A stretch of 64,000 bases of DNA from Tildeniella nuda ZEHNDER 1965/U140 (GTDB lineage: Bacteria > Cyanobacteriota > Cyanobacteriia > Leptolyngbyales > Leptolyngbyaceae), in the NCBI GenBank assembly GCA_019358895.1, contig JAHHIG010000001.1, positions 558,001 to 622,000 on the forward strand. The letters are read 5' to 3'. The position numbers and the translations under genes are program-made. This document shows positions 1 to 64,000 of the stretch, piece after piece (within the stretch, counting starts at the first letter, position 1; each line of letters starts with the position of its first letter). The notes beneath the pieces are model-generated. The model was given only the letters and a program-made list of their open reading frames with translations. It ran no database searches and was not told the origin of the DNA.

Positions 1-248
1 ACTGTAGGCAGGTTTGTGCTACTTGGGGCAGGCATTGGCTGTCCTTTCGCTGCTGGTGTTGGCGCACCGATGGGCGTTGACAGTGAGTCCAGCGTTGATG
101 GCACGATCGCGGTAACAGTGAAGCGTTTAAACACAACCCAGGCGCTCACCAAACATAAGACTGCCGCTGCGGTCACACCAACGGCAAATTGCCATCGTGG
201 TTTCATTTGCCTAGCTGATTTGCCCGCCATTGCCTGTCCGCCATTCAT
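1..248 (-). CDS. N-terminal part of a membrane-anchored protein (cut by window edge)
   Basis: On the minus strand an open frame starts with ATG at 246-248 and runs off the left edge without a stop, giving 82 residues. Residues about 1-18 are short and basic, residues about 19-41 form one hydrophobic segment (WQFAVGVTAAAVLCLVSAW), and the following part is rich in Pro, Ala, Ser and Thr, as expected of a linker outside the membrane. A purine-rich stretch AAGGTAGGG precedes the ATG. This topology suits a single-pass exported or anchored protein, for example a protease, a peptidoglycan enzyme or a secretion factor, but no catalytic domain is visible. The function is unknown. Confidence 0.6.
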   Translation of the reverse strand, partial: MNGGQAMAGKSARQMKPRWQFAVGVTAAAVLCLVSAWVVFKRFTVTAIVPSTLDSLSTPIGAPTPAAKGQPMPAPSSTNLPT

Positions 249-523
249 AGCCCTACCTTAGTAATAACAACTTTCGGTTCATAAGGGTGAAGAACATTCT
301 TGAGCGATCGCGTCGAGGTTATTCCCCCCTGACGGTCACTTAACGGCTTTGCTCTGGCAACCTGGTAGAGTGTCCACTTTGAGTGAACGGTTAGATGGGT
401 ATATGAGTCGATGAGCTTGCTTGCTGACCGACCATCGACCCCTGCACTCTCCACCTATCAACTCCTGGTCTCTCTACTTAAACCTTGACAAACCACCAGG
501 GCGAGGGCTTCTTTATGGTTCCG

Positions 524-2689
524 TCAGACTGAATCTGCACGTTGCAGCCCACTATTTCTAAGCGTTTGCAGAGAGTATGCAGGTATTTTTTCTAATCCTG
601 TGTTCATCTCAGGTTGAATATATTCTTGAGGCAGCATCACTCGGCACGTTACGCGTTGAAGCAGCGCGTCATACTCTTCCAACATGAGCGGTGGAACAAT
701 TGTCATTTCTAGACCTTCATTAGCAAGATCGATTCCTTCGTTCAGAAAAGTGGACAATACGAGATTGTAGAGAACGTCTTCTATTGTTACTTCGCCGTTC
801 GGAAAGTTTCCCTGGCTAATCAAAAGATTAGTATGCTTACAGTCAAGATTTCGAGCAACTGTATGAAATACTTCTAAAATTGCTGGGTAAAGCACCGCTT
901 CTGGCTCAAGCCAGTCTGGACAAAGGAGCAGGTTGTTCTGCCTCAAATTGAATCTTTCGGAGAGAGAATCAACCAAGGAAGAACTTGCTTTGATTGCTTT
1001 AAGGGTTGCCCTGACTTGAATCACATCATCAATAACTTCTTCTTCATGTTCTAACTTAACGACACTAAATGCACCCTGAAACCCGTAGCTCTGGCACAGC
1101 TCCAGATATGCTGGAAACTCAACGCAATAGTATTTGAATGAGTTAATGTTCCAGAAGCTGATATGTGTTGGATCTTGAAAGGCTCCACGACCATCTGTAG
1201 AAGGGACGCGAATATCTACCAGGGCATTGGGTTTGCAGATTCTCCAGATTTCGTTCATGGTGTGGATACGATCGCGTAAATGCTCAATCACATCATATGC
1301 TCTAACAAGATCAATACTGTTGTCGGAAAAAGGAAACCGCTGATTTAGATCGGCAACGACATCGACCCCAGAGCCGCCAGTGACATCGACTCCAATAAAC
1401 CCTTCTTGCTTATGAATGCCACAGCCTAAATCGATATACATTGGCTCACCAGAATTTAAAGGGGCTTGAATTTTAGAAAGCACGAACGCAACGAGCCGAT
1501 CATAACTACAGTGTTGCACAACGTCGTGATGCAGTTGATTGGCAATTTCTAAACGTTCATCTTCATGACTTAGATAATAAGCAATTTTTTCGTTTAATTC
1601 TTCAATAGTTCGATAAGAAATTTCCTTGCTAACTGAGGTTAGCTTTTTGAGGTCTGCCTTCCGATCAGTGAGGATAAACCCTCCTGCTGCACCTACATCA
1701 ATGACTCGATTAACAACAGCACGATCAAAGTGGATGCCAGTGACATTGAGATTAATTTTGGTGCTAGTGTAAAGACTACGAGTTTCTGTATAATCCTTCG
1801 TCGGGGCATGATACGTAATATTTTGCTGATGAATCACATAATTCATCGGAAGCCCTTTCAAATAACTGGGATCACCTCCAATAATGTTGATTGGGAAGAC
1901 GGGATTAATACGCCGAATTACCTCTCCCCGAAAGCATAATGATAGGCAACTTACCACATATTGATAATTTGATCGTTCTCTGATTTCTTGTAGGCGATCG
2001 TCAACATCTAGCTGGAATTGAGCATAGGCCATAGCAGACGGCTCAATTTCGCGATCGAGTGCAATCAGTCGTGACCAATAGTCAGCCGCAATGCGGTGAA
2101 AGAAAGGCAGGTTGCTGTAAGAGTTAGCAACCAGATCCATACCGGGCAGAATATGTCCAACAAACGAAAGATCAAACGCATAAGACTCCGGCAGCGGCAT
2201 TCTTTCAAATTCAGAGGCATGAAAGATGGAGTAAGTCCGCTCAAATCCCATGCTCCTCAAATCGATGAAGTTAGTGTATTCGATGCAGAAGTGAATGCTT
2301 CGATGCTTAACCCGTTGCCAACCTTCTAAAAGATGTTTACCAGTCTCAATTTCGTGGTCAGCAAAGCTACTCCAAATATTGTCATGGTGAATAAAGATCA
2401 GAAATGACTGAAATAGCTCAAAAGTAAAACAGTTGGACTGCTCTAAGAAAAACCGCAGCAGTGATGAATTATCGAAAATGAGAAGGTATTCGATTTCTCC
2501 AGATTGAGCGAGTTTTAATAACGCCTCTAGCGCGTCAGCAAAACTGGCGTATTCGCTGGGGTTAAAATAGATTACTCGATGATGACAACGCTCCAGAGCG
2601 CTTCGATAATTGCTGGTTATTCTTTGGTAAATTGGAGTGGGGGAACGCTCAATCAAAAAGCTGCCTGGAGCGGTTTGAGCCATAGCCAT
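524..2689 (-). CDS. CgeB-like glycosyltransferase / SAM methyltransferase fusion
   Basis: A 721-residue soluble protein with three parts. Residues about 1-400 resemble the CgeB/DUF3880 type of GT-B glycosyltransferase, including the late segment with DRAVVNRVIDVGAAGGFI and a following ILTDRK. Residues about 415-560 form a class I methyltransferase with SAM motif I DLGCG, acidic motif GVDV and a YDVIEHL motif. Residues about 580-700 resemble the short Rossmann-like module (LLLCPDWLEPEAVLYPAIL) that is linked to glycosyltransferases in cyanobacterial surface-glycan proteins. The likely role is building and methylating a cell-surface or sheath glycan; acceptor and sugar are unknown. The gene starts at ATG 2689, with a second in-frame ATG two codons later. 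The neighbours do not form an operon with it. Confidence 0.75.
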   Translation of the reverse strand: MAMAQTAPGSFLIERSPTPIYQRITSNYRSALERCHHRVIYFNPSEYASFADALEALLKLAQSGEIEYLLIFDNSSLLRFFLEQSNCFTFELFQSFLIFIHHDNIWSSFADHEIETGKHLLEGWQRVKHRSIHFCIEYTNFIDLRSMGFERTYSIFHASEFERMPLPESYAFDLSFVGHILPGMDLVANSYSNLPFFHRIAADYWSRLIALDREIEPSAMAYAQFQLDVDDRLQEIRERSNYQYVVSCLSLCFRGEVIRRINPVFPINIIGGDPSYLKGLPMNYVIHQQNITYHAPTKDYTETRSLYTSTKINLNVTGIHFDRAVVNRVIDVGAAGGFILTDRKADLKKLTSVSKEISYRTIEELNEKIAYYLSHEDERLEIANQLHHDVVQHCSYDRLVAFVLSKIQAPLNSGEPMYIDLGCGIHKQEGFIGVDVTGGSGVDVVADLNQRFPFSDNSIDLVRAYDVIEHLRDRIHTMNEIWRICKPNALVDIRVPSTDGRGAFQDPTHISFWNINSFKYYCVEFPAYLELCQSYGFQGAFSVVKLEHEEEVIDDVIQVRATLKAIKASSSLVDSLSERFNLRQNNLLLCPDWLEPEAVLYPAILEVFHTVARNLDCKHTNLLISQGNFPNGEVTIEDVLYNLVLSTFLNEGIDLANEGLEMTIVPPLMLEEYDALLQRVTCRVMLPQEYIQPEMNTGLEKIPAYSLQTLRNSGLQRADSV

Positions 2690-2968
2690 AAAGTTTGCTT
2701 CCCAGTCACTGTGCCAGTTTAATGCCGAAAGGTAATGGTGAAGTCAGAATCTGCGTCACCTGGTCTAAATTCAAAATACTCAACAAAGAGCTTGAAAAGA
2801 CTAGCGCAACTTGGGCGATCGCCATATCCCTTTGGTTGCCGATCCCAGCATTCTCAATACTATTTTCAAGCCAGCCAGATACAGTTAATGATAAAACGTT
2901 CCAGTATGTATTCACCCGCTCCAATATGGGCTTGCAACTGCTAACCAGGCGATCGAGGGGAAAGAACA
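2690..2968. other. Intergenic region between the glycan enzyme and ycf20
   Basis: About 280 bases separate the divergent glycan gene and ycf20. Short open frames exist on both strands but none has recognisable composition, conserved motifs or a ribosome binding site. The stretch probably holds both promoters. A purine-rich GAGGGGAAAG lies just before the ycf20 ATG. Confidence 0.4.
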
Positions 2969-3301
2969 ATGCAAAACACTCGTCTCAATAGTTTGGTGGA
3001 CGTAACGGGCGATCGCCTCAGCAGTTGGCTACGTAACCCGTGGCGACGGTCATCCGTTCTCATCATTAGCCTGCTCTTTGGCAACTATTTGGGACCAACG
3101 ATCGCGTTGGTCGCTGGGCAACAAGGACAGCTAGATGTGGTCATTGCCGCTACTCTCGCTGCTTTGACTGAACTGTTGAGTGCTGTTGTCTATCGCCGGA
3201 AGCCAGACGTAGCGCGATCGCTCTGGCTGGACTGCCTGAATGCGATCAAAATTGGCTTGATTTACAGCCTCTTTGTGGATGCGTTTAAGCTTGGTTCGTA
3301 G
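2969..3301 (+). CDS. ycf20: Ycf20-like protein (DUF565)
   Basis: A 110-residue membrane protein of the Ycf20/DUF565 family, which is confined to cyanobacteria and plastids. The family signature is visible at residues 23-50: the NPWRRSS motif followed by a first membrane segment (VLIISLLFGNYLGPTIALVAG). Two more hydrophobic stretches follow at about 54-75 and 90-105. Plastid and algal homologues have been linked to photoprotection (non-photochemical quenching); the molecular activity is unknown. The start at ATG 2969 is supported by a good Shine-Dalgarno stretch GAGGGGAAAG 8 bases upstream. A long heptanucleotide repeat array begins directly after the stop codon. Confidence 0.85.
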   Translation: MQNTRLNSLVDVTGDRLSSWLRNPWRRSSVLIISLLFGNYLGPTIALVAGQQGQLDVVIAATLAALTELLSAVVYRRKPDVARSLWLDCLNAIKIGLIYSLFVDAFKLGS

Positions 3302-3450
3302 AAAGGGGGCAGAGGGCAGGAGGCAGAGGGCAGAAGGCAGGAGGCAGAGGGCAGGAGGCAGGGGAGGCAGGGGAGGCAGGGGAAGTAGGGGAAGTAGAGG
3401 AAGCTAGGGAGGCTGGGGAAGTAGAGGAAGCTAGGGAGGCTGGGGAGAAG
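3302..3450. repeat. Heptanucleotide tandem array (GGCAGRR) grading into a longer G-rich repeat
   Basis: Immediately after ycf20 the sequence is built from GGCAGAG, GGCAGGA and GGCAGAA units (period 7), then passes into GGGGAAGTA/GAGGAAGC/TAGGGAGGCT units repeated at about 24-base period up to about 3450. The same GGCAGRR family recurs at 9551-9580 and, reversed, inside hpnB near 11375-11440. Open frames across this array on either strand are artefacts of the repeat. Confidence 0.9.
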
Positions 3451-3572
3451 ACTTCCGAACTCAAAACTCAAAACTCTTTAGCAACACGGCGCAGAGTGCT
3501 ACCCAAAACTCTCTTCACTCCTCATTCCATCCATAAGTGCTATAAATCGGACTAGACGCTCATCTTTTGCCT

Positions 3573-5486
3573 ATGTCTTCTACTGATTTAGTCACGTCTC
3601 AAACGCTGTCTACGACGACGCAAGAAAAGTTTGCCACGCTGCGATCGCTCCTGGTAACGCATCAGTTAGATGGCTATCTTGTCACGGCGGCGGATGAACA
3701 TTTGAACGAGTATCTGCCGGAAGCAAAACGGCGACGCATCTGGCTGAGCGGCTTTTCGGGATCGGCTGGCGATTTGCTGGTGGGGCAGGAAACCGCGTGG
3801 CTGTTTGTGGATTCGCGCTATTACGAGCAGGCAGATCTGGAAGTTGATCCCGCGTTGATGCAGGTGTCGAAACTGGGTCTGGAGGGACAAAAGACGCTGG
3901 ATGAAACCCTGGAGGCGTTAGGACGAGAAGCAGCGAAAGCAGGGTCTACCTTTCGGCTGGGATTTGACCCGTTCACCATTACAGTCAGTCAGTTTCGCAG
4001 CTTTGAGAAGCAGTTAGAACCGTCGGGAGTGTCGCTGGTGCCGCTGGCTGGCAATCTGGTCGATCGCGTCCGCCTGCAACAGCCCTGGTTAGACGCAGAA
4101 CCGCTGCCTACCTATGCCGATTCCAGGCTGTTTTACTTGCCGGATGTTCAAACAGGCGAGACGATCGCGCAAAAGCTCACGCGAGTCAGGGAAAAGCTGC
4201 AAAAAGCAAATGCAGACGTTCTGCCCATTACAAAGCTTGATCAGATCGCGTGGCTGTATAACCTGCGTGGTTGGGATGTGCCCTACAATCCCGTCTTCAT
4301 CGCGTATACGATCGTGACAGCCGCCGAAGCCTACCTTTTTACTAACCTCGATCGCATCCCGCCCGACTTACACACGTTCTTGCAACCGCAGGTCAACTTG
4401 CTGCCGTATGAAGCCTATGCTGAGACGCTGAAAGCGCTGGTTGCTCAAGCTCCAAACCATCGAGTGTTGCTTGATCCGCAGCACACCACAATGGGCACGT
4501 ATGAGTTGCTTACCGATCCCGCTGCCGCGATCGCCTGCAAAATTGTTGAAGGAAACAACCCGATCGAGGGCATGAAAGCGCGTAAGAACGCGATCGAAAT
4601 CACGCAGATGCAACAGGCAAATCTGAAGGCAAGTCGCGCTAAAACACGCACCTTGAAATGGGTTTCCGATCAATTCAACAGTGATCAAGCGCTCACGGAA
4701 ACCGATGTGGCAGCCACAGTGGAGCGGTTTTATGCCGAGGAAACTGACTTTCAAGGGTTAAGCTTTAACACGATCGCAGGCGCTGGGGCAAACAGTTCGA
4801 TCGTTCACTATGGTACGCCCAACCCTCAGCGAGTGCTGCATTCTGGCGATTTTTTGCTGCTCGATTCGGGTGCACAATACGCCTCTGGCACCACAGACGA
4901 TACGCGCACCTTGATTGTGGGCGATCCAACTCCAGAGCAAATCGAGTGCTACACCGAAGTTCTCAAGGCTCACATTAACTGTGCCATGCAGCGTTTTCCC
5001 AAAGGCACCACTGGGGCGCAACTGGATGGCATTACGCGATCGACCCTCTGGTTTGCAGGGCTGGATTATGGACATGGCACAGGTCACGGTGTAGGTGCGT
5101 TTCTCAACGTCCACGAAGGTCCTAATGGCATTAGCAAAAAGGTCAGCGAACCGCTGGAACCGGGCATGGTAACCAGCATTGAACCGGGTTTTTATAAACC
5201 GGGCTGGGGCGGCATTCGCCTTGAGAATCTCTATGTTGTCAAGGATCTGACTCCTACAGATGAGACACCAGCGGCAGACTCAAAGCCTGATCCCAACAAG
5301 CTCTCCTGGTATGGCTTTGAATCGCTCACCTACATTCCGTTTGATCAGCGGCTGATCGATCGCGATCGCCTCGACGATCGCCAGCGTGAATGGCTGGAGC
5401 ACTACAACGCCGCGATCGTGGCGAAACTCTCTGCCACTCTTAGCCCCGAAGAAGTCGTATGGCTCAAAGATGTTTGTACGGTTTAG
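3573..5486 (+). CDS. Xaa-Pro aminopeptidase (aminopeptidase P, M24B)
   Basis: A 637-residue metallopeptidase that removes an N-terminal residue preceding proline, acting in cytosolic peptide turnover. It has the three-domain layout of the eukaryote-like aminopeptidase P1: two creatinase-type N domains (residues about 15-310, with RRRIWLSGFSGSAG) and a C-terminal pita-bread M24 domain (about 320-570). The dimetal ligands are visible: Asp in LLLLDSGAQ (about 430) and in TTDDTRT (about 442), His in GHGTGHGVGAF (about 500), Glu in SIEPGFY (about 536) and Glu in IRLENLY (about 550). I chose ATG 3573; a TTG two codons upstream is also in frame. The downstream Uma2 gene is on the same strand 70 bases away. 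Confidence 0.92.
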   Translation: MSSTDLVTSQTLSTTTQEKFATLRSLLVTHQLDGYLVTAADEHLNEYLPEAKRRRIWLSGFSGSAGDLLVGQETAWLFVDSRYYEQADLEVDPALMQVSKLGLEGQKTLDETLEALGREAAKAGSTFRLGFDPFTITVSQFRSFEKQLEPSGVSLVPLAGNLVDRVRLQQPWLDAEPLPTYADSRLFYLPDVQTGETIAQKLTRVREKLQKANADVLPITKLDQIAWLYNLRGWDVPYNPVFIAYTIVTAAEAYLFTNLDRIPPDLHTFLQPQVNLLPYEAYAETLKALVAQAPNHRVLLDPQHTTMGTYELLTDPAAAIACKIVEGNNPIEGMKARKNAIEITQMQQANLKASRAKTRTLKWVSDQFNSDQALTETDVAATVERFYAEETDFQGLSFNTIAGAGANSSIVHYGTPNPQRVLHSGDFLLLDSGAQYASGTTDDTRTLIVGDPTPEQIECYTEVLKAHINCAMQRFPKGTTGAQLDGITRSTLWFAGLDYGHGTGHGVGAFLNVHEGPNGISKKVSEPLEPGMVTSIEPGFYKPGWGGIRLENLYVVKDLTPTDETPAADSKPDPNKLSWYGFESLTYIPFDQRLIDRDRLDDRQREWLEHYNAAIVAKLSATLSPEEVVWLKDVCTV

Positions 5487-5556
5487 CGACCTTTGTGATG
5501 CCCAAGTGATTTCTCTGCACTGATTTCTCTGCACCAAGTAGTGAGACTTTGAAGCT

Positions 5557-6120
5557 ATGACGATCGCCGCCCAGCAGCCCATCACGCTAGAGGAGTTTCT
5601 GAAGCTGCCAGAAACAAAACCTGCTAGTGAATACATCAATGGCGCAATCATCCAAAAGCCAATGCCAAAGACTCGACATTCTAGATTACAAGCGAGGTTG
5701 ATCAGCACAATCAATGAAGAAGTTGAGGAAAAGCAAATTGCTTATGCGTTTCCAGAACTGCGCTGCACATTTGGGGGACGATCCATTATTCCTGACCTTG
5801 CTATTTTAACCTGGAGTAAAATCGGGCTAGATACAGGCGGCGAACTGCTCGAAGATGTTTTCATCGCGCCAGACTGGACGATTGAAATTCTTTCGCCTGA
5901 GCAGGGTTCAAACCGTGTCACGGGCAACATCCTGCACTGCCTTCAGCACGGTTGCAGTTTAGGCTGGTTGATTGATCCAGGCGATCGCTCGATTCTTGCT
6001 TTTTTGCCAAAACAAGAGCCAGTGCTGTATGAAGGGAATGATCGGCTGCCCGTTCTCAAAGCGGTGAACCTGGAACTCACCGTTGGTCAAATTTTTGGCT
6101 GGCTCAAGATGTCTCGTTAG
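5557..6120 (+). CDS. Uma2 family endonuclease-like protein (DUF820)
   Basis: A 187-residue member of the Uma2/DUF820 family, a restriction-endonuclease-like (PD-(D/E)XK) fold greatly expanded in cyanobacteria. Family marks are ITLEEFLKLPETKPASEYI at the N terminus, KPMP, IIPDLAILTW (the PD catalytic Asp) and PDWTIEILSPEQ (Glu before a positively charged region). The cellular substrate is not known; most members are thought to be nucleases of mobile origin. A close paralogue lies at 20892-21455 on the other strand, with the same LPETKPASEYI and IIQKPMP words. The start at ATG 5557 fits the family's usual N terminus. Confidence 0.85.
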   Translation: MTIAAQQPITLEEFLKLPETKPASEYINGAIIQKPMPKTRHSRLQARLISTINEEVEEKQIAYAFPELRCTFGGRSIIPDLAILTWSKIGLDTGGELLEDVFIAPDWTIEILSPEQGSNRVTGNILHCLQHGCSLGWLIDPGDRSILAFLPKQEPVLYEGNDRLPVLKAVNLELTVGQIFGWLKMSR

Positions 6121-6205
6121 TACGTGGAGCATTATGCGCGCTTCTCATCAGGATAAGTCGAAGCCCCTGATTCAAGTGTCAAGCTTTTAGCCGTCAGCAC
6201 TTGGC

Positions 6206-6410
6206 TTATACCATTTCCCCAAACTGTAGCTACAGATTCAATCCTTGTCTGGCGGTCAGCAGTCAGCAGTCAGCGGTCAGCAGTCAGCGGTCAGCGGTCA
6301 GCGGTCAGTGGTCAGCGGTCAGTGGTCAGCGGTCAGTGGTCAGCGGTCAGTGGTCAGCGGTCAGCAGCAAGAACGAATCTATAGGGCGATTTTATAGAAT
6401 TGGTATTACC
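6206..6410 (+). repeat. MITE-like element, copy A, with expanded heptamer core
   Basis: The element begins TTATACCATTTC and ends GAATTGGTATTACC. Read inverted, the right end gives TAATACCAATTC, so the ends form an imperfect 12-base terminal inverted repeat with two mismatches. A second copy, 107 bases long, lies at 25592-25698 and shares both flanks (the CTGTRGCTACA word on the left; AATCTRTAGGGCGATTTT on the right). The size difference is due to the GTCAGCR array, which is about 16 units here and only two or three units in the other copy. No coding capacity. Confidence 0.7.
6255..6366. repeat. Heptanucleotide tandem array (GTCAGYR)n
   Basis: Sixteen contiguous units of GTCAGCA, GTCAGCG or GTCAGTG with no interruption, inside the MITE-like element. 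The same unit is found at 25639-25654 (two copies) and, in far greater number, inside the coding sequence at 31867-32000. Confidence 0.95.
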
Positions 6411-6715
6411 GCAGAGCGGAAGCAAGCTACAGCAGACAGTCAGTTCAGTTTAAGGATGTTGGCTGACTGGCAATGTGGACTCACTATAATGTCGCTATTT
6501 GGTAGGAAGACCCTGTGACAGCAGTGCGACTACAACGCCATACGCCTGTTCTAGATTTTGAATAAGGTAGGATGAGCGTAAGGGTGAAGTGATGCGTTGC
6601 TCTCGATCGCACTCCCCTAGCCACTAAGAGCTGAGTGAGGAGAGCAACAGCGCGATCGGCTTACTTGCTTTGAAATAACGTTTCTTACACTCGCGGACAA
6701 CTGGAAAGTACAATA

Positions 6716-7972
6716 ATGAACACTTCCACTCATAAACAAGGCAACACACGCAAATTCCTTTGGAAACCAGCGGCTTACTTGTTACTGCCACTTTTGGGAG
6801 CAGGCACTGCTTTGCTGGGTGATCACTGGCTGTCGTCCAGTCAGGCTCCGACGCAGACGGCGATCGCGCAAACAGCTACTCCCCTAGTGCCTACTCAGCC
6901 GATCGCCCAGGCACCTAACCGTAGTAGCGCCATTCTTTCCTCTAGCGATCCCAACTTTATTGTGAATGCGGTCGATCGTGTGGGTCCTGCCGTTGTCCGC
7001 ATCAACTCCTCTCGCACCGTCAAAACCCGCCGACCCGAAATTTTTAACGATCCATTCTTCCGACAGTTTTTTGGCGATGTGCCTACTGGTCCCTCGACTC
7101 GCGTTGAGCGTGGCACAGGCTCAGGGTTCATTATCAAGGCTGATGGCTTGATTTTGACCAATGCTCACGTGGTCGATGGGGCAGATACAGTGATTGTGAC
7201 GCTAAAAGATCAGCGTGAATTTAAGGGTAAGGTGCTGGGTACTGACCCGCTGACTGACGTAGCCGTGATCAAAGTTGAGGCAACCAGCTTGCCAACCGTC
7301 AATTTGGGCAATTCCGATCAGCTTCGACCCGGTGAATGGGCGATCGCGATCGGCAACCCCCTCGGACTCGACAACACCGTTACAGTCGGCATCATCAGCG
7401 GTACAGGTCGCACCAGTTCGCAAATCAAAGCGCCTGACAAGCGCGTGAGCTTCATCCAAACCGATGCTGCCATTAATCCTGGTAACTCCGGTGGTCCCTT
7501 GCTCAACCAGCGCGGCGAAGTGATCGGCATGAATACTGCGATCATCGGTGGCGCTCAAGGCTTAGGGTTTGCGATTCCCATCAACACCGCGCAGCAAATT
7601 TCAAACCAACTCGTCGCCACTGGTAAAGCAAGCCATCCTTATCTTGGCATCCGTATGACGACCCTCACGCCAGAACTAAGGAAGCAGGTCAACAGCGACC
7701 CTGAAGCTGGTATCAACGTCAAAGAAGACAATGGTGTGTTGGTGTATCGCGTCATGCGTGGTTCTCCTGCTGCCCAGGCTGGACTCAAGCCCGGTGATGT
7801 GATTCAAAAAATCAACGGTCAGACAGTTAAAACGGCAGATGATGTGCAGCAAGCCGTTGAAAAAAGCTCCGTGGGCGGCAACCTTCAGGTGGAGTTGAAG
7901 CGCAACGGGCAACCACTGACACTGGCAGTACGTCCCGGCGCGTTTCCCACGCAGACGGCGCAGAGTGAGTGA
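6716..7972 (+). CDS. Deg/HtrA-type serine protease with PDZ domain
   Basis: A 418-residue trypsin-fold protease of the HhoA/HhoB/HtrA group that degrades damaged or misfolded proteins in the periplasm or thylakoid lumen. An N-terminal hydrophobic anchor or signal lies at about 18-35, followed by a Gln/Thr/Ala-rich linker. The protease domain spans about 80-300 with the triad His about 150 (NAHVVDGAD), Asp about 181 (TDVAVIKV) and Ser about 258 (NPGNSGGPL). One PDZ domain covers about 315-405 (GVLVYRVMRGSPAAQAGLKPGDVI). A single PDZ domain is usual for cyanobacterial Deg proteins. ATG 6716 gives a proper signal region. It ends about 100 bases before def on the same strand. Confidence 0.93.
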   Translation: MNTSTHKQGNTRKFLWKPAAYLLLPLLGAGTALLGDHWLSSSQAPTQTAIAQTATPLVPTQPIAQAPNRSSAILSSSDPNFIVNAVDRVGPAVVRINSSRTVKTRRPEIFNDPFFRQFFGDVPTGPSTRVERGTGSGFIIKADGLILTNAHVVDGADTVIVTLKDQREFKGKVLGTDPLTDVAVIKVEATSLPTVNLGNSDQLRPGEWAIAIGNPLGLDNTVTVGIISGTGRTSSQIKAPDKRVSFIQTDAAINPGNSGGPLLNQRGEVIGMNTAIIGGAQGLGFAIPINTAQQISNQLVATGKASHPYLGIRMTTLTPELRKQVNSDPEAGINVKEDNGVLVYRVMRGSPAAQAGLKPGDVIQKINGQTVKTADDVQQAVEKSSVGGNLQVELKRNGQPLTLAVRPGAFPTQTAQSE

Positions 7973-8075
7973 GGGATGAAGGCTGAAGGCTGTAGCTTTG
8001 AGTTGCACCTTCTGCTTTCCCTCGCAACGATGACTGTTTTAGACTGAGACTATTCGTTTTTGGCAGCGCTTTTTT

Positions 8076-8603
8076 ATGCCTGAACTGCTTGAAGTGATTG
8101 AGTTGGGAAACCCTATTTTGCGTCACAAGGCGCAACTTGTGGAGGATGTACAGTCCAATCGCATCCAAACGCTGGTTGAGAATTTGCTGGTAACGGTTAA
8201 AGAGGCGAATGGGGTTGGCATTGCCGCACCGCAAGTGGCACAGTCCGATCGCCTTTTTATCGTGGCATCGCGTCCCAATTTGCGTTATCCCGCTGCGCCA
8301 ATGATGGAACCCACAGCGATGATCAACCCCCGCATCCTTGCTCACTCTGACGAAACGGTTAAAGGCTGGGAAGGTTGCCTCAGCATTCCAGGCATTCGGG
8401 GAGAGGTGCCCCGCGATCGAGCGATCGAGGTCGAATACACGGGACGCGACGGCAAGCTGCACAAGCAGGAATTAACCGATTTTGTAGCGCGTATTTTCCA
8501 GCACGAACTCGATCATTTGGATGGCATTGTGTTTCTCGATCGCATCGAAAGCACGCAAGACCTCATCACCGAACGCGAATATCAGCGCCTTTTCCCAGGC
8601 TGA
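8076..8603 (+). CDS. def: Peptide deformylase
   Basis: A 175-residue metalloenzyme that removes the formyl group from the N-terminal methionine of new proteins in the cytosol. All three signature motifs are intact: motif 1 GVGIAAPQ at about 46-53, motif 2 EGCLSIPG (metal-binding Cys) at about 99-106, and motif 3 HELDH (two His ligands and catalytic Glu) at about 143-147. Its length is normal for the family. The stop lies 8 bases before the 3' end of the convergent TauE/SafE gene, so the two transcripts meet tail to tail. Confidence 0.96.
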   Translation: MPELLEVIELGNPILRHKAQLVEDVQSNRIQTLVENLLVTVKEANGVGIAAPQVAQSDRLFIVASRPNLRYPAAPMMEPTAMINPRILAHSDETVKGWEGCLSIPGIRGEVPRDRAIEVEYTGRDGKLHKQELTDFVARIFQHELDHLDGIVFLDRIESTQDLITEREYQRLFPG

Positions 8604-8611
8604 TGAGCGCT

Positions 8612-8983
8612 CTAACGAAAAAACAGGTAACGAGCGCCAATGACGAACAGAAAGATGCCGTAGAGCTTTTTCATCAGGGCGCTGCTGATAAACGGTTGAT
8701 TGGCAAACAATGCGCCAAAGAGAAAGCCGACAAATAGCCCAGCAGCGATAAAAATGGCATCCCGAATGCTGAGGTTGCCTTCTTTATAGTAAACAGCCGC
8801 ACCGAGGAGACCGATCGGCAAAATTTGGGCTGCGATCGACGTTCCTGTCGCATATTTCTGATCCATCCCCAGCAGCAGCACCATTGCAGGCACCATAATC
8901 GCCCCGCCGCCGATGCCAAACATCCCACCTGCAATGCCAGCCGCCAAACCAATGAGCAACAGTTGAACCGTCAATGTAGACAT
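8612..8983 (-). CDS. TauE/SafE family permease, half-length
   Basis: A 123-residue integral membrane protein with about four hydrophobic segments and the glycine-rich family motif GGMFGIGGGAIMVPAM at about 20-35. TauE/SafE proteins move anions such as sulfite or sulfoacetate, but the usual length is 240-270 residues made of two homologous halves. This protein has one half only, and no second half is encoded next to it. Similar single-repeat forms exist in cyanobacteria and may act as dimers; the substrate here is unknown. The start is ATG at 8983. Confidence 0.85.
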   Translation of the reverse strand: MSTLTVQLLLIGLAAGIAGGMFGIGGGAIMVPAMVLLLGMDQKYATGTSIAAQILPIGLLGAAVYYKEGNLSIRDAIFIAAGLFVGFLFGALFANQPFISSALMKKLYGIFLFVIGARYLFFR

Positions 8984-9124
8984 AGAGCTTAAGTCCGATC
9001 GGATCTGTTAACTACACACTGAGATTACTTATAGCAGTACTCAGCGGTGAGTTCAGTCTAGGAATGCACGAACTTTAGGAAAAGGCAGAGCCTAAAGCTG
9101 AACAAAAATCGGAAAACTTATCCT

Positions 9125-9541
9125 TCACTCAAGATATTGCAAGCATTCTGCTGGCACGAGGCGCAATTCACCGGATTGGAAGCGATCGCGCTCAATCCAG
9201 GATGCAACATACGACTCACCGCTATCAATAAAGTCTATTTGCTCGTGCTGATAGAACAATGGATCGACAAAATCGCAACTGTAAAGCTGAACCAATTCAT
9301 GCCCCGGTTTGCCGTTAAATGTGAACAGGTTTTCTAGACAACCGAGGTAGCAAATGTTCGTTAATTCTGCCTGAAGTTCTTCTCGAAATTCTCGCTTCAG
9401 CGCCTCCAGACTCGTTTCACCAAACTCAATGCCACCACCCAACGCACGATAGAAAGAATCCTGTTTCACGGGATCAAAGCCCTCAGAAACAAACAGCCGC
9501 GAACGGTTTTGAATCAAACCCAGAGCGATCGCCCGAATCAT
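9125..9541 (-). CDS. Nudix hydrolase
   Basis: A 138-residue Nudix protein. The Nudix box GX5EX7REUXEEXXE is complete at about residues 36-58 (GGIEFGETSLEALKREFREEL), so metal binding and diphosphate hydrolysis should be intact. The substrate cannot be read from sequence; candidates are damaged nucleotides, NDP-sugars or other nucleoside diphosphates. The start is ATG 9541. About 10 bases upstream is a short GGCAGRR array (9551-9580), which separates it from the co-directional DUF3531 gene. Confidence 0.88.
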   Translation of the reverse strand: MIRAIALGLIQNRSRLFVSEGFDPVKQDSFYRALGGGIEFGETSLEALKREFREELQAELTNICYLGCLENLFTFNGKPGHELVQLYSCDFVDPLFYQHEQIDFIDSGESYVASWIERDRFQSGELRLVPAECLQYLE

Positions 9542-9550
9542 TTCTTTTCC

Positions 9551-9580
9551 TGCCTTCTGCCTTCTGCCCTCTGCCTCACC
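9551..9580. repeat. Short GGCAGRR heptamer array
   Basis: Four units of the heptamer family (read here as TGCCTTC/TGCCCTC) fill most of the spacer between the DUF3531 gene and the Nudix gene. It belongs to the same family as 3302-3360 and the array inside hpnB. It touches the 3' end of the DUF3531 coding region. Confidence 0.8.
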
Positions 9581-10044
9581 TAATTCAAATCATTCGCATC
9601 AGAAAACGTATCCGATCGATAGCGACTATCACCTGTCGTCCAGTCATCGTTTTCGCCACCAATGATCAGGCTTTCCAGCACCACGTAATCTTTGCTGAAC
9701 TGCCGTAGAGACGTGATGAGGACATCCAGGGCGATCGCGTCACTGGTGCCCAGGTCAAACCAGCAGCGTCCCCAATTGCCCTCGTATTCCACCTCGCCCA
9801 TGTTGTGCATCAACGCCACCATGCTGCTATCAGCCAGATCATCGTCATATTCCATCTGGCTTACTTCTAGCCCCATATCCTGCACCTGGAGATTTTCGGC
9901 ATTAAAGCCGCCCAATTTGCCCAAAAAGAACCAGGAATTGAAGACTTCCTCCACGTATTGCTTTTCCATTTCGGAGGGCACAGTGCTGAACTCAATCCAG
10001 ATCCAAACGTTAAACGGGTCAAATTCTCGAAACTGCACGTTCAT
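9580..10044 (-). CDS. DUF3531 family protein
   Basis: A 154-residue acidic soluble protein matching the DUF3531 family found in cyanobacteria and plants. Characteristic segments are VQFREFDPFNVWIWIEF at the N terminus, FNSWFFLGKLGGFNAENL in the middle and EYEGNWGRCWFDLGTSDAI towards the end. No enzymatic motif is known for the family. Occurrence in chloroplast-bearing lineages suggests a role tied to photosynthetic cells, but this is inference. The start is ATG 10044. It lies upstream of the Nudix gene on the same strand with a short repeat between them. Confidence 0.85.
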   Translation of the reverse strand: MNVQFREFDPFNVWIWIEFSTVPSEMEKQYVEEVFNSWFFLGKLGGFNAENLQVQDMGLEVSQMEYDDDLADSSMVALMHNMGEVEYEGNWGRCWFDLGTSDAIALDVLITSLRQFSKDYVVLESLIIGGENDDWTTGDSRYRSDTFSDANDLN

Positions 10045-10161
10045 TTTGCTACTCCTGCGTTCCCAAGAAGATTAAAATGGCAAATTCAAGCGGTAGCCAC
10101 TTTTAATTTTTAACTTCTCATTCATTCCCTGTCCTTAGCCATCATGACACGGTACAAACGG

Positions 10162-11550
10162 CTAATAGACTCGTCCTTTCCATGCCCCACCCTTGCCGCG
10201 CCAGTGACGGAGGGCAGAATCGAGCGTCATGAGCGTGTAGAGAAGGGCGATCGCGGGCAGTCCAAACGCCAGCAGCGGTGGGCATTGATACAGCAATAGC
10301 GTTGGTAGATACGCCACAGCAATCAGTAACCAGGTGGTAAGTCCGATGAGGGCGATCGCCCAATTTCCGGTGACAAGTCCAGCGATCGTGCTGACAGGTG
10401 GCACCACATAAACGATCGTCATCCCCACCAGCGTTCCCAACAGCAGCAACGGCGAATAGTTGAGTTGAGTAAAGGCAGTACGCGCCACCATATCCCAAAT
10501 CGTTTTAAGCGATGGGTAGGGACGTAGGCTATGAGTTTCGCGGGTAAGCCCCAGCCAGATTTTGCCAGATGTAGGGTGTAGGGTGTGGGGTATAGGGTGT
10601 GGGGAGGAGTTTTGGATTCGATCTCCGCGCCTCCGCGTCTCTGCGGTTTCCTGACTTCTATCTTCTACCGCCCAACCTCTCAATCCCTTCACCGCTTGTG
10701 CCAGCGAACAATCATCAATCAACGCCTGACGCAGAATTTGCAATCCCCCAATTTGCGTCAATGCTTCGCGGCGAATGAGAATACAGCCACCAGCAGCAGC
10801 GGCAAGTTTGCGATCGGGATCATTTGCCCAGCGAAACGGGTAGAGCTTTTGAAAGAAAAAGACGAAGGCAGGAATGAGCAGTTTTTCCCAAAGACTCTTA
10901 CAGCGCAACAGCACCATCAGCGACACCAGATCCAGATCATCCGCCTGCGCTTTGGCAACCAGTTCGCGCAAATTTTCGGGGTGATGCTCAATATCCGCAT
11001 CGGTTAGCAGGAAGTAATCGGGTTTCGGTGTTAGCGTTTCGGCATACCGAATGCCCTGTTCCATTGCCCACAGCTTGCCCGTCCAGCCAGCAGGAAGCGG
11101 TTCCGCCGTCACCACCGTTAACGTTGAGTCCTTGTCTAAAACCTGAGCCGTTTGCCGTGCGACATCAGCGGTGCCATCGCTACTGTGGTCATCTATCAGC
11201 ACAATCTGGAAATGGGGATAGGTTTGGGTGAGGAGCGATCGCAGCGTTACAGGCAGTAGATCGGCTTCATTACGAGCGGGAATAATGGCACAAATGAAAG
11301 GGAGTCGGGAGTCGGGAGTCGGGAGTCGGGATAAAGAGTTCCGAGTTAAGAGTGCTTCCCCTGCCCCCCTTTCTTCTTCTGCCTCCTGCCTTCTGCCCTC
11401 TGCCTTCTGCCCTCTGCCTCCTGCCTCCTGCCCTCTGCCGCCTTCATCCGTTAAGAACTGATCCGATCGCCAAAACTGTCCGCGCCCAAACAACAGCACG
11501 AGCCAGATTACCAAAGACAGCAGCGTGATTCCTAACCCAATTTCAGCCAT
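10162..11550 (-). CDS. hpnB: Hopanoid-associated glycosyltransferase HpnB with in-frame repeat insertions
   Basis: A 462-residue membrane GT-2 glycosyltransferase of the HpnB family, expected to modify hopanoids at the membrane. It has one N-terminal membrane helix (about 5-22, ending FGRGQFWRSDQ), a GT-A catalytic domain with IPARNEAD, LIDDHSSDGT and the metal-binding DAD (LTDADIEHHP), GGCILIRREAL, IDDCSLAQ, and C-terminal helices (about 360-445). I chose ATG 11550, giving the usual N terminus; a longer reading from 11664 would overlap shc. Two in-frame low-complexity insertions are present: residues about 37-83 from heptamer arrays, and about 299-332 before GKIWLGLTRE. They make it clearly longer than the usual size near 390. 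It is divergent from shc, 108 bases apart. Confidence 0.9.
   Translation of the reverse strand: MAEIGLGITLLSLVIWLVLLFGRGQFWRSDQFLTDEGGRGQEAGGRGQKAEGRRQEAEEERGAGEALLTRNSLSRLPTPDSRLPFICAIIPARNEADLLPVTLRSLLTQTYPHFQIVLIDDHSSDGTADVARQTAQVLDKDSTLTVVTAEPLPAGWTGKLWAMEQGIRYAETLTPKPDYFLLTDADIEHHPENLRELVAKAQADDLDLVSLMVLLRCKSLWEKLLIPAFVFFFQKLYPFRWANDPDRKLAAAAGGCILIRREALTQIGGLQILRQALIDDCSLAQAVKGLRGWAVEDRSQETAETRRRGDRIQNSSPHPIPHTLHPTSGKIWLGLTRETHSLRPYPSLKTIWDMVARTAFTQLNYSPLLLLGTLVGMTIVYVVPPVSTIAGLVTGNWAIALIGLTTWLLIAVAYLPTLLLYQCPPLLAFGLPAIALLYTLMTLDSALRHWRGKGGAWKGRVY
11296..11445. repeat. Heptamer arrays inside hpnB (GGGAGTC and GGCAGRR families)
   Basis: Four to five units of GGGAGTC at about 11300-11330 and then about ten units of the GGCAGRR family (read as CTGCCTY/CTGCCCT) at about 11375-11440 lie within the hpnB reading frame. 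They encode a Gly/Arg/Gln/Glu-rich linker between the membrane helix and the catalytic domain. No stop codon is introduced in the hpnB frame. Confidence 0.88.
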
Positions 11551-11658
11551 TACCAATTGCCAAGACTCTTCACTAAGAGGCAAAATACAACATCTGCCAA
11601 TTGTAGCGATAGGTGCCGTTGGCAGATGTTGGTGAGGTGTGTTGAGGATGGGTAAAGT

Positions 11659-13638
11659 ATGCAAACTCAGGAACAGGGTGCAGTCGATCGCACGAAGGTA
11701 ACGCAGACAGAGCTAGAGGACGCGATCGCCCGTAGTCAAAATTACCTGCTCTCGCTTCAGTATCCCGACGGCTACTGGTGGGCAGAACTGGAATCGAATG
11801 TCACGATCACGGCAGAAGTGGTGCTGCTGCACAAGCTTTGGGGTACGGATAAAACGCGTCCCCTGCACAAAGTCGAGGCGTATTTGCGATCGCAGCAGCG
11901 TGAACATGGCGGTTGGGAACTGTTCTATGGGGATGGCGGCGAACTGAGTACATCGGTTGAGGCATACATGGCACTCAGGCTGCTGGGTGTGCCTGCGAGT
12001 GATCCGGCGTTGGCAAAGGCGCGATCGTTCATCTTGAAACGGGGCGGCATCAGCAAAACGCGCATTTTCACCAAGTTTCACCTGGGTCTCATTGGTTGCT
12101 ACGACTGGCGCGGGTTGCCCTCCATTCCATCCTGGGTAATGCTGCTGCCGGACGCGTTTCCAGTGAACATTTACGAACTGTCGAGCTGGGCGCGGGGCAG
12201 CACAGTGCCATTGCTGATTGTGTTCGATCGCAAACCCGTCTACATCACCGAGCCAGCGATTAATCTGGACGAACTGTATGCCGAAGGACGCAGCAACGTG
12301 CGGTTCGAGCTACCGCGCCAGGGCGACTGGACGGATTGGTTTGTGCATCTCGACAGTGCGTTCAAACTGGCGGAAAATCTCAATCTCGTCCCCTTCCGGC
12401 AAGAAGGCATCGATGCTGCTGAAAAGTGGGTGCTAGAACGGCAAGAAGCGACGGGAGACTGGGGCGGCATCATTCCCGCGATGCTCAATTCGCTGCTGGC
12501 ACTCCGGGCGTTGAACTATAACGTTGCCGATCCGATCGTCGCACGGGGTCTCAAAGCCGTTGATAATTTTGCCCTGGAAACCGAGGAGCACTACTGGATT
12601 CAACCCTGCATTTCGCCTGTCTGGGATACGGCATTAGTGATGCGATCGCTCGTCGATTCGGGGCTTGCTCCCGATCATCCCGCTTTGGTGCGCGGCGGCG
12701 AATGGCTCCTGGAAAAGCAAATTCTCGACTACGGCGATTGGGCGGTCAAGAACCGCAACGGCAAGCCTGGAGCGTGGGCATTTGAGTTCGATAATCGCTT
12801 TTATCCCGATGTAGATGATTCCGCTGTCGTCGTGATGGCGCTGTGTGCCGTCCAGTTGCCCAATGAGCCATTGAAACAAGCCGCGATCGATCGTGCCGTT
12901 GACTGGATTGCCACTATGCAATGCACCCCTGGCGGTTGGGCAGCCTTTGACCTCAACAATGATCAAGATTGGCTCAACGCTATCCCCTACGGCGACCTCA
13001 AGGCAATGATTGACCCCAACACGGCGGATGTGACCGCGAGAGTGCTGGAGATGGTGGGGAAGTTGGAAAGGATAAAGGATAAAGGCTTAAGGCTAAATGA
13101 AGAGTCCGATCTTTCATCCTTTATCCTTTATCCTTCATCCTTAGACCGCGCCCTCACCTATCTCCGCGCCGAGCAGGAACCCGAAGGCTGCTGGTTTGGT
13201 CGCTGGGGTGTGAACTACATCTACGGGACGAGTGGGGTGCTGGCAGCGTTATCTCTGGTGGCACCGAAAACGCATCAGCGGGAAATCGATCGGGGTGCCA
13301 AGTGGTTGGTGAGTTGCCAAAATGCCGATGGTGGCTGGGGTGAAACGTGCTTGAGCTACAACGATCCATCGCTCAAAGGGCAGGGCACCAGCACAGCGTC
13401 ACAAACTGCCTGGGCACTGACTGGTCTGATGGCAGCAGGCGACGCAACGGGAACGTATGCAATGGAGGCACTCGATCGCGGCATCCACTACCTGGTGCAA
13501 ACCCAGCGACACGACGGCACATGGGATGAAGACTACTTCACGGGTACAGGCTTTCCCTGCCACTTTTACCTGAAGTATCACCTCTATCAGCAGCACTTTC
13601 CACTGACGGCGATCGGGCGCTATCGACTTATCAAGTAG
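11659..13638 (+). CDS. shc: Squalene-hopene cyclase
   Basis: A 659-residue class II terpene cyclase that folds squalene into hopene at the membrane, the first step of hopanoid synthesis. The catalytic acid motif DVDD is at about 384-387. Several QW repeats are readable (QREHGGWELF, QEATGDWGGI, QNADGGWGE, QRHDGTWDEDYFTGTGFP). The C-terminal FYLKYHLY motif is present. It lies back to back with hpnB, so both probably share a control region and function in hopanoid formation. One oddity is an insertion of about 25 residues at about 468-495, just before a QW motif, encoded by a perfect 18-base inverted repeat. The start is ATG 11659. Confidence 0.95.
   Translation: MQTQEQGAVDRTKVTQTELEDAIARSQNYLLSLQYPDGYWWAELESNVTITAEVVLLHKLWGTDKTRPLHKVEAYLRSQQREHGGWELFYGDGGELSTSVEAYMALRLLGVPASDPALAKARSFILKRGGISKTRIFTKFHLGLIGCYDWRGLPSIPSWVMLLPDAFPVNIYELSSWARGSTVPLLIVFDRKPVYITEPAINLDELYAEGRSNVRFELPRQGDWTDWFVHLDSAFKLAENLNLVPFRQEGIDAAEKWVLERQEATGDWGGIIPAMLNSLLALRALNYNVADPIVARGLKAVDNFALETEEHYWIQPCISPVWDTALVMRSLVDSGLAPDHPALVRGGEWLLEKQILDYGDWAVKNRNGKPGAWAFEFDNRFYPDVDDSAVVVMALCAVQLPNEPLKQAAIDRAVDWIATMQCTPGGWAAFDLNNDQDWLNAIPYGDLKAMIDPNTADVTARVLEMVGKLERIKDKGLRLNEESDLSSFILYPSSLDRALTYLRAEQEPEGCWFGRWGVNYIYGTSGVLAALSLVAPKTHQREIDRGAKWLVSCQNADGGWGETCLSYNDPSLKGQGTSTASQTAWALTGLMAAGDATGTYAMEALDRGIHYLVQTQRHDGTWDEDYFTGTGFPCHFYLKYHLYQQHFPLTAIGRYRLIK
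13068..13135. repeat. Perfect 18-bp inverted repeat inside shc
   Basis: AAGGATAAAGGATAAAGG at 13068-13085 is exactly reverse-complemented at 13118-13135, with a 32-base spacer. It lies in frame within shc and encodes a linker (KDKGLRLNEESDL and onward). The mRNA should form an 18-bp stem in the middle of the message. Confidence 0.92.
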
Positions 13639-13827
13639 CGGTTAGTGATTGCAATAACCTGATAGATAGATCCCCTATAAACGAATGCACACTCAAAAAA
13701 CGCACATCCAAAGAAATCTTCAGAGTTAATAACGCGGTAAGTCGGCATGGCTGTAGCCAAAATTCAATAGCACAGTATGTTGGCGTATTGCTTAATTTCT
13801 TTTCAAGAAGTAAGTCGTCTGAAAGGA

Positions 13828-13900
<73 letters not shown>

Positions 13901-14076
13901 GCTAATTTAGTGCTTAACCAACTTAGCAAACGTATGTAACTAAATGCAAGCAAATTGAGGAAACAGAGGCGATCGCCTAGCAAGCAGCACGCGCTCTAAA
14001 GCAGGAAATGGTGTTCATACGGCAGAATGAAACTAGGCAGTGCTGTTCTACTGCTCACTCCTTCATTTTCTAACGC

Positions 14077-14844
14077 ATGGATTGGCAGGAAATTTCTGGC
14101 AACTGGGTCTTAGTACCACCGCGACCCACCGCGATCGTGCATTTTCTTGGTGGTGCATTTGTCGCAACAGCGCCACAGGTTACTTATCGCAGGTTTTTAG
14201 AGCAGTTAGCCGCGCGAGGATATGTGATTGTTGCCACACCGTTTGTGAACACGTTTGACCACACGGCGATCGCAAAAACTGTGATGCGATCGTTCGATCG
14301 TGCCCTGGAGACTCTACAAACGAGCGTGCTCCGTAAGCGCTACCTGCCAATCTACGGGATGGGTCACAGCATGGGCTGCAAGCTCCATTTGCTGATTGGT
14401 AGCTTGTTTCCTGTGGAACGATCGGGCAATATCCTGATCGCGTTCAACAACTTTTCGGCTCGCAATGCCGTACCGTTAGTGGAACAATTCTCACCCGTTT
14501 TTGCAGTTGAGTTTACCCCATCACCGCTGGAAACGAATGAGCTAGTTTCCCAGAGCTATCAAGTGCGCCGAAATTTACTGGTGAAATTTACGAATGACAC
14601 GATTGACCAAACAGCCGCTTTAACGAGCGTCCTACAAAGCCGCTTTCCAGGCATGGTTGTCGCTCAGATGCTGCCCGGTAACCACCTCACGCCGCTTGGT
14701 CCCGATATCAAGTGGCAAGCAGGAGAGTTTTTTACACCGTTAGACGCGATCGGGCAATGGGTACGCCAGGAAGTCTATCGAGAACTCCATCAGCTAGAAC
14801 GTGCCGTATTACGCTGGCTCGATCCACTTGCATCCTTCAGCTAA
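14077..14844 (+). CDS. DUF1350 family alpha/beta-hydrolase-like protein
   Basis: A 255-residue protein of the DUF1350 family, found in cyanobacteria and plant chloroplasts. The fold looks like an alpha/beta hydrolase: early strand IVHFLGGAFVATAPQVTYR, then the nucleophile elbow GHSMG at about 95-99 (Ser about 97), and GNHLTPLGPD near residue 205 offering a candidate catalytic His. The substrate is unknown; it could be a lipase, an esterase or a non-catalytic relative. The start is ATG 14077. It is the first of a run of plus-strand genes after the tRNA. Confidence 0.85.
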   Translation: MDWQEISGNWVLVPPRPTAIVHFLGGAFVATAPQVTYRRFLEQLAARGYVIVATPFVNTFDHTAIAKTVMRSFDRALETLQTSVLRKRYLPIYGMGHSMGCKLHLLIGSLFPVERSGNILIAFNNFSARNAVPLVEQFSPVFAVEFTPSPLETNELVSQSYQVRRNLLVKFTNDTIDQTAALTSVLQSRFPGMVVAQMLPGNHLTPLGPDIKWQAGEFFTPLDAIGQWVRQEVYRELHQLERAVLRWLDPLASFS

Positions 14845-14944
14845 AGCCGTTCATAGTCCTGATGCCGTCTATCCAGGTGGTGTGGTCGTCTCATCAATGC
14901 CTTACCGAAGAACTAAGTAGCTGCGCGTAATTAAACTAAAGATG

Positions 14945-14980
14945 ATTTTGGGAGTGGAGGGGGCGCAGCCCCCAAACCCC
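14945..14980. repeat. GC-rich palindrome
   Basis: GGGGGC-GCA-GCCCCC at 14959-14973, in a context TTTTGGGAGTGGAG...CAAACCCCTTTCTT, could form a stable hairpin after the DUF1350 gene. It may work as a transcription stop, although the trailing T-run is poor. This word is a frequent dispersed palindrome in cyanobacterial intergenic DNA. Confidence 0.5.
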
Positions 14981-15065
14981 TTTCTTACAATTAATTAGGG
15001 CTACCTACTTATTGTGCAGAGTCGTAGCATCGTTGACTCTGGAATTGTCTAGAGGAGAACTAGCA

Positions 15066-15227
15066 ATGGCGTTTTTCAAACCGCTATTTCAACTGGGAAT
15101 GCTATTTTTACTGACGGCTCTCATGTGTTTCGTCTTACTCAACCTTTTACAGATAACGCCGCTATGTGGTGTTGGTTTCTTCTGTGTCGGTACGATGGCT
15201 GTGATTCTAACCGTCGATGCCCTCTAG
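15066..15227 (+). CDS. Small membrane protein (53 aa)
   Basis: A 53-residue, almost entirely hydrophobic protein with two predicted membrane helices (about 8-28 and 34-52: LFLLTALMCFVLLNLL, then CGVGFFCVGTMAVILTV). I chose ATG 15066 because a strong Shine-Dalgarno sequence AGAGGAGA lies 8-14 bases upstream; a longer reading from 15012 uses a weak start and adds a non-hydrophobic tail. I do not recognise the family. The clear ribosome site and clean topology support a real gene. Confidence 0.6.
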   Translation: MAFFKPLFQLGMLFLLTALMCFVLLNLLQITPLCGVGFFCVGTMAVILTVDAL

Positions 15228-15290
15228 CTTGTAGGCTTGTAGACAACCGAAAACAAGCAGTCATACCAACCGCAGTAAGGCTGGAATCTC

Positions 15291-15683
15291 ATGATAAGAT
15301 TCACTGAGTCTAAAGTGACAACTCCGGCAATGCTTATGGATAGTGAAGCGAACGGTGAGTGGAATGGGCTGATGGACATTGAAGCGGTGCAGAAAACGCT
15401 CAACCGTTCTAGGGCTTCAATCTACCGCTACGCCAATACCGATACAACCGCCTTGAATCCACCTTACAACCCATCCCTCCTGAATCCTGAATTGCGCTTA
15501 GACAAGGATGATGTCTTGCTTTTCCATCCAAATGAGGTTGCCCGCTTTGCTAAGGACGTACTGAAGATTAAACATGTTACCGTTGAAGTCCGCGAGGCAC
15601 CACCAACGCCAACGCAGGAGCTTTTGCAGGCGATCCTGGTAGAACTTCAGAGTATCCATACGCTCTTGAAGGCGCGATCGTAG
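15291..15683 (+). CDS. Small protein with a predicted helix-turn-helix region
   Basis: A 130-residue protein not assigned to a named family. Residues about 26-48 (MDIEAVQKTLNRSRASIYRYAN) resemble an excisionase/MerR-like helix-turn-helix, with the RSRASIYRY recognition-helix pattern. The C terminus (about 105-127, TQELLQAILVELQSIHTLL) is amphipathic and may dimerise. A DNA-binding role is inferred from this region only. ATG 15291 and ATG 15330 are both possible starts. It is followed by two more plus-strand genes of unknown role. Confidence 0.6.
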   Translation: MIRFTESKVTTPAMLMDSEANGEWNGLMDIEAVQKTLNRSRASIYRYANTDTTALNPPYNPSLLNPELRLDKDDVLLFHPNEVARFAKDVLKIKHVTVEVREAPPTPTQELLQAILVELQSIHTLLKARS

Positions 15684-15805
15684 GAACGTTGCGTTTGTTT
15701 ACTAGAGCTTACTGCTCAAGTGGTACTCGCTAAAATAATCGTGTTAAGTGCTGCCGAATCAAGCGTCCGGCTTCACTCACTCAAATTTGGTGCGTAGAGA
15801 TTTTT

Positions 15806-15991
15806 ATGGAACCAGGTAGTCCGTCCGCCAGTACATCTGAGCGATCGACCAATTGGACAGCAGATTTTATCGGCATCGTCATCGCTATACTGACCCTTAC
15901 TGTGCCGTTAGCGGTGATTGCTTACTATTCAAGCAGCTCAGATGCTCCATCTGCTACTGGCTACGTCAAGCAGCGCGCTGAAAGCCGCTAA
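15806..15991 (+). CDS. Small single-pass membrane protein (61 aa)
   Basis: A 61-residue protein with a polar Ser/Thr-rich N terminus (about 1-18), one hydrophobic helix (about 20-42, FIGIVIAILTLTVPLAVIAYY) and a short Ser-rich then basic tail. I do not recognise the family. The start is ATG 15806. The upstream sequence TAAAATAAT near 15731 could serve as a -10 region. Its composition and the single clear helix make a real small gene plausible. Confidence 0.5.
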   Translation: MEPGSPSASTSERSTNWTADFIGIVIAILTLTVPLAVIAYYSSSSDAPSATGYVKQRAESR

Positions 15992-16213
15992 GGATACAGT
16001 TGGTACGGCTCAGTGGCGCACCGTTCAGTCTATTTGCTCGGCAGGGATCAGTTTAGCTAGCCATCAGTGTCTACGGGCGGCAGAATCTTTTGCGATCGCA
16101 CTTGCGTGAAGGGAGCAAGATCTTGGAGAATAAGCAGAACTGCAAAGGCGTTCTGAGATCGCTATGATCTGAGTAACGGCATTTTGATCATTTGAGATTT
16201 TCTGGGCAGAACC

Positions 16214-16858
16214 ATGACATCATTCGCAACCACCTCTGCTAAAGCTGAAATGAGTGAACTGCGGCGGCTGAGAACCCTACTGCCGCCGGAACTTCAGAGT
16301 TGGGTATCGGTTGAGGGCACGACGGCAGTTAATCCACCCCTAGTCACTTGCGAAGAAATTGGCAAGGATGAAGTTGAAATTCAAATTGACATGGTGAAGT
16401 GGGAGCAGTTAGCAACCGATCAGCGTAATCTTCTCTTCTGGCATGAAGTCGCCCGCATCCAAAACGATACGATTCCTAAAGATGGCTGGGAAATGGCAGC
16501 CTTAGCGATCGGCTTAGGTGGGGCAGTCGGTGAACTGTGGGTGCAGGATGGTCTGCTCTTGCTGCTGGCGCTAGGCTTGTGCGGAGTCTCGGGCTGGAGG
16601 CTCTGGCAGAAGAATAATACCGAGAAAACGATGAAAGAGGTACTGGATGCGGATGAAAAGGCGATCGCGCTTGCCACTCGCTTTGGATACACGCTCCCCA
16701 ATGCTTATAAAAGTCTCGGTAGCGCTTTGAAGGTGTTGATCGAGCAGTCGAACAAAAAGCGGCTGCGATCGAAGTACGAAGCTCGACTAGATGCGCTGAA
16801 AAAAAGCGCTGCTAAGGCAAAAGCCAAAATGAAGGGCACAGAGAGCGAGGCTTACTAG
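16214..16858 (+). CDS. DUF3318 family membrane protein
   Basis: A 214-residue cyanobacterial protein of the DUF3318 family. The N-terminal soluble part (about 12-90) contains ELRRLRTLLPPELQSWV and LLFWHEVARIQ, a segment with a His-Glu pair recalling a metallopeptidase helix but not a full HEXXH. Two hydrophobic segments follow at about 93-108 and 111-128, then a long basic C-terminal region rich in Ala, Lys and Glu (about 180-210), probably helical. The function is unknown. The start is ATG 16214. Its 3' end is convergent with guaA, with DnaA-box-like sites between them. Confidence 0.82.
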   Translation: MTSFATTSAKAEMSELRRLRTLLPPELQSWVSVEGTTAVNPPLVTCEEIGKDEVEIQIDMVKWEQLATDQRNLLFWHEVARIQNDTIPKDGWEMAALAIGLGGAVGELWVQDGLLLLLALGLCGVSGWRLWQKNNTEKTMKEVLDADEKAIALATRFGYTLPNAYKSLGSALKVLIEQSNKKRLRSKYEARLDALKKSAAKAKAKMKGTESEAY

Positions 16859-17003
16859 ATTAACTCAACTTTGCGGTTGCTAGCGTGGTGAGCATCACAA
16901 CGATCATGTGTGTAAGCAACTCGTTCACTCGTCCATTCGCAGTCGAATCTAGATACTTCTAATACGTTCTTAGTACGAGCATGAGCTTTCTGAAAACGCA
17001 AGG

Positions 17004-17064
17004 TTTTCCACAGAAAACTCTTCTTTTACATGGGTTTTCCACAGACTTTCGCTAGTTTTCCACA
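17004..17064 (+). promoter_or_regulatory. Cluster of three DnaA-box-like sites
   Basis: The nonamer TTTTCCACA occurs exactly three times in the same orientation within 61 bases: 17004-17012, 17035-17043 and 17056-17064. This nonamer is the form of DnaA box reported for cyanobacteria. The sites sit in a convergent gap between the DUF3318 gene and guaA, with no dnaA or dnaN nearby and no obvious AT-rich unwinding stretch. A DnaA titration or regulatory site therefore seems as likely as an origin. Confidence 0.55.
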
Positions 17065-17100
17065 GGCAGCAGGGTTAGGAACGGCACTGCGATCGGGCAG

Positions 17101-18714
17101 TTATTCCCACTCGATCGTGCCAGGGGGCTTAGAGGTGATATCGTACACCACGCGATTAACGCCCCGCACTTCATTCACGATACGGTTTGAGATAATTTCC
17201 AGCAAATCGTAAGAGACGCGAGACCAATCTGCGGTCATGCCATCTTCGCTGGAAACAAAGCGCAGCACAATCGGGTAAGCATAGGTGCGTTGGTCGCCCA
17301 TAACACCCACACTACGGACTGGTAGCAGGACGGCAAACGCTTGCCAAAGTTCGTTATACAGCCCAGCCCGGTTAATTTCTTGGCGCACAATCAGATCGGC
17401 ATCCCGCAAAATGTCCAGGCGGTCTTCAGTGACTTCGCCCAAGATCCGAATGGCTAAACCGGGACCCGGAAATGGTTGCCGCAGCACAATTTCTTCGGGC
17501 AAGCCGATCGAGCGACCCACTTTACGGACTTCATCTTTAAACAACTTGCGAAGCGGCTCAATGAGTTTGAACTGTAGGTCTTTCGGTAGACCGCCCACAT
17601 TATGGTGGCTTTTGATCTTAACTGCTACTCGTTCACCCGTTTGGGGATCAACGTTGGTATCAGCCGATTCGATCACATCTGGATACAGAGTGCCTTGAGC
17701 AAGATAGTCGAATGGTCCCAATCGTCGTGACTCTTCCTCAAAGACACGAATAAATTCATGCCCAATGCGCTTGCGTTTGACTTCAGGATCGGTAACGCCC
17801 TGCACCTGTGCCAGAAAACGCTCCCGCGCATTGACATAGGCAACTGGAATGTGAAATTGATCCCGGAATAATTTGACCAGACGCTCTGGCTCTAGCTTTC
17901 GCATAAAGCCCTGGTCAATAAACATACAGGTCAACTGGTCGCCGATCGCCCGATACAGCAAAAACGCCAGTGTTGACGAATCGACCCCACCCGAAAGGGC
18001 AAGCAGCACTCGCTTATCGCCAACTCTTGCACGAATTTCGCGGATTGCCTCTTCAACAAACGCATCCGTTGTCCAGGTTGGTTCACAGTGGCAGATATGG
18101 TAAACAAAGTTGCGAATGAGCGCCAGCCCGCCGATGGAATGCACAACCTCTGGATGAAATTGCACCCCGTACAGCTTGCGATCGTGATGGGCGATCGCCG
18201 CACAGGCTGTGTTTGCCGTATGTGCCAGCAGTTCAAACCCGTCTGGCAAGCGCGTTACCGAGTCACCATGACTCATCCACATCGTTGTGCCATCTTCCAC
18301 ATTGGTCAACAGATCGGTGGGGTCGTCGATCGATAACGATGCTTTACCATATTCTGCAAGCTCTGAGCGCTCCACTCCGCCCCCAAGTTGCTGCACCATC
18401 AGTTGCATCCCGTAGCACACGCCCAAGATCGGTACGCCTAAGCTCCAGATCGCTTGGTCACACTGAGGCGCACCCGTGTCATACACTGAGTTGGGACCAC
18501 CAGAAAGAATGATGCCCTTCGGATTGAGCTGTCGCAGTTGCGCTACCGTTGTCCGATAGGAAAGCACTTCAGAATAAACCTGCGTCTCCCGAATCCGACG
18601 AGCAATCAACTCGGAATACTGAGAACCAAAATCTAAAATGACGATCATCTGGCGATCGAGTCGATTTTGATCGATCGATTCAGCCTCAAGCTGTTGTTCT
18701 GTCTGTAGAGTCAC
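17101..18714 (-). CDS. guaA: GMP synthase (glutamine-hydrolysing)
   Basis: A 537-residue enzyme converting XMP to GMP with glutamine and ATP, the last step of guanine nucleotide synthesis. The N-terminal class I glutamine amidotransferase domain (about 23-205) has its triad at Cys100 (GVCYGMQ), His187 and Glu189 (QFHPEV). The ATP-pyrophosphatase domain follows with the P-loop SGGVDSS at 241-247, and the C-terminal dimerisation domain ends KPPGTIEWE. The start is GTG 18714, immediately after an in-frame stop, giving the 22-residue N-terminal extension usual in cyanobacteria. cbiD lies upstream on the same strand 130 bases away. Confidence 0.97.
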
Positions 18715-18847
18715 CGAGTTATCCTAAGATTTGCTACAAAGGTGGACTATGGGTAACTGTAATGTTCTCTCTGGCAGAGGCTTCTCAATCACAGTGAATT
18801 TTTAAGGCGTGAATCTTAAACGCGATGCGTAATTTTTCGTATTGTAA

Positions 18848-19969
18848 CTAGACTAACAAAACTTGCTCTAGTAAAACGATACCCGCCGGACTCTTCGTTA
18901 AAATTTGTCGGCTGCGATCGAACAAAACGGTGCCAACGTTCACCGTTCGCTCACTGTGCGTCTGAATGTAGGTTTGAGCACGCGTATCAATTGTTTGCGC
19001 GATCGTGCCATACACCTGCTCTACCCAGTGTTGCCCCGTCGTTGCATCTAGATGTTTCAAGTACTGTAAGCCATCTTCTGCGGTGGCACAGCTAAAAAGC
19101 GCTTGCAGGTCTTGAGTGGGTAAGCCCGCGATCGCGCAATGAGCCGTGAGCGTTTCCAGGCGACCATCCGCTACGTAATGGTGTGTGTGAAAAATACCGC
19201 TGGCGAGCTTCATCAGCTTGCCGTGATAGCCAAATAGTAAGACAGACTGAACTCCTTGCAGCCCTGCTTCTACAAGCAACGGACCTAGCCAGTTTGCCGT
19301 TTTCACCAAGCGTGCTGGCTCAACTCCCAACTGTCGCACCAGATCCAGCCCATTCTCGCCAATGCAAAACACCAGACAGTCGAACCAAGCAGCTTTTTGC
19401 CGCAAAGCCTCACGAAACGCCTCCAGTTGTCCTGGTGCGCTCAGCGGTTGCGAAATGCCCGTTGTACCTAGTAGCGACAGTCCTTCCACCACACCAAACG
19501 CCTCATTGGACGTTCGCTTAGCAAGGGCACGTCCTTCTGGCAAAATCAACGTGACTTGAATCGTTTCATCCGGCTCTAACCAACGATTCAAGTTCTCCAA
19601 CAGCAACCGTTTCGCATAGGCATAAATTGCCGCTTGCCCATCTGCCTGCCGTCCTAGACCTTCACCACCTTGCAGGGCGATCGCCTCCACCTGATTCGCA
19701 TCACCCCACTCAACCATTGCCCAAAGTGGTGTGTGACGGGTCAAATCCAGGTTATTGCCAGGGTCACTGCGGGTGACTGCCAGCGCCGCACCCGTCTTTA
19801 AACCCGCAACTTGCTCGATGGGAATGTCTACCGTTTCGGCTGGCTCCAGCAAGTCTACCGCTATGGTGGCGATCGGCTGCGGTTGACGTAACCAACGCAG
19901 GGCAGCGATCGCAGCGGCACAAGCAAAAACAGGCAGCGTATAGCCAGCACGAGGCGGAAGAACCATCAT
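18848..19969 (-). CDS. cbiD: Cobalt-precorrin-5B (C1)-methyltransferase
   Basis: A 373-residue enzyme of the anaerobic (early cobalt insertion) cobalamin pathway that methylates C1 of cobalt-precorrin-5B using SAM. Family marks are RAGYTLPVFACAAAIAALRWL at the N terminus, VTRSDPGNNLDLT at about 67-80, and GTTGISQPLS at about 170-180. The length is typical. ATG 19969 or the next codon ATG 19966 is the likely start; a TTG directly before them is also in frame. I see no cobalamin riboswitch core in the upstream 300 bases. Confidence 0.92.
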   Translation of the reverse strand: MMVLPPRAGYTLPVFACAAAIAALRWLRQPQPIATIAVDLLEPAETVDIPIEQVAGLKTGAALAVTRSDPGNNLDLTRHTPLWAMVEWGDANQVEAIALQGGEGLGRQADGQAAIYAYAKRLLLENLNRWLEPDETIQVTLILPEGRALAKRTSNEAFGVVEGLSLLGTTGISQPLSAPGQLEAFREALRQKAAWFDCLVFCIGENGLDLVRQLGVEPARLVKTANWLGPLLVEAGLQGVQSVLLFGYHGKLMKLASGIFHTHHYVADGRLETLTAHCAIAGLPTQDLQALFSCATAEDGLQYLKHLDATTGQHWVEQVYGTIAQTIDTRAQTYIQTHSERTVNVGTVLFDRSRQILTKSPAGIVLLEQVLLV

Positions 19970-20457
19970 CAAGCGGGATAACGGACAGCAGGAGAGCGTT
20001 GAGTCGCTGAGGGCGTTTCGCAGAAAAGGCTCTACGTCAGAGAGCGTTGAGAGCCAGATTTTGAGCAGCGATCAGGCGACAAGCGCTTTGGGAATAGTAG
20101 AGAAGAGAGTTGCTTATTAGCATCGGGAATCGTTAGTGCATAGTCAGTAGTTAAGCATCAGCGTTGACTGCTTGATTGTCTGTTTTTATAAGCTACGTCT
20201 ACCCATGATTTAAATCACTCTTAAGTTCAACAACGCGCACTGAAGCTGAGTGATCCGTGACAGTGCTTTGACTGATAAGAGACATACGCGTGAGTGATCA
20301 GCGGCAGCTTTGAAAGCAAGAGCTTCAATCACTATATAAGTAGCAAACGTGTATCTTTCTTTACTACTTGTACAGCTATCTCGCGTTGCCATGATCGGCA
20401 GTTTGGCAAGGCTTGAAGACCACGATCGCAGCGATCGATTCAAGGATGATACCTTCT
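19970..20457. other. 488-base divergent intergenic region, cbiD to STAS gene
   Basis: No credible gene lies here. A minus-strand frame at 20210-20443 has random composition. The right half contains a good promoter for the STAS-like gene (20310-20338). I found no riboswitch or RNA gene; the left half presumably carries the cbiD promoter. Confidence 0.5.
20310..20338 (+). promoter_or_regulatory. Sigma-70-type promoter with internal inverted repeat
   Basis: TTGAAA at 20310-20315 and TATATA at 20333-20338 are separated by exactly 17 bases. The -35 box and spacer also form an inverted repeat, TTGAAAGC-aaga-GCTTCAA, which could be an operator. The transcript would reach the STAS-like gene after a leader of about 110 bases. 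Confidence 0.5.
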
Positions 20458-20877
20458 ATGACACTCGTTTATGCTGACGCTCCAAAAACCCTTAGCGTAA
20501 TACTTGACCTCTCACCAGCGACAAAACCCCACACCATTGTCCTCCAGCCGAGCGCAGCGCTCAACCGAGCCAACAGTCTTGAATTTCAGTTGGCGTTAGA
20601 AAAGGCACTGGAGCAAGTCACTGAAGCGGTTATCGTCGATTTGATTTGGGTCAACTCAACTGATACCTACGGTATTGCTGCCTTGATCGCAGGTATACAG
20701 CGTGCCGCAGCACTGGGTAAGTTCCTGTCTTTTCAGTCGATGGCGGCGAACAGTCAGCTTGCTTTGGAACTGGCATGGGCACATCAACAGGAAAGTATTT
20801 CTGGTGCTTGGACTCACACCTTTAGCAGTGAGCTGGAATCATTTTTAGACGGCTCCACACCTGGAGAGACTGCCTGA
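20458..20877 (+). CDS. STAS-domain-like protein
   Basis: A protein of about 139 residues with the pattern of a STAS (anti-sigma factor antagonist) domain: early strands (IVLQPSAALNRANSLEFQLALEKAL), a central strand AVIVDLIWVNSTDTYGIAALIAGIQRA where the phospho-acceptor Ser/Thr of the family would lie (NSTDTYG), and LGKFLSFQSMAANSQLALEL. It probably takes part in a partner-switch regulatory system, but no kinase or phosphatase gene is adjacent. The best start is ATG 20458; ATG 20446 and a TTG at 20413 are in frame. AAGGA at 20442-20446 could serve as the ribosome site. Confidence 0.65.
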   Translation: MTLVYADAPKTLSVILDLSPATKPHTIVLQPSAALNRANSLEFQLALEKALEQVTEAVIVDLIWVNSTDTYGIAALIAGIQRAAALGKFLSFQSMAANSQLALELAWAHQQESISGAWTHTFSSELESFLDGSTPGETA

Positions 20878-20891
20878 CAGTCCCCTGCTGT

Positions 20892-21455
20892 CTACTCCAA
20901 CAGCCAGCCAAAGACTGTACCGACCGTTAACTGTAATTCGGCTGCAAACTCTGGAACAGGTAAAGTGTCGCCTGGTTCGTCAAACAGTGCCACATGATTA
21001 GGAGGCGTGTAGACCAAGATCGACTGTTCCTTTGGGTCAATAAGCCAGCCTACCTGCGTACCATGCTTGAGACAGTGCAAAATATTACGCGTGACTTTCG
21101 TTTGCCGTTGGTCGGGGGAGAGAATCTCGATCGTCCAATCGGGAGCAAGCAGGAAAACATTTGCCACCGCACCATCGGCATCGCGCGGAATACGTTGCCA
21201 AACAAAGACGGTGACATCGGGTACGATCGATCGCCTACCAAACGTGCAGCGTAATTCTAGAAGTGCCCTGGCAATTTTTTGAGGCTTCGTTATGGCATTG
21301 ATCGTCGTGACTAACTCCCCTTGAATTGTGCTGTGTTCTCCACCCGGCATTGGCTTCTGAATGATTTGCCCATCGATATATTCGCTGGCGGGCTTGGTTT
21401 CTGGCAGTTGCAGAAATGCCTCTAGCGTCAGGGTCTTCGCGGATATCTGTACCAT
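20892..21455 (-). CDS. Uma2 family endonuclease-like protein (DUF820), second copy
   Basis: A 187-residue Uma2/DUF820 protein of the same length as the one at 5557-6120. Shared words are LTLEAFLQLPETKPASEYIDG, QKPMP, IVPDVTVFVW (catalytic Asp) and PDWTIEILSPDQRQTKVT. The pair are close paralogues within one 16-kb stretch on opposite strands. The role is unknown beyond a nuclease-like fold. The start is ATG 21455; the 3' end faces the STAS-like gene with only 14 bases between the stops. Confidence 0.85.
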   Translation of the reverse strand: MVQISAKTLTLEAFLQLPETKPASEYIDGQIIQKPMPGGEHSTIQGELVTTINAITKPQKIARALLELRCTFGRRSIVPDVTVFVWQRIPRDADGAVANVFLLAPDWTIEILSPDQRQTKVTRNILHCLKHGTQVGWLIDPKEQSILVYTPPNHVALFDEPGDTLPVPEFAAELQLTVGTVFGWLLE

Positions 21456-21749
21456 TGTGGCGGCTCCAACCTTTTAGAGTGCTTCATTGCTATGCTAGTC
21501 TTCTGTGCTTCACGCCATCACATCCCTTAAAAAATCCGTTGGGATCTACGCGATCGCGCCTGAGAGTTTCTACACTGGAGGCGGGGCGATTGATTCTCAG
21601 CCCCTACTGGAGTGCTTGCTGGAGTGCTTGATCGCAGAAGCGATTCAGCATGTGATTGCCTAAAATAGTCATATCCGACTGATCGATCGGCAGGTGAACG
21701 TCTCAACCTGCACTGCTAACCTCGTATACCGCTGTAAGGAAAGAACGTT

Positions 21750-22550
21750 ATGGGATTATTTGACCGTGTTAGCCGGGTAGTGAGAGCCAATCTGAACGAT
21801 GTGGTCAGCAAGGCAGAAGACCCCGAAAAGATTCTTGAGCAGACTGTGATTGACATGCAGGAAGACCTGGTGCAGTTGCGGCAAGCTGTTGCCAGCGCGA
21901 TCGCCACTCAAAAGCGTTCCCAGCAGCAGTATAACCAGGCTCAAACCGAGGCAAACAACTGGCAGCAGCGGGCACAGCTTGCCCTCCAGAAAGGTGATGA
22001 AAACCTGGCACGAGAGGCATTGGTTCGCAAGAAAACCAATAGCGAAACAGCAGCGACGCTGAAAACCCAGCTTGATCAGCAAGGCACAATGGTTGACACG
22101 CTCAAGCGCAACCTGATTGCTCTGGAAGGCAAAATCTCGGAAGCAAAGACTAAGAAAGACATGCTTAAAGCACGGGCAAGTGCTGCGAAAGCCAATGAAC
22201 AACTGCAAAACACGGTTGGTCGTTTGGGTACTGGCAGTGCGATGGGGGCCTTCGAGCGCATGGAGGACAAAGTGCTTCAGATGGAAGCACGATCGCAAGC
22301 CTCCGCAGAATTGGCAGGTGCCGATCTGGAAAGTCAATTTGCCCTGCTGGAGTCAGGCAGCGGCGTTGATGATGAACTGGCAGCAATGAAGGCACAGTTG
22401 CTAGGACCAGCAACCCCTCAAAATCAGGCTCAGCTTCCTGGTGCAGCGACAACAGAGCCAACATCTGCTAAAGCCCCATCTACAGCGGCAGCCGATCCTG
22501 CCGTTGATGCCGAACTTGAAGACCTGAAGACAAAGCTGGATCAACTGTAA
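21750..22550 (+). CDS. vipp1: Vipp1/IM30 (PspA family) membrane-remodelling protein
   Basis: A 266-residue ESCRT-III-like protein required for thylakoid membrane formation and repair. The N-terminal amphipathic helix (GLFDRVSRVVRANLND) is followed by a long coiled coil covering about 25-215. What marks Vipp1 rather than PspA is a C-terminal Pro/Ala/Thr-rich linker (about 220-248) ending in a separate helix, VDAELEDLKTKLDQL. Length matches known cyanobacterial Vipp1. The start ATG 21750 has AAGGAAAG upstream. An inverted repeat (22579-22611) lies downstream and may stop transcription. Confidence 0.93.
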   Translation: MGLFDRVSRVVRANLNDVVSKAEDPEKILEQTVIDMQEDLVQLRQAVASAIATQKRSQQQYNQAQTEANNWQQRAQLALQKGDENLAREALVRKKTNSETAATLKTQLDQQGTMVDTLKRNLIALEGKISEAKTKKDMLKARASAAKANEQLQNTVGRLGTGSAMGAFERMEDKVLQMEARSQASAELAGADLESQFALLESGSGVDDELAAMKAQLLGPATPQNQAQLPGAATTEPTSAKAPSTAAADPAVDAELEDLKTKLDQL

Positions 22551-22578
22551 GGGAAAGGTTAAGAAAAGTCTCAAAGAT

Positions 22579-22611
22579 GAAGGCTAAAGGCTAAGAAGCT
22601 CTTTTAGCCTT
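22579..22611 (+). terminator. Hairpin downstream of vipp1
   Basis: AAGGCTAA near 22579 pairs with TTAGCCTT near 22604 across a loop that includes a second AGGCTAAG word. A weak T-rich stretch sits in the loop side rather than after the stem, so it may be a dispersed repeat rather than a true intrinsic terminator. Confidence 0.4.
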
Positions 22612-22715
22612 CCTTAAGATTTCAGACTTTCCTACTGCCTCTCTTTGCCTTGGCACCGCAGACTACGTCAGAATGTTGAGGCTTTGTTTACTGTGACATG
22701 GTTGTAAAAACGGGT

Positions 22716-23042
22716 ATGAGTAGCGTCATTACAATTTCAGAGACTGATTTTGAAGCAGAGGTACTGCAATCAACTCAACCCGTGTTGGTGTATTTTTGGG
22801 CAACTTGGTGTGGTCCCTGTCGATTGATGACATCGGTTGTGAATGGATTGGCAACCAGTTACGGCGATCGCTTGAAAATCATCAAGATGGAAGTCGATCC
22901 GAACCCCACCGTTGTGGCGACCTATAAAGTCGAGGGTGTGCCAGCCTTCCGATTGTTTAAGTCTGGAGAAGTACTGGAAGCAGCCGAAGGAGCCATTAGC
23001 AAGCAAAAGTTGGAGGGCTTTCTGAGTCCTCATTTAGCGTAG
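22716..23042 (+). CDS. Thioredoxin-family protein
   Basis: A 108-residue protein with the thioredoxin fold and an intact active site WCGPC at residues 31-35, preceded by PVLVYFWAT. The cis-proline lies in VEGVPAFRLFKSG. It should reduce disulfides in target proteins in the cytosol. It differs from the main TrxA in lacking the usual DKP-type surface and in VDPNPTVVATYKV, so it is probably one of the minor cyanobacterial thioredoxins. ATG 22716 (MSSVITIS) fits the usual N terminus; ATG 22698 would add six residues. Confidence 0.88.
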   Translation: MSSVITISETDFEAEVLQSTQPVLVYFWATWCGPCRLMTSVVNGLATSYGDRLKIIKMEVDPNPTVVATYKVEGVPAFRLFKSGEVLEAAEGAISKQKLEGFLSPHLA

Positions 23043-23199
23043 AAGCATCGTTACCAAACGGACAAGTCGTTTCTACAGACAGGCAGAGCTGATTAGGCTA
23101 ACTCCAACAGTTTGTGGTCAGTCCAAAGCGGTAAACTGAGGCTTACAGTTTTGTCATTTTCACGCTCAGCCTACTGCTGATGGCTGATGTCTTACCGCC

Positions 23200-24372
23200 A
23201 TGCAATTCGCCAACCGCCTAAAACCGCTCCAGTCCAACGTTTTTGCTGACATGGATCAGGCAAAAGCTAGAGCCAGAGCAGCGGGAAAAACACTCATTGA
23301 CCTCTCGTTGGGATCATCCGACTTGCCTGCGCAACCGCATGTGCTGGAGGCGATCGCACAATCTCTCCCTGATCCCACGACGCACGGCTATTTGCTGTTC
23401 CACGGTACTCAGGCATTTCGGCAAGCCGCTGCAACCTGGTACACCCAAAAGTTTGGGATCGCCGTTGATCCAGAAACGGAGGTTCTCCCGCTCATTGGCT
23501 CTCAGGAAGGCACGGCTCATTTACCATTGGCAATCTTAAATCCAGGCGACTTTGCGTTGCTGCAAGATCCTGGCTATCCATCTCATGCGGGAGGCGTTTA
23601 CCTGGCAAGTGGGCAAATTTACCTGATGCCATTGCAGGCTGAGCATGACTTTCTGCCTGTGTTTGAGGATATTCCAACCCACGTATTGGCACAGTCGCGC
23701 CTGATGGTGTTGAGCTATCCTCACAATCCCACTACCGCGATCGCACCCCTGTCATTCTTTCACGCAGCCGTCGCTTTCTGCCAGCAGCATAACCTGGTGC
23801 TGGTGCATGATTTTCCATACCCGGATTTTGTGTTTGATGGCATTCAGCCACCGTCTGTCTTGCAAGCCGATCCAGACAAAACGGTGTCGATCGAGTTTTT
23901 TACGATGTCCAAGTCCTACAACATGGGCGGGTTTCGTGTGGGGTACGCGATCGGTAATGCGGATCTGATTCGTGCTTTGCGCCAGGTTAAAGCAGCGGTT
24001 GACTTCAATCAGTATCGAGGCATTTTGAACGGTGCGATCGCGGCTCTCACAGGAGACCAGGCAAGCGTTAGTGCAGGCGTAGATATTTTTCGTCAACGTC
24101 GTGATGCGTTTGTTGCAGCGCTGCATGACATTGGTTGGCAGGTGCCTTTACCCTCTGCCACGATGTACGTCTGGGCAAAACTGCCAGAATCCTGGGCAAA
24201 CCGCTCCATCCAGTTTTGTACGCAGCTAGCAGAAGCGACGGGTGTAGCAGTTTCACCCGGTGCGGGCTTTGGCAAATCCGGTGAGGGCTATGTCCGCTTT
24301 GCCCTCGTTCATGAACCTGCAATCTTGCAAACGGCTGTGGCGAGAATGGCAACGTTTCTGCATTCTTACTGA
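23200..24372 (+). CDS. Class I/II aminotransferase, LL-diaminopimelate aminotransferase-like
   Basis: A 390-residue PLP-dependent aminotransferase of fold type I. The PLP lysine is in TMSKSYNMGGFRVGYAIG at about residue 238; the phosphate-binding region and the Asp/Tyr contacts (VLVHDFPYPDFVF) are present, and the substrate arginine is near GEGYVRFALVHE at the C terminus. It most resembles the LL-diaminopimelate aminotransferase group used for lysine synthesis, but a second divergent copy is common in cyanobacteria and this could be that paralogue with another amino-acid substrate. The start is ATG 23200. Confidence 0.85.
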   Translation: MQFANRLKPLQSNVFADMDQAKARARAAGKTLIDLSLGSSDLPAQPHVLEAIAQSLPDPTTHGYLLFHGTQAFRQAAATWYTQKFGIAVDPETEVLPLIGSQEGTAHLPLAILNPGDFALLQDPGYPSHAGGVYLASGQIYLMPLQAEHDFLPVFEDIPTHVLAQSRLMVLSYPHNPTTAIAPLSFFHAAVAFCQQHNLVLVHDFPYPDFVFDGIQPPSVLQADPDKTVSIEFFTMSKSYNMGGFRVGYAIGNADLIRALRQVKAAVDFNQYRGILNGAIAALTGDQASVSAGVDIFRQRRDAFVAALHDIGWQVPLPSATMYVWAKLPESWANRSIQFCTQLAEATGVAVSPGAGFGKSGEGYVRFALVHEPAILQTAVARMATFLHSY

Positions 24373-24524
24373 GTGGTTCAGCCTGCACACGTAGAGGCTT
24401 GGCGAAATTACTGGTTCATGACATCGCTGGTTCATGACATCGCTCATACCCAGTCTTCATCTAATCTTGATTGAATCATACCGTGACTTTACTGAGTCAA
24501 GGGATTCAGGGTTTACACTGGAGA

Positions 24525-24668
24525 TAAGAAAACAATTCGGGCAGCCCGTGAGCCTACCGAGAAATGAGAAGCAGGCAATCTGACCTGATGGTAGAGATGG
24601 TTTTGTAGAAGCGTTTTCTCAACCTATCATGAGAGGCAAAGGGGAGCAGTTCTGCTCTCCTTTTTTTT
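24525..24668 (+). ncRNA. Candidate structured small RNA with intrinsic terminator
   Basis: About 140 bases that do not code but fold well by eye. GATAAGAAAAC near 24523 can pair with GTTTTCT and TATC near 24613-24628 as a closing helix. Inside, CGGG-CAG-CCCG makes a small hairpin, and CTACC near 24554 pairs with GGTAG near 24589, enclosing CAGG/CCTG. It ends with a GC-rich hairpin followed by eight T. A possible -10 box TACACT is at 24514-24519. The family is not recognised; 6S-like or another cyanobacterial regulatory RNA are options. Confidence 0.45.
24641..24668 (+). terminator. Intrinsic terminator
   Basis: GGGGAGCAG-TT-CTGCTCTCC followed directly by TTTTTTTT. This is the strongest rho-independent terminator in the window, and it does not follow a protein gene closely (270 bases after the aminotransferase stop), which supports a separate transcript ending here. 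Confidence 0.85.
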
Positions 24669-24717
24669 GAGCTTTCAGCGATCGCGTAATGCCCAATTTG
24701 CTTTCATTTTCAGTCTA

Positions 24718-24890
24718 AGAGGACGTTTTAAAAGTCCAGATGCTTGTAGCATTGGCGACTGAAGTCGCGGCTACAGAGGCAAAACCTGCCGTTGCAGGTG
24801 ATAAAACCCTTACTCTGCGGTAGTCCGCGCAGGCGGACTTTGTTTACGTAGTCGCGGTTTTAACCGCCAGACACTTTTCAAACAACCTCT
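24718..24890. mobile_element. 173-bp MITE-like repeat, copy 1
   Basis: Ends read AGAGGACGTTTTAAAAGT and, inverted, AGAGGTTGTTTGAAAAGT, matching at 15 of 18 positions as terminal inverted repeats. Internal words include GTCGCGGTTTTAACCGCCAG, the palindromic GTCCGCGCAGGCGGAC and AACCTGC. A second copy of exactly the same length lies inverted at 50557-50729. There is no coding capacity, so it would need a transposase in trans. Confidence 0.75.
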
Positions 24891-24965
24891 AAAGTCAGCC
24901 ACTATTAGCTATCCGCTAGAGCTGACCGTTTCATTAATTGTTGATCAATGAACCAAGGCTTCTTG

Positions 24966-25565
24966 TTAAACAAAGACATAGTTGAAACTGATGCTAACTC
25001 GATCGTCATCGCTTAGATTTGGCTCAACTCCATGCTTTAGCCAACTTGGAAAGATCAGGAGCATCCCTTCTGTTGCGGCATGGGCGATCGCATCGGCAGT
25101 ATAAGCTGTAAAATTCGACACCAGCGGTTTATAAAACGTCTTTGCGCTGCGAGGATCGTAGAACATTAATTGACCGGAATCCTTTGGTGCTTTTACATAA
25201 TAAACACCGCTCAAAAGGCAGTTGGCGTGATCGTGAATCTTATTGCTGGCATATTTGGGATTCACATTTGCCCAACAATTAGCTGCTTTGATTTGAATGT
25301 CGCCGTAGCCTATCGTTTGAGTAACCTCTAAAATAGCTGCATCAATTAACACCTTCAGCGGCTGAATTGCATCGAATTCAAAGAGATTACTCTTACTGTG
25401 CCAACCCAATACATTCGATGCTGAAGCACCTTGATCCTGTTGTTTGAGCCTATAGATTGTCTCTAAAAGTTGCTGATTGATGGCTGCATAATCTGTGATG
25501 CCAAACGTAAATAATGCAGTCGGAAACAGGTGATGAAGATTTGCTGTCCATCGGTCTTCGTTCAT
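24966..25565 (-). CDS. 2OG-Fe(II) oxygenase-like protein (TIGR02466 family)
   Basis: A 199-residue protein resembling the putative 2-oxoglutarate/iron oxygenases of the TIGR02466 group. The jelly-roll core shows a candidate iron-binding pair in IHDHANCLLSGVYYVK (His..Asp/His) at about 110-125 and a distal His in SWLKHGVEPNLS at about 176, followed by Arg in DDRVSISFNYVF, the usual 2OG contact. The substrate is unknown; relatives occur in phages and cyanobacteria. The start is ATG 25565. It is not in an operon; a MITE-like repeat lies just upstream. Confidence 0.75.
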   Translation of the reverse strand: MNEDRWTANLHHLFPTALFTFGITDYAAINQQLLETIYRLKQQDQGASASNVLGWHSKSNLFEFDAIQPLKVLIDAAILEVTQTIGYGDIQIKAANCWANVNPKYASNKIHDHANCLLSGVYYVKAPKDSGQLMFYDPRSAKTFYKPLVSNFTAYTADAIAHAATEGMLLIFPSWLKHGVEPNLSDDDRVSISFNYVFV

Positions 25566-25591
25566 GAATGCACCTGTGTTCGTCTGTTGCC

Positions 25592-25698
25592 TTATACCAT
25601 TTCACTAAACTGTGGCTACACAGGCAAGCTTCGGCTGGCGGTCAGCGGTCAGCAGCAAGAACAAATCTGTAGGGCGATTTTGTAGAATTAGTATTACC
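25592..25698 (+). repeat. MITE-like element, copy B (unexpanded)
   Basis: The 107-base counterpart of 6206-6410. It begins TTATACCATTTC and ends GAATTAGTATTACC, with only two GTCAGCG/GTCAGCA units in its centre where the other copy has about sixteen. It separates the divergently read 2OG gene promoter from the dxs 3' side. Confidence 0.7.
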
Positions 25699-25782
25699 TG
25701 GGCAACCGAAAAATTGGGCTAGGTAATACCTCTCTGGAGGAACGGTACAGGCAGTGTCCCTCCAGAGAGGATTTGAATTTAG

Positions 25783-27687
25783 CTATACGCTGACGGGTGA
25801 GGGCTGACGGCTAAACAGCTTCAAGATGCGCTCTGCCATTTGGGGTGGCGTTAAGCCTAAATCGGCTTTGGACTCATCGGGAGTGGCGTGGTCAACCAGT
25901 TGATCGGGCACCCCAATACGGGTGAGCGGTACAGCAATGTCGGCATCCAGAAGGGCTTCCGCGATCGCAGACCCAAAGCCACCGGGTAAACAGCCCTCTT
26001 CCAGCGTCACGACCCGACCGATCTTTTGCGCCAGGGGCAGAATGAGTTCGGTATCCAGTGGTTTGGCGAAGCGGGCGTTGATGACGGTTGCCTGAATGCC
26101 GTGTTCGCTGAGAATTTCTGCCACCTGCATGGAGGGATACACCATTGAGCCATAGCCCAGCAGCAGCACATCATCGCCATGACGGAGAATTTCACCTTTA
26201 CCGATCGGTAGAGGTTCCCAGCCTTCTTCCATTAAGGGTGCGCCGTAGCCGTTGCCGCGTGGATAGCGGAGGGCGATCGGTCCCGTATGCTGAATGCCCG
26301 TCACAATCATGCGCTGGAGTTCGGCTTCGTCTTTAGGAGCCATCAGCACCATATTGGGGATGCAACGCAGGTAAGCGATATCGTACATGCCCTGGTGGGT
26401 GGGACCATCCGAGCCGACAATGCCCGCGCGATCGATACAAAAGAAGACGGGTAGGTTTTGGATACAGACATCGTGAATGATCTGATCGAACGCTCGCTGT
26501 AAAAACGTAGAATAAATCGTAGCAACGGGGCGCATCCCTTCGCACGCGAGACCCGCTGCCAGCGTTACAGCATGTTGTTCGGCAATGCCAACGTCGATGT
26601 ATTGATCGGGCAGCTTCTTCTGCAAAATGTCTAGCCCGGTGCCCGTTGCCATTGCGGCAGTGATGCCAATGACTCTGGGGTCGTTCTCGGCAATTTTCGT
26701 TAGCGTATCGCCAAACACCTTAGAGTAGCTGGGTGGCTTGGGCTTGCTAGAAGGCGCAGCTTTCCCAGTTGCCAGATTGAAAGGCGATTGAGCATGGTAG
26801 CCAACCTGATCTTTCTCGGCAATTTCGTAGCCCTTGCCTTTGGTCGTAGCAACGTGGACAAGCACGGGACCCGGATGCTTATGTGCCTGCTGAAAGGTGG
26901 TAATCAACTCTTGCAGGTTGTGACCGTCGATCGGTCCTACATAGGTAAAGCCCAACTCCTCGAAAACAGCTCCCACTTTGGGCACTGCCAAGCGCTTCAT
27001 GCCTTCCTTCACACGACCGATTTCGGGCGCAAGAGATTCGCCCACAAAGGGCAGGTGCTTGAACTGCTCTTCCAGGTTTTCGGAAATAAACTGCACAGGT
27101 GCGCTCAGCCGCATTTTGTTGAGGTAGCGGGGAATAGCACCCACGTTGGGTGAGATCGACATCTCGTTATCGTTCAGTACGACCAACAGGTTAGTCTTGG
27201 GTAAATGACCTGCGTGGTTAATCGCTTCTAGTGCCATGCCGCCCGTCAAGGCACCGTCGCCAATGACAGCGACAACTTTGTAGTTTTCACCCTGCATGTC
27301 ACGAGCCAGAGCCATCCCCAGTGCTGAAGAGATGCTGGTGGAGGCATGACCCGCGCCAAAGTGATCAAATTTGCTTTCGCAACGTTTCAGGTAGCCAGCA
27401 ATGCCGCCCTTTTGCCGCAGAGTGTGGAAGCGTGCGTAGCGCCCAGTGATGAGCTTGTGGGGGTATGCCTGATGCCCGACATCCCAGGTAACTTTATCGC
27501 GATCGAGATCCAGGGTTTGATACAGTGCCAGCGTTAGTTCTACAACGCCTAAGCCAGGTCCTAAATGCCCACCGCTGGCAGCAACTGTTTGCAGGTGCTT
27601 TTCACGAATCTGACGAGCAATTTGCTGGAGCTGATAGACCGACAGACCGTGCAACTGGTTGGGGTGAGTTAGTTCACTCAGATGCAT
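25783..27687 (-). CDS. dxs: 1-deoxy-D-xylulose-5-phosphate synthase
   Basis: A 634-residue thiamine-diphosphate enzyme that condenses pyruvate and glyceraldehyde 3-phosphate, the entry step of the MEP pathway feeding carotenoid, phytol, quinone and hopanoid synthesis. Features are the N-terminal [19 protein letters not shown], the TPP/Mg motif [18 protein letters not shown] at about 145-162 with [14 protein letters not shown] after it, the transketolase middle domain with [14 protein letters not shown] and the catalytic [15 protein letters not shown], and the C-terminal domain with [14 protein letters not shown]. Length is standard. The start is ATG 27687. Confidence 0.97.
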
Positions 27688-27835
27688 ACCGGGGTATCCT
27701 TTGGACTGCTAAACGGATTTGTATACCCTTATCACTGTAGTAGATTCCGGTTGGTGAAGTTGATGACAGAATTGTAATGTTTGCAGCAGGTGCTACCGTT
27801 TGGGGGTTTACATCGATCGCAGAAAGCTTGCTATT

Positions 27836-28549
27836 ATGCAAACGATAACCCTCCAAGCTTCTAAAACTGTGAAAGCTCAAATCTGTCAACCAAAGTCTCA
27901 GCCTAGCGTCACGTTGGTTAGCGGTCTTGCCAGCATCAGTGTTGTTGCAGGGCTGTTTGCAGTGGTGTTGCCTGTTCCTTCGGCGATCGCTGCCAACGAT
28001 TACGAGCGCTGCACAGCAGACTTGTTAGACGCAAAAATTTCCTCCGAAGAAGCGGCATCAGCTTGTTCTAGAGCCTTTTTTCCACGCGACCTCTCGTCAT
28101 GCGTAAGCCAACTGAGTGGCAGCACCTTTGCCGCCGCTGATGCGTTAACTGCCTGCCGCCAGGTGCGTCGCCCCACAGATCTGGCAACCTGCGTGGTTGA
28201 TATTCGCCGCGAAATCAGCGACAGTACTGCCGCTAATGTGCTCGACAGTTGCCGTCGCAGCTTATTGCCGACGCGCTATTCTGACTGCGTTGTCGGGCTA
28301 AACAGAGCAGCCAAGGTTCCGTCTACCAAAGCGCTGGACTCGTGTATTGATGCCAGCTATTTCCCACGTGAGGTTGACCCAACGTTCCTACCGTTCACGC
28401 CTTCGGGTGGTGTCAGCATTACCCCTCAGACAGCAGAACCAACGCCATCGATGAGCCCGATCGCACCAACCACCTCACCGAGTTCGGCACCGTCTGCACC
28501 TGCACCTGCTCCTGCCACTCAGACTCAGCCGATACCCCAACGCAATTAA
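27836..28549 (+). CDS. Secreted cysteine-repeat protein
   Basis: A 237-residue predicted exported protein. Residues about 28-52 form a signal or anchor sequence (SISVVAGLFAVVLPVPSAIAA). The mature part holds four repeats of about 35 residues, each with paired cysteines in the pattern YxxC...A....IS...AA.AC....P..LS.CV (for example ERCTADLLDAKISSEEAASAC). The C-terminal 50 residues are Pro/Ser/Thr/Ala-rich and disordered. The even cysteine spacing suggests disulfides in the periplasm. The function is unknown; I recall similar proteins in other cyanobacteria. ATG 27836 is preferred; a TTG at 27800 would add twelve unlikely residues. Confidence 0.75.
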   Translation: MQTITLQASKTVKAQICQPKSQPSVTLVSGLASISVVAGLFAVVLPVPSAIAANDYERCTADLLDAKISSEEAASACSRAFFPRDLSSCVSQLSGSTFAAADALTACRQVRRPTDLATCVVDIRREISDSTAANVLDSCRRSLLPTRYSDCVVGLNRAAKVPSTKALDSCIDASYFPREVDPTFLPFTPSGGVSITPQTAEPTPSMSPIAPTTSPSSAPSAPAPAPATQTQPIPQRN

Positions 28550-28641
28550 TCGACGCTGAAATCTGGCTCAAGTCGACAGTACGTCGAATGCAGCCTGCTT
28601 CAGGCTAATGTTCATAAAATTACGTGATGTGCAACTAATTC

Positions 28642-28729
28642 GCCCTCATCCCAACCCTTCTCCCCAAGGAGAAGGGCTTTCAGAATTTTCTGGTTCCCTC
28701 TCCCATCGGGAGAGGGCTAGGGTGAGGGC
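28642..28729. repeat. Nested cloverleaf-like palindromic repeat
   Basis: GCCCTCATCCCAACCC at 28642-28657 pairs, with three mismatches, with GGGCTAGGGTGAGGGC at 28714-28729. Between them are two perfect short hairpins: CCCTTCTCC with GGAGAAGGG, and CCCTCTCCC with GGGAGAGGG. The CCCTCATCCC...GGGTGAGGGC frame is a common dispersed intergenic repeat in cyanobacteria. Confidence 0.75.
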
Positions 28730-28786
28730 AGTCTTTGCAAGTAGTCGAGGAAAGTCGCACATCGGGTAAAATTAGTCGTCAAAATC

Positions 28787-28832
28787 AACCCATAAACTAG
28801 CAGTGGCTGATTGATCTGTTGGTTTATGGGTT
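28787..28832. terminator. Long-stem hairpin in convergent gap
   Basis: AACCCATAAAC (28787-28797) and GTTTATGGGTT (28822-28832) form an 11-bp perfect stem with a 24-base loop, placed 18 bases beyond the pxcA stop. No strong T-run follows on either side, so termination is plausible but not certain. Confidence 0.4.
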
Positions 28833-28849
28833 ATTGACAGTGAATAAAT

Positions 28850-30340
28850 TTACTCGTTCATGTTCTTGTAAGTGGCGACAGCAGATGGCGAAATGCGGTT
28901 GAGGTAGCGGAAGATCCAATATTTGAAAATAGTATCCAAAATAACAGGGAAGGTGGCAATAAACAGAAAGATGAAATCACGGTTGGCGGGTAAGCCCCAA
29001 TGTTTAGACAACCCTTCTAAGAGAACCTCCCAGCCGTGAGGAGAGTGAAAACCAACAAAGGTATCGGTTAGTAGAATAATGACAAATGCTTTCGCGCTAT
29101 CACTTAAGCCGTAAACGGTGTCATCAATAAAAGATTTGAGTATTGCCACTTCACGGCGACTGACCATGAGGACGATCGCAAAGGCAGCGACTGAGAACAA
29201 GTCGGCAAAAATGTTTTTGATGGCACCAGAACTCTCATCACTGTAGTCAAGCTGGATTTCTTCCGCTCTCTCTTTCAGTTTGCTTTCAATAAGTTCTTCT
29301 TGTTCGGCTTTGGTCAACGGTTTATTTGTTTCGTTGGTGGTTTGCCCTTCTCCAACAGCGGTCTCGCCCCCTCCATGATCGCTGCCCCCGTGGTCGCCAC
29401 CTGCTTCACTGGTCAGACTGGGCACGTTGCCTAGCAAAAAGTCAAACTCCAGTCGTTCTTTGAAGGTTTGTAGTTCTTTGAGCGCTTCTTCTTGAAGTTC
29501 AAAATTGAGAAAGGGTTCAACTGATGTAGGCGATCGAAAGGAGTCTACAATCGGTCCAACAATCAGCGTCTTCGAGATTTGCGCTGTGAGTAACGGCACT
29601 GTAATGAGAATCAGCATCAGGCGAATTGCCATCCGCGTTTTTGCTTTAGTGCTCCGAAAGTTTTGCACAACTTGCTGTTCGGAGTTGGGGTCTAGATCTC
29701 GCTTGATGCGGCTGATAGTGCTGGCGATCGTCCGAGGTAACACACCGGGTTTATCAAAAATGCCTGCTTCATCATCAAATGTGGGTTCTGATTGATAGAG
29801 TTGATCCACTGTTTGTCCGTTACTCAGGCGTTGACTGCCAGTGTTTCCCTTTGGGCGCACGGTTAGCTGAGTTTTGCCGCTTTGAGTTAATTGAGCTTGA
29901 TTGGTTTGGTCGATCGGTACAAGCGACAGCGATTCGGACGGTTGCTCTTGATACCGTCCGAGTACTTCGTCAATGAATTTAAGCTTTTCTAAAATAATTG
30001 CCGATCGCTCTTTATTGGCTAACGATGCTGGTCCTTTGAGCGCGTCTGCAGACGCATCCGTAGTGTTAAAAATGAACCGACTAGCCTTGAATTCTGATAA
30101 TCGCAGCGCGGCAATCTTGAGGCATTTTCTTAGCTCTTCCTGAAATACTGCATTCGAGTTTGCGCCGTATTTATCAGTGCTAATTAAAATTGGGTTGCCA
30201 TCAAAATGTTCATCTTCGATCGACTTAATCATCAAGGCAGCGGCATACGCCTGATCAAGTGCCCGTTCCGGTGTTTGCTCATACCACTGCCTTACAGCAG
30301 AGAGCGACTGCTTCAGTCTGGTCCAGATTGTTGTTTGCAT
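28850..30340 (-). CDS. pxcA: Proton extrusion protein PxcA (CemA-like)
   Basis: A 496-residue inner-membrane protein, homologue of chloroplast CemA, needed for light-dependent proton release and pH balance that helps carbon uptake. The N-terminal half (about 1-225) is cytosolic and variable. The CemA domain contains a first membrane helix at about 237-255 (MAIRLMLILITVPLLTAQISKTLIVGP), a Gly/His/Glu-rich linker (GGDHGGSDHGGG), helices near 375-395 and 420-440 (AKAFVIILLTDTFVGFHSPHGWEVLLEGL) and the family C terminus FPVILDTIFKYWIFRYLNRISPSAVATY. The start is ATG 30340. It is divergent from the UvrD-like gene. Confidence 0.94.
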   Translation of the reverse strand: MQTTIWTRLKQSLSAVRQWYEQTPERALDQAYAAALMIKSIEDEHFDGNPILISTDKYGANSNAVFQEELRKCLKIAALRLSEFKASRFIFNTTDASADALKGPASLANKERSAIILEKLKFIDEVLGRYQEQPSESLSLVPIDQTNQAQLTQSGKTQLTVRPKGNTGSQRLSNGQTVDQLYQSEPTFDDEAGIFDKPGVLPRTIASTISRIKRDLDPNSEQQVVQNFRSTKAKTRMAIRLMLILITVPLLTAQISKTLIVGPIVDSFRSPTSVEPFLNFELQEEALKELQTFKERLEFDFLLGNVPSLTSEAGGDHGGSDHGGGETAVGEGQTTNETNKPLTKAEQEELIESKLKERAEEIQLDYSDESSGAIKNIFADLFSVAAFAIVLMVSRREVAILKSFIDDTVYGLSDSAKAFVIILLTDTFVGFHSPHGWEVLLEGLSKHWGLPANRDFIFLFIATFPVILDTIFKYWIFRYLNRISPSAVATYKNMNE

Positions 30341-30483
30341 GACGCGAATAGGTGCAGAATGATGCGGGGTCTTATGTACTGACCATCAAGATTTGGTAGC
30401 CTGGAGCGATAGGCAAGGCTTAATCGCAAAGCGTTCACGTTAAACGCGCTTAGCCATAGTAACAAATCAACCGAGAGCAATCA

Positions 30484-32850
30484 GTGAGTAGCGAGCCGAT
30501 TTGGGTCATAGGGGCTACACGCAGCGGCAAAACGGCTTTTTTGGTCAACCAGTTTAGTGCTTGGGTGCGGTCTGGGGTGAAAGGACTGGGAGACGTTACT
30601 AGAAATGTTGGCAGAGGGCTAGAGATCACGCGCTCTGTACCTGCTGCGCCTACCAATGTTTTTGCGTCTCCTGCTTTGTTGCCAGCGTCTCTCATCCCTT
30701 CTGCTGGCGAGGGTGCACCCGGAGTGCTGGTCTTAGCGGCGATCGGCGACAACCGGATCGACCTGCTCGATCGCCTGACGGCTGCAACCCAGAGCAAGGT
30801 GTCTTTACACTCCACAACTCCACTGGGCTTTTTTCAGGAGGAAGTCATGCTGTTCTGGTCGCTGCTGATTCAACAGCTCGACCTGAAAGCGCAATTTCCG
30901 GTACGGCTGGCACCCGAAAACGAGCAAGAACTGGCAGCCCAACTTTGGCGAGCAGACCTCGATCGCGCGATCGGACAGCAGGCAACCATCACTGAAGGAC
31001 GGTTAGTACGACGGCTGCTGGATTTGCTGCAACTAGCGACACTGGCGGGTATTCCACTGGCAGACATCCCTATCATGCTAGAGCAGGGGCTGACCGGACA
31101 GGGCGAGCAACTGCCGTTGCCTGATGCTGATGTGGGCGAACTGCTGCAACGCTGGGAGCGCTGGTGCCTGGAGGGTGGATTGCTGACGTACGGCATCATT
31201 GCTGGCTTGTACTGGCAGCATTTACTGCCCAACCCGATCTATCAACAGCATTTAGCGCAGCGTTATCAAATCGTGTTGGCAGACGATGTGGATGAGTATC
31301 CCGCGATCGCGCGACTCCTCTTTGACACTTTGCTGGATGCCGGAGCCGGAGCCATCTTTACCTATAACCCTGATGGAGCTGTGCGTCTGGGTTTGGGAGC
31401 TGATCCTGCTTACCTGTCAGGTTTGGCAGACCGTTGCCAGGTCGAAACGCTGACCGATCGTCCTGCGCCCTGTCTGGGTAACGAATTGGGTGAAGCGATT
31501 GTGGCGCTAGCGACAGACCCCATTTTCTTTGCCAGTTTGCCAGAATCGATCCAGGTCATGCAGACAACCTCTCGTGCCCAACTGTTGCGGCGTACGGCAG
31601 AGGTGATTGTAGATGCTGTGCAAGCCAAGCAGGTGCAGCCCCGCGACATTGCGGTGATTGCTCCCGGTGTGGATGCGATCGCCCGCTACAGCCTGACCGA
31701 AATCCTCACCAAACACCAAATTCCCGTCGAATCCCTGAACGATCAGCGCCCCCTTACCAGTTCGCCGATTATTCGTGCCTTGCTGACACTGCTAACCCTG
31801 GTTTATCCAGGTTTGGGGCGTTTGGTCGATCGGGATGCGGTCGCAGAAATGCTAGTCGTATTGAGCCAGCAGTCAGCAGTCAGCAGTCAGCAGTCAGCAG
31901 TCAGCAGTCAGCAGTCAGCGGTCAGCAGTCAGCGGTCAGCACTCAGCAGTCAGCGGTCAGCAGTCAGCGGTCAGCAGTCAGCGGTCAGCACTCAGCACTT
32001 AGAAAACCCCCTTACCCCCTTACCCCCTCACCCCCTCACCCCCCACCCCTCACTCATCGACCCCGTTCGCGCTGGCTTGCTGGCGGACTACTGCTTTGTG
32101 CCGCATCCCGATCGACCCCGTTTGTTACCTGCTACTACGTTTCCCCGATGGGATCGATTGGGTTACCAGGCGAGTAATGCGTATCAGGCGATCGTGCAAT
32201 GGATTGAAACGCAACAGGGGCAGTTGGAGCAACGCTTGATCCCCAATGCCGTGTCGTTGCTCGATCGAGCGATTCAGCATTTCTTGTTTGGCGGTGGTTC
32301 TCTGCCGTTTGAGCAACTGTCGGCATTGCGTCAGTTGATTGAAGCAGCGCAACATTATTGGGAAGTAGATGGTAGGCTCCGACGCAGCCAACGGTTCGAT
32401 GCTCCTGCCTACATGACGGTGAGTCGCTTTATCCAGCTTTTGCAGAGTGGCACGGTGACTGCGAATCCCTATCCTGTTCGTCCGATCGGACCCGACAGTA
32501 ATGCGGTGCTGCTGGCAAATGTGTTTCAGTATCGTTCCAGTCGTCGCGCTCACCGCTGGCAGTTCTGGCTGGATGCTGGGTCGCCACGCTGGTTGAGCGG
32601 AGTCGATTCGCTGTTTGGTGCGCCGCTGTTTTTGCAAGGCTGGTCAGGACGCGCCTGGACTGCTGCCGATACGATGGATGCGAATGAACGCCGTCTGCGT
32701 CGCATCTTGCTGGATCTGCTCAGTCGCACGGAAGAACGGGTGTATCTCTGCCACAGCGATTTGGCGACGAATGGACAGGAGCAAACAGGCGTTCTCTTGT
32801 CACTGGTGAATGCAGCGGTGCCGCTAGATGCGGGGTTACTGATTGGTTGA
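30484..32850 (+). CDS. UvrD/RecB-like protein with degenerate helicase motifs and a repeat insertion
   Basis: A 788-residue protein resembling the superfamily I helicase-related proteins of cyanobacteria. Walker A is readable as GATRSGKTAFL at about 10-20, and a DEAD-like acidic motif as VLADDVDEYPAIARLL at about 265-280. IAVIAPGVDAIARYSLTEILTKHQIPVESLNDQRPLTSSPIIRALLTLL (about 395-445) matches the domain 2B region of UvrD/AddAB proteins. Other helicase motifs are not clear, so a role in DNA repair is inferred and ATPase activity is uncertain. Residues about 461-507 are a translated heptamer array (SAVSSQQ repeated), followed by a Pro/Leu-rich stretch. The start codon is GTG 30484. Confidence 0.65.
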   Translation: MSSEPIWVIGATRSGKTAFLVNQFSAWVRSGVKGLGDVTRNVGRGLEITRSVPAAPTNVFASPALLPASLIPSAGEGAPGVLVLAAIGDNRIDLLDRLTAATQSKVSLHSTTPLGFFQEEVMLFWSLLIQQLDLKAQFPVRLAPENEQELAAQLWRADLDRAIGQQATITEGRLVRRLLDLLQLATLAGIPLADIPIMLEQGLTGQGEQLPLPDADVGELLQRWERWCLEGGLLTYGIIAGLYWQHLLPNPIYQQHLAQRYQIVLADDVDEYPAIARLLFDTLLDAGAGAIFTYNPDGAVRLGLGADPAYLSGLADRCQVETLTDRPAPCLGNELGEAIVALATDPIFFASLPESIQVMQTTSRAQLLRRTAEVIVDAVQAKQVQPRDIAVIAPGVDAIARYSLTEILTKHQIPVESLNDQRPLTSSPIIRALLTLLTLVYPGLGRLVDRDAVAEMLVVLSQQSAVSSQQSAVSSQQSAVSSQRSALSSQRSAVSGQQSAVSTQHLENPLTPLPPHPLTPHPSLIDPVRAGLLADYCFVPHPDRPRLLPATTFPRWDRLGYQASNAYQAIVQWIETQQGQLEQRLIPNAVSLLDRAIQHFLFGGGSLPFEQLSALRQLIEAAQHYWEVDGRLRRSQRFDAPAYMTVSRFIQLLQSGTVTANPYPVRPIGPDSNAVLLANVFQYRSSRRAHRWQFWLDAGSPRWLSGVDSLFGAPLFLQGWSGRAWTAADTMDANERRLRRILLDLLSRTEERVYLCHSDLATNGQEQTGVLLSLVNAAVPLDAGLLIG
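31867..32000. repeat. Heptanucleotide array (GTCAGCR)n inside a coding sequence
   Basis: About nineteen units of GTCAGCA/GTCAGCG (a few CTCAGCA) lie in frame in the UvrD-like gene. Because 7 is not a multiple of 3, three units make one 21-base coding period, giving the 7-residue peptide SAVSSQQ/SAVSSQR. Gain or loss of one or two units would shift the frame. Confidence 0.95.
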
Positions 32851-32864
32851 GGGACGATCGACCA

Positions 32865-33110
32865 TTAGCGATCGCCATTCTGGTCTTCTCGGTGCTGCAA
32901 AATATCAAGAATACGCCGATTCTCCGTTTGAAGCCCCCGAATATCAGTCTGAATGTCTCGAATCTCAGCTTGAATCGTGCGGGTATCAGTTCGCAAATCG
33001 CGGATTTCAGTGTAGAGGCGCTCAAAGTTTCGCTGACTGGTTTCAAAGTTGAGCTGATGGCGGTTTACTGTTTCAATGAGGGCGCTAACTGCTAATTTGA
33101 GGTCAATCAC
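32865..33110 (-). CDS. Small coiled-coil protein
   Basis: An 81-residue protein that is almost entirely alpha-helical coiled coil: after an N-terminal MIDLKLAVSALIETVNRHQ, heptads rich in Ile, Leu, Arg, Asp and Glu run to the end (IRDLRTDTRTIQAEIRDIQTDIRG). The internal repeat is 7-residue IQxDIRxL. It starts at GTG 33110 with GGAGAA upstream. It resembles short helper coiled-coil proteins that are common but uncharacterised in cyanobacteria. It lies just beyond the end of hmpF on the same strand, 83 bases away, so co-transcription is possible but its link to motility is unproven. Confidence 0.65.
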   Translation of the reverse strand: MIDLKLAVSALIETVNRHQLNFETSQRNFERLYTEIRDLRTDTRTIQAEIRDIQTDIRGLQTENRRILDILQHREDQNGDR

Positions 33111-33193
33111 GTCATTCTCCGACTCGGTTTAGGCGATCGTCATTGGTCATAACACTAGGATGACAGATGGCTTAGAGACTGATTACTGATTGC

Positions 33194-34951
33194 TTATGAG
33201 GCTGCCAGTTCTGGGGTGCTGGTGAGGCTGGCGAGAATTTGGCGCATTTCGGCGATCGTCTGCCCCTGAGAGTCTCCCGCTTCTTGAAACTGAGCCATTG
33301 TGCCTGTAACGCCTTCCAAGCGTTGACGCAACCCGTCTACGTTGTCTTGAATGGGTTGGAGCATTTCCTGGTAAAGGTTAACGCGCCCCCAGGTCTCAGC
33401 GGCGGTAGAGCGGCGATCGAGCAAAGTTTGTTCTAACTGCTTGAGTTCGTTGCGCTTGTTTTCTTGTTCGGCTGCTTGCGTGTTAACCATGCCTTGCGCC
33501 TGATCGATCGCGCCTCGCATTTGCTCAATCTGGCTTTCCAGCTTTTGCAATTCTTCTACCTGCTGCTGCCGTTGCGCTTCGATTTGGCTGAGGATGGGTC
33601 CCAGGTCAATGTCGTTTTCTTGCGTGGTTGGGTCGGCGTTGCCCTGACGACGTAGCAACACGGCACGGTGCTGGCTGAGTAGCCCGTCGCGTTCTCGCAG
33701 GTTGCGCCGCTGACCGACCAGGGTTTCGTTGAGCATCTGGTAGCCGTCTTGCTCGTCTGCCAGTTCGTTTTCTAGATTGAGGCGATCGTACTCATTGGCA
33801 GCCTGAATTTTTGCCTGTACCGCGTCGATCTCTTGCTGCTTATAGCGCAGTTCCTCTTCCTGGCTTTCCACAAACTGAGAGAGCTTTTGTAGATCGCGCT
33901 CTAGATCGCTAACCACTTTTTGCAGCTCATCTACTGATAGCTTTTCGAGCGCCTCAACATCGACCTTTTGCCCAATCTTGACCTTGTCTGATGTGTCTGC
34001 CAAGCCGTAGAGGTGATGATGCAAGTCCTCTTGATTCTGAATCTGTACGCCCAGCATCCGGGCATACTCCTGGCGGACGTTGAGCGATGTTTGCTGTACT
34101 TTTAGCTCTGCTCGTCCTTGCTCCAACGACTCCTGTGCCTGGTTCCACTCTTCCCAACACTGTTGAATCTCTTGCGTTTGGCGATCGACATCGCCTTGAA
34201 GCTGCTGTGCGGTCGATCGTTGCTGCTCCAAATTCTGCCACTGCTCACTGAGCGTGTTTTGCTGCTGGGTCAGAATTTCAAACGAGGCATTTAGTTGCTC
34301 TCGTACAGCATCGGTTGGGGGCACCGAATCGGCTAAGCGATTCAGCAAATCATGGATCGTCCGCGCCTGATCGTCATCAAGAAAAGCCGTTTGCTGAAAC
34401 TCTGCTTGCCGCTCTTCCAGGCGACGCATTTCGCCGCGCAGATGATCCCAGGCACCTTCTAGTTCCTGACGATTGCGTTCAAACTCGTCCCGCTGTTGAG
34501 TGACCTCGTCGCGCAGCGTTTCAAACTCCTTACGCTGTTGCTCTAGCTGCTCGAAGTCGTCTTCCATCTGCTGGAGTTGTTCGCGGCGAGCCTCCATCTC
34601 CATTTCTCGGCGATTCAGTTCCTGGCTTTGATAGGTCAGCGATTGCTTCCACTGCTCAATTTCTTCTTCTTGCGTTTTAAATTTCTCTTGCAAGCGCGAA
34701 AAGTTTTGCAGAATGCTGACCAGTTGCCGACCCGCTTCCTGGACGCGCTGCACCTGCTTGTTTGCCGTCAAATCAACCAAAACAAGGGCACCACCGTTGT
34801 AGTTATTCGCCTCGTCACAGCCCACAACTTCTTCACCCGGCACAGCGCTCCAGCTTTGTTCGGTCCGCTGGCAGGCAAGCAGTTTTAGCTCTGCTTTTCC
34901 ACCACCTAGCAAGCCACCACTCTTCTTTTGTACTTCTGCTAGATACAGCAC
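33194..34951 (-). CDS. hmpF: HmpF, pilus-motility coiled-coil protein
   Basis: A 585-residue cytosolic protein of the HmpF family, which in filamentous cyanobacteria localises to cell poles and is needed for type IV pilus activity and gliding. The N-terminal 60 residues are the conserved globular part (MLYLAEVQKKSGGLLGGGKAELKLLACQ is spread over 1-28; LVLVDLTANKQVQRVQEAGRQL follows), and nearly all of residues 70-570 is coiled coil rich in Gln and Glu. The start is GTG 34951 with AGAGGAT upstream. It is divergent from hmpA, as in Nostoc punctiforme where hmpF precedes hmpA on the opposite strand. It may connect the Hmp signalling array to the pilus motor. Confidence 0.9.
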   Translation of the reverse strand: MLYLAEVQKKSGGLLGGGKAELKLLACQRTEQSWSAVPGEEVVGCDEANNYNGGALVLVDLTANKQVQRVQEAGRQLVSILQNFSRLQEKFKTQEEEIEQWKQSLTYQSQELNRREMEMEARREQLQQMEDDFEQLEQQRKEFETLRDEVTQQRDEFERNRQELEGAWDHLRGEMRRLEERQAEFQQTAFLDDDQARTIHDLLNRLADSVPPTDAVREQLNASFEILTQQQNTLSEQWQNLEQQRSTAQQLQGDVDRQTQEIQQCWEEWNQAQESLEQGRAELKVQQTSLNVRQEYARMLGVQIQNQEDLHHHLYGLADTSDKVKIGQKVDVEALEKLSVDELQKVVSDLERDLQKLSQFVESQEEELRYKQQEIDAVQAKIQAANEYDRLNLENELADEQDGYQMLNETLVGQRRNLRERDGLLSQHRAVLLRRQGNADPTTQENDIDLGPILSQIEAQRQQQVEELQKLESQIEQMRGAIDQAQGMVNTQAAEQENKRNELKQLEQTLLDRRSTAAETWGRVNLYQEMLQPIQDNVDGLRQRLEGVTGTMAQFQEAGDSQGQTIAEMRQILASLTSTPELAAS

Positions 34952-36065
34952 GCTGATAATCCTCTTCTGTGTCTGTGCCCAATCGTGATCACGTTTGACG
35001 GTCTAACCTTAAACAATTTAGTCAATACCATTAGACCCAGTGTAATGAGACAACCCTGGCAAAACAATCCTTGCGACGAATCGTGCCGTTCAAACCTTTC
35101 CTTGTCATGTAGCTGCGGGTGCATCGCCTTTGAAAGCGTCGTGCGGCTTTTACCGGATATCAGTCCTTTGCTGTAACGCTCATACCGCTCTTCTGGTTCT
35201 AACCCGATCGACCGAGCAGGCAATGAGCGATCGCCGTTTAACTATCTGCGAGATGTCTGTGTATACTCGCCTTGAACGCCTTTCTATCCGGTATTATGAC
35301 TCTCCAACGCTCTCAGTAGATTCGCCGATAGGCACCGTCTTAGCGAACGCAAGCATGAGGGCATTAACAATGCTAAACATTGAGCTGAACATTGATGCCA
35401 AGCGCACTGCCTACGGTCACCACGCCATTCTAGGTCAGACTCCTTACTCAGAGACTCATTTCCCTCTAAAAATTAGCTCAAGACACACACAAATAGCACC
35501 CGTAGCAACCCCAAGCTCGTAGCGTGGTATCGAGAAGCCAACAGCCCTCTAAGCTAAGTCTCAAAATCGAGTCTTAAGCTGAAAATAAGTCCAGATGGCA
35601 GAAACCAGCGTAAATGAGTCGTATTCTCTCTAGAGCAATTACTTTTGTGATCAGTCCGTTCGCTTGGAATAACACTGAGTTGATTTGGCATTTGCTGGAC
35701 TCTAATCTAGCATTGCCTTAAGGGATAATCATCAAGAAGTGTAAAGCATGAGTATACGTCAGGATGATGAGTCTACCGATTTTCTAAATCGCTGTAAGAC
35801 GATACTCGCCTCAGTCAGACAGATCAGTGGAGACAGCGTTAACGGTGACAAGCATGACGATCGCCAAGCGCCAAAGCATAAAACTAAGAGATTCTATTGA
35901 TAACGGCAGTAAGGGGAGTATAAAAGTTGTATTAGCCAGTACGCTGCTGATGCATCAGAAATTCTTTGCCGAGCAAAGACTGCTTGATTGACCAAGTAAC
36001 GTCTGTTGGAAAAGATGCCTGAATCGAACCGAGTGACAAGCGTTTGAGGAGAAGGCTAGAGTTTC
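34952..36065. promoter_or_regulatory. 1.1-kb divergent control region between hmpF and hmpA
   Basis: No credible gene lies here; open frames at 35130-35522 (plus) and 34939-35223 (minus) have random composition and no ribosome sites. The region must hold the hmpF promoter at its left and the hmpA promoter(s) at its right. Candidate -10 words near the hmpA side are TATAAA at about 35921-35926. In Nostoc, hmp transcription depends on alternative sigma factors with several start sites, which fits a long leader; I found no exact match to the GGGAATACT-type motif reported for such promoters. Confidence 0.5.
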
Positions 36066-37412
36066 ATGCAGGGTAAGTTGAACGAAATTGACATTCGTAG
36101 CATTCTGCAACTCATTGAGTTGGGGCAGCGTACTGGTGAGCTTTTTGTTGAGGCATACCCGTCGCAACCCAGTGGCATGGGTAATCTTGGCATGGTGTAT
36201 GTGCAAGATGTGCGGGCATCGAAAGCGCTAGCAGAGCAATACTGGTTTGTTTTCTTTCTCAATGGGCAGATTGTGTATGCTGCCGATCGCGCCACCAGCT
36301 TGTCTCGATTATCAGATTATTTACGACGGTATCGGGCAGAGGCATCTCTGAGCCATCTCGTGGTGCCGTCGATCGCGACGACGAATGCTCCTGAATACGG
36401 CTATTTGTGGGCACTGCTCGAAAACCACACGCTGACTCCCGCACAGGGACGCAGCATTATTCAAAGCATGGTGCATGAAACTCTGTTTGACCTGCTCAGC
36501 CTGCATCAAGGGTCATTTATTTTTGAGCTGGGTCCAGCACTGTCACCACAGTTGACGACCCTGGAGATTACGCCATTGCTCGCAAAGATCATGACGCAGG
36601 TGCAGGAATGGAAGCAATTTCATCCCCATATCCAGTCGCCGGATCAGTGTCCCGCGATCGCAGACCCCACGACCCTGCAAGCCAGTCTCTCAAAGCGCAC
36701 GCTGGCAACCTTAGATCGTTACGCAGACGGTAAGACATCGATTCGTCAAATTGCACGTTATTTGAATCGGGATAGTTTAACGGTCGCGCGGGCAATCTAT
36801 CCTTATGTACAGAAAGGGATGATTCAGCTTGTCTATACTGTTGCCCAGGAAAATGTTCGGGAAAACGCCCTCAAAAACGAAGCAGCTATCGGCTTTAAAG
36901 CAGTCCGTTCTAAAGATTTTGGTCTTCAACAGGAGACAAGGAACTTGCGCGTTGTTTGTATTGACGACGGTGTAGCAGTACGCGAGACGGTGGAGCATAT
37001 CTTACGACAACACGGTTACGAAGCAACGGCAATTGGTAATCCCTTGAACGCACTTAGCCTCGTCTTTCAACTGAAGCCTGATTTGATTCTCTGCGACATT
37101 GCGATGCCCGAACTGGATGGGTACGAAATCTGTGCCATGCTGCGAACATCGACCGCTTTTCGCCAGATTCCGATCGTGATGCTGACGGGCAAAGATGGCT
37201 TTATCGATCGCGTGAAAGCAAAAATGGTTGGTGCCACTGACTATTTGACGAAACCATTTGGTGAAAGTGAGCTTTTAATGTTAGTTGAACGCTACATCGG
37301 TGTGGGCGACCAGCACAGCGATAGTGCGTACCAACTACCAGCTAACACAAGCGAAACCAGTTTAGAAATGGCTGATGGTGATACTAACTCGGCAGCATCG
37401 GCAGCCATTTAG
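36066..37412 (+). CDS. hmpA: HmpA, PATAN domain response regulator
   Basis: A 448-residue PatA-type regulator. The N-terminal PATAN/DUF4388 region (about 1-180) begins MQGKLNEIDIRSILQLIELGQRTGELFVE; a middle region (about 200-260) with TLDRYADGKTSIRQIARYLNRDSLTVA looks like a winged helix. A C-terminal receiver domain (about 292-415) has VVCIDDG, the phospho-acceptor Asp about 345 in LILCDIAMPELDG, and TKPFGESELL with the conserved Lys. It should act with HmpB-E to control pilus-driven gliding direction or activation. The start is ATG 36066 and it opens the hmpA-E gene run. Confidence 0.9.
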   Translation: MQGKLNEIDIRSILQLIELGQRTGELFVEAYPSQPSGMGNLGMVYVQDVRASKALAEQYWFVFFLNGQIVYAADRATSLSRLSDYLRRYRAEASLSHLVVPSIATTNAPEYGYLWALLENHTLTPAQGRSIIQSMVHETLFDLLSLHQGSFIFELGPALSPQLTTLEITPLLAKIMTQVQEWKQFHPHIQSPDQCPAIADPTTLQASLSKRTLATLDRYADGKTSIRQIARYLNRDSLTVARAIYPYVQKGMIQLVYTVAQENVRENALKNEAAIGFKAVRSKDFGLQQETRNLRVVCIDDGVAVRETVEHILRQHGYEATAIGNPLNALSLVFQLKPDLILCDIAMPELDGYEICAMLRTSTAFRQIPIVMLTGKDGFIDRVKAKMVGATDYLTKPFGESELLMLVERYIGVGDQHSDSAYQLPANTSETSLEMADGDTNSAASAAI

Positions 37413-37521
37413 CGACAGATCGAGGATACTTTATGGATTACATCGTTATTAGGGTGAATACTAAGGTGAGTAGCGTTGGGTCTTCCCGTTAACGTTTCAG
37501 CCGGCAAGCAGGGAAAAGAAG

Positions 37522-37887
37522 ATGAGTACAGTTCTAGTCGTGGAAGATAGTGTGACTCAACGAGAGATGATTACTGATCTCTTAAAGGGGAGTGGCTTAA
37601 GTGTGACGGTGGCGAGTGACGGCGTTGAAGCATTAGAGCAAATTCAAGGACATCGACCTGATCTTGTGGTGCTGGATATTGTCATGCCGCGCATGAATGG
37701 CTACGAAGTCTGCCGCCGCCTCAAAGCCGATCCAAAGACTCAGGACGTACCAGTGGTCATGTGTTCGTCAAAAGGGGAAGAATTCGATCGCTACTGGGGC
37801 ATGAAACAAGGAGCCGATGCTTATATCGCCAAACCGTTTCAGCCGACAGAGCTAGTGGGCACGGTGAAGCAATTGTTGCGAGGTTAA
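37522..37887 (+). CDS. hmpB: HmpB, CheY-like response regulator
   Basis: A 121-residue stand-alone receiver domain. Acidic pocket VVEDSVTQRE, phospho-acceptor Asp52 in LVVLDIVMPRMNGYE, Ser in VVMCSSKGEE (the T/S switch position) and Lys in YIAKPFQPTEL are all present. It should accept phosphate from HmpE and pass the signal to the pilus apparatus. The ribosome site GGGAAAAGAAG lies just upstream of ATG 37522. Its stop is 11 bases before the hmpC start, so the two are translated together. Confidence 0.93.
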   Translation: MSTVLVVEDSVTQREMITDLLKGSGLSVTVASDGVEALEQIQGHRPDLVVLDIVMPRMNGYEVCRRLKADPKTQDVPVVMCSSKGEEFDRYWGMKQGADAYIAKPFQPTELVGTVKQLLRG

Positions 37888-37898
37888 AGCAAACCGCT

Positions 37899-38429
37899 AT
37901 GGTCGGTAATTCAGATTTCTTAACGGGTAGAGGGCAAGATCAAGCGCCCGAATTTCAAGAACTAGAAAGTCCTGAAGGTGAGCTGCACTTGCGGTTTTAC
38001 ATCACATCCGGGAGCGAATTTGCCCTGCCTGCAATGGGGATTCGAGAAGTGCTGTCGCCATCACCCGATCGGATTACGCCCGTGCCCAATGTTTCGCCAC
38101 TGCTTTTGGGTACGCTAAATGTACGAGGGCGAGTCGTTTGGGTTGCAGACCTCGGTCAATTTCTCGGTGATCCAACGCCCTTGAATACAGACAAGCCAGA
38201 AGTCCAGGTCATCGCAGTCGAAGACCAGGATATTATGCTAGGTCTAGCGGTCGATCGCATCGTCGGGATGGACTGGTTAGATATTGAGGAGGTACAGATG
38301 TCAACCAATGTTCCTGATAGTGTCGCGCCGTTTCTGCGGGGTGAATGGGTTTTAGATGCTCAGGCGAACAAGTTTTTGCGGTTGCTGGATCAGATCGCCA
38401 TTTTGCGGTCAGCTCGATGGGCAGCCTAG
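37899..38429 (+). CDS. hmpC: HmpC, CheW-like coupling protein
   Basis: A 176-residue CheW-domain protein linking the receptor HmpD to the kinase HmpE. The double beta-barrel is recognisable from LRFYITSGSEFALPAMGIREVLSP (about 30-53), TPVPNVSPLLLGTLNVRGRVVWVADLGQFLG (about 64-94) and VIAVEDQDIMLGLAVDRIVGM (about 105-125). I chose ATG 37899, 11 bases after hmpB; a longer frame from 37761 overlaps hmpB and has no CheW-like content. Order B-C-D-E matches the hmp locus of filamentous cyanobacteria. Confidence 0.92.
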   Translation: MVGNSDFLTGRGQDQAPEFQELESPEGELHLRFYITSGSEFALPAMGIREVLSPSPDRITPVPNVSPLLLGTLNVRGRVVWVADLGQFLGDPTPLNTDKPEVQVIAVEDQDIMLGLAVDRIVGMDWLDIEEVQMSTNVPDSVAPFLRGEWVLDAQANKFLRLLDQIAILRSARWAA

Positions 38430-38584
38430 GAGAAAAATTGACGTGAAAAAACTGAGAACTAGCAGTAAAACTGAGGAACGAGTCACGCGGGTTGAGTGCG
38501 GTGTCGGTAGCAGCCGTGCCGTACGTCGCAAACTGTCCGCTATGCCTAAGCTACAGCACTCAATACGCAACTGGGAGGAGGCAA

Positions 38585-41458
38585 ATGGCATCAGGCACTG
38601 AATACGCACAGGACTATCAGCAAGCTCAAAAAGCCTATGTACAGGGCAACTATCAAGAGGCTGCTGAAGTCGTCGATCGCCTTGTCAAAGAATTTCCTGA
38701 AGACCCCAGCGCGTCTTTGCTGCGCGGTCACGTCTACTGCTATGGGTTACAGCAGTTTACGGTCGCCAGAGAACAGTACCAGTCAGTGCTGAGCCTCACA
38801 ACCGATCAGGAATTCATCAACTACGCCAACGATGGACTGGCTTATATCAACAGCCAATCTGATGTCGGCGATGGTCAAGACCACTTCGATGCGGCGATCG
38901 CGTCTGAAGCGTATGCGCCAGCCGAACCTGATTATGCATCCGCAAGCAATTGGCAAAACGGTGACGTTTTAGGCGTGGATAATGAGTTTGACAACGTTTT
39001 TGGTGCCGATGACCTTGATTTTGACCCCAACTTCGACCCGAATTTTAACCCAGAAGCGAATGAGCCTGGGCAGAATTTTGCGTTGCCACCAGAGCAAGAG
39101 CCGTTCGCTAGCCCGTTCGCCGCTAACACCTATCTGCAAGAGTCCGATCAGTTAGACGACCTTGATGCCCTGTCTGATCCGTTCTCAGTTGATGCCGTAG
39201 CGCCACCGTCTCCCACAGAGGACTCATTCACAGAGGAATCATTCTTCCAGTCACCACCAGCTGAATCATCGCCTAGCATGGGCGACCTACCCGATCAGTT
39301 TGATTACGGTGTGTCAAATTATGGTGCCAACGCGCCTCATGATCAGTTCGCCTCAGCTCTGGATGAGTTTGATGACGCGTTTGCACCGTTGGACTTGCCG
39401 GAAGCCTTGCCGATCGATCAGCCACACGACACCATAGAGAGCGACAGTCCTGTTGGCGATCGCCTGCTCGAACTACCCCATCCAACTCGTAGTTATCCGC
39501 CCCGCGTCAGTGAAGATGAAACTCTCTTCATGGGCAGTACCGGAGCGTACGAGAGTGATCAAACATTTGCTTCGGCTGGCGAATTTACTCAGGAGCCGAT
39601 AGACGCTGCTGATGGCGATCGTGCTCACAGCGCTGCGGGGAGTACAGGGCAAACCAGCGCCGACTTTCTGGATGAATTTGACGAATTTGACGATCTTGGT
39701 AATCTCGCCGACTTTGACCTTTCCGATAACTCCGCAGGTTTTACCAGCCCTGCTGTTGGTACAGGCTTTGATTCGCCTGGAGGCATGGCGTTGGCTGGGG
39801 GCGAAGCTGTAGCACGTGGAGCGACCACCCGGGATTTCGATTCGATGGACTTTAGTCAAGGTGGCAGTCACTCCACCATCTCAGATGATGAAGTGTTTAG
39901 CATCTCCAGCACGTCCGACCAGGTGCCGACCTTTACCCAAACTGATCAGCAAAACCTTGAACCGACTCCCAGCGTTGAGCAAGGAGCGCTAGCGTTTCTG
40001 GAGAATGCACCGATTGAGCGAAAACAGTTTTACACCGCCATTACGGCTGGGATTTTCTCTGCTGTCGCGGTGGCGATCGTCAACCTCATTTCTACCAGCA
40101 CCCTTCCTGGTACATCTGCCAGTGCCACACAGCAAGAAAAGGACATTTCCAGCGCGGTGATCTCGCGGCTTCAGAGCACTGGCTGGGCAATGGCTCTAGT
40201 CGGTGGTCTATCGGGTGGTATGGCAGCCTTTGCCGTCGGACAATTCACTGCCAAGAAAATCAGGCAGTCCACCGATGACCTGCAAGCGCAGTTCAATTCG
40301 GTGTCTCAAGGCAACTTAAATGCCCGTGCCACAGTTTACACAGAGGATGAGTTTGGTCATCTATCCACCGGGTTCAACCAGATGGCGCGAGTCATCCTGA
40401 CGACCACCAGCGAAGCGCAACGCAAAGCAGAAGAGCAAGAACAAGCGAAGGAAGACCTCCAACGACAGGTGATTCGACTGCTGGATGATGTGGAAGGTGC
40501 GGCGCGGGGTGACTTGACGGTGCAGGCAGAAGTCACGGCTGACGTATTGGGAGCCGTTGCCGACTCGTTCAACCTGACCATCCAGAACCTCCGTGAGATT
40601 GTGCAACAGGTGAAAGTGGCAGCGCGGCAGGTGAGCAAAGGCTCGACTGACAACGAAATGTTCGCCCGCAGTTTGTCCTCTGATGCCCTCCGTCAGGCAG
40701 AAGAGCTTGCTGTGACGCTGAATTCCGTGCAAGTCATGACCGACTCGATTCAACGGGTGGCAGAAAGCGCCCGCGAAGCGGAGGAAGTGGCACGATCGGC
40801 ATCCGCAACCGCCCTTAAAGGGGGTGAAGCAGTGGAACGCACGGTGGCAGGTATTCTCGAAATCCGCGAAACGGTGGCAGAAACTACGCGTAAGGTGAAG
40901 CGCCTAGCGGAATCATCGCAAGAGATTTCCAAGATCGTCGCCTTGATTTCGCAAATTGCCTCCCGTACCAACCTATTGGCACTCAACGCTAGTATTGAGG
41001 CAGCGCGGGCAGGCGAAGCGGGTCGTGGGTTTGCGATCGTCGCCGATGAAGTACGTCAGCTTGCTGACCGAGCCGCGAAAGCGTCGAAGGAAATCGAGCA
41101 AATCGTACTGCAAATTCAGGGTGAAACGGGTTCTGTAATGACGGCAATGGAGGAAGGAACGCAGCAGGTGATCGAGGGTACTCGACTGGCGGAACAGGCG
41201 AAGCGATCGCTCGAAGATATCATTCAGGTCTCCAACCGGATTGACGTGCTGGTGCGATCGATCACAGCGGATACCGTTGAGCAAACCGAAACCTCACGTG
41301 CGGTTGCGCAGGTCATGCAATCGGTTGAATTGACCGCGCAAGAAACCTCGCAGGAAGCGCAGCGGGTGTCCGGTTCGCTGCAAAATCTGGTCGGCGTTGC
41401 CCGCGATTTGCTCACCTCGGTGGAACGGTTCCGAGTGGAAACGATCGAGCGCAAGTAG
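38585..41458 (+). CDS. hmpD: HmpD, methyl-accepting chemotaxis protein with long acidic linker
   Basis: A 957-residue receptor. Residues about 1-90 contain a TPR-like helical hairpin pair ([21 protein letters not shown]). Residues about 100-470 are an acidic, low-complexity linker rich in Asp, Phe, Ser and Pro (FDDFDDL-type words, [12 protein letters not shown]). Two membrane helices at about 481-503 and 533-553 flank a short loop, so almost no periplasmic sensor exists. HAMP domains cover about 555-680, and the cytoplasmic signalling helix about 690-957, with the tip [21 protein letters not shown]. Input is probably cytosolic. The start ATG 38585 has a strong GGGAGGAG ribosome site. Confidence 0.92.
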
Positions 41459-41713
41459 CCGTAGATAGAGGAGGTTTGCTGCGGGTGTCAATTTCAGGTG
41501 TATCAGGTACAGTAGAGCAATCTAGGATGCTGGTATGCCTTTAGGCGAGATCGATCAACATTTTCTCGTCGCTGACACATTGATTCAAACTTGCAGCGTC
41601 AGGTGCGGATGCTGCTAATAAACCTCCCTCCAAGCGCCCCGTGAGCGATCGACTCTGTAACGCACAATGCGTTTCGGTAGCAATCATACGTTTCAAAGGA
41701 ATGGGACACTGCC
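41459..41713. other. 255-base gap between hmpD and hmpE
   Basis: The region begins with GGAGGTTTGCTGC at about 41470 and ends near 41628 with TGCTGCTAATAAACCTCC, an imperfect long-range inverted repeat that could pair in the message. No gene is visible. It may hold a second promoter for hmpE or a processing site. Confidence 0.35.
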
Positions 41714-44700
41714 ATGCAGCCTGAACAACAACAGCGAATCATGGGCTACTTCATTGAGGAGGCAAAAGACCACCTCAACACGATCGAGCAAGGCTTGCTC
41801 AATCTGCAAAGCACCATTGAAGACCAGGAAATGGTCAATGAGCTGTTTCGGGCAGCCCACTCCGTCAAAGGTGGAGCGGCAATGCTGGGGCTAAACAGCA
41901 TTCAGCAAGTCTCCCATCGCCTGGAAGACTACTTCAAGATTCTTAAAGATGCGCCTGTTAAAGTCGATCAAAAGCTTGAAGGTCTTTTTTTACAAGTTTT
42001 TGATGCGCTACAGGAGCTGGTGGGGCAGTTACAAGGACCGTTTGGCTTGACTGATGAAGCTGCAAATGCGACGGTTGCTGGGGTCGAGCATGTCTTTGGA
42101 GAGCTAGAAAACCACTTGAATGTCCTGGCAAGTAGTGCCACCCCTACGCCATCTGCCGTCGATCGCTCGATCGCCGCTGGTGCTCAGGTAGGCTCATCGC
42201 CAGCACAGCAGGACAGTGCCTTCGTACTGCTTTTCCAGAACGACATTCCGTTGCGGCTGCGCGAGATGCTGCAACTATTCAAGCAGCCAGAGTCGGACGC
42301 GGCTAATCGTCAGCAGTTGCAAGATCTGTGTCGCCATCTGATCAGCATCGGCGAACGATTTGATTTGTCAAGTTGGTGTGTTCTGGTCGAGATGGCGAGA
42401 ACGGCGATCGCCAACCCTGACAATGCTTATCGCACACTGGCTGCGGTCGTAATCAAAGACATCAAGCAGGCGCAAGAACTGGTTCTCTCTGGTCGCGCTT
42501 CTGAAATTGCGCCCTGTGTTCAACTACAGGCTCTACAGCCCCTCACGCCACAACTTGCGATCGACGACTTTGACGACCTGCTAGCAACCTCAGATAACAC
42601 CGACTGGCTGATGGAGCCACAAGCAGTCACGACTGACGATGACCTGTTTGCTGACCTGGACAACGTTTCGCCCGCGATTAATTTGAGCGACAGCCTCAGT
42701 ACAGCATCGGTCAGTGACGAACCAAGTGATCAGCATGGACCTGAAGTTGGGATGGCAGAGCTTAACAGTCTCGCTGACCTCTTTGAGGGCGAGGTGCCCG
42801 ACCTGGGTTCTACGTGGCAAGAGGAAGAAATTATCACCGATACGGCAGCGATGCTTGCCGTTAGTTCAGATGATGCCGCCGCTTTTGACAAAACTGCCGA
42901 CTTTGCCGATCTTCTCTTTGATGAGGCAGAGATCGGGCAGGAAGAAGCCTCAACCTCCTCTCAGGATGCGCTTACCGACCTCTTCAGCGATGATGCACTA
43001 GCACCAGAATCGTTCGTAGGTGAAGACGATCGCCTCTTCTCAGGCAGCATCAATGAACAGGATGACTTGAACGACCTCTTTGGCACATCCGACTCTGCTG
43101 ACTTGAGTGAGTCAACGGATGCTGGAGCCATGCTTGAGCCGTCCGTTGCTTTTGATGATGTCTTTGACGATTTGAACCTGGACACTGAAACGACTTCGGA
43201 GTCGGATGCCTCTCGTTTTGAGCAAGCGTTTGAATCCAGTTCGTCTCTTGATAATTTGGGTGAACTCTTCGCTGGCATGGAAGGGGAGCAAGACCTCACC
43301 TTCTCAGAACTCCAGAACAGCTCCGACGCACCCCTGGAACTTAACCTGGACGAATTGGATGATCCCATTGTCAATGAGCTAGACGATCCCTGGGACGAGC
43401 TGACCCAGCCTCAGAGCGCGAATCAAAATCCGCTTCCTCTGGATCAATCTGCGCCATCGCTGACTGATGACGCAATGCCTGATACTTCCATGATGGATGA
43501 TGCGATCGTGCCAACCGCAGTCAACACAACTGAACCAAGCACGTTCGGCGATGACAGTTTCATCACCGACCCCATCGAAGTGCTATCTGATCAGGACGAT
43601 AGTGACTTCAGCAGCCTTCTACACTCAACGACGGCTGAACCATCAGCGACATCGCTTCCAGAGCCGCTAGTAGAAGAACTCACGGATGATGGGCTTGACC
43701 AATCGTTCGCATCACTGCTAGAAGACGATGCAGCGCCTGAACTGCTGCCAATTGATGACGAACTGGCAGCGTTAGATTTGTCTTTATCATCGGATGAAGT
43801 CTCCGATCAACCTCCCACTACCTTGCCAGCCGATCTTCCTGATCCGTGGGCAGGTTTAGACGTATCCCAACCCCAATCCTCTGGTTCAGATGCCTCCTAT
43901 GCCGATGAGTTGAGCCTTGATCTCGCTAATCTCGACTTTGACAATGCCGAGACATCAGCAAACGTAGCTTCAGTGGATGCGCTAGACATTGACTTCGGTG
44001 GTTTGGATACAGACGAGGCTGTGGACACTACGCTCTTAGATGTATCAGAGGTGGATGCCTCAGTGCCAGATGTAGCAGCATCCTGGTTGACTGCAGATGA
44101 CTCTGATCAGACGATCGATCCAGCCGCTGCACTAGAAGAGCCGTTTGCTGAAGCGCCCAGCACGATCGCCCATGCTGACTTGCTGAACGAATCCTTGGAA
44201 GGTCTAACCGACTTTGAGCCGTTTGCTTTCGGTGCCGCTTCAGAGTCGCTCAATGCGTTTGATGACTTGATGGAAACCCAGCCTGCCAGTACGTCTGATG
44301 CTCCTGGCACACTCTTCGATGAGCCAAGTTTTGATGAATCGCTTGACGAGCTAAACTTCAGTGACCCAAACCAGATCGATGAGGATTTGGAATTACCAGA
44401 TGACTTATTCACGATTGGAGTCTCTCCAGAACCGCTATCCGATGAAGCAACGGGGGCAGCGCTCAGCGATGATGTATTGGGTCTCAGCGCTTTAGACGAT
44501 CTGGATGCGCTCAGCGCGATCGCGCCTTCGGACGAGAGCTTAAATTTACACGAGCAACCGTTTGCGTTGGGCGCACCTGCCACTATTGGTGAAGAAACTG
44601 ATGGCGAAGAAACTGAGACAACCGACGATCCGCTAGCGTTGGCTGACGACCTCTTTGCATCAGCCGATGAAATGACAGCGGTCTCAACGATCAGTGCAGA

Positions 44701-47700
44701 CACTAGCGCTGAAGAGAGCTTAGACTTCGATTTGCTTGGCTTAGACAATCTAGACGGTGCTGATACATCGCAAACGTCCACTGATGACAATCTGGATTTT
44801 GGTGAAGGGTTATTTGCCTTTCAAGAGAATAGCAACACAGCAGCTACCCCCTCAACTGAAGACAGTCTCAACTTCGACGATGATTTGCTCTTTCAATCAC
44901 CGGAGGATAGCAGTGGAGCGGCTATTCCTTTGAATGAGGTGAATGAGGACAGTCTCAACTTTGGTGATGATCTGAACTTTGGTGATGATTTGCTTGCTTT
45001 CAGCGATCGCGAGGAACGCAACGGCACGGCAGTAGATACGACTGATTCTAGTGACTTTTCATTAGAGTTTGAGAGTTCTGAAGCGTTTGAGAGTTCTGAC
45101 TTCGACGCTTTGGGCTTTGATTCACCGCCTGTCGAAACCATCACTACAGGCTCGGAGGCATTGGCTGATTTCGACTGGGAAACAAGCAGCGGCGAGAACG
45201 CAACCAACGATAGTTTGCTCGATCTCGATCGCTTGCTCGATGAATCATCCGCCTCAACATCCACGGATGACTCTGCGTCGTTCGATCAACTGCTGGACGG
45301 AGGAAGCCAGCCAGAAAATGCGAACGCTTCTGCTTTCGACAATCTGCTGAGTGACGACGATGCGTTTGCCGATTTGACCGATCTGAGCAGCTTGGATTTA
45401 GATCACACGATCGATAGTGATCACACGATCGATAGTGACAATTTGACTGGTCTAGAGTCGTTTCTTGATCAAGAGGCTTCAGAGGCAGACGAATGGGCTA
45501 GTTTAGACGACATGCTGGCTGAAGCACCTGATGCGGCGTCTGTACTAGAAGACGTTGATGCCCCTGAAACTGCTGCAGGGGGAATGCTGGCGTTTGGTGC
45601 CACAGCCTCATCACAACTAGGCGACTTTGCTGACCTCGAATCGCTTTTGCAGGGTGAAGCACTTGACCAAGACAACACTGCCACATCCCTCTTTGATGCA
45701 GCACCTCTATCCGATACAGCAGCATCACGCGCGTCTGAGTTTGATGACCTGGATGATTTGCTGAAGGATGCTGAAGAGAAAATGGGCGGTTCGCCTACAG
45801 TGAAACTGACCCGTGGTGGTGCAGCGGCTCAGAATCGTCGTCCAACCCGTCCCGGTCGAGTGTTTAGCGAGCAGACGATGCGGGTGCCCGTCAAGCATTT
45901 AGATAACCTCAGTAACCTGGTAGGGGAACTGGTGGTCAACCGCAACAGCCTGGAGGAAGACCAGGAACGGCTCCGTCAGTCGCTTGATAATTTGCTGTAT
46001 CAGGTACAGCAACTGAGCGATGTGGGTCAGCGAATGCAAGACTTGTATGAGCGATCGCTCCTGGAAAGTTCTCTTCTCGCCAGTCGCCAAAGCCACCGTA
46101 GCGCCTTCAGTGCGCCACCTTCAGTACGCGAAAGTGGAGTCTTCGCTCAAACCGCAAATGCCACTGGTATCGAATACGATCCTCTGGAGATGGATCGCTT
46201 TACGGGCTTCCATAGCCTTTCACAGGAAATGATCGAGCTGATTGTACGAGTTCGGGAGTCGTCATCTGACATTGAGTTCATCGTGGATGAAACCGATCAG
46301 GTGACGCGGATGTTCCGTCAGGTAACGACTCAGTTGCAAGAAGGCTTGACCCGATCGCGCATGGTGCCGTTTGCTCAAACTGCCGATCGACTGCCCCGTG
46401 CCGTGCGTGACATTGCGATGAAAGTCGGCAAACAGGCAGAACTAAACGTCGAAGGGCGCGAAACGCTGATCGACAAGATGATTTTGGAGCAGCTTTACGA
46501 TCCAATGACGCATCTGGTGAACAACGCCATCACTCACGGCATTGAGTCTCCTGAAGTGCGCCGTGCCGCAGGCAAATCGCCCTCTGGACGCATCACCATT
46601 CGCGCCTTCCACCAGGGAAACCAGACGATCATCTCGGTTTCCGATGACGGTGCGGGGATCGACATCGATCGCGTCAAGGCAAAGGCGATCGAAAAAGGAC
46701 TCATCACCGCGACTGAAGCAAGAAACATGACGCGGTTAGATCTCTACGATTTGCTCTTCCACGCTGGTTTCAGCACGAAAGATCAGGCAGATGACTTCTC
46801 CGGTCGGGGTGTGGGGATGGATGTCGTTCGCACCAGTCTGAGCGAGATTCGTGGCGCAATTACCACCGACTCTACCTATGGCAAGGGCACGACGTTCACG
46901 ATTCGCCTCCCGCTGACGCTGAGTATCTCAAAGGCACTGTGCTGCATCAGCGATCGCGCCCGTATTGCCTTCCCGATGGACGGGGTGGAAGATATGCTCG
47001 ATGTGCCTAAAGAACGCATTCAAACCAACGCCGAAGGGCAAGCCTGTATTCCCTGGCGCGATTCGCTCTTACCCCTGCGCCCCCTCAGCGAACTGCTGTC
47101 GTACAGCCGTCACCTCAGCCGAGGCAATGTGTATGGCGGCAACCAGGAAGACGATATTGTGTCGATCGTCGTTCTACGCAGTGCCGGAAACTTCCTCGCG
47201 CTCCAGGTCGATCAGGTGCTGGGCGAACAGGAAATTGTGATCAAGCAGCTAGAAGGACCCATTCCTAAACCCGTTGGTGTGGCTGGGGCAACGGTGTTGG
47301 GGGATGGTCGCATTATGCCGATCGCTGACGTGTTGGAACTGATTGACCTCTCACTGGGTCGCATTCGCAAAGATGTAGGTGGGTCGCTGTGGGAACAAGA
47401 CGGCGTGAGCATGGTTCAGGAAGCACCGATCGCCAAAACCGAGCCAACCGTGCTGATTGTAGACGACTCTATCACGGTACGCGAACTGCTCTCCATGACC
47501 TTCAACAAGGTTGGCTATCGGGTTGAACAGGCACGCGATGGGCAAGAGGCTTGGGAAAAACTCCGCGCTGGGCTACCCTGTGACATCGTGTTCTGCGACA
47601 TCGAAATGCCCCGGATGGATGGGTTAGAATTGCTCTCGCGTATCCAAAAAGACCCAAACCTCAGCCATTTACCGATCGCCATGCTCACCTCTCGTGGTGC

Positions 47701-47836
47701 CGATCGTCACCGTCAGATGGCAGTCTCCCTTGGTGCCAGCGGTTATTTCACGAAACCCTACCTGGAAGAAGCGCTGCTAGATGCCGCTCAACGGATGCTG
47801 AAAGGCGAAGTGCTGATTACCAGTAGCAATGCATGA
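41714..47836 (+). CDS. hmpE: HmpE, CheA-type histidine kinase with receiver and giant acidic linker
   Basis: A 2040-residue hybrid kinase driving the Hmp pathway. The N-terminal Hpt domain has the phospho-His in FRAAHSVKGGAAMLGL (about residue 50). Residues about 160-265 form a second folded segment. Residues about 270-1365 are an acidic, low-complexity linker with very few Lys or Arg, built of DDLF, LDFDD and DDLLAF words. The dimerisation domain begins TMRVPVKHLDNLSNLVGELV (about 1385), the ATPase has HLVNNAITHGIES, DDGAGID and GRGVGMDVV (about 1590-1720), the CheW-like domain covers about 1740-1890, and the receiver domain about 1912-2035 with Asp near 1962 (VFCDIEMPRMDG). The start is ATG 41714. 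Confidence 0.93.
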   Translation: MQPEQQQRIMGYFIEEAKDHLNTIEQGLLNLQSTIEDQEMVNELFRAAHSVKGGAAMLGLNSIQQVSHRLEDYFKILKDAPVKVDQKLEGLFLQVFDALQELVGQLQGPFGLTDEAANATVAGVEHVFGELENHLNVLASSATPTPSAVDRSIAAGAQVGSSPAQQDSAFVLLFQNDIPLRLREMLQLFKQPESDAANRQQLQDLCRHLISIGERFDLSSWCVLVEMARTAIANPDNAYRTLAAVVIKDIKQAQELVLSGRASEIAPCVQLQALQPLTPQLAIDDFDDLLATSDNTDWLMEPQAVTTDDDLFADLDNVSPAINLSDSLSTASVSDEPSDQHGPEVGMAELNSLADLFEGEVPDLGSTWQEEEIITDTAAMLAVSSDDAAAFDKTADFADLLFDEAEIGQEEASTSSQDALTDLFSDDALAPESFVGEDDRLFSGSINEQDDLNDLFGTSDSADLSESTDAGAMLEPSVAFDDVFDDLNLDTETTSESDASRFEQAFESSSSLDNLGELFAGMEGEQDLTFSELQNSSDAPLELNLDELDDPIVNELDDPWDELTQPQSANQNPLPLDQSAPSLTDDAMPDTSMMDDAIVPTAVNTTEPSTFGDDSFITDPIEVLSDQDDSDFSSLLHSTTAEPSATSLPEPLVEELTDDGLDQSFASLLEDDAAPELLPIDDELAALDLSLSSDEVSDQPPTTLPADLPDPWAGLDVSQPQSSGSDASYADELSLDLANLDFDNAETSANVASVDALDIDFGGLDTDEAVDTTLLDVSEVDASVPDVAASWLTADDSDQTIDPAAALEEPFAEAPSTIAHADLLNESLEGLTDFEPFAFGAASESLNAFDDLMETQPASTSDAPGTLFDEPSFDESLDELNFSDPNQIDEDLELPDDLFTIGVSPEPLSDEATGAALSDDVLGLSALDDLDALSAIAPSDESLNLHEQPFALGAPATIGEETDGEETETTDDPLALADDLFASADEMTAVSTISADTSAEESLDFDLLGLDNLDGADTSQTSTDDNLDFGEGLFAFQENSNTAATPSTEDSLNFDDDLLFQSPEDSSGAAIPLNEVNEDSLNFGDDLNFGDDLLAFSDREERNGTAVDTTDSSDFSLEFESSEAFESSDFDALGFDSPPVETITTGSEALADFDWETSSGENATNDSLLDLDRLLDESSASTSTDDSASFDQLLDGGSQPENANASAFDNLLSDDDAFADLTDLSSLDLDHTIDSDHTIDSDNLTGLESFLDQEASEADEWASLDDMLAEAPDAASVLEDVDAPETAAGGMLAFGATASSQLGDFADLESLLQGEALDQDNTATSLFDAAPLSDTAASRASEFDDLDDLLKDAEEKMGGSPTVKLTRGGAAAQNRRPTRPGRVFSEQTMRVPVKHLDNLSNLVGELVVNRNSLEEDQERLRQSLDNLLYQVQQLSDVGQRMQDLYERSLLESSLLASRQSHRSAFSAPPSVRESGVFAQTANATGIEYDPLEMDRFTGFHSLSQEMIELIVRVRESSSDIEFIVDETDQVTRMFRQVTTQLQEGLTRSRMVPFAQTADRLPRAVRDIAMKVGKQAELNVEGRETLIDKMILEQLYDPMTHLVNNAITHGIESPEVRRAAGKSPSGRITIRAFHQGNQTIISVSDDGAGIDIDRVKAKAIEKGLITATEARNMTRLDLYDLLFHAGFSTKDQADDFSGRGVGMDVVRTSLSEIRGAITTDSTYGKGTTFTIRLPLTLSISKALCCISDRARIAFPMDGVEDMLDVPKERIQTNAEGQACIPWRDSLLPLRPLSELLSYSRHLSRGNVYGGNQEDDIVSIVVLRSAGNFLALQVDQVLGEQEIVIKQLEGPIPKPVGVAGATVLGDGRIMPIADVLELIDLSLGRIRKDVGGSLWEQDGVSMVQEAPIAKTEPTVLIVDDSITVRELLSMTFNKVGYRVEQARDGQEAWEKLRAGLPCDIVFCDIEMPRMDGLELLSRIQKDPNLSHLPIAMLTSRGADRHRQMAVSLGASGYFTKPYLEEALLDAAQRMLKGEVLITSSNA

Positions 47837-47993
47837 TGTTTGCCGCACCCAGGCATTTGCCAGCCATCAGGTTGTTTGTGCGTGGCAAAACCTCTGGCGA
47901 TCGCTATAGCCGAGAGATTCACTAAAAGTGCGATCGCCTGTTCTGCTTCCACCGTACAATGCTGACAGACGTGACTATTGAACGGTAAGCGCT

Positions 47994-48209
47994 ATGCCAA
48001 TCAAACGCGGTGACTTTGTACGAGCAGTGAAGGATAAGCTGGAAAACAGTCTGGAGGCACAGGCAAGTGACCCTCGCTTTTCATCCTACATCTTTGAGAC
48101 GAAGGGTGAAGTCGTTGATCTGAGCGGCGACTATGCCCTGGTTCAGTTCGGCATTACTCCAACACCAAACATCTGGCTGCGGCAGGATCAGCTCGAAGCG
48201 TTTGAGTAG
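47994..48209 (+). CDS. ndhO: NAD(P)H-quinone oxidoreductase subunit O
   Basis: A 71-residue subunit specific to the photosynthetic NDH-1 complex of cyanobacteria and chloroplasts, which carries cyclic electron flow and CO2-uptake functions. It matches NdhO in length and sequence: [20 protein letters not shown] at the start, [23 protein letters not shown] in the middle and [12 protein letters not shown] at the end. It binds the hydrophilic arm facing the cytosol and is encoded alone, away from other ndh genes, as usual. The start is ATG 47994, with TACAAT at 47955-47960 as a candidate -10. Confidence 0.95.
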
Positions 48210-48364
48210 GAAGGTAAGGAGAGAGGAGAGAGGAGAGAGGTGTGAATGCTAAAAATCAGCATGGTGGGTAACGAACTCTATGGTTGGGGAACGTTGCTAG
48301 ACTGACTCTTCATCACTCATTGCTTTTGTTACCCTCACTCCTTACCCCTCATACCTCTCCTCTC

Positions 48365-49336
48365 ATGCTAAGCCCGTCTACGATCGCCTGTTCCCCGCCC
48401 CGCGTTACGGTTGTTGGTTCTGGCAACGTGGGTAGCGCCCTGGCACAGCGACTTGCCGAGAAAAATCTTGCCGATGTCGTGCTGCTGGATGTGGTGGAAG
48501 GTCGCCCTCAAGGGTTGGCGCTCGATTTGATGCAGGCACGGGGCATGGAGCGGCACGATCGCCAGATTGTTGGCACCAATGATTACGCTGATACCGCCGA
48601 CTCTGATGTGGTCGTCATCACAGCCGGACTGCCACGCAAACCGGGTATGAGCCGCGATGATTTGATGCTGACGAACGGCAAGATTGTTTTGGACGTGACG
48701 AAGCAGGCGATCGTCCATTCGCCCAATACGATCTTCATCGTGGTGACGAATCCCCTCGACCAGATGACCCATATCACCTGGAAAGCCAGCGGACTTCCTG
48801 TGCATCAAGTGATGGGCATGGCGGGTGTGCTGGATTCTGCCCGCTTTCAAACCTTTGTGGCGATGGCATTGGGTGTATCAACCAGCGACATTAGCGCCAC
48901 TGTATTGGGCAGTCATGGTGATCTCATGGTGCCGTTGCCCCGCTATACCACCGTGAATGGTATTCCCATTACGGAACTGATGGCTGCTGATGCGATCGAG
49001 CGCCTGATCGATCGCACTCGTAAAGGTGGTGCTGAAATTGTGGACTTGATGAAAACGGGAAGTGCCTTTTACGCACCTGCCTCGTCTACCTATGTCATGG
49101 TGGAATCAATTTTGCTCAACAAGTGCCGCATTCTGCCCGTCACTACTTATCTTGAAGGTCAGTACGGATTGCGTGATGTGTTTGTCGGCGTGCCCTGCCG
49201 TCTGGGCTGCCAGGGCATCGAAAGCGTGCTAGAACTGGACTTGACCGATGCCGAACGATCGGCGTTACACGCATCAGCCGAAGCGGTGAGACAAACCAGC
49301 GATCGGATTGACGAATTGTTAGAGTCCAGTCATTAA
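48365..49336 (+). CDS. mdh: Malate dehydrogenase (LDH-like type)
   Basis: A 323-residue NAD-dependent dehydrogenase interconverting malate and oxaloacetate. The NAD-binding loop is VVGSGNVGSALAQ at about 17-29 with a following acidic residue (LLDVVEG). The substrate-specificity loop contains two arginines, LPRKPGMSRDDL, which favour malate over lactate. The catalytic His is in LGSHGDLMVPLPR and the partner Asp in VTNPLDQM. I chose ATG 48365; upstream bases in frame from 48284 are low-complexity and start at a weak TTG. The next gene starts 18 bases after its stop and may be co-transcribed. Confidence 0.93.
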   Translation: MLSPSTIACSPPRVTVVGSGNVGSALAQRLAEKNLADVVLLDVVEGRPQGLALDLMQARGMERHDRQIVGTNDYADTADSDVVVITAGLPRKPGMSRDDLMLTNGKIVLDVTKQAIVHSPNTIFIVVTNPLDQMTHITWKASGLPVHQVMGMAGVLDSARFQTFVAMALGVSTSDISATVLGSHGDLMVPLPRYTTVNGIPITELMAADAIERLIDRTRKGGAEIVDLMKTGSAFYAPASSTYVMVESILLNKCRILPVTTYLEGQYGLRDVFVGVPCRLGCQGIESVLELDLTDAERSALHASAEAVRQTSDRIDELLESSH

Positions 49337-49354
49337 ACATTGGAGAAGGTTGGC

Positions 49355-49930
49355 ATGAACCAGGTCGATCGCGTCAGTCTGCTGCTTGTCAGACGGTTAC
49401 TTGCTAGCATGTTGGTTGGGCTTGCCACGCTAGGCGTGGGGTCTACAGTTGCAACTGCTCATCCAGTTTCAGACTCGATCAAACAAGCAAGCACTCCAAC
49501 TGCTTCTAAAAGCCAACTCCGCGAAAGTGAGATTCGCGCTATTTTTAACGCGACGAAACTAGCGGCGGAGCAAAAAGATGTGGAGGGCATCATGAAGTAT
49601 ATGGCTCCCAACATCACTATCAAAATGACCTTAAAGTTAGACAATGGTTCTCAGAGCCTCAACCTGACGCGAGCGCAGTACCAACAATATCTCCAGCAAG
49701 GCTTTGAGGCAACGCAACGGTATAGCAGCAAGTACACCAACCTCAAAGTTAAGATTGCGCCTGATGGAAAAACGGGCACAGCATCCTACACGCTGTTAGA
49801 AGAAGCAACACTCAAAGGACAACCCGTCACACTCGTGTCAACCTCTCAAGAAACGATCAAATTTGAACGCATCAAGGGAGAAATTTTGGCAACCGCAGTG
49901 ACGAGCGATTCTACGATCGTGGTCAAGTAG
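49355..49930 (+). CDS. Secreted NTF2/SnoaL-like protein
   Basis: A 191-residue exported protein. A signal peptide is visible at about 1-36 (VRRLLASMLVGLATLGVGSTVATA, then HPVS). The mature part (about 55-190) has the alpha+beta cone pattern of NTF2/SnoaL-like domains: an initial helix EIRAIFNATKLAAEQKDVEGIMKYMAPNI, then strands ending ATAVTSDSTIVV. The ligand and role are unknown. ATG 49355 has GGAGAAGG upstream; an earlier TTG at 49340 would remove that site. It follows mdh closely. A perfect-stem palindrome sits 32 bases after the stop. Confidence 0.75.
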   Translation: MNQVDRVSLLLVRRLLASMLVGLATLGVGSTVATAHPVSDSIKQASTPTASKSQLRESEIRAIFNATKLAAEQKDVEGIMKYMAPNITIKMTLKLDNGSQSLNLTRAQYQQYLQQGFEATQRYSSKYTNLKVKIAPDGKTGTASYTLLEEATLKGQPVTLVSTSQETIKFERIKGEILATAVTSDSTIVVK

Positions 49931-49961
49931 AAGCAGTTAACGGCTAAACGCCAGAAACACT

Positions 49962-49994
49962 AGATCCCCGACTTCTCAAAAAAGTCGGGGATCT
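49962..49994 (+). terminator. Palindromic hairpin (AGATCCCCGACTT family)
   Basis: AGATCCCCGACTT pairs with AAGTCGGGGATCT across a short loop. It is placed right after the NTF2-like gene and probably acts as a terminator. The same palindrome occurs at 52755-52788, so it is also a dispersed repeat. Confidence 0.7.
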
Positions 49995-50019
49995 AACACA
50001 AATTCTTTTCTGTGGGCGA

Positions 50020-50373
50020 TCAAACTTGATTGAGTCTAAAAATCAACTCTGTACATACGCTTTCAGTTATCTGCCCTTCAAGAACAGGATTCGCAAGTCT
50101 AAAAATCAACTCTTTCAATAATTCTTGCTTACTTTCTTCATACTCAACATCTTCTCGCCCCTCAATCAAATTAGCCCAACGTTCAAGGCTGTCAACAGAG
50201 AAATCACTGATCAAAAAATGTTTTAACACATTGATTGCGTGCGAACCATCAAACGTTACTACAGCAGCAGACTCGCAATCCCAATCTAGCTACCTTAGCT
50301 TCTGTGAAATTAGATCTAAAGGTTTCGAGAAAGATAATAAATCTTTTAGAATATCCGAACGATCATACTCCAT
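50020..50373 (-). pseudogene. Gene of unknown family broken by an amber codon
   Basis: On the minus strand an ATG at 50373 begins a frame of 27 residues (MEYDRSDILKDLLSFSKPL then DLISQKLR) that meets TAG at 50290-50292 and then continues in the same frame with LDWDCESAAVVTFDGSHAIN to the conserved-looking tail ERWANLIEGRED and LKELIFRLANPVLEG, ending at 50020. The two halves read as one protein of 117 residues. The frame is also open upstream of the ATG back to about 50445. Relatives with EWANxIEGRED and LANPxL words exist in other bacteria, without known function. A 69-residue remnant starting at GTG 50229 could still be expressed. Confidence 0.65.
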
Positions 50374-50430
50374 AACTTCTGCAGCTAAAATGCCATTTTT
50401 TTCTGTTCTTAGTCTACTCAAAATCAGATA

Positions 50431-50751
50431 GAGAGGATATTAGCGACAAAGAGATCCGCAAAATACTGGGTGAGTTCTATGAAAATGATTAGGTAAACCA
50501 GTCCTTTACCGAAAGGACAGACGCAATCTTATGGAGCGTCAGTTATTCTTAAGCTTTGAGGCTGTTTGAAAAGTGTCTGGCGGTTAAAACCGCGACTACG
50601 TAAACGAAGTCCGCCTGCGCGGACTACCTCAGCACGAGGGTTTTGGAACCTGCGTAGGCAGGTTTTGTGCGTGTAGCCGCGACTTCAGTCGCCAGAGCGA
50701 CACGCATCTGGACTTTTAAAACATCCTCTTAGAGAAGTTGAGGGCAGACTG
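50431..50751. other. 320-base gap containing MITE-like repeat, upstream of the antitoxin gene
   Basis: No gene is visible. Most of the gap is the repeat copy at 50557-50729, which ends only 22 bases before the antitoxin ATG. The left part holds no obvious signals. Confidence 0.5.
50557..50729. mobile_element. 173-bp MITE-like repeat, copy 2 (inverted)
   Basis: Same length as, and opposite orientation to, the copy at 24718-24890. It begins GAGGCTGTTTGAAAAGTGTC and ends GACTTTTAAAACATCCTCT, with internal GGCGGTTAAAACCGCGACTA and the palindrome GTCCGCCTGCGCGGAC. It lies directly in front of the RelN gene, so its right end may supply part of the promoter or leader. Confidence 0.75.
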
Positions 50752-51000
50752 ATGAAAGCGATTGAAGTCACAGGTGTTGTGGACGAGCAAGGGAATCTAT
50801 CCCTTTACGAGCCTGTGCCAGCGTTCGCTCATGGTGATGTGCGTGTCATCATTCTGTATCCTGAATCCACAGAAGAGGAAGATCCGGACGACACTTCTAT
50901 TGACGAAATAAAAGCAAATCTACGCAGAGCATTGCACCAGGCAAAAACGGGACAAAGAATTCCATTGGCTCAAATGTGGGAAGGCATTGACGCAGACTAA
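50752..51000 (+). CDS. relN: RelN-type antitoxin, unpaired
   Basis: An 82-residue protein matching the RelN antitoxin group of cyanobacterial type II toxin-antitoxin systems. The N-terminal MKAIEVTGVVDEQGNLSLYEP is the AbrB/MazE-like dimer part that binds DNA; DVRVIILYPE follows; the C-terminal acidic then amphipathic region (DEIKANLRRALHQAKTGQRIPLAQMWEGI) would bind the toxin. A RelE-like toxin gene should follow, but the next 1.7 kb is a kinase on the opposite strand. Either the toxin was lost or it is elsewhere. A repeat element abuts its 5' side. The start is ATG 50752. Confidence 0.75.
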   Translation: MKAIEVTGVVDEQGNLSLYEPVPAFAHGDVRVIILYPESTEEEDPDDTSIDEIKANLRRALHQAKTGQRIPLAQMWEGIDAD

Positions 51001-51022
51001 GCCACGTACCGACCATCGTTCT

Positions 51023-52705
51023 TTAATTGTGCAGATCGGCATCCCAAACGCCGATGTAAATGCGATCGCTGCTGTTTCGTTGAATCACACCTTTCAAATT
51101 GCCTTTTGAGAACGTATATTCGTTCGCTTTTCGTTGTTTTACGGCTTCCAACTTGTCTAGCAAATCATTCGCCTGTCCACCCGTCATGTTGTTGAGGGCG
51201 ACTTTCATTTGGAGCGTATCCACCGATTGCGCAAAGGAGGCTTCGGTTTGGCGGACGTTGCCAGAAGCGCGATCGTAAATATATGCCAGCGTCACGGCAT
51301 TGGGCACTACTTCGTACAAGGCTGTGCGAGTATCGCCCCAAACGCCCTTATCGGTACGAGATGGTTTGCCCAGTGCGGCTTCAACTTCACGTTCAGAGGT
51401 GCCTACGGGGAAACCCGGAATAGTTGGAACTTCGGCTGAGGGACGATCGTTCGCTGGCTCTGGCTCAACGGATGGCGATGGTTCAGGCGATCGCTCAACC
51501 TTTGGCGGTTCAGTCGGTTTCGGTGAGGGGCTAGGTGGTAATGGCTTGGATGAGGCGGCGATCGATGGAGATAAGGATGGTGACGGGCTGGGTTCTTCTA
51601 CTCGCAGTTCCGTTGTCGGTTGAGGCTTATAAAAAATAGCAACCAGCGCCGTTGCCAACATTGTGAGTAGCACCAAACCCAGTAGTATCGGCAGCGTATA
51701 ACGAGCAGCACTACGTGGAGTTGTAGCAGGCGATCGGGTGTTTTCTGCAAGAGTTCCACCGCGTGGCATCGTGCCTTTAACAAGCGACTGTTGTTGAGGC
51801 GATCGTCGTCCCACCGCCAGAGTTGCCGCTGTTTGGGTGGGCTGTACAGAGGCGGCAGGCTGAAATGGCGAAATCGGTGCGGCACCAGTCGAGGAGCCAT
51901 CGGGCAACAAAGCAAGCCATTCCTCCATGCTGCTTGGTCGGTAGCGCACATCCACTGCCATACCGCGAACGATCGCTTGGTTCGTAGCAGCACTGAGTTC
52001 GGGGCGCAGTTCACGCGGATCGGGTAACGGTTGGCGATCGCGCAAAATCGACGCAGTGGGTACGCGTGCGGTTAGAAGTGCATACAGCGTTGCCGCGAGT
52101 CCATACACATCAGTAGCAGGGGTACGTTTTTCTTCAGAAAGATACTGTTCGATCGGGGCATAGCCTGCCGAAATCAAGCTGGTGTGGGTTTGCGTGGAAC
52201 CGGGTGTAAATTCGCGGGCAATGCCAAAGTCAATGAGCACCACTTCTTGCGTACCCTGGCGCAGAATGATGTTTTGGGGCTTGATATCCCGATGCAGCAA
52301 GCCGTTTTGATGCACGACCTTCAGTGCATTGCCGATCTGACGGGCGTAGTGGATGGCGATCGCCTCTGCTAATGGCTGATTAGGAAACACCAGCGTTTCG
52401 AGATTAGGACCCGGAATATAGTCCATCACCATGTACGCCTGACCCGCTTCCACGAAAAAATCGCTGACGCGGACAATGTTGGGATGCACACACAGCGCTA
52501 ACCGTCGCGCCTCATCCTGAAACTTGCGCTGATAGTCGGCATAATCGGGTTCGTAGCGCAGGGATTCATTCAGGGTTTTGATGACAACGGTTTGACCCAA
52601 AAAGTGATGGGTGGCTTTGAACGTGATGCCAAAGCCACCACGCCCTAATTCTTCGTCGAGGGTGTACTTACCGCCCTGTAGCTGCTGACCAATCAAGGAA
52701 TTCAT
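51023..52705 (-). CDS. Ser/Thr protein kinase with transmembrane helix and extracytoplasmic C-terminal domain
   Basis: A 560-residue Hanks-type kinase. The N-terminal catalytic domain (about 12-270) is intact: P-loop GRGGFG at 21-26, ATP Lys43, HRDIKPQN from 138 and DFG at 159-161. A linker leads to one membrane helix at about 335-358 ([23 protein letters not shown]). After it come a Pro/Ser/Glu-rich stretch (about 365-425) and a C-terminal domain (about 430-560) with [19 protein letters not shown] and [17 protein letters not shown], which could sense a signal outside the cytoplasm. This layout is typical of cyanobacterial Spk kinases. The target is unknown. The start is ATG 52705. Confidence 0.9.
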
Positions 52706-52754
52706 AGCAGCAGTCTATCAAATTCTTGAGTGCCACCTGTAATGAACATCTTTG

Positions 52755-52788
52755 AGATCCCCGACTTTTTGCAAAAAGTCGGGGATCT
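52755..52788. terminator. Perfect palindrome (AGATCCCCGACTTTTT family)
   Basis: A perfect 16-bp stem, AGATCCCCGACTTTTT and its complement, with a two-base centre. It stands between the nucleosidase 3' end and the kinase 5' end on the minus strand and likely ends the nucleosidase transcript. It is near-identical to the palindrome at 49962-49994. Confidence 0.7.
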
Positions 52789-52804
52789 GGGTATATACGA
52801 TCGC

Positions 52805-53839
52805 TTAAGAGTTTGAATGCTTTTTAGCCCATGCCTCCAAAAAGCCAAGCGTCACCTTCGATTCATTGCCTTCTGCTAAACCGCTACCAAAGAAGGCACC
52901 CACATCCGTAAAGTCATCGCCACCTGCCAGATCAGACAAGCTACGAAACGCAATGAATGGAATTTCATTGGCGTAGGCAACATGAGCAAGCGCTGTGGTT
53001 TCCATATCCACCGATACCGCTTTAATTGTTTTGAAAAGGTAGTCGCGGTAGTTGGGATTGGCGAGGAAGGCAGGTCCAGCCACACCTCTTCCGCCGACAC
53101 GCACTACAGGTTGCACCGAAACACAGAGATTGGGATTTCTAGTACCACACTGATCCAGTTGAACGTTCACACTTTTGGCAACTGCCAGCATTTCTGGATC
53201 TACTTTATAGTCAAATTTGAACTCGCCATCCGGGAAATTTGAGTCGCTTCTGACAAACGTATCGCGCATAAATAAACCAGTGCCCACTGCCCCACCGGGT
53301 GTTGGCACTTGATAGTCAGAATTCGGTGTGCTGGTAAATTCGGATAGCTTCAAGCCCAAACACAGCAAGTCTCCTGGCGTACCACAGGGAGCGGGAAGAT
53401 TACTGTCACCGTTCCAATACACCTCTAAAGGAAATGCCCATTTGCTGGGAATCACCACATCACCAATTTTATTGTCAGGGTCGATGCCTCCAGCAATGCC
53501 GCTCAGCAGCAGATGGTTAATGTTAAAATTATCAACCATTAATTGAGTGATCATCGTTGCATTCTCAATACTGATGCCACTCAAAACAATGACGATACGA
53601 TTGCCTCTGAGATTGCCTGTTGTAAAGATGTTGCCGTTAATTTTATATTCACGTTTGCTAGTGGTTTCTGCCAGCAGAATGGCGGCTTCTTCGCCAAACG
53701 CAGAAACAATACCCAGGCGTGATTTACATTCAGTGAGGCAGCGTTTTTGTTTGGTTTCTTTGGCGCTGACTTGAGCGATCGTCATCACAAGACAAAGCAG
53801 TGCGATGATGAAAATGCGTTTGATTCTCGAAACCGACAT
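52805..53839 (-). CDS. Exported nucleoside phosphorylase/nucleosidase family protein
   Basis: A 344-residue protein of the phosphorylase superfamily (MTA/SAH nucleosidase-like). Unusually it begins with a signal peptide (MSVSRIKRIFIIALLCLVMT, then IAQVSAKE), so it acts outside the cytoplasm. The core has GIVSAFGEEAAIL, LLLSGIAGGIDPDNKIGDVVIP (phosphate or ribose region), the conserved VDMETTALAHVA with the ribose-binding Met-Glu, and FRSLSDLAGGDD with the catalytic Asp. Four extra cysteines (KRCLTECK, APCGTPGDLLCLG) suggest disulfides. It may salvage nucleosides or degrade extracellular signals; the substrate is unknown. The start is ATG 53839. Confidence 0.8.
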   Translation of the reverse strand: MSVSRIKRIFIIALLCLVMTIAQVSAKETKQKRCLTECKSRLGIVSAFGEEAAILLAETTSKREYKINGNIFTTGNLRGNRIVIVLSGISIENATMITQLMVDNFNINHLLLSGIAGGIDPDNKIGDVVIPSKWAFPLEVYWNGDSNLPAPCGTPGDLLCLGLKLSEFTSTPNSDYQVPTPGGAVGTGLFMRDTFVRSDSNFPDGEFKFDYKVDPEMLAVAKSVNVQLDQCGTRNPNLCVSVQPVVRVGGRGVAGPAFLANPNYRDYLFKTIKAVSVDMETTALAHVAYANEIPFIAFRSLSDLAGGDDFTDVGAFFGSGLAEGNESKVTLGFLEAWAKKHSNS

Positions 53840-54068
53840 ACTGGTATTGCTCCACAGATTTAGAGGTGCTGATTGAGCTCAGGGCAACGCGGCATTGGAT
53901 GTGAAGCGTATCGTTAGTGATGAGACATGGAACAGTCACATCCGTAGTTGCACGCAGAAGCACCAGGCTCAAAAGCAAAATATCCTGGTTTGTCTCGCTT
54001 TGTTGACACGATCGACACATTTGAGACGATGGTACGTTTAAGTAACAGTCCCTTAACTGGAGCGGTTC

Positions 54069-54857
54069 ATGGTGCCGAATGACGCAAGACGCGAACCAAC
54101 CTCAACAAGCATCGCTGTAGAGTTCTTGGACGTTGGCTTTATGGCGGGTAGTCGATCGCTGCTCTCAGGGCTAAATTTCGCTATTCAATCTGGTGAAGCG
54201 CTGGTGTTGCTGGGTCGGAGTGGGTCGGGCAAAACCACCACGATGAAGCTGATTAATCGGTTGCTAACTCCCACGAGCGGACAGGTAAAGGTTGAGGGCA
54301 AGTCAACTACTGAGTGGGATGTCATTCAACTACGGCGACAGATTGGTTATGTCATCCAGGAGACAGGGTTGTTTCCCCACTTTACGATCGAACGCAATGT
54401 CGGCTTGGTGCCTCAACTCCAGAACTGGCAGCCCAAACGCATCAAAGCTCGTGTCCATGAACTACTGGATCTGGTGGGGTTAGAGCCTGCTCAGTTTGCC
54501 GATCGCTATCCCAATCAGCTTTCCGGTGGACAACGGCAGCGCGTGGGGGTGGCTCGTGCCCTGGCAGCCGATCCGCCCATTCTGCTGATGGATGAACCGT
54601 TTGGTGCCCTTGACCCCATCACGCGCCTGGAACTCCAGCAAGAATTTCGACGGCTCCAGCAAGAACTCGGCAAAACCGTTGTCTTTGTCACCCATGATAT
54701 TCAAGAAGCGTTTGTGCTGGCATCGCGCATTGGTTTGATGCAGGATGGTCGCTTGGTGGTGCTGGGGACAGCGGAAGAGTTTTTGCGATCGACCGAACCA
54801 GAGGCACAAACGTTTCTTAAAACGCTACGAACATTGGAACAGATTCAAGAACGGTAA
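54069..54857 (+). CDS. Glycine betaine/choline-type ABC transporter, ATP-binding protein
   Basis: A 262-residue ABC ATPase of the ProV/OpuCA group, energising uptake of compatible solutes such as glycine betaine. Walker A is LLGRSGSGKTTTMKLINRLL at about 49-68, the Q-loop is GYVIQETGLFPHFT, the signature is NQLSGGQRQRVGVARAL at about 147, Walker B LLMDEPFGALDP at about 174, and the switch His is in VTHDIQEAF. It has no CBS domains, so it is the shorter form. It belongs with the permease (55953) and binding protein (56600), but a toxin-antitoxin pair lies between. The start is ATG 54069. Confidence 0.9.
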   Translation: MVPNDARREPTSTSIAVEFLDVGFMAGSRSLLSGLNFAIQSGEALVLLGRSGSGKTTTMKLINRLLTPTSGQVKVEGKSTTEWDVIQLRRQIGYVIQETGLFPHFTIERNVGLVPQLQNWQPKRIKARVHELLDLVGLEPAQFADRYPNQLSGGQRQRVGVARALAADPPILLMDEPFGALDPITRLELQQEFRRLQQELGKTVVFVTHDIQEAFVLASRIGLMQDGRLVVLGTAEEFLRSTEPEAQTFLKTLRTLEQIQER

Positions 54858-54912
54858 TCCAGATATAAAACAATTGGTGCTGGCAGGAATTATGTTCAGG
54901 AATGATTTTTTA

Positions 54913-54943
54913 TTGACAAATCGAAATTACTCAGCGCTAGTTT
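54913..54943 (+). promoter_or_regulatory. Candidate promoter for the DUF433/PIN-like pair
   Basis: A consensus -35 TTGACA (54913-54918) is followed after 19 bases by TAGTTT (54938-54943). It lies in the 148-base gap after the ABC ATPase gene and would let the inserted pair be transcribed on its own. Confidence 0.4.
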
Positions 54944-55005
54944 AAGCCCTTCCCACAAGCTGGTTTGGGATAGCATAGAGTTAGTTTCAGAGGCGTGAAT
55001 GGGTT

Positions 55006-55380
55006 ATGACCTCGGTATCAAGCGAACCGTCAACTATAGTCCTCACAGAACGTGGGCTGACGATCGCAGGCACTCGTATCACCCTTTACGATGTCATGGA
55101 TCATCTTGCAGCAGGATGGGCACCCAAGTTAATTCTGAACTGGCTGCCTCTGACAGAAGCACAACTCAATGCAGCACTCTCCTACATTGATGCTAACCGC
55201 TCGGAGGTTGAAGCAGACTGTCAGACTGTTTTAAGGGAAACTCAAGAGCGTCGTGAGTACTGGGAGATCAAAAATCGTGAGCGCTTGACGGAAATTTCTC
55301 AAATGCCTCCAAAGCCGGGGCAGGAAGCCATTCATGCTAAACTTCAAGCCTGGAAAGCCAAGCTTGGCTTAACTGCATGA
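55006..55380 (+). CDS. DUF433 domain protein, putative antitoxin
   Basis: A 124-residue protein with a DUF433 winged-helix domain at about 10-75: IVLTERGLTIAGTRITLYDVMDHLAAGWAPKLI then NWLPLTEAQLNAALSYI. DUF433 proteins are predicted VapB-like antitoxins and often precede a PIN-like (DUF5615) toxin. That is the case here: the stop overlaps the start of the next gene by four bases (ATGA). The C-terminal part (about 75-124), helical and charged, would bind the toxin. The pair interrupts an ABC transporter operon. The start is ATG 55006. Confidence 0.85.
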   Translation: MTSVSSEPSTIVLTERGLTIAGTRITLYDVMDHLAAGWAPKLILNWLPLTEAQLNAALSYIDANRSEVEADCQTVLRETQERREYWEIKNRERLTEISQMPPKPGQEAIHAKLQAWKAKLGLTA

Positions 55381-55769
55381 TGGTTCTCGTTGATTACAAT
55401 TTGACGGGCTATATCGTTCTGTTTCAGGGCACCTTGGCAGCGGATGGTTGGCTTGAGTTGTTATCCATTCGTTTTGTCACCTTGAAAGAGGCTGGATTAG
55501 CGGTTGATACGAACGATCGAATCATCTGGCAGTTCGCGCAGTCTCATCAAATGCTTTTACTCACTGCAAACCGGAATGCCAAGGGAAAAGACTCACTAGA
55601 ACAAACCATTCGTGAAGAGAGTACATCGACATCATTGCCAGTACTTACGGTTGGAAGTCTAGATCGAATCATTGAACAAGAGTATCGTGAACAATGTAGC
55701 GCCCGTATTGCTGACATCGTGCTGTCTATCGAAAATTATCTGGGGGTCAGTCGTATTTTCATTCCATGA
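55377..55769 (+). CDS. PIN-like (DUF5615-type) putative toxin
   Basis: A 130-residue protein starting MMVLVDYNLTGY, which carries the first acidic residue (Asp) of PIN-like nucleases, then LAVDTNDRIIWQFAQSHQMLLLTANRN with further acidic residues, and KDSLEQTI in the family core. It is predicted to cleave RNA when free of its DUF433 partner. Translation is coupled to the upstream gene through an ATGA overlap. Some databases label such proteins as ACP transferases, which the sequence does not support. ATG 55377 or the next ATG 55380 may be used. Evidence for toxicity is by family only. Confidence 0.75.
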   Translation: MMVLVDYNLTGYIVLFQGTLAADGWLELLSIRFVTLKEAGLAVDTNDRIIWQFAQSHQMLLLTANRNAKGKDSLEQTIREESTSTSLPVLTVGSLDRIIEQEYREQCSARIADIVLSIENYLGVSRIFIP

Positions 55770-55952
55770 GGCTGTCGGCTTCAGTTGACGATGATGGCAA
55801 TCGCGATCGTCTCATTAGCAATTGCCGTCTAATGACCTGCTTGAACCCGACTGCCGAAAGGTTTTCTGCTGTAGGCACTAAGCAAATTACGACAAGTCTG
55901 GTAACTGATGGCGCAATGGGTTCTGCTCAGTTACACGCGAAAATCAACTCAT

Positions 55953-56603
55953 ATGAATAATTTTTTTCTTGTTCGTTATGCGCCGGAGATTTTGCAACGT
56001 ACCGGGGAGCATCTGTACCTGGTGGCGATCGCCATTCTCATTGCGACCCTCATCGGCATTCCGCTGGGCATTCTGATTACCCGGAAACCTGCGCTGCGTC
56101 AATCTGTTCTGGGCACAGCGAACATTCTGCAAATTATTCCCAGTCTGGCGCTGTTTGGGCTATTGGTAACAGTGCCGCCTGCGTTGGGTGGAGGCATTGG
56201 CGATCCGCCTGCGATCGTGGCTCTCACGCTTTATTCCTTTCTGCCTATCATTCGCGGCACCTACACGGGGATTATGAGCGTTGACCCAGCCATTCGGGAA
56301 GCCGGACGGGGGATGGGCATGACGGACTGGCAGCTATTATCGCAGGTTGAAATGCCGCTGGCGTTGGGGGTCATTTTGTCAGGCATTCGAGTCGCTACGG
56401 TGATCGCGATCGGCACGGCGACCATTGCAACGGCGATCGGGGCAGGCGGCTTGGGCATTTTCATCTTTCGGGGCATTTCGGCACTGAATAATCAACTCAT
56501 TCTGGCGGGTGTCATTCCTGCTGCCGTGCTGGCGCTCATGGCAGACTTTGGCATTGGTTGGCTAGAGCATCGCCTGACACGACGAGGGGGTAAGCCTGCA
56601 TGA
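55953..56603 (+). CDS. Glycine betaine/choline-type ABC transporter, permease
   Basis: A 216-residue permease of the OpuCB/ProW type with about five or six membrane helices. The ATPase-docking loop is readable at about 110-130 (SVDPAIREAGRGMGMTDWQLLSQVEMPLALG), a good match to the EAA motif. The substrate-facing helices include VATVIAIGTATIATAIGAGGLG. I chose ATG 55953; an earlier in-frame TTG at 55908 adds non-hydrophobic residues. Its stop overlaps the start of the binding-protein gene (ATGA), so the two are coupled. The ATPase lies 1.1 kb upstream beyond an inserted toxin-antitoxin pair. Confidence 0.9.
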   Translation: MNNFFLVRYAPEILQRTGEHLYLVAIAILIATLIGIPLGILITRKPALRQSVLGTANILQIIPSLALFGLLVTVPPALGGGIGDPPAIVALTLYSFLPIIRGTYTGIMSVDPAIREAGRGMGMTDWQLLSQVEMPLALGVILSGIRVATVIAIGTATIATAIGAGGLGIFIFRGISALNNQLILAGVIPAAVLALMADFGIGWLEHRLTRRGGKPA

Positions 56604-57586
56604 GTACAGCCGTCCGAATCAAGGGTCAGATTCAATCGGGTGTGGGGGGTGGGGTGTTGGGTGTAGTAAAGACAAAGGAAAACCGCTATCAATCGCTACT
56701 GGCGTGGCTTCTCATGGCGATCGTGCTGCTGACGACGATCGCCAGTTGTAGCGCAAATCCATCTGGCAACAGTGGACGTGGCGATATCGTCATCGGAGCC
56801 AAAGCGTTTACCGAGCAGGACGTTCTGGGTGAACTGCTGGCACAACAGATTGAGGCAAAAACGGGTTTGAAGGTGGCTCGTCGGTTGCAGCTTGGGGATA
56901 CGCTGGTTTGCCACAATGCCTTGCTGTCAGGACAAATCGACCTCTACCCCGAATACACGGGTACGGCATTCTCAACCATTCTCAAGCAGAAGACGATCGG
57001 TGATGTACAAGAAGTCTACCGTCAGGTCAAAGACGACTATGCTCAACAGTTCAAGCTGGCAGTGATGCCGCCGTTGGGCTTCCAGAATACGTTTGCGATG
57101 ATTGTGCGGGGTGACATGGCGCGATCGCTCAACCTCAAAACGCTCTCTCAAGCGGCACAGTACATTCCGCAATGGCAGGCTGGCTTCGGCTATGAATTCA
57201 CCGAACGTCAGGAATACGCCAACATGGTCAAAACCTACGACTTCAAGTTCACCAAAGCGCCACGTTTATTGAATCTGGGGCTACTTTACCGGGCGCTGCT
57301 GCAAAAACAAGTGGATCTGGTGGCAGGCAACTCTACGGATGGACAAATTACCCGATCGGACTTTGTCATTCTTGAAGACGATCGACACGCCTTTCCACCG
57401 TATGAAGCAGCGGCGATCGTCCGTGAGGCAACGCTGCAAAAATATCCTCAGGTGCGTACCGCCCTTGAACAACTGGCAGGCAAAATTTCTCCCGACGAAA
57501 TGCAGCACTTAAATTATCTGGTTGATGGTGAACTGCGCGATCTCAAAGACGTAGTTCAAACCTTTCGTCAGTCCAAAAATCTCTAG
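56600..57586 (+). CDS. Glycine betaine/choline-type ABC transporter, substrate-binding lipoprotein
   Basis: A 328-residue periplasmic binding protein of the OpuAC/OsmX type. The N terminus is a long polar lead, then a hydrophobic segment with a lipobox (LLTTIASC at about 44-51), so Cys is probably lipidated. The mature domain starts IVIGAKAFTEQDVLGELLAQQIE, a hallmark of this family, and includes ALLSGQIDLYPEYTGTAFSTIL and LVAGNSTDGQI. The presence of GKISPDEMQHLNYLVDGELRD near the end supports the OpuAC fold. The ligand is likely betaine, choline or a similar solute. It overlaps the permease gene by four bases. Confidence 0.9.
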   Translation: MSTAVRIKGQIQSGVGGGVLGVVKTKENRYQSLLAWLLMAIVLLTTIASCSANPSGNSGRGDIVIGAKAFTEQDVLGELLAQQIEAKTGLKVARRLQLGDTLVCHNALLSGQIDLYPEYTGTAFSTILKQKTIGDVQEVYRQVKDDYAQQFKLAVMPPLGFQNTFAMIVRGDMARSLNLKTLSQAAQYIPQWQAGFGYEFTERQEYANMVKTYDFKFTKAPRLLNLGLLYRALLQKQVDLVAGNSTDGQITRSDFVILEDDRHAFPPYEAAAIVREATLQKYPQVRTALEQLAGKISPDEMQHLNYLVDGELRDLKDVVQTFRQSKNL

Positions 57587-57661
57587 GATCTGCGGTCTAG
57601 AGACTTTAGAATGGCAATAGTGCATTTTTGCCTTCCTTCCAGTTTTTGTCTTCCTTAAGCT

Positions 57662-58642
57662 ATGCCCACGATCGAACGCAAACCCATTCTGCTTGATTTT
57701 GAAAAGCCTCTCGCAGATCTGGAGGCACGAATTATTCAAATTCGTGAACTTGCAGAAGAAAATGATGTCGATGTTACTGATGAGATCCGTCAGCTTGAGG
57801 CACGCGCTGTGCAACTTCGTCAGGAAATTTTTAGCGGGCTGTCACCCACTCAGCAGCTTCAAGTTGCACGACATCCCCGTCGCCCCAGCACGTTGGACTA
57901 TATTCAGTCCATCAGCGATGAGTGGATGGAGCTACACGGCGATCGCGGCGGCTTTGATGACCCAGCCCTAGTCGGTGGCGTTGCTCGTCTTGCTGGTCGC
58001 CCTGTTGTCATGTTGGGGCAGCAAAAAGGACGCGACACCAAAGACAACATTACGCGCAACTTTGGCATGGCATCGCCCGGAGGCTATCGCAAAGCCATTC
58101 GGTTGATGGAACACGCCGATCGCTTTGGGATGCCAATTTTGACCTTTATTGATACCCCAGCGGCTTGGCCCGGGCTGGATGCCGAAGCGTTTGGACAGGG
58201 CGAAGCGATCGCCTACAACCTGCGCGAAATGTTTCGCTTTGACGTACCCATCATCTGCACGGTGATTGGGGAAGGCGGCTCTGGTGGTGCGTTGGGTATT
58301 GGTGTAGGCGATCGCCTGCTGATGTTTGAGCACTCAGTCTACAGCGTTGCACCACCAGAAGCGTGTGCTGCGATCCTCTGGCGTGATGCCAGCAAGGCAC
58401 AGCAGGCAGCCGAAGCATTGAAAATTACTGCATCCGACCTCAAGCAACTCGGCATTATTGATGAAATTTTGCCAGAACCGATCGGCGCTGCTCATGCTGA
58501 TCCAGTAAAAACAACCGAGATTCTTAAAGAAGCACTGCTGCGACACCTGACCGAACTTGATCAAATGACCAGTCAGCAGCGACGAGAATTGCGCTATCAG
58601 AAGTTTCGAGCGATCGGTGTTTTTAGCGAACACCCAGTTTGA
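57662..58642 (+). CDS. accA: Acetyl-CoA carboxylase carboxyltransferase subunit alpha
   Basis: A 326-residue subunit of acetyl-CoA carboxylase, the committed step of fatty acid synthesis. It matches AccA throughout: N-terminal helices ([22 protein letters not shown]), then [54 protein letters not shown], the crotonase-fold [15 protein letters not shown] that forms the oxyanion hole, and [24 protein letters not shown]. Length is normal. The start is ATG 57662. It is encoded alone, as usual in cyanobacteria, 75 bases after the transporter operon. Confidence 0.97.
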
Positions 58643-59069
58643 GCTAAAGCATACCAACTCAAACCTGCACTCAATGATGGGAGCTATCAGCCAGCACTGA
58701 CGGCTTCAGACTGACAAGCGCTCAAGTTTCTGCTCTATTTTTGCTAGTGTGAGTGATATAATGAGTTCGTAACAAATGTTTACATTTTTCGGCGAGCGTT
58801 CCATCTTCTCCACTTGTCTTTTTGAAACTAACGTTCGGAATCGGTATGCATCAAGCTTGACATCGGTTGAAAGCGCGGCGACCGCTAGTCTTGGTTGTTA
58901 GACGTTTTGCTTGAGCTTTTCAACCCTGTGACTAGCGACGATAAACGCCTTTTTTCTCATTTCTCGTTCAGCTTCGGCTGCTAAACTCATTGACCAAAGC
59001 GGTAACGTTGCCGCGCGTGACATCAGTGAGTTTTGACACGCTCACACCTTAGGATATCAAAACTGTTTC
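58643..59069. other. 427-base gap before the SDR-folE pair
   Basis: No credible gene is visible. TATAAT occurs at 58757-58762 within GAGTGATATAATGAG, without a strong -35; this could be the promoter of the SDR-folE pair or of an untranslated transcript. A near-palindrome AAATGTTTACATTT follows at about 58774-58787. Confidence 0.45.
58757..58762 (+). promoter_or_regulatory. Consensus -10 element TATAAT
   Basis: A perfect -10 hexamer about 310 bases before the SDR start codon. The corresponding -35 region (TTTTTGC...) is weak. It is the only consensus -10 noted in this gap. Confidence 0.35.
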
Positions 59070-59795
59070 ATGACGTCTCAAAGCGAACGGTATGCTCTTG
59101 TAACGGGAGCAGGCAGCGGCATCGGCAGAGCAACAGCGTTGGCATTTGCTCAGGTAGGCATCCACCTTGCATTAGTCGGTCGCACTCGATCGAAGTTGGA
59201 AGCTGTTGCTACAGAAGTAGCTCAGCATGGAGTGAAGGTGGCATGTTACTCCATTGACTTGCTGGAGGTAGAGCAGGTGCGGGAAAAAATAGCGACGATC
59301 GCCGCCAGTTTTGGACCCATCAACATTCTTGTTAACAACGCTGGCATGGGCTACACTGCATCGCTTGGCAATACGCCTCTAGCAGACTGGCAGCGCGTCC
59401 TCACGTTGAATCTGACCAGCGTATTTCAGTGCATTCAAGGCATTTTGCCGTCCATGCGCGAACGTCAGCAGGGTACCATCATCAACGTGTCCTCGATCGC
59501 TGGACAACAAGTGTTTCCCGAGTGGGGAGCATATTGCGTCAGCAAATTTGGTCTGGTGGCATTATCCAAAACGCTAGCCGCTGAGGAACGTTACAACGGT
59601 ATCCGTGTCGTCACGATCTCACCAGGTTCCGTCAACACTCCTATTTGGGACACTGACACGGTTCATGCCGATTTCGATCGCTCATCCATGCTGACACCAG
59701 AAACGGTCGCCCAGTCAATTCTCTACGCTGCATTGCTGCCCCAGGAAGCAGTAATCGAAGATATGACCCTCATGTCAAGTGTTGGCGCGCTTTAG
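59070..59795 (+). CDS. Short-chain dehydrogenase/reductase
   Basis: A 241-residue classical SDR enzyme. The NAD(P) loop is TGAGSGIG at about 13-20, with LVGRTRSKLE after strand 2, where the Arg suggests NADPH preference. NNAGMG is at about 89-94, the catalytic Ser is in VSSIAGQQ, and YCVSKFG carries Tyr and Lys at about 153-157. The substrate is unknown. It lies 103 bases before folE on the same strand; a reductase next to GTP cyclohydrolase I could act in pterin metabolism, as sepiapterin-reductase-like enzymes do, but this is inferred. The start is ATG 59070. Confidence 0.88.
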   Translation: MTSQSERYALVTGAGSGIGRATALAFAQVGIHLALVGRTRSKLEAVATEVAQHGVKVACYSIDLLEVEQVREKIATIAASFGPINILVNNAGMGYTASLGNTPLADWQRVLTLNLTSVFQCIQGILPSMRERQQGTIINVSSIAGQQVFPEWGAYCVSKFGLVALSKTLAAEERYNGIRVVTISPGSVNTPIWDTDTVHADFDRSSMLTPETVAQSILYAALLPQEAVIEDMTLMSSVGAL

Positions 59796-59898
59796 GGTCT
59801 GGCTGTGCAGCAGGCTTTTACAGAGTCGTAGGGACGTTATATGTAACATCCCTACTTAACAAACGTTCACATTGTCACATTACCTACATTTGACTCAC

Positions 59899-60600
59899 AT
59901 GACTATTGCGTCTTCTAACGGTCCTAATGGTTCCCAGCCTGCGGAAAAAAAAGCTAAAAAATTGACCACTCGCCCCGATCGCAACACGCTAGATGGTGTG
60001 CAAGAACCAAAGCTACAAACACCTCCCGAAGCACTGCAAGACGAGATGATGGCGGCTGTTAAAACGATGTTGCTCGGCGTTGGCGAAGACCCCGATCGTG
60101 AGGGCTTGCTCAAAACACCCAAGCGGGTCGCCGAGGCTATGCGCTTTCTGACCAGTGGCTACCATCAATCGCTAGAAGAACTCGTCAACGGTGCCATTTT
60201 TGATGAAGGTCACAACGAAATGGTGCTCGTTCGGGATATTACCGCCTTTAGCCTTTGCGAACATCATATGCTGCCGTTTATGGGCAAAGTGCACGTTGCC
60301 TATATCCCCAATCAAAAAGTCGTCGGGTTGAGTAAACTCGCACGCATCGTCGAAATGTACTCTCGCCGCTTGCAAGTGCAAGAGCGTCTTACCCGCCAGA
60401 TCGCTGAAGCCGTCCAGACGATTCTGGAACCCCAGGGCGTTGCTGTTGTCATGGAAGCCACGCACATGTGCATGGTGATGCGGGGTGTCCAAAAGCCGGG
60501 TTCCTGGACAGTCACTAGCGCGATGGTTGGTGTGTTTCAGGAAGACCATCGAACCCGTGAAGAGTTCTTGAACTTGATTCGCCATCAGCCCTCCTGGTAG
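59899..60600 (+). CDS. folE: GTP cyclohydrolase I
   Basis: A 233-residue enzyme opening the GTP ring to give dihydroneopterin triphosphate for folate and pterin synthesis. After a variable N-terminal region of about 50 residues, the conserved core has [20 protein letters not shown], zinc ligands Cys and His in [13 protein letters not shown] (about 125-137), [23 protein letters not shown] and the zinc Cys in [22 protein letters not shown] chose ATG 59899 (MTIASS); the longer frame from 59872 starts at TTG. The preceding SDR gene may be co-transcribed. An intrinsic terminator follows at 60654. Confidence 0.96.
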
Positions 60601-60653
60601 CGGAAAGCACCCGCTCAGTCAAATATCTGGCACGGTTATATGCCTGCTTCAAG

Positions 60654-60685
60654 TCCCTTTCCTCCTGCCAGGAGAGGGATTTTTG
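60654..60685 (+). terminator. Intrinsic terminator after folE
   Basis: TCCCTTTCCTCCTG-CCA-GGAGAGGGA forms an imperfect stem (CCTCCT with AGGAG, CCCT with AGGG) followed by TTTTTG. It is placed 53 bases after the folE stop. Confidence 0.65.
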
Positions 60686-60793
60686 TTGGCAAAGTGAACC
60701 ATTTGGCATTCGATACTGTCTCACAATCTGGAACGGTGCGATAGCTGGCTGTATTTCTTTATGTAATTTTTGTAGAGCTTTAGGTGCCGCTTT

Positions 60794-60994
60794 ATGATGA
60801 AATCAATTCAACGAACGGCTTTGAATGTGGGCGATCGTGTCCGTCTCGTACGCGGATCAATGCGAGGTCATATGGCGACGATCGCGGCTGTGAACGATGG
60901 CGCTTATTTTCTAAAAGGAGATTGGACAAAGCAAACAGGCTTCGTGCTGGTAAAGTATGGACCAGTCGAGCCAGACTCTCTGGAAAAGCTTTAA
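60794..60994 (+). CDS. Small KOW-like protein (66 aa)
   Basis: A 66-residue basic protein with a KOW-like strand-turn pattern: LNVGDRVRLVRGSMRGHMATIAAV at about 10-33, then GAYFLKGDWTKQTGFVLVKYGPVEPDSLEKL. The Gly after the VRGSMRG turn is in the position typical of KOW motifs, which bind RNA or ribosomal proteins. I do not recognise a named family. ATG 60794 (followed by a second ATG) is the likely start. The codon pattern and composition look real, and the frame is not a shadow of another gene. Confidence 0.55.
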   Translation: MMKSIQRTALNVGDRVRLVRGSMRGHMATIAAVNDGAYFLKGDWTKQTGFVLVKYGPVEPDSLEKL

Positions 60995-61068
60995 CTGTCT
61001 AGCCATGCTCAGAGATGTATGGAGTTCCATCCCTGAGTGCTGATTTGGATGCTAAGCGGCTAGACGGC

Positions 61069-61179
61069 TTACTCCACTGGTGTGAAGTACACCTGAAACA
61101 GTGCAACAAGGCTTGCGATCGCTGTACAAAAGCCTAAGAGAAACGAAACGCCGATAAAGAGAGCTGTCATTGTCCGCAT
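61069..61179 (-). CDS. Very small membrane protein (36 aa)
   Basis: A 36-residue frame from ATG 61179: a short polar start (MRTMT), one hydrophobic helix at about 6-31 (ALFIGVSFLLGFCTAIASL then VALFQVYF) and an acidic tail TPVE. Its size and single helix recall small subunits of photosynthetic complexes, but it matches none that I know (PsbX, PetM, PsaM and Ycf12 differ). A longer reading from 61356 adds 59 residues of unlikely sequence overlapping the divergent gene. AGAAG 12 bases upstream is a weak ribosome site. It is tentative. Confidence 0.4.
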   Translation of the reverse strand: MRTMTALFIGVSFLLGFCTAIASLVALFQVYFTPVE

Positions 61180-61309
61180 GAAGTGAGTTTCTTCTAGAAT
61201 CGCAGGTTGCAATTCCTTTTGGGAAAAGAATGCGTAAAAGCTTAATGAAGAGACCGTGAACCTCCCGAACCGTGTACGGTGTAAGAAAACAACCATTACA
61301 CTCTGAACT

Positions 61310-62002
61310 ATGGGCAGAAAAGCTAGCTTTTGGCTGTTGTGGCTTGGATTCGTCACCTACGCGTTTTTCCTGGCTCCCCCCGATCGCCCCGACACCCTAG
61401 AACTAATCAAGCACCTTTCAACGGGACAAATTGCAGGCATCAATCCGCTGGTTGTGGCACTGTTCAACATTATGGGTGTGCTACCTGTTATCTATAGCTG
61501 CGTATTGTTCATTGATGGCAGGATGCAGAAGATTCCAGCATGGTTGTTTGCAACGGCATCGTTTGCAGTGGGAGCGTTTGCCATCGTGCCGTACTTGGCG
61601 TTACGAGAGCCGAACACGTCCTTTGTTGGCAAGAAAACATGGTTGCTCAAGCTTTTGGATTCGCGCTGGCTGGGACTGGTGCTGGCGATCGCCACGCTGA
61701 GTCTACTGTTTTACGGCATTCGGCAGGGAGACTGGACTGACTTTGTGCAGCAGTGGCGATCGAGCCGTTTTATTCACGTGATGAGCCTGGATTTTTGCTT
61801 GCTCTCGCTGCTCTTTCCAGCGCTATTGCGGGATGATATGGCGCGACGAGGGCTGACTGACGATCGATTATTTTGGGTTATTGCGCTGCTGCCGTTGCTG
61901 GGTGCGATCGGCTATCTGGTTTTGCGTCCAGCGTTACCTGAGCAGACTGAGGGTAAAGTGCCACCTCAACCGAGCTACCCCACATCAGCGGACGCTGGTT
62001 AA
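61310..62002 (+). CDS. Conserved membrane protein of unknown function
   Basis: A 230-residue integral membrane protein with about six hydrophobic segments: about 5-20, 45-68, 78-97, 120-137, 155-172 and 185-207. A basic/polar loop carrying NTSFVGKKTWLLKLLDSRWL separates the third and fourth. The N-terminal motif FVTYAFFLAPPDRPDTLELIKHLSTGQIAGINPLVVALFNIMGVLP looks strongly constrained. The pattern suggests a family shared by cyanobacteria and plants, function unknown. The tail (about 212-230) is Pro/Ser-rich. The start is ATG 61310. It is divergent from the 36-residue frame. Confidence 0.75.
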   Translation: MGRKASFWLLWLGFVTYAFFLAPPDRPDTLELIKHLSTGQIAGINPLVVALFNIMGVLPVIYSCVLFIDGRMQKIPAWLFATASFAVGAFAIVPYLALREPNTSFVGKKTWLLKLLDSRWLGLVLAIATLSLLFYGIRQGDWTDFVQQWRSSRFIHVMSLDFCLLSLLFPALLRDDMARRGLTDDRLFWVIALLPLLGAIGYLVLRPALPEQTEGKVPPQPSYPTSADAG

Positions 62003-62030
62003 CCGATGACGATCAGTTAACCTCACGTCA

Positions 62031-63956
62031 TCACTTCACCAGGTACTGCTGTAGATAATGCTCAAACTGCGCCTCTAGCTGCTCGATCGTCAGGGAACGT
62101 GTCCAGTATTCGGTGAGGGCGTGACCAAACGCCCAGGCGTTGCGATCGGGTGTCGTGGCATTGTTTAGCAACAGCGACCACAAACCCAGCAGGTCAAAAT
62201 TACGCGCGTTTGGCAGATCGGCATTCAATAACGTGAACAGGTCGTATGCCATCTGGAGTTTGCCTAGCACCACTGGCAATTGCTCGACAGGAATTTGCTC
62301 TGCCAGAAGATATGCCAATGTCGGCGATCCGGTCGTGAGGGTCGAAATAAAGCGCAGCACGGGGCTTTTGAGCAATGCTGTCAGCCCCTGTGTGGTGGTC
62401 ATTTGAAAGGTGTAATGGTTAATGATTTTGGCGGCGGCGATCGTGCGGGCATCTAAATCCCGCAGAAACCGAGCAAGGCGAAGCTGCTTAGCAGGCGCGA
62501 TCGTTTGAATCAGTCCTACCGATAGCTGTTCTGCACCCCAGGCAGCTCGACCCGTCTGTACATCGCCTGTCACGATCGGTACCACTAGCTTGCAAAAATC
62601 ACCCAACAACCCAGCGCGATACTCTGTGGCTTCCCGAATCGCAATTTCTTTGGGACGATCGCCCCATTCCCAGTCATAGGGTGGTGCCCACTCACGGATG
62701 GGGCGCAGGCGATCAACCTGAGTGACGACTGCGATCGTGGGCAAGTCTGACACATCTGACTTTGCGTCTTGGAGAAAATCCAGATCCATTTGCAGCGCTG
62801 GATCAAGAGCTGGCGTGACCAACAGAAGCAAATCCGCTTGTGCGATGTAGTTGAGCACTTGCTCTCGCAGGTCAGTCCGATTTGCCTGCTCGTAACCAGG
62901 TGTATCCCAAAGCGTGAGTGTTTCACCACCATCCGCCTGCCAATGATAATCCTGAATGCGATCGGTACTGGGAAGCACATCTACCTCAGCGCGGCGATCA
63001 ACAAAGAGAGTATTGATCAAGCTGCTTTTTCCGGCTCCGGTTCGTCCCACCAGCAAAATGTTGATCGGCTTCTGCTCCAGCGCTTCGGCAGGTGCCGCTT
63101 GAGACAAGATCTCGCGTAAGGTTTGGGTTTTCGCTTTGGGCAATGAAAGATTAGCAGACGGCAGTTCCAACGTTGCTGGGGACATGCCACCGTAAAGAGC
63201 GATCGCCTGTTTACCTAGATTGGTCAAGGCGGCTTCTCGCAAAAGCTGACCCAGATTGACCAACAGCTCCTGCGTAGCACGATTGCTCGATCGCTGAGTT
63301 GCTGTTCTTGCTAATGCCGCCACCGGATTCAAAAGCCATTGTGCCCAGTTCCACGCTTGCAGGATCTTACGTGCCGATGGTTCCAACTTCTGGTAAATCT
63401 CATAAGCCTGATATGCTTGCCCGATCGTCACCTGATTAAGTGCTGGCGACAGCTTTTGCATCCATTGATCCATGTCTTCGACCGTGCCCCGCATGAGCGC
63501 ATACGCCTGGGGCACATAGATTTGGAGCAGGGGACGCTGCACCTGCGGGTAGTAGGCGTGGGCAACCGCTTCCACAACCTGCTTACACCGTGCCCAAAAC
63601 TCAGCCCAACCATCCCAAAGTGGTGGATCAGCACGTGCCTCTTCCAAAATCGTCTGGATGATTGTCTCAGCTTGTTGGAGGCTGCTGCCGATCGGTGTGG
63701 CTGCTGCTGCTGTAGCGTCTGCCGCTTCCAGTTCTTCTGTCACCTCAGCAACCACTGCTCGTACCTGTGCCAATGCTGGTTGCGTCCATTTCACCAACAG
63801 CCAGCGCCAGATGACAAACATCAGCACCACAACGCCCCAGATCCAGCTAATGCCCCACTGCTGAATCTGAAACCCTGCTGCAATAACGAGAAAGCTGATG
63901 ATACTGGCGATCGGCAACCCTAATGCCATCCATTGCCATAGTTTTAAGCGCACCAT
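62031..63956 (-). CDS. Membrane-associated GTPase with N-terminal transmembrane pair
   Basis: A 641-residue protein with two membrane helices at about 8-28 and 35-53, then a long helical region (about 55-290) and a GTPase domain. G1 is VGRTGAGKSSLINTLF at about 310-325, G3 is LWDTPGYEQ at about 357-365, and G4 is VVTQVDRL at about 415-422 (TQVD in place of NKXD). The C-terminal 180 residues are helical. It resembles the cyanobacterial Era-like/dynamin-related GTPases found with similar TM anchors; a role in membrane dynamics or cell-envelope upkeep is inference. The start is ATG 63956, 44 bases from the window edge. Confidence 0.85.
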   Translation of the reverse strand: MVRLKLWQWMALGLPIASIISFLVIAAGFQIQQWGISWIWGVVVLMFVIWRWLLVKWTQPALAQVRAVVAEVTEELEAADATAAAATPIGSSLQQAETIIQTILEEARADPPLWDGWAEFWARCKQVVEAVAHAYYPQVQRPLLQIYVPQAYALMRGTVEDMDQWMQKLSPALNQVTIGQAYQAYEIYQKLEPSARKILQAWNWAQWLLNPVAALARTATQRSSNRATQELLVNLGQLLREAALTNLGKQAIALYGGMSPATLELPSANLSLPKAKTQTLREILSQAAPAEALEQKPINILLVGRTGAGKSSLINTLFVDRRAEVDVLPSTDRIQDYHWQADGGETLTLWDTPGYEQANRTDLREQVLNYIAQADLLLLVTPALDPALQMDLDFLQDAKSDVSDLPTIAVVTQVDRLRPIREWAPPYDWEWGDRPKEIAIREATEYRAGLLGDFCKLVVPIVTGDVQTGRAAWGAEQLSVGLIQTIAPAKQLRLARFLRDLDARTIAAAKIINHYTFQMTTTQGLTALLKSPVLRFISTLTTGSPTLAYLLAEQIPVEQLPVVLGKLQMAYDLFTLLNADLPNARNFDLLGLWSLLLNNATTPDRNAWAFGHALTEYWTRSLTIEQLEAQFEHYLQQYLVK

Positions 63957-64000
63957 TGCTACCTTTTGAGCGCGGTGTCTCTAGTTTAGGCAATTAGGGT

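Follow-up and report, generated by a model that had tools for sequence, protein, structure and literature searches.

Conserved short motifs in the long acidic linker of the kinase HmpE of Tildeniella nuda, and a possible docking role for the linker

The hmp locus and the domains of HmpE

HmpE is the central kinase in the cyanobacterial system that steers pilus-driven movement. In the window (the whole 64,000-nucleotide stretch of Tildeniella nuda DNA analysed here), the hmp cluster is arranged in the order hmpF-hmpA-hmpB-hmpC-hmpD-hmpE and encodes proteins of the PATAN/DUF4388-REC, REC, CheW, MCP and CheA types; the hmpF neighbour was identified by NCBIfam NF038350 (E 9.1e-231). The same gene order is given for Nostoc Npun_R5959-F5964 (PMC10581220). 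The hmpE gene and the parts of its product are:

41714..47836, + strand: hmpE, Tfp-class CheA of the PilL/HmpE type, 2,040 aa (open ORF, Pfam)
41720..42136, + strand: Hpt (P1) domain, residues 3-141 (Pfam, AlphaFold, structure comparison, alignment)
42200..42487, + strand: D2, residues 163-258, a helical bundle resembling Hpt structures (AlphaFold, structure comparison, alignment)
42509..45865, + strand: acidic linker, residues 266-1384, 1,119 residues (composition, FoldIndex, AlphaFold, comparison across loci)
45866..47833, + strand: kinase core P3-P4-P5 and C-terminal REC, residues 1385-2040 (Pfam, AlphaFold)

HmpE is a member of the known Tfp-class CheA kinases. Pfam placed Hpt at residues 9-101 (E 1e-17), H-kinase_dim at 1386-1443, HATPase at 1598-1735, CheW at 1742-1878 and REC at 1913-2025; the H-kinase_dim, HATPase_c and CheW matches, all above the Pfam cut-offs, form a CheA core, and the N-terminal Hpt and the C-terminal receiver (Response_reg, 1913-2025) are those of the Tfp class. 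The sole further row, up to E 0.1, was a sub-threshold DUF948 overlapping the dimerisation domain. The phosphorylatable His49 of the Hpt domain is present in 84/84 aligned sequences.

D2 is probably a pseudo-Hpt. No conserved His was found in it, no column having His in more than 14 of 84 aligned sequences. Structure comparison of residues 159-261 gave AHP1 (Z 10.6) and the YojN Hpt (Z 10.0), with unrelated helical bundles also at 8.5-9.6, and a search of solved structures with D2 returned one weak unrelated match (E 0.49). The structures that matched the N-terminal model outside Hpt were mixed helical bundles, among which the absence of a family carries no weight.

HmpE and ChpA of Pseudomonas aeruginosa are both pilus-type kinases that have an Hpt region at the N-terminus, lack P2, and carry P3-P4-P5 and a receiver at the C-terminus. 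ChpA is reported also to contain Hpt-like domains that lack the His (PMC10782961), which the D2 bundle resembles; eight Hpt-type domains are reported for ChpA, as against a single Hpt and a single pseudo-Hpt in HmpE. HmpE also differs from ChpA, as the latter is described, by the long, acidic and disordered arm that follows Hpt/D2 and carries conserved motifs.

The acidic linker and its conserved motifs

The linker was compared at 152 loci (three pairs of which have identical linkers): 112 fused loci, where an Hpt and/or D2 match lies in the same reading frame as the kinase (D2 only in L142 and L153), 26 split loci and 14 interrupted by a contig end. A reading made from the sequence only had described an acidic linker of about 1,100 residues, rich in Asp, Glu, Ser, Leu, Phe and Ala and poor in Lys and Arg. 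The linker is real and its composition is as described: D+E amount to 25% and K+R to 1.3%, with D 16.6%, E 8.8%, S 11.9%, L 12.9%, F 5.1%, A 11.8%, K 0.4%, R 1.0% and a net charge of -270. A Pfam search of the linker by itself gave no match up to E 5, FoldIndex was negative in most 51-residue windows, and AlphaFold pLDDT was below 50 at residues 296-312 and 314-341 (N-terminal model) and about 31-53 over most of 1160-1340 (C-terminal model). No folded domain was found inside the linker in the portions modelled. Low predicted order combined with conserved islands is the pattern of a disordered region with short linear motifs; the description of the linker as having no recognisable fold holds for Pfam domains but overlooked the island at 341-373 and the helical motifs at the kinase end.

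The linker is no lineage artefact; the outcome that would have counted against the first reading, absence or shortness in every close relative, did not arise. It measures at least 500 aa in 104/112 fused loci (range 122-1774), and all 112 linkers are acidic (median D+E 26%, F 4.7%). In four close pairs, its rate of evolution is 7-17 times that of the kinase core. Whole-linker dN/dS was 0.16-0.24 with saturated dS, indicating purifying selection, and none of the 152 linkers contains an internal stop. The features found within it are:

42734..42832, + strand: motif A, residues 341-373 (HGPEVGMAELNSLADLFEGEVPDLGSTWQEEEI), with a predicted helix at 347-358 (HMM, alignment, AlphaFold, dN/dS)
42971..42985, + strand: LxDLF copy LTDLF, residues 420-424 (linker word scan, motif count)
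43067..43081, + strand: LxDLF copy LNDLF, residues 452-456 (linker word scan, motif count)
43256..43270, + strand: LxDLF-type copy LGELF, residues 515-519 (linker word scan, motif count)
44953..44989, + strand: NFGDDL, in-frame 18-base tandem duplication, 94% match (repeat scan)
45401..45438, + strand: DHTIDS, in-frame 18-base tandem duplication, period 18, 100% match (repeat scan)
45611..45658, + strand: motif C copy 1, FxDLExLL type, DFADLESLL, about residues 1300-1315 (HMM, alignment)
45731..45778, + strand: motif C copy 2 (EFDDLDDLLKDAEE), adjoining P3, about residues 1340-1355 (HMM, AlphaFold)

Motif A is a 33-residue island (GPEVGMAELNSLADLFEGE...TWQEEE) in an otherwise unalignable linker. 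Its HMM, trained like those of motifs C and D on sequences from the set that it scored, with shuffles as the control, matched 105/152 linkers and 99 of the 112 fused ones, leaving 13 without it; the weakest match scored 31.8 bits, whereas the top score in 760 shuffled linkers was 8.7. A single strong match per genome was observed in 12/15 genomes, the next best having E 0.08. Motif A dN/dS was 0.012-0.038 (three unsaturated pairs, dS windows being often saturated in this comparison), similar to that of the core (0.012-0.027, four pairs). The motif lies near the Hpt side, at an offset from D2 independent of linker length (rho -0.03, n=99). No solved structure matched it up to E 1, and none of the titles and abstracts searched, in a library covering few subscription journals, described a conserved stretch within the linker of PilL/HmpE.

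The LxDLF word occupies the middle of the linker, with 4 copies against 0.27 in shuffles (p 0.0005), and the recurrence of DDLF reported earlier was borne out (3 copies against 0.21, p 0.0015; 2,000 local shuffles in each case). Outside motif A, LxDLF varies from 0 to 10 copies per linker, with none in 28/112. FxDLExLL helices (motif C) are concentrated at the kinase end: 362 matches of at least 5 bits were obtained, 133 of which may be the model's own seeds, versus 1.6 per shuffled set. The last copy ends 20-29 aa ahead of P3 in 89/112 loci, and 7/112 have no motif C. Conservation of spacing or motif number, which the first reading had named as support, applies to motif A and to the last FxDLExLL copy, and not to LxDLF. 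The tandem NFGDDL and the DHTIDS duplication, placed near 45410-45440 by the first reading, are both present, whereas its word LDFDD has no copy in the linker. Neither DHTIDS nor NFGDDL occurs in any of the other 151 linkers, nor in the same-genus G001 protein.

Motifs A and C appear in the AlphaFold models as isolated helices (blocks at pLDDT 68-73 for A and 68-69 for C, whose copy 2 is predicted helical at 1344-1357) amid chain that is mostly below 50. The values for the motifs are only moderate.

Kinases without Hpt, and the receptor HmpD

In Synechocystis PCC 6803, the PilL of the same system is split into Slr0073 (PilL-N/Hik36) and Slr0322 (PilL-C/Hik43), which are reported to interact and act together (PMC7656254); it was compared here by published description. 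Several genomes of our set resemble it: their kinase half lacks Hpt but has motif C and an acidic arm at its N-terminus, and Hpt-D2 is encoded by a gene of its own. According to the same source, a Hik43 fragment deprived of CA, CheW and REC retained binding to Hik36 and Rre6 (PilG), and Hik43 without the DIM domain bound neither (PMC7656254); this two-hybrid result, as reported, does not separate the linker from the dimerisation domain.

Fifteen loci without Hpt in cis could be used: the 26 split loci minus 12, plus L142 and L153, minus L148, in which Ns interrupt the arm. Left out were L134, which has Hpt in cis, and L038, L043, L054, L064, L066, L070, L078, L084, L121, L169 and L172, where an Hpt lies upstream in a different frame or the context is cut or uncertain. 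All 15 retain an acidic arm on the kinase half (216-570 aa), and 14 have motif C; these arms are shorter and, with K+R at 4-10%, less acidic, and only 4 contain motif A. Because all 15 retain the arm, holding the Hpt domain far from the kinase, as first proposed, is disfavoured as its main use.

The same loci bear on a purely entropic tether, in which the arm would set only the Hpt-core distance and the encounter rate, the motifs being secondary. The arm does lie between Hpt and core in one frame in 110/152 loci, and a polymer estimate under an assumed scaling law (R = 0.55 N^0.59 nm) puts the ends of a 1,119-residue chain about 35 nm apart, with a local concentration near 13 uM, compared with 0.95 mM for 100 residues, so that length would affect the rate. 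However, 15 kinase halves keep the arm with no Hpt to tether, its length varies more than tenfold, and a tether has no need for a 33-residue motif as slow-changing as the kinase core; we consider this explanation unlikely.

The tree placed 27/28 stand-alone Hpt-D2 proteins, plus one long-branch fused row, in one clade (support 100/98), and such proteins are also found alongside intact HmpE. This suggests, from sequence relationships, that they form an old paralogue clade and are not HmpE N-termini broken off, G024 excepted. FimL of P. aeruginosa is described as a separate protein whose N-terminus is homologous to that of ChpA and which helps recruit PilG (PMC10519157); the Hpt-D2 paralogue may hold an analogous place, the likeness being one of description alone.

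The receptor encoded next to HmpE also has an acidic linker:

38492..41458, + strand: hmpD, receptor with N-terminal TPR, acidic Phe-rich linker, HAMP and MCP signalling domain (ORF, Pfam)
39644..39739, + strand: motif D, a conserved acidic motif within the linker of HmpD, residues 385-416 (alignment, HMM)
39860..40027, + strand: membrane-side conserved block of HmpD, residues 457-512 (alignment)

In a sample of loci, HmpD linkers had D+E 16-29% and F 5-10%. The polar landmark proteins FimV/HubP are described as having an extensive acidic cytoplasmic region and TPR (PMC12918733). HmpD, which acts at the poles, is like them in its N-terminal TPR and acidic linker, a likeness in layout, but it has no LysM domain and another domain order.

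Motifs A and D were concordant in 91/95 loci (82 both, 9 neither, 3 A only, 1 D only) and, by family, in 17/19 (12 both, 5 neither, 2 A only; Fisher p 0.0018, in a test that ignores tree structure). The membrane-side block was undetected in 9/9 loci without A and D, versus 3/41 comparable loci with both. A direct relationship between the two motifs was rejected, since profile comparison found no similarity (probability 0.3%), the motif A HMM had no match in receptors and the motif D HMM gave at best 7.4 bits in linkers. The presence of HmpF does not account for whether A and D are retained, as HmpF occurs in 37/37 genomes tested, with and without the motifs; nor does that of D2 or TPR, as both occur in most genomes without A. 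Charge attraction to the arm was rejected because no Hmp domain is strongly basic; the most basic stretches are the 35-residue tail ahead of P3 (+5) and HmpA 195-290 (+5).

It was also considered that the acidic Phe/Leu-rich arms of HmpE and HmpD might gather the Hmp array condensate-like at the poles, with the motifs as stickers. Long acidic Phe-rich linkers do occur in both proteins across the set, and repeated hydrophobic-acidic motifs suit sticker models. The lengths of the two linkers are nevertheless uncorrelated (rho -0.11, n=94), which speaks against their coupling, and a strictly single-copy motif A points to one specific partner, making clustering an improbable account of the arm.

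A proposed docking arm on the kinase half

The arm varies freely, yet a few short motifs are nearly unchanged, which suggests docking and not mere spacing. We favour, with modest confidence, the interpretation that the linker is a multivalent docking arm belonging to the kinase half of HmpE. The first reading had offered binding of many copies of a partner among three uses, and the conserved and repeated motifs make partner binding appear the best supported of them. The arm would be anchored by the one nearly invariant motif A near its Hpt-D2 side, with LxDLF sites in variable number along it and FxDLExLL helices just ahead of the dimerisation domain; these putative binding sites may fold as helices upon partner contact, and parts of the pilus-steering system would be gathered at the cell pole, no farther than about 35 nm from the kinase dimer. 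Candidates for the partner are HmpF, the response regulator HmpA/PilG, a protein that reads the acidic motif of HmpD as well, and the stand-alone Hpt-D2 protein, which would give phosphate in trans where the kinase has lost its own Hpt. HmpE can work without any one of the motifs, since 13/112 loci lack A, 7 lack C and 28 lack LxDLF outside A.

The motifs could instead act in cis, the A and C helices folding onto D2, Hpt, P3 or P4 of HmpE itself and gating phosphotransfer. The near-constant distance of the last motif C copy from P3, the proximity of motif A to D2 and the predicted helicity of both motifs fit such regulation; however, the helices reach only about 70 pLDDT in both models, where stable docking would tend higher, and some genomes with both Hpt and D2 (G317, G102 and G016 among them) have no motif A, so that we give this possibility little credence. 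That the linker is a dispensable segment inflated by repeat slippage would agree with the two private 18-base duplications and the unconstrained length, but is very improbable given the absence of internal stops, purifying selection, an acidic composition in 112/112 and the conserved islands.

A broader and tentative extension of the docking-arm interpretation is that the Hmp array is held by the co-evolving motifs A and D and the membrane-side block through one common candidate partner, the kinase arm serving as scaffold and the phosphodonor being exchangeable between a cis Hpt and a trans Hpt-D2 protein; this is possible, but short of probable. In practical terms, motif A provides a defined bait and a defined deletion within an arm of 1,100 residues. 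For the family, keeping the arm, rather than the covalent link to Hpt, would explain the repeated loss of Hpt by the kinase.

The hmp locus and the distribution of the HmpE linker

Gene order and domain matches identify an hmp locus in the window, and its genes follow the order of the Nostoc hmp genes as given in the available text of PMC10581220:

33194-34951, minus strand: hmpF (NCBIfam NF038350, E 9.1e-231)
after hmpF, plus strand, in this order: HmpA (DUF4388-receiver), HmpB (receiver), HmpC (CheW), HmpD (TPR-HAMP-MCP receptor), HmpE
38492-41458, plus strand: hmpD, TPR start on the cytoplasm side, hydrophobic stretches at about residues 513-530 and 562-582, close together
41714-47836, plus strand: HmpE kinase, with Hpt, second helical bundle D2, linker 266-1384, kinase core and receiver

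HmpE is a Tfp-class CheA. Its linker contains 25.4% D+E, with a net charge of -270, and 15 of its 1,119 residues are basic, eight falling within the last ~35 positions before P3; the acidic composition with few Lys or Arg, claimed from the sequence alone, is therefore confirmed. A Pfam search with the linker gave no family match up to E 5, and AlphaFold with orthologue alignments assigned very low confidence to the modelled parts (266-380 and 1160-1384), isolated helices excepted. A survey of 13,673 CheA sequences reports that the dimerisation domains of cyanobacterial Tfp CheA are long and that there are Hpt-like domains lacking His, and its available text describes no acidic linker of the HmpE type (PMC10782961).

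One orthologous kinase core was found in each of 122 of the 386 genomes searched, and none in the others at E 1e-165; 244 core-less genomes are unlisted, and those listed belong largely to the small-genome family f2. Linkers were compared at 152 loci (the window, 80 contigs and stretches from further genomes; one stretch, L171, lacks the core start), and none contained an internal stop. In the 112 fused loci, where Hpt and/or D2 matched in frame with the core, the linker measured 122-1774 aa (median 860), with D+E 18-33% and K+R 0.3-7.9%. It reached at least 500 aa in 104 of the 112, so that a long acidic linker is common across the phylum and not a lineage artefact. In contrast, a paralogous CheA of the source genome (G000:C10) has only ~190 bases between its Hpt-D2 and kinase matches.

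Conserved motifs within the linker

The sequence-only reading saw no recognisable fold in this chain, yet it is not featureless. Window segments were scanned against 82 diverged orthologues (core less than 80% identical) and their local shuffles, which revealed one strong island at 338-377 (maximum z 7.9); weak islands fall at LxDLF sites, DLDRLLDE, DFADLESLL and EFDDLDDLLKDAEE. As for the recurring words, DDLF (three copies) exceeded local shuffles, as did LxDLF (four), but LDFDD is absent, and the duplicated DHTIDS and NFGDDL occur in none of the other linkers among the 152.

An HMM of motif A (residues 341-373) matched once per linker in 105 of 152 (weakest 31.8 bits; best among 760 shuffled linkers 8.7). 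In 15 whole genomes, 12 had one strong place, within HmpE, and G013, G015 and G016 had none. Scanning all frames of the loci gave second, weaker matches in ten HmpE frames and, at L054, L066, L078 and L169, further copies in a separate N-terminal frame. At these four loci one frame carries Hpt and motif A and another the kinase, by real splits or assembly errors. Residues 347-358 of motif A form a predicted helix inside a low-confidence stretch (AlphaFold).

Motif A starts at a median of 105 aa after D2 (5-95%: 76-162; extremes 39-194), irrespective of linker length (rho -0.03). FxDLExLL copies (motif C) lie in the last quarter of the linker at a median spacing of 35 aa, and 89 of the 112 fused loci have the last copy ending 20-29 aa ahead of P3. 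Between motif A and this cluster are 0-10 LxDLF copies, their number showing a weak rise in longer linkers (rho 0.30). Across four close pairs, dN/dS was 0.16-0.24 for the linker vs 0.012-0.027 for the core; in the three pairs not saturated for motif A it was 0.012-0.038 there. This contrast, together with motif placement, indicates that the chain is free to change and the motif sites are not.

Kinases without Hpt and the stand-alone paralogue

At 15 loci Pfam found no Hpt in the kinase frame, nor was there an Hpt match in the upstream 7-8 kb of any of them. Nine of these kinases begin with the acidic arm and six (L141, L143, L144, L155, L142, L153) with D2 followed by the arm; in the latter only Hpt is lost, and D2, a probable pseudo-Hpt, persists although the domain next to it is gone. 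All 15 retain the arm, at 216-570 aa and with a less extreme composition (D+E 15-28%, K+R 4-10%). Motif C is present in 14, ending 17-27 aa before P3 in 12, and motif A in four. The arm is thus a property of the kinase, not of Hpt. In the kinase halves of L126-L130 and L145, which lack both Hpt and D2, an acidic FxxDxxxLF/LL-type stretch lies within the first ~50 residues (e.g. NWFDDEMESLFNDL), as if a putative docking site had been retained at the new N-terminus.

Most searched genomes whose kinase has no Hpt carry a stand-alone Hpt-D2 gene elsewhere. The source genome has one too:

G000:C12:40592-41329: stand-alone Hpt-D2 paralogue (locus L208, G000:C12:35000-47000), 52% identical to the HmpE N-terminus

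It ends in a conserved C-terminal tail, QITIPAEPRAAARALLEAFNRSQLIELAEFLMKAIQ in the source genome. When 28 stand-alone N-terminal regions were placed in a tree with 25 fused ones, 27 of the 28 formed one clade (100/98), which includes one long-branch fused row and takes in paralogues from genomes with intact HmpE. G024 alone looks like a true break of the HmpE N-terminus. This clade and the single break suggest that an old paralogue, acting in trans, took the place of the lost Hpt, a reading drawn from a tree with several very long branches. In Pseudomonas, ChpA and FimL have homologous N-termini and both recruit PilG (PMC10519157, available text); by analogy, the L208 protein is a possible FimL-like partner.

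The receptor HmpD and a putative docking arm

Two parts of the acidic HmpD linker are conserved: a single strong island, motif D (385-416), and a membrane-side block (457-512). Motif D was found in 89 of 104 receptors; one relative has a second place in a 785-aa frame beside its HmpD (G004:C287:986-1072). The listed TTG start of hmpD (38492-38590) is probably too early, since residue 32 has an ATG codon and conservation runs from the next residue, 33. As judged from the sequence, almost no periplasmic part separates the two hydrophobic stretches, and the input is therefore probably not a periplasmic ligand.

Both proteins could be read, with a fused kinase, at 95 loci, of which 82 had motifs A and D, nine neither, three A only and one D only (Fisher p 1.8e-9); by family, the counts were 12 with both, five with neither and two with A only (p 0.0018). 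Common descent accounts for part of this co-occurrence, as the motif-less families are also the more distant. The nine loci without either motif mostly retain the folded domains of HmpB, HmpC, HmpD and HmpE, but the HmpD membrane-side block was undetected in all nine, vs 3 of 41 comparable loci with both motifs. Compared with each other, motifs A and D showed no similarity, so the same binding site is not required.

From its composition, the predicted disorder of its modelled parts, its conserved motifs and their placement, the selection on it and its retention with the kinase half, we read the HmpE linker as a putative docking arm. In Synechocystis, a PilL-N and PilG binding site was placed by two-hybrid assays in a part of the kinase half other than CA, CheW and REC; this fits a docking arm, the arm and the dimerisation domain being indistinguishable there (PMC7656254, available text). 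Such an arm, with a reach of ~35 nm under assumed polymer scaling, would capture pilus-system partners through motifs that may turn helical upon binding.
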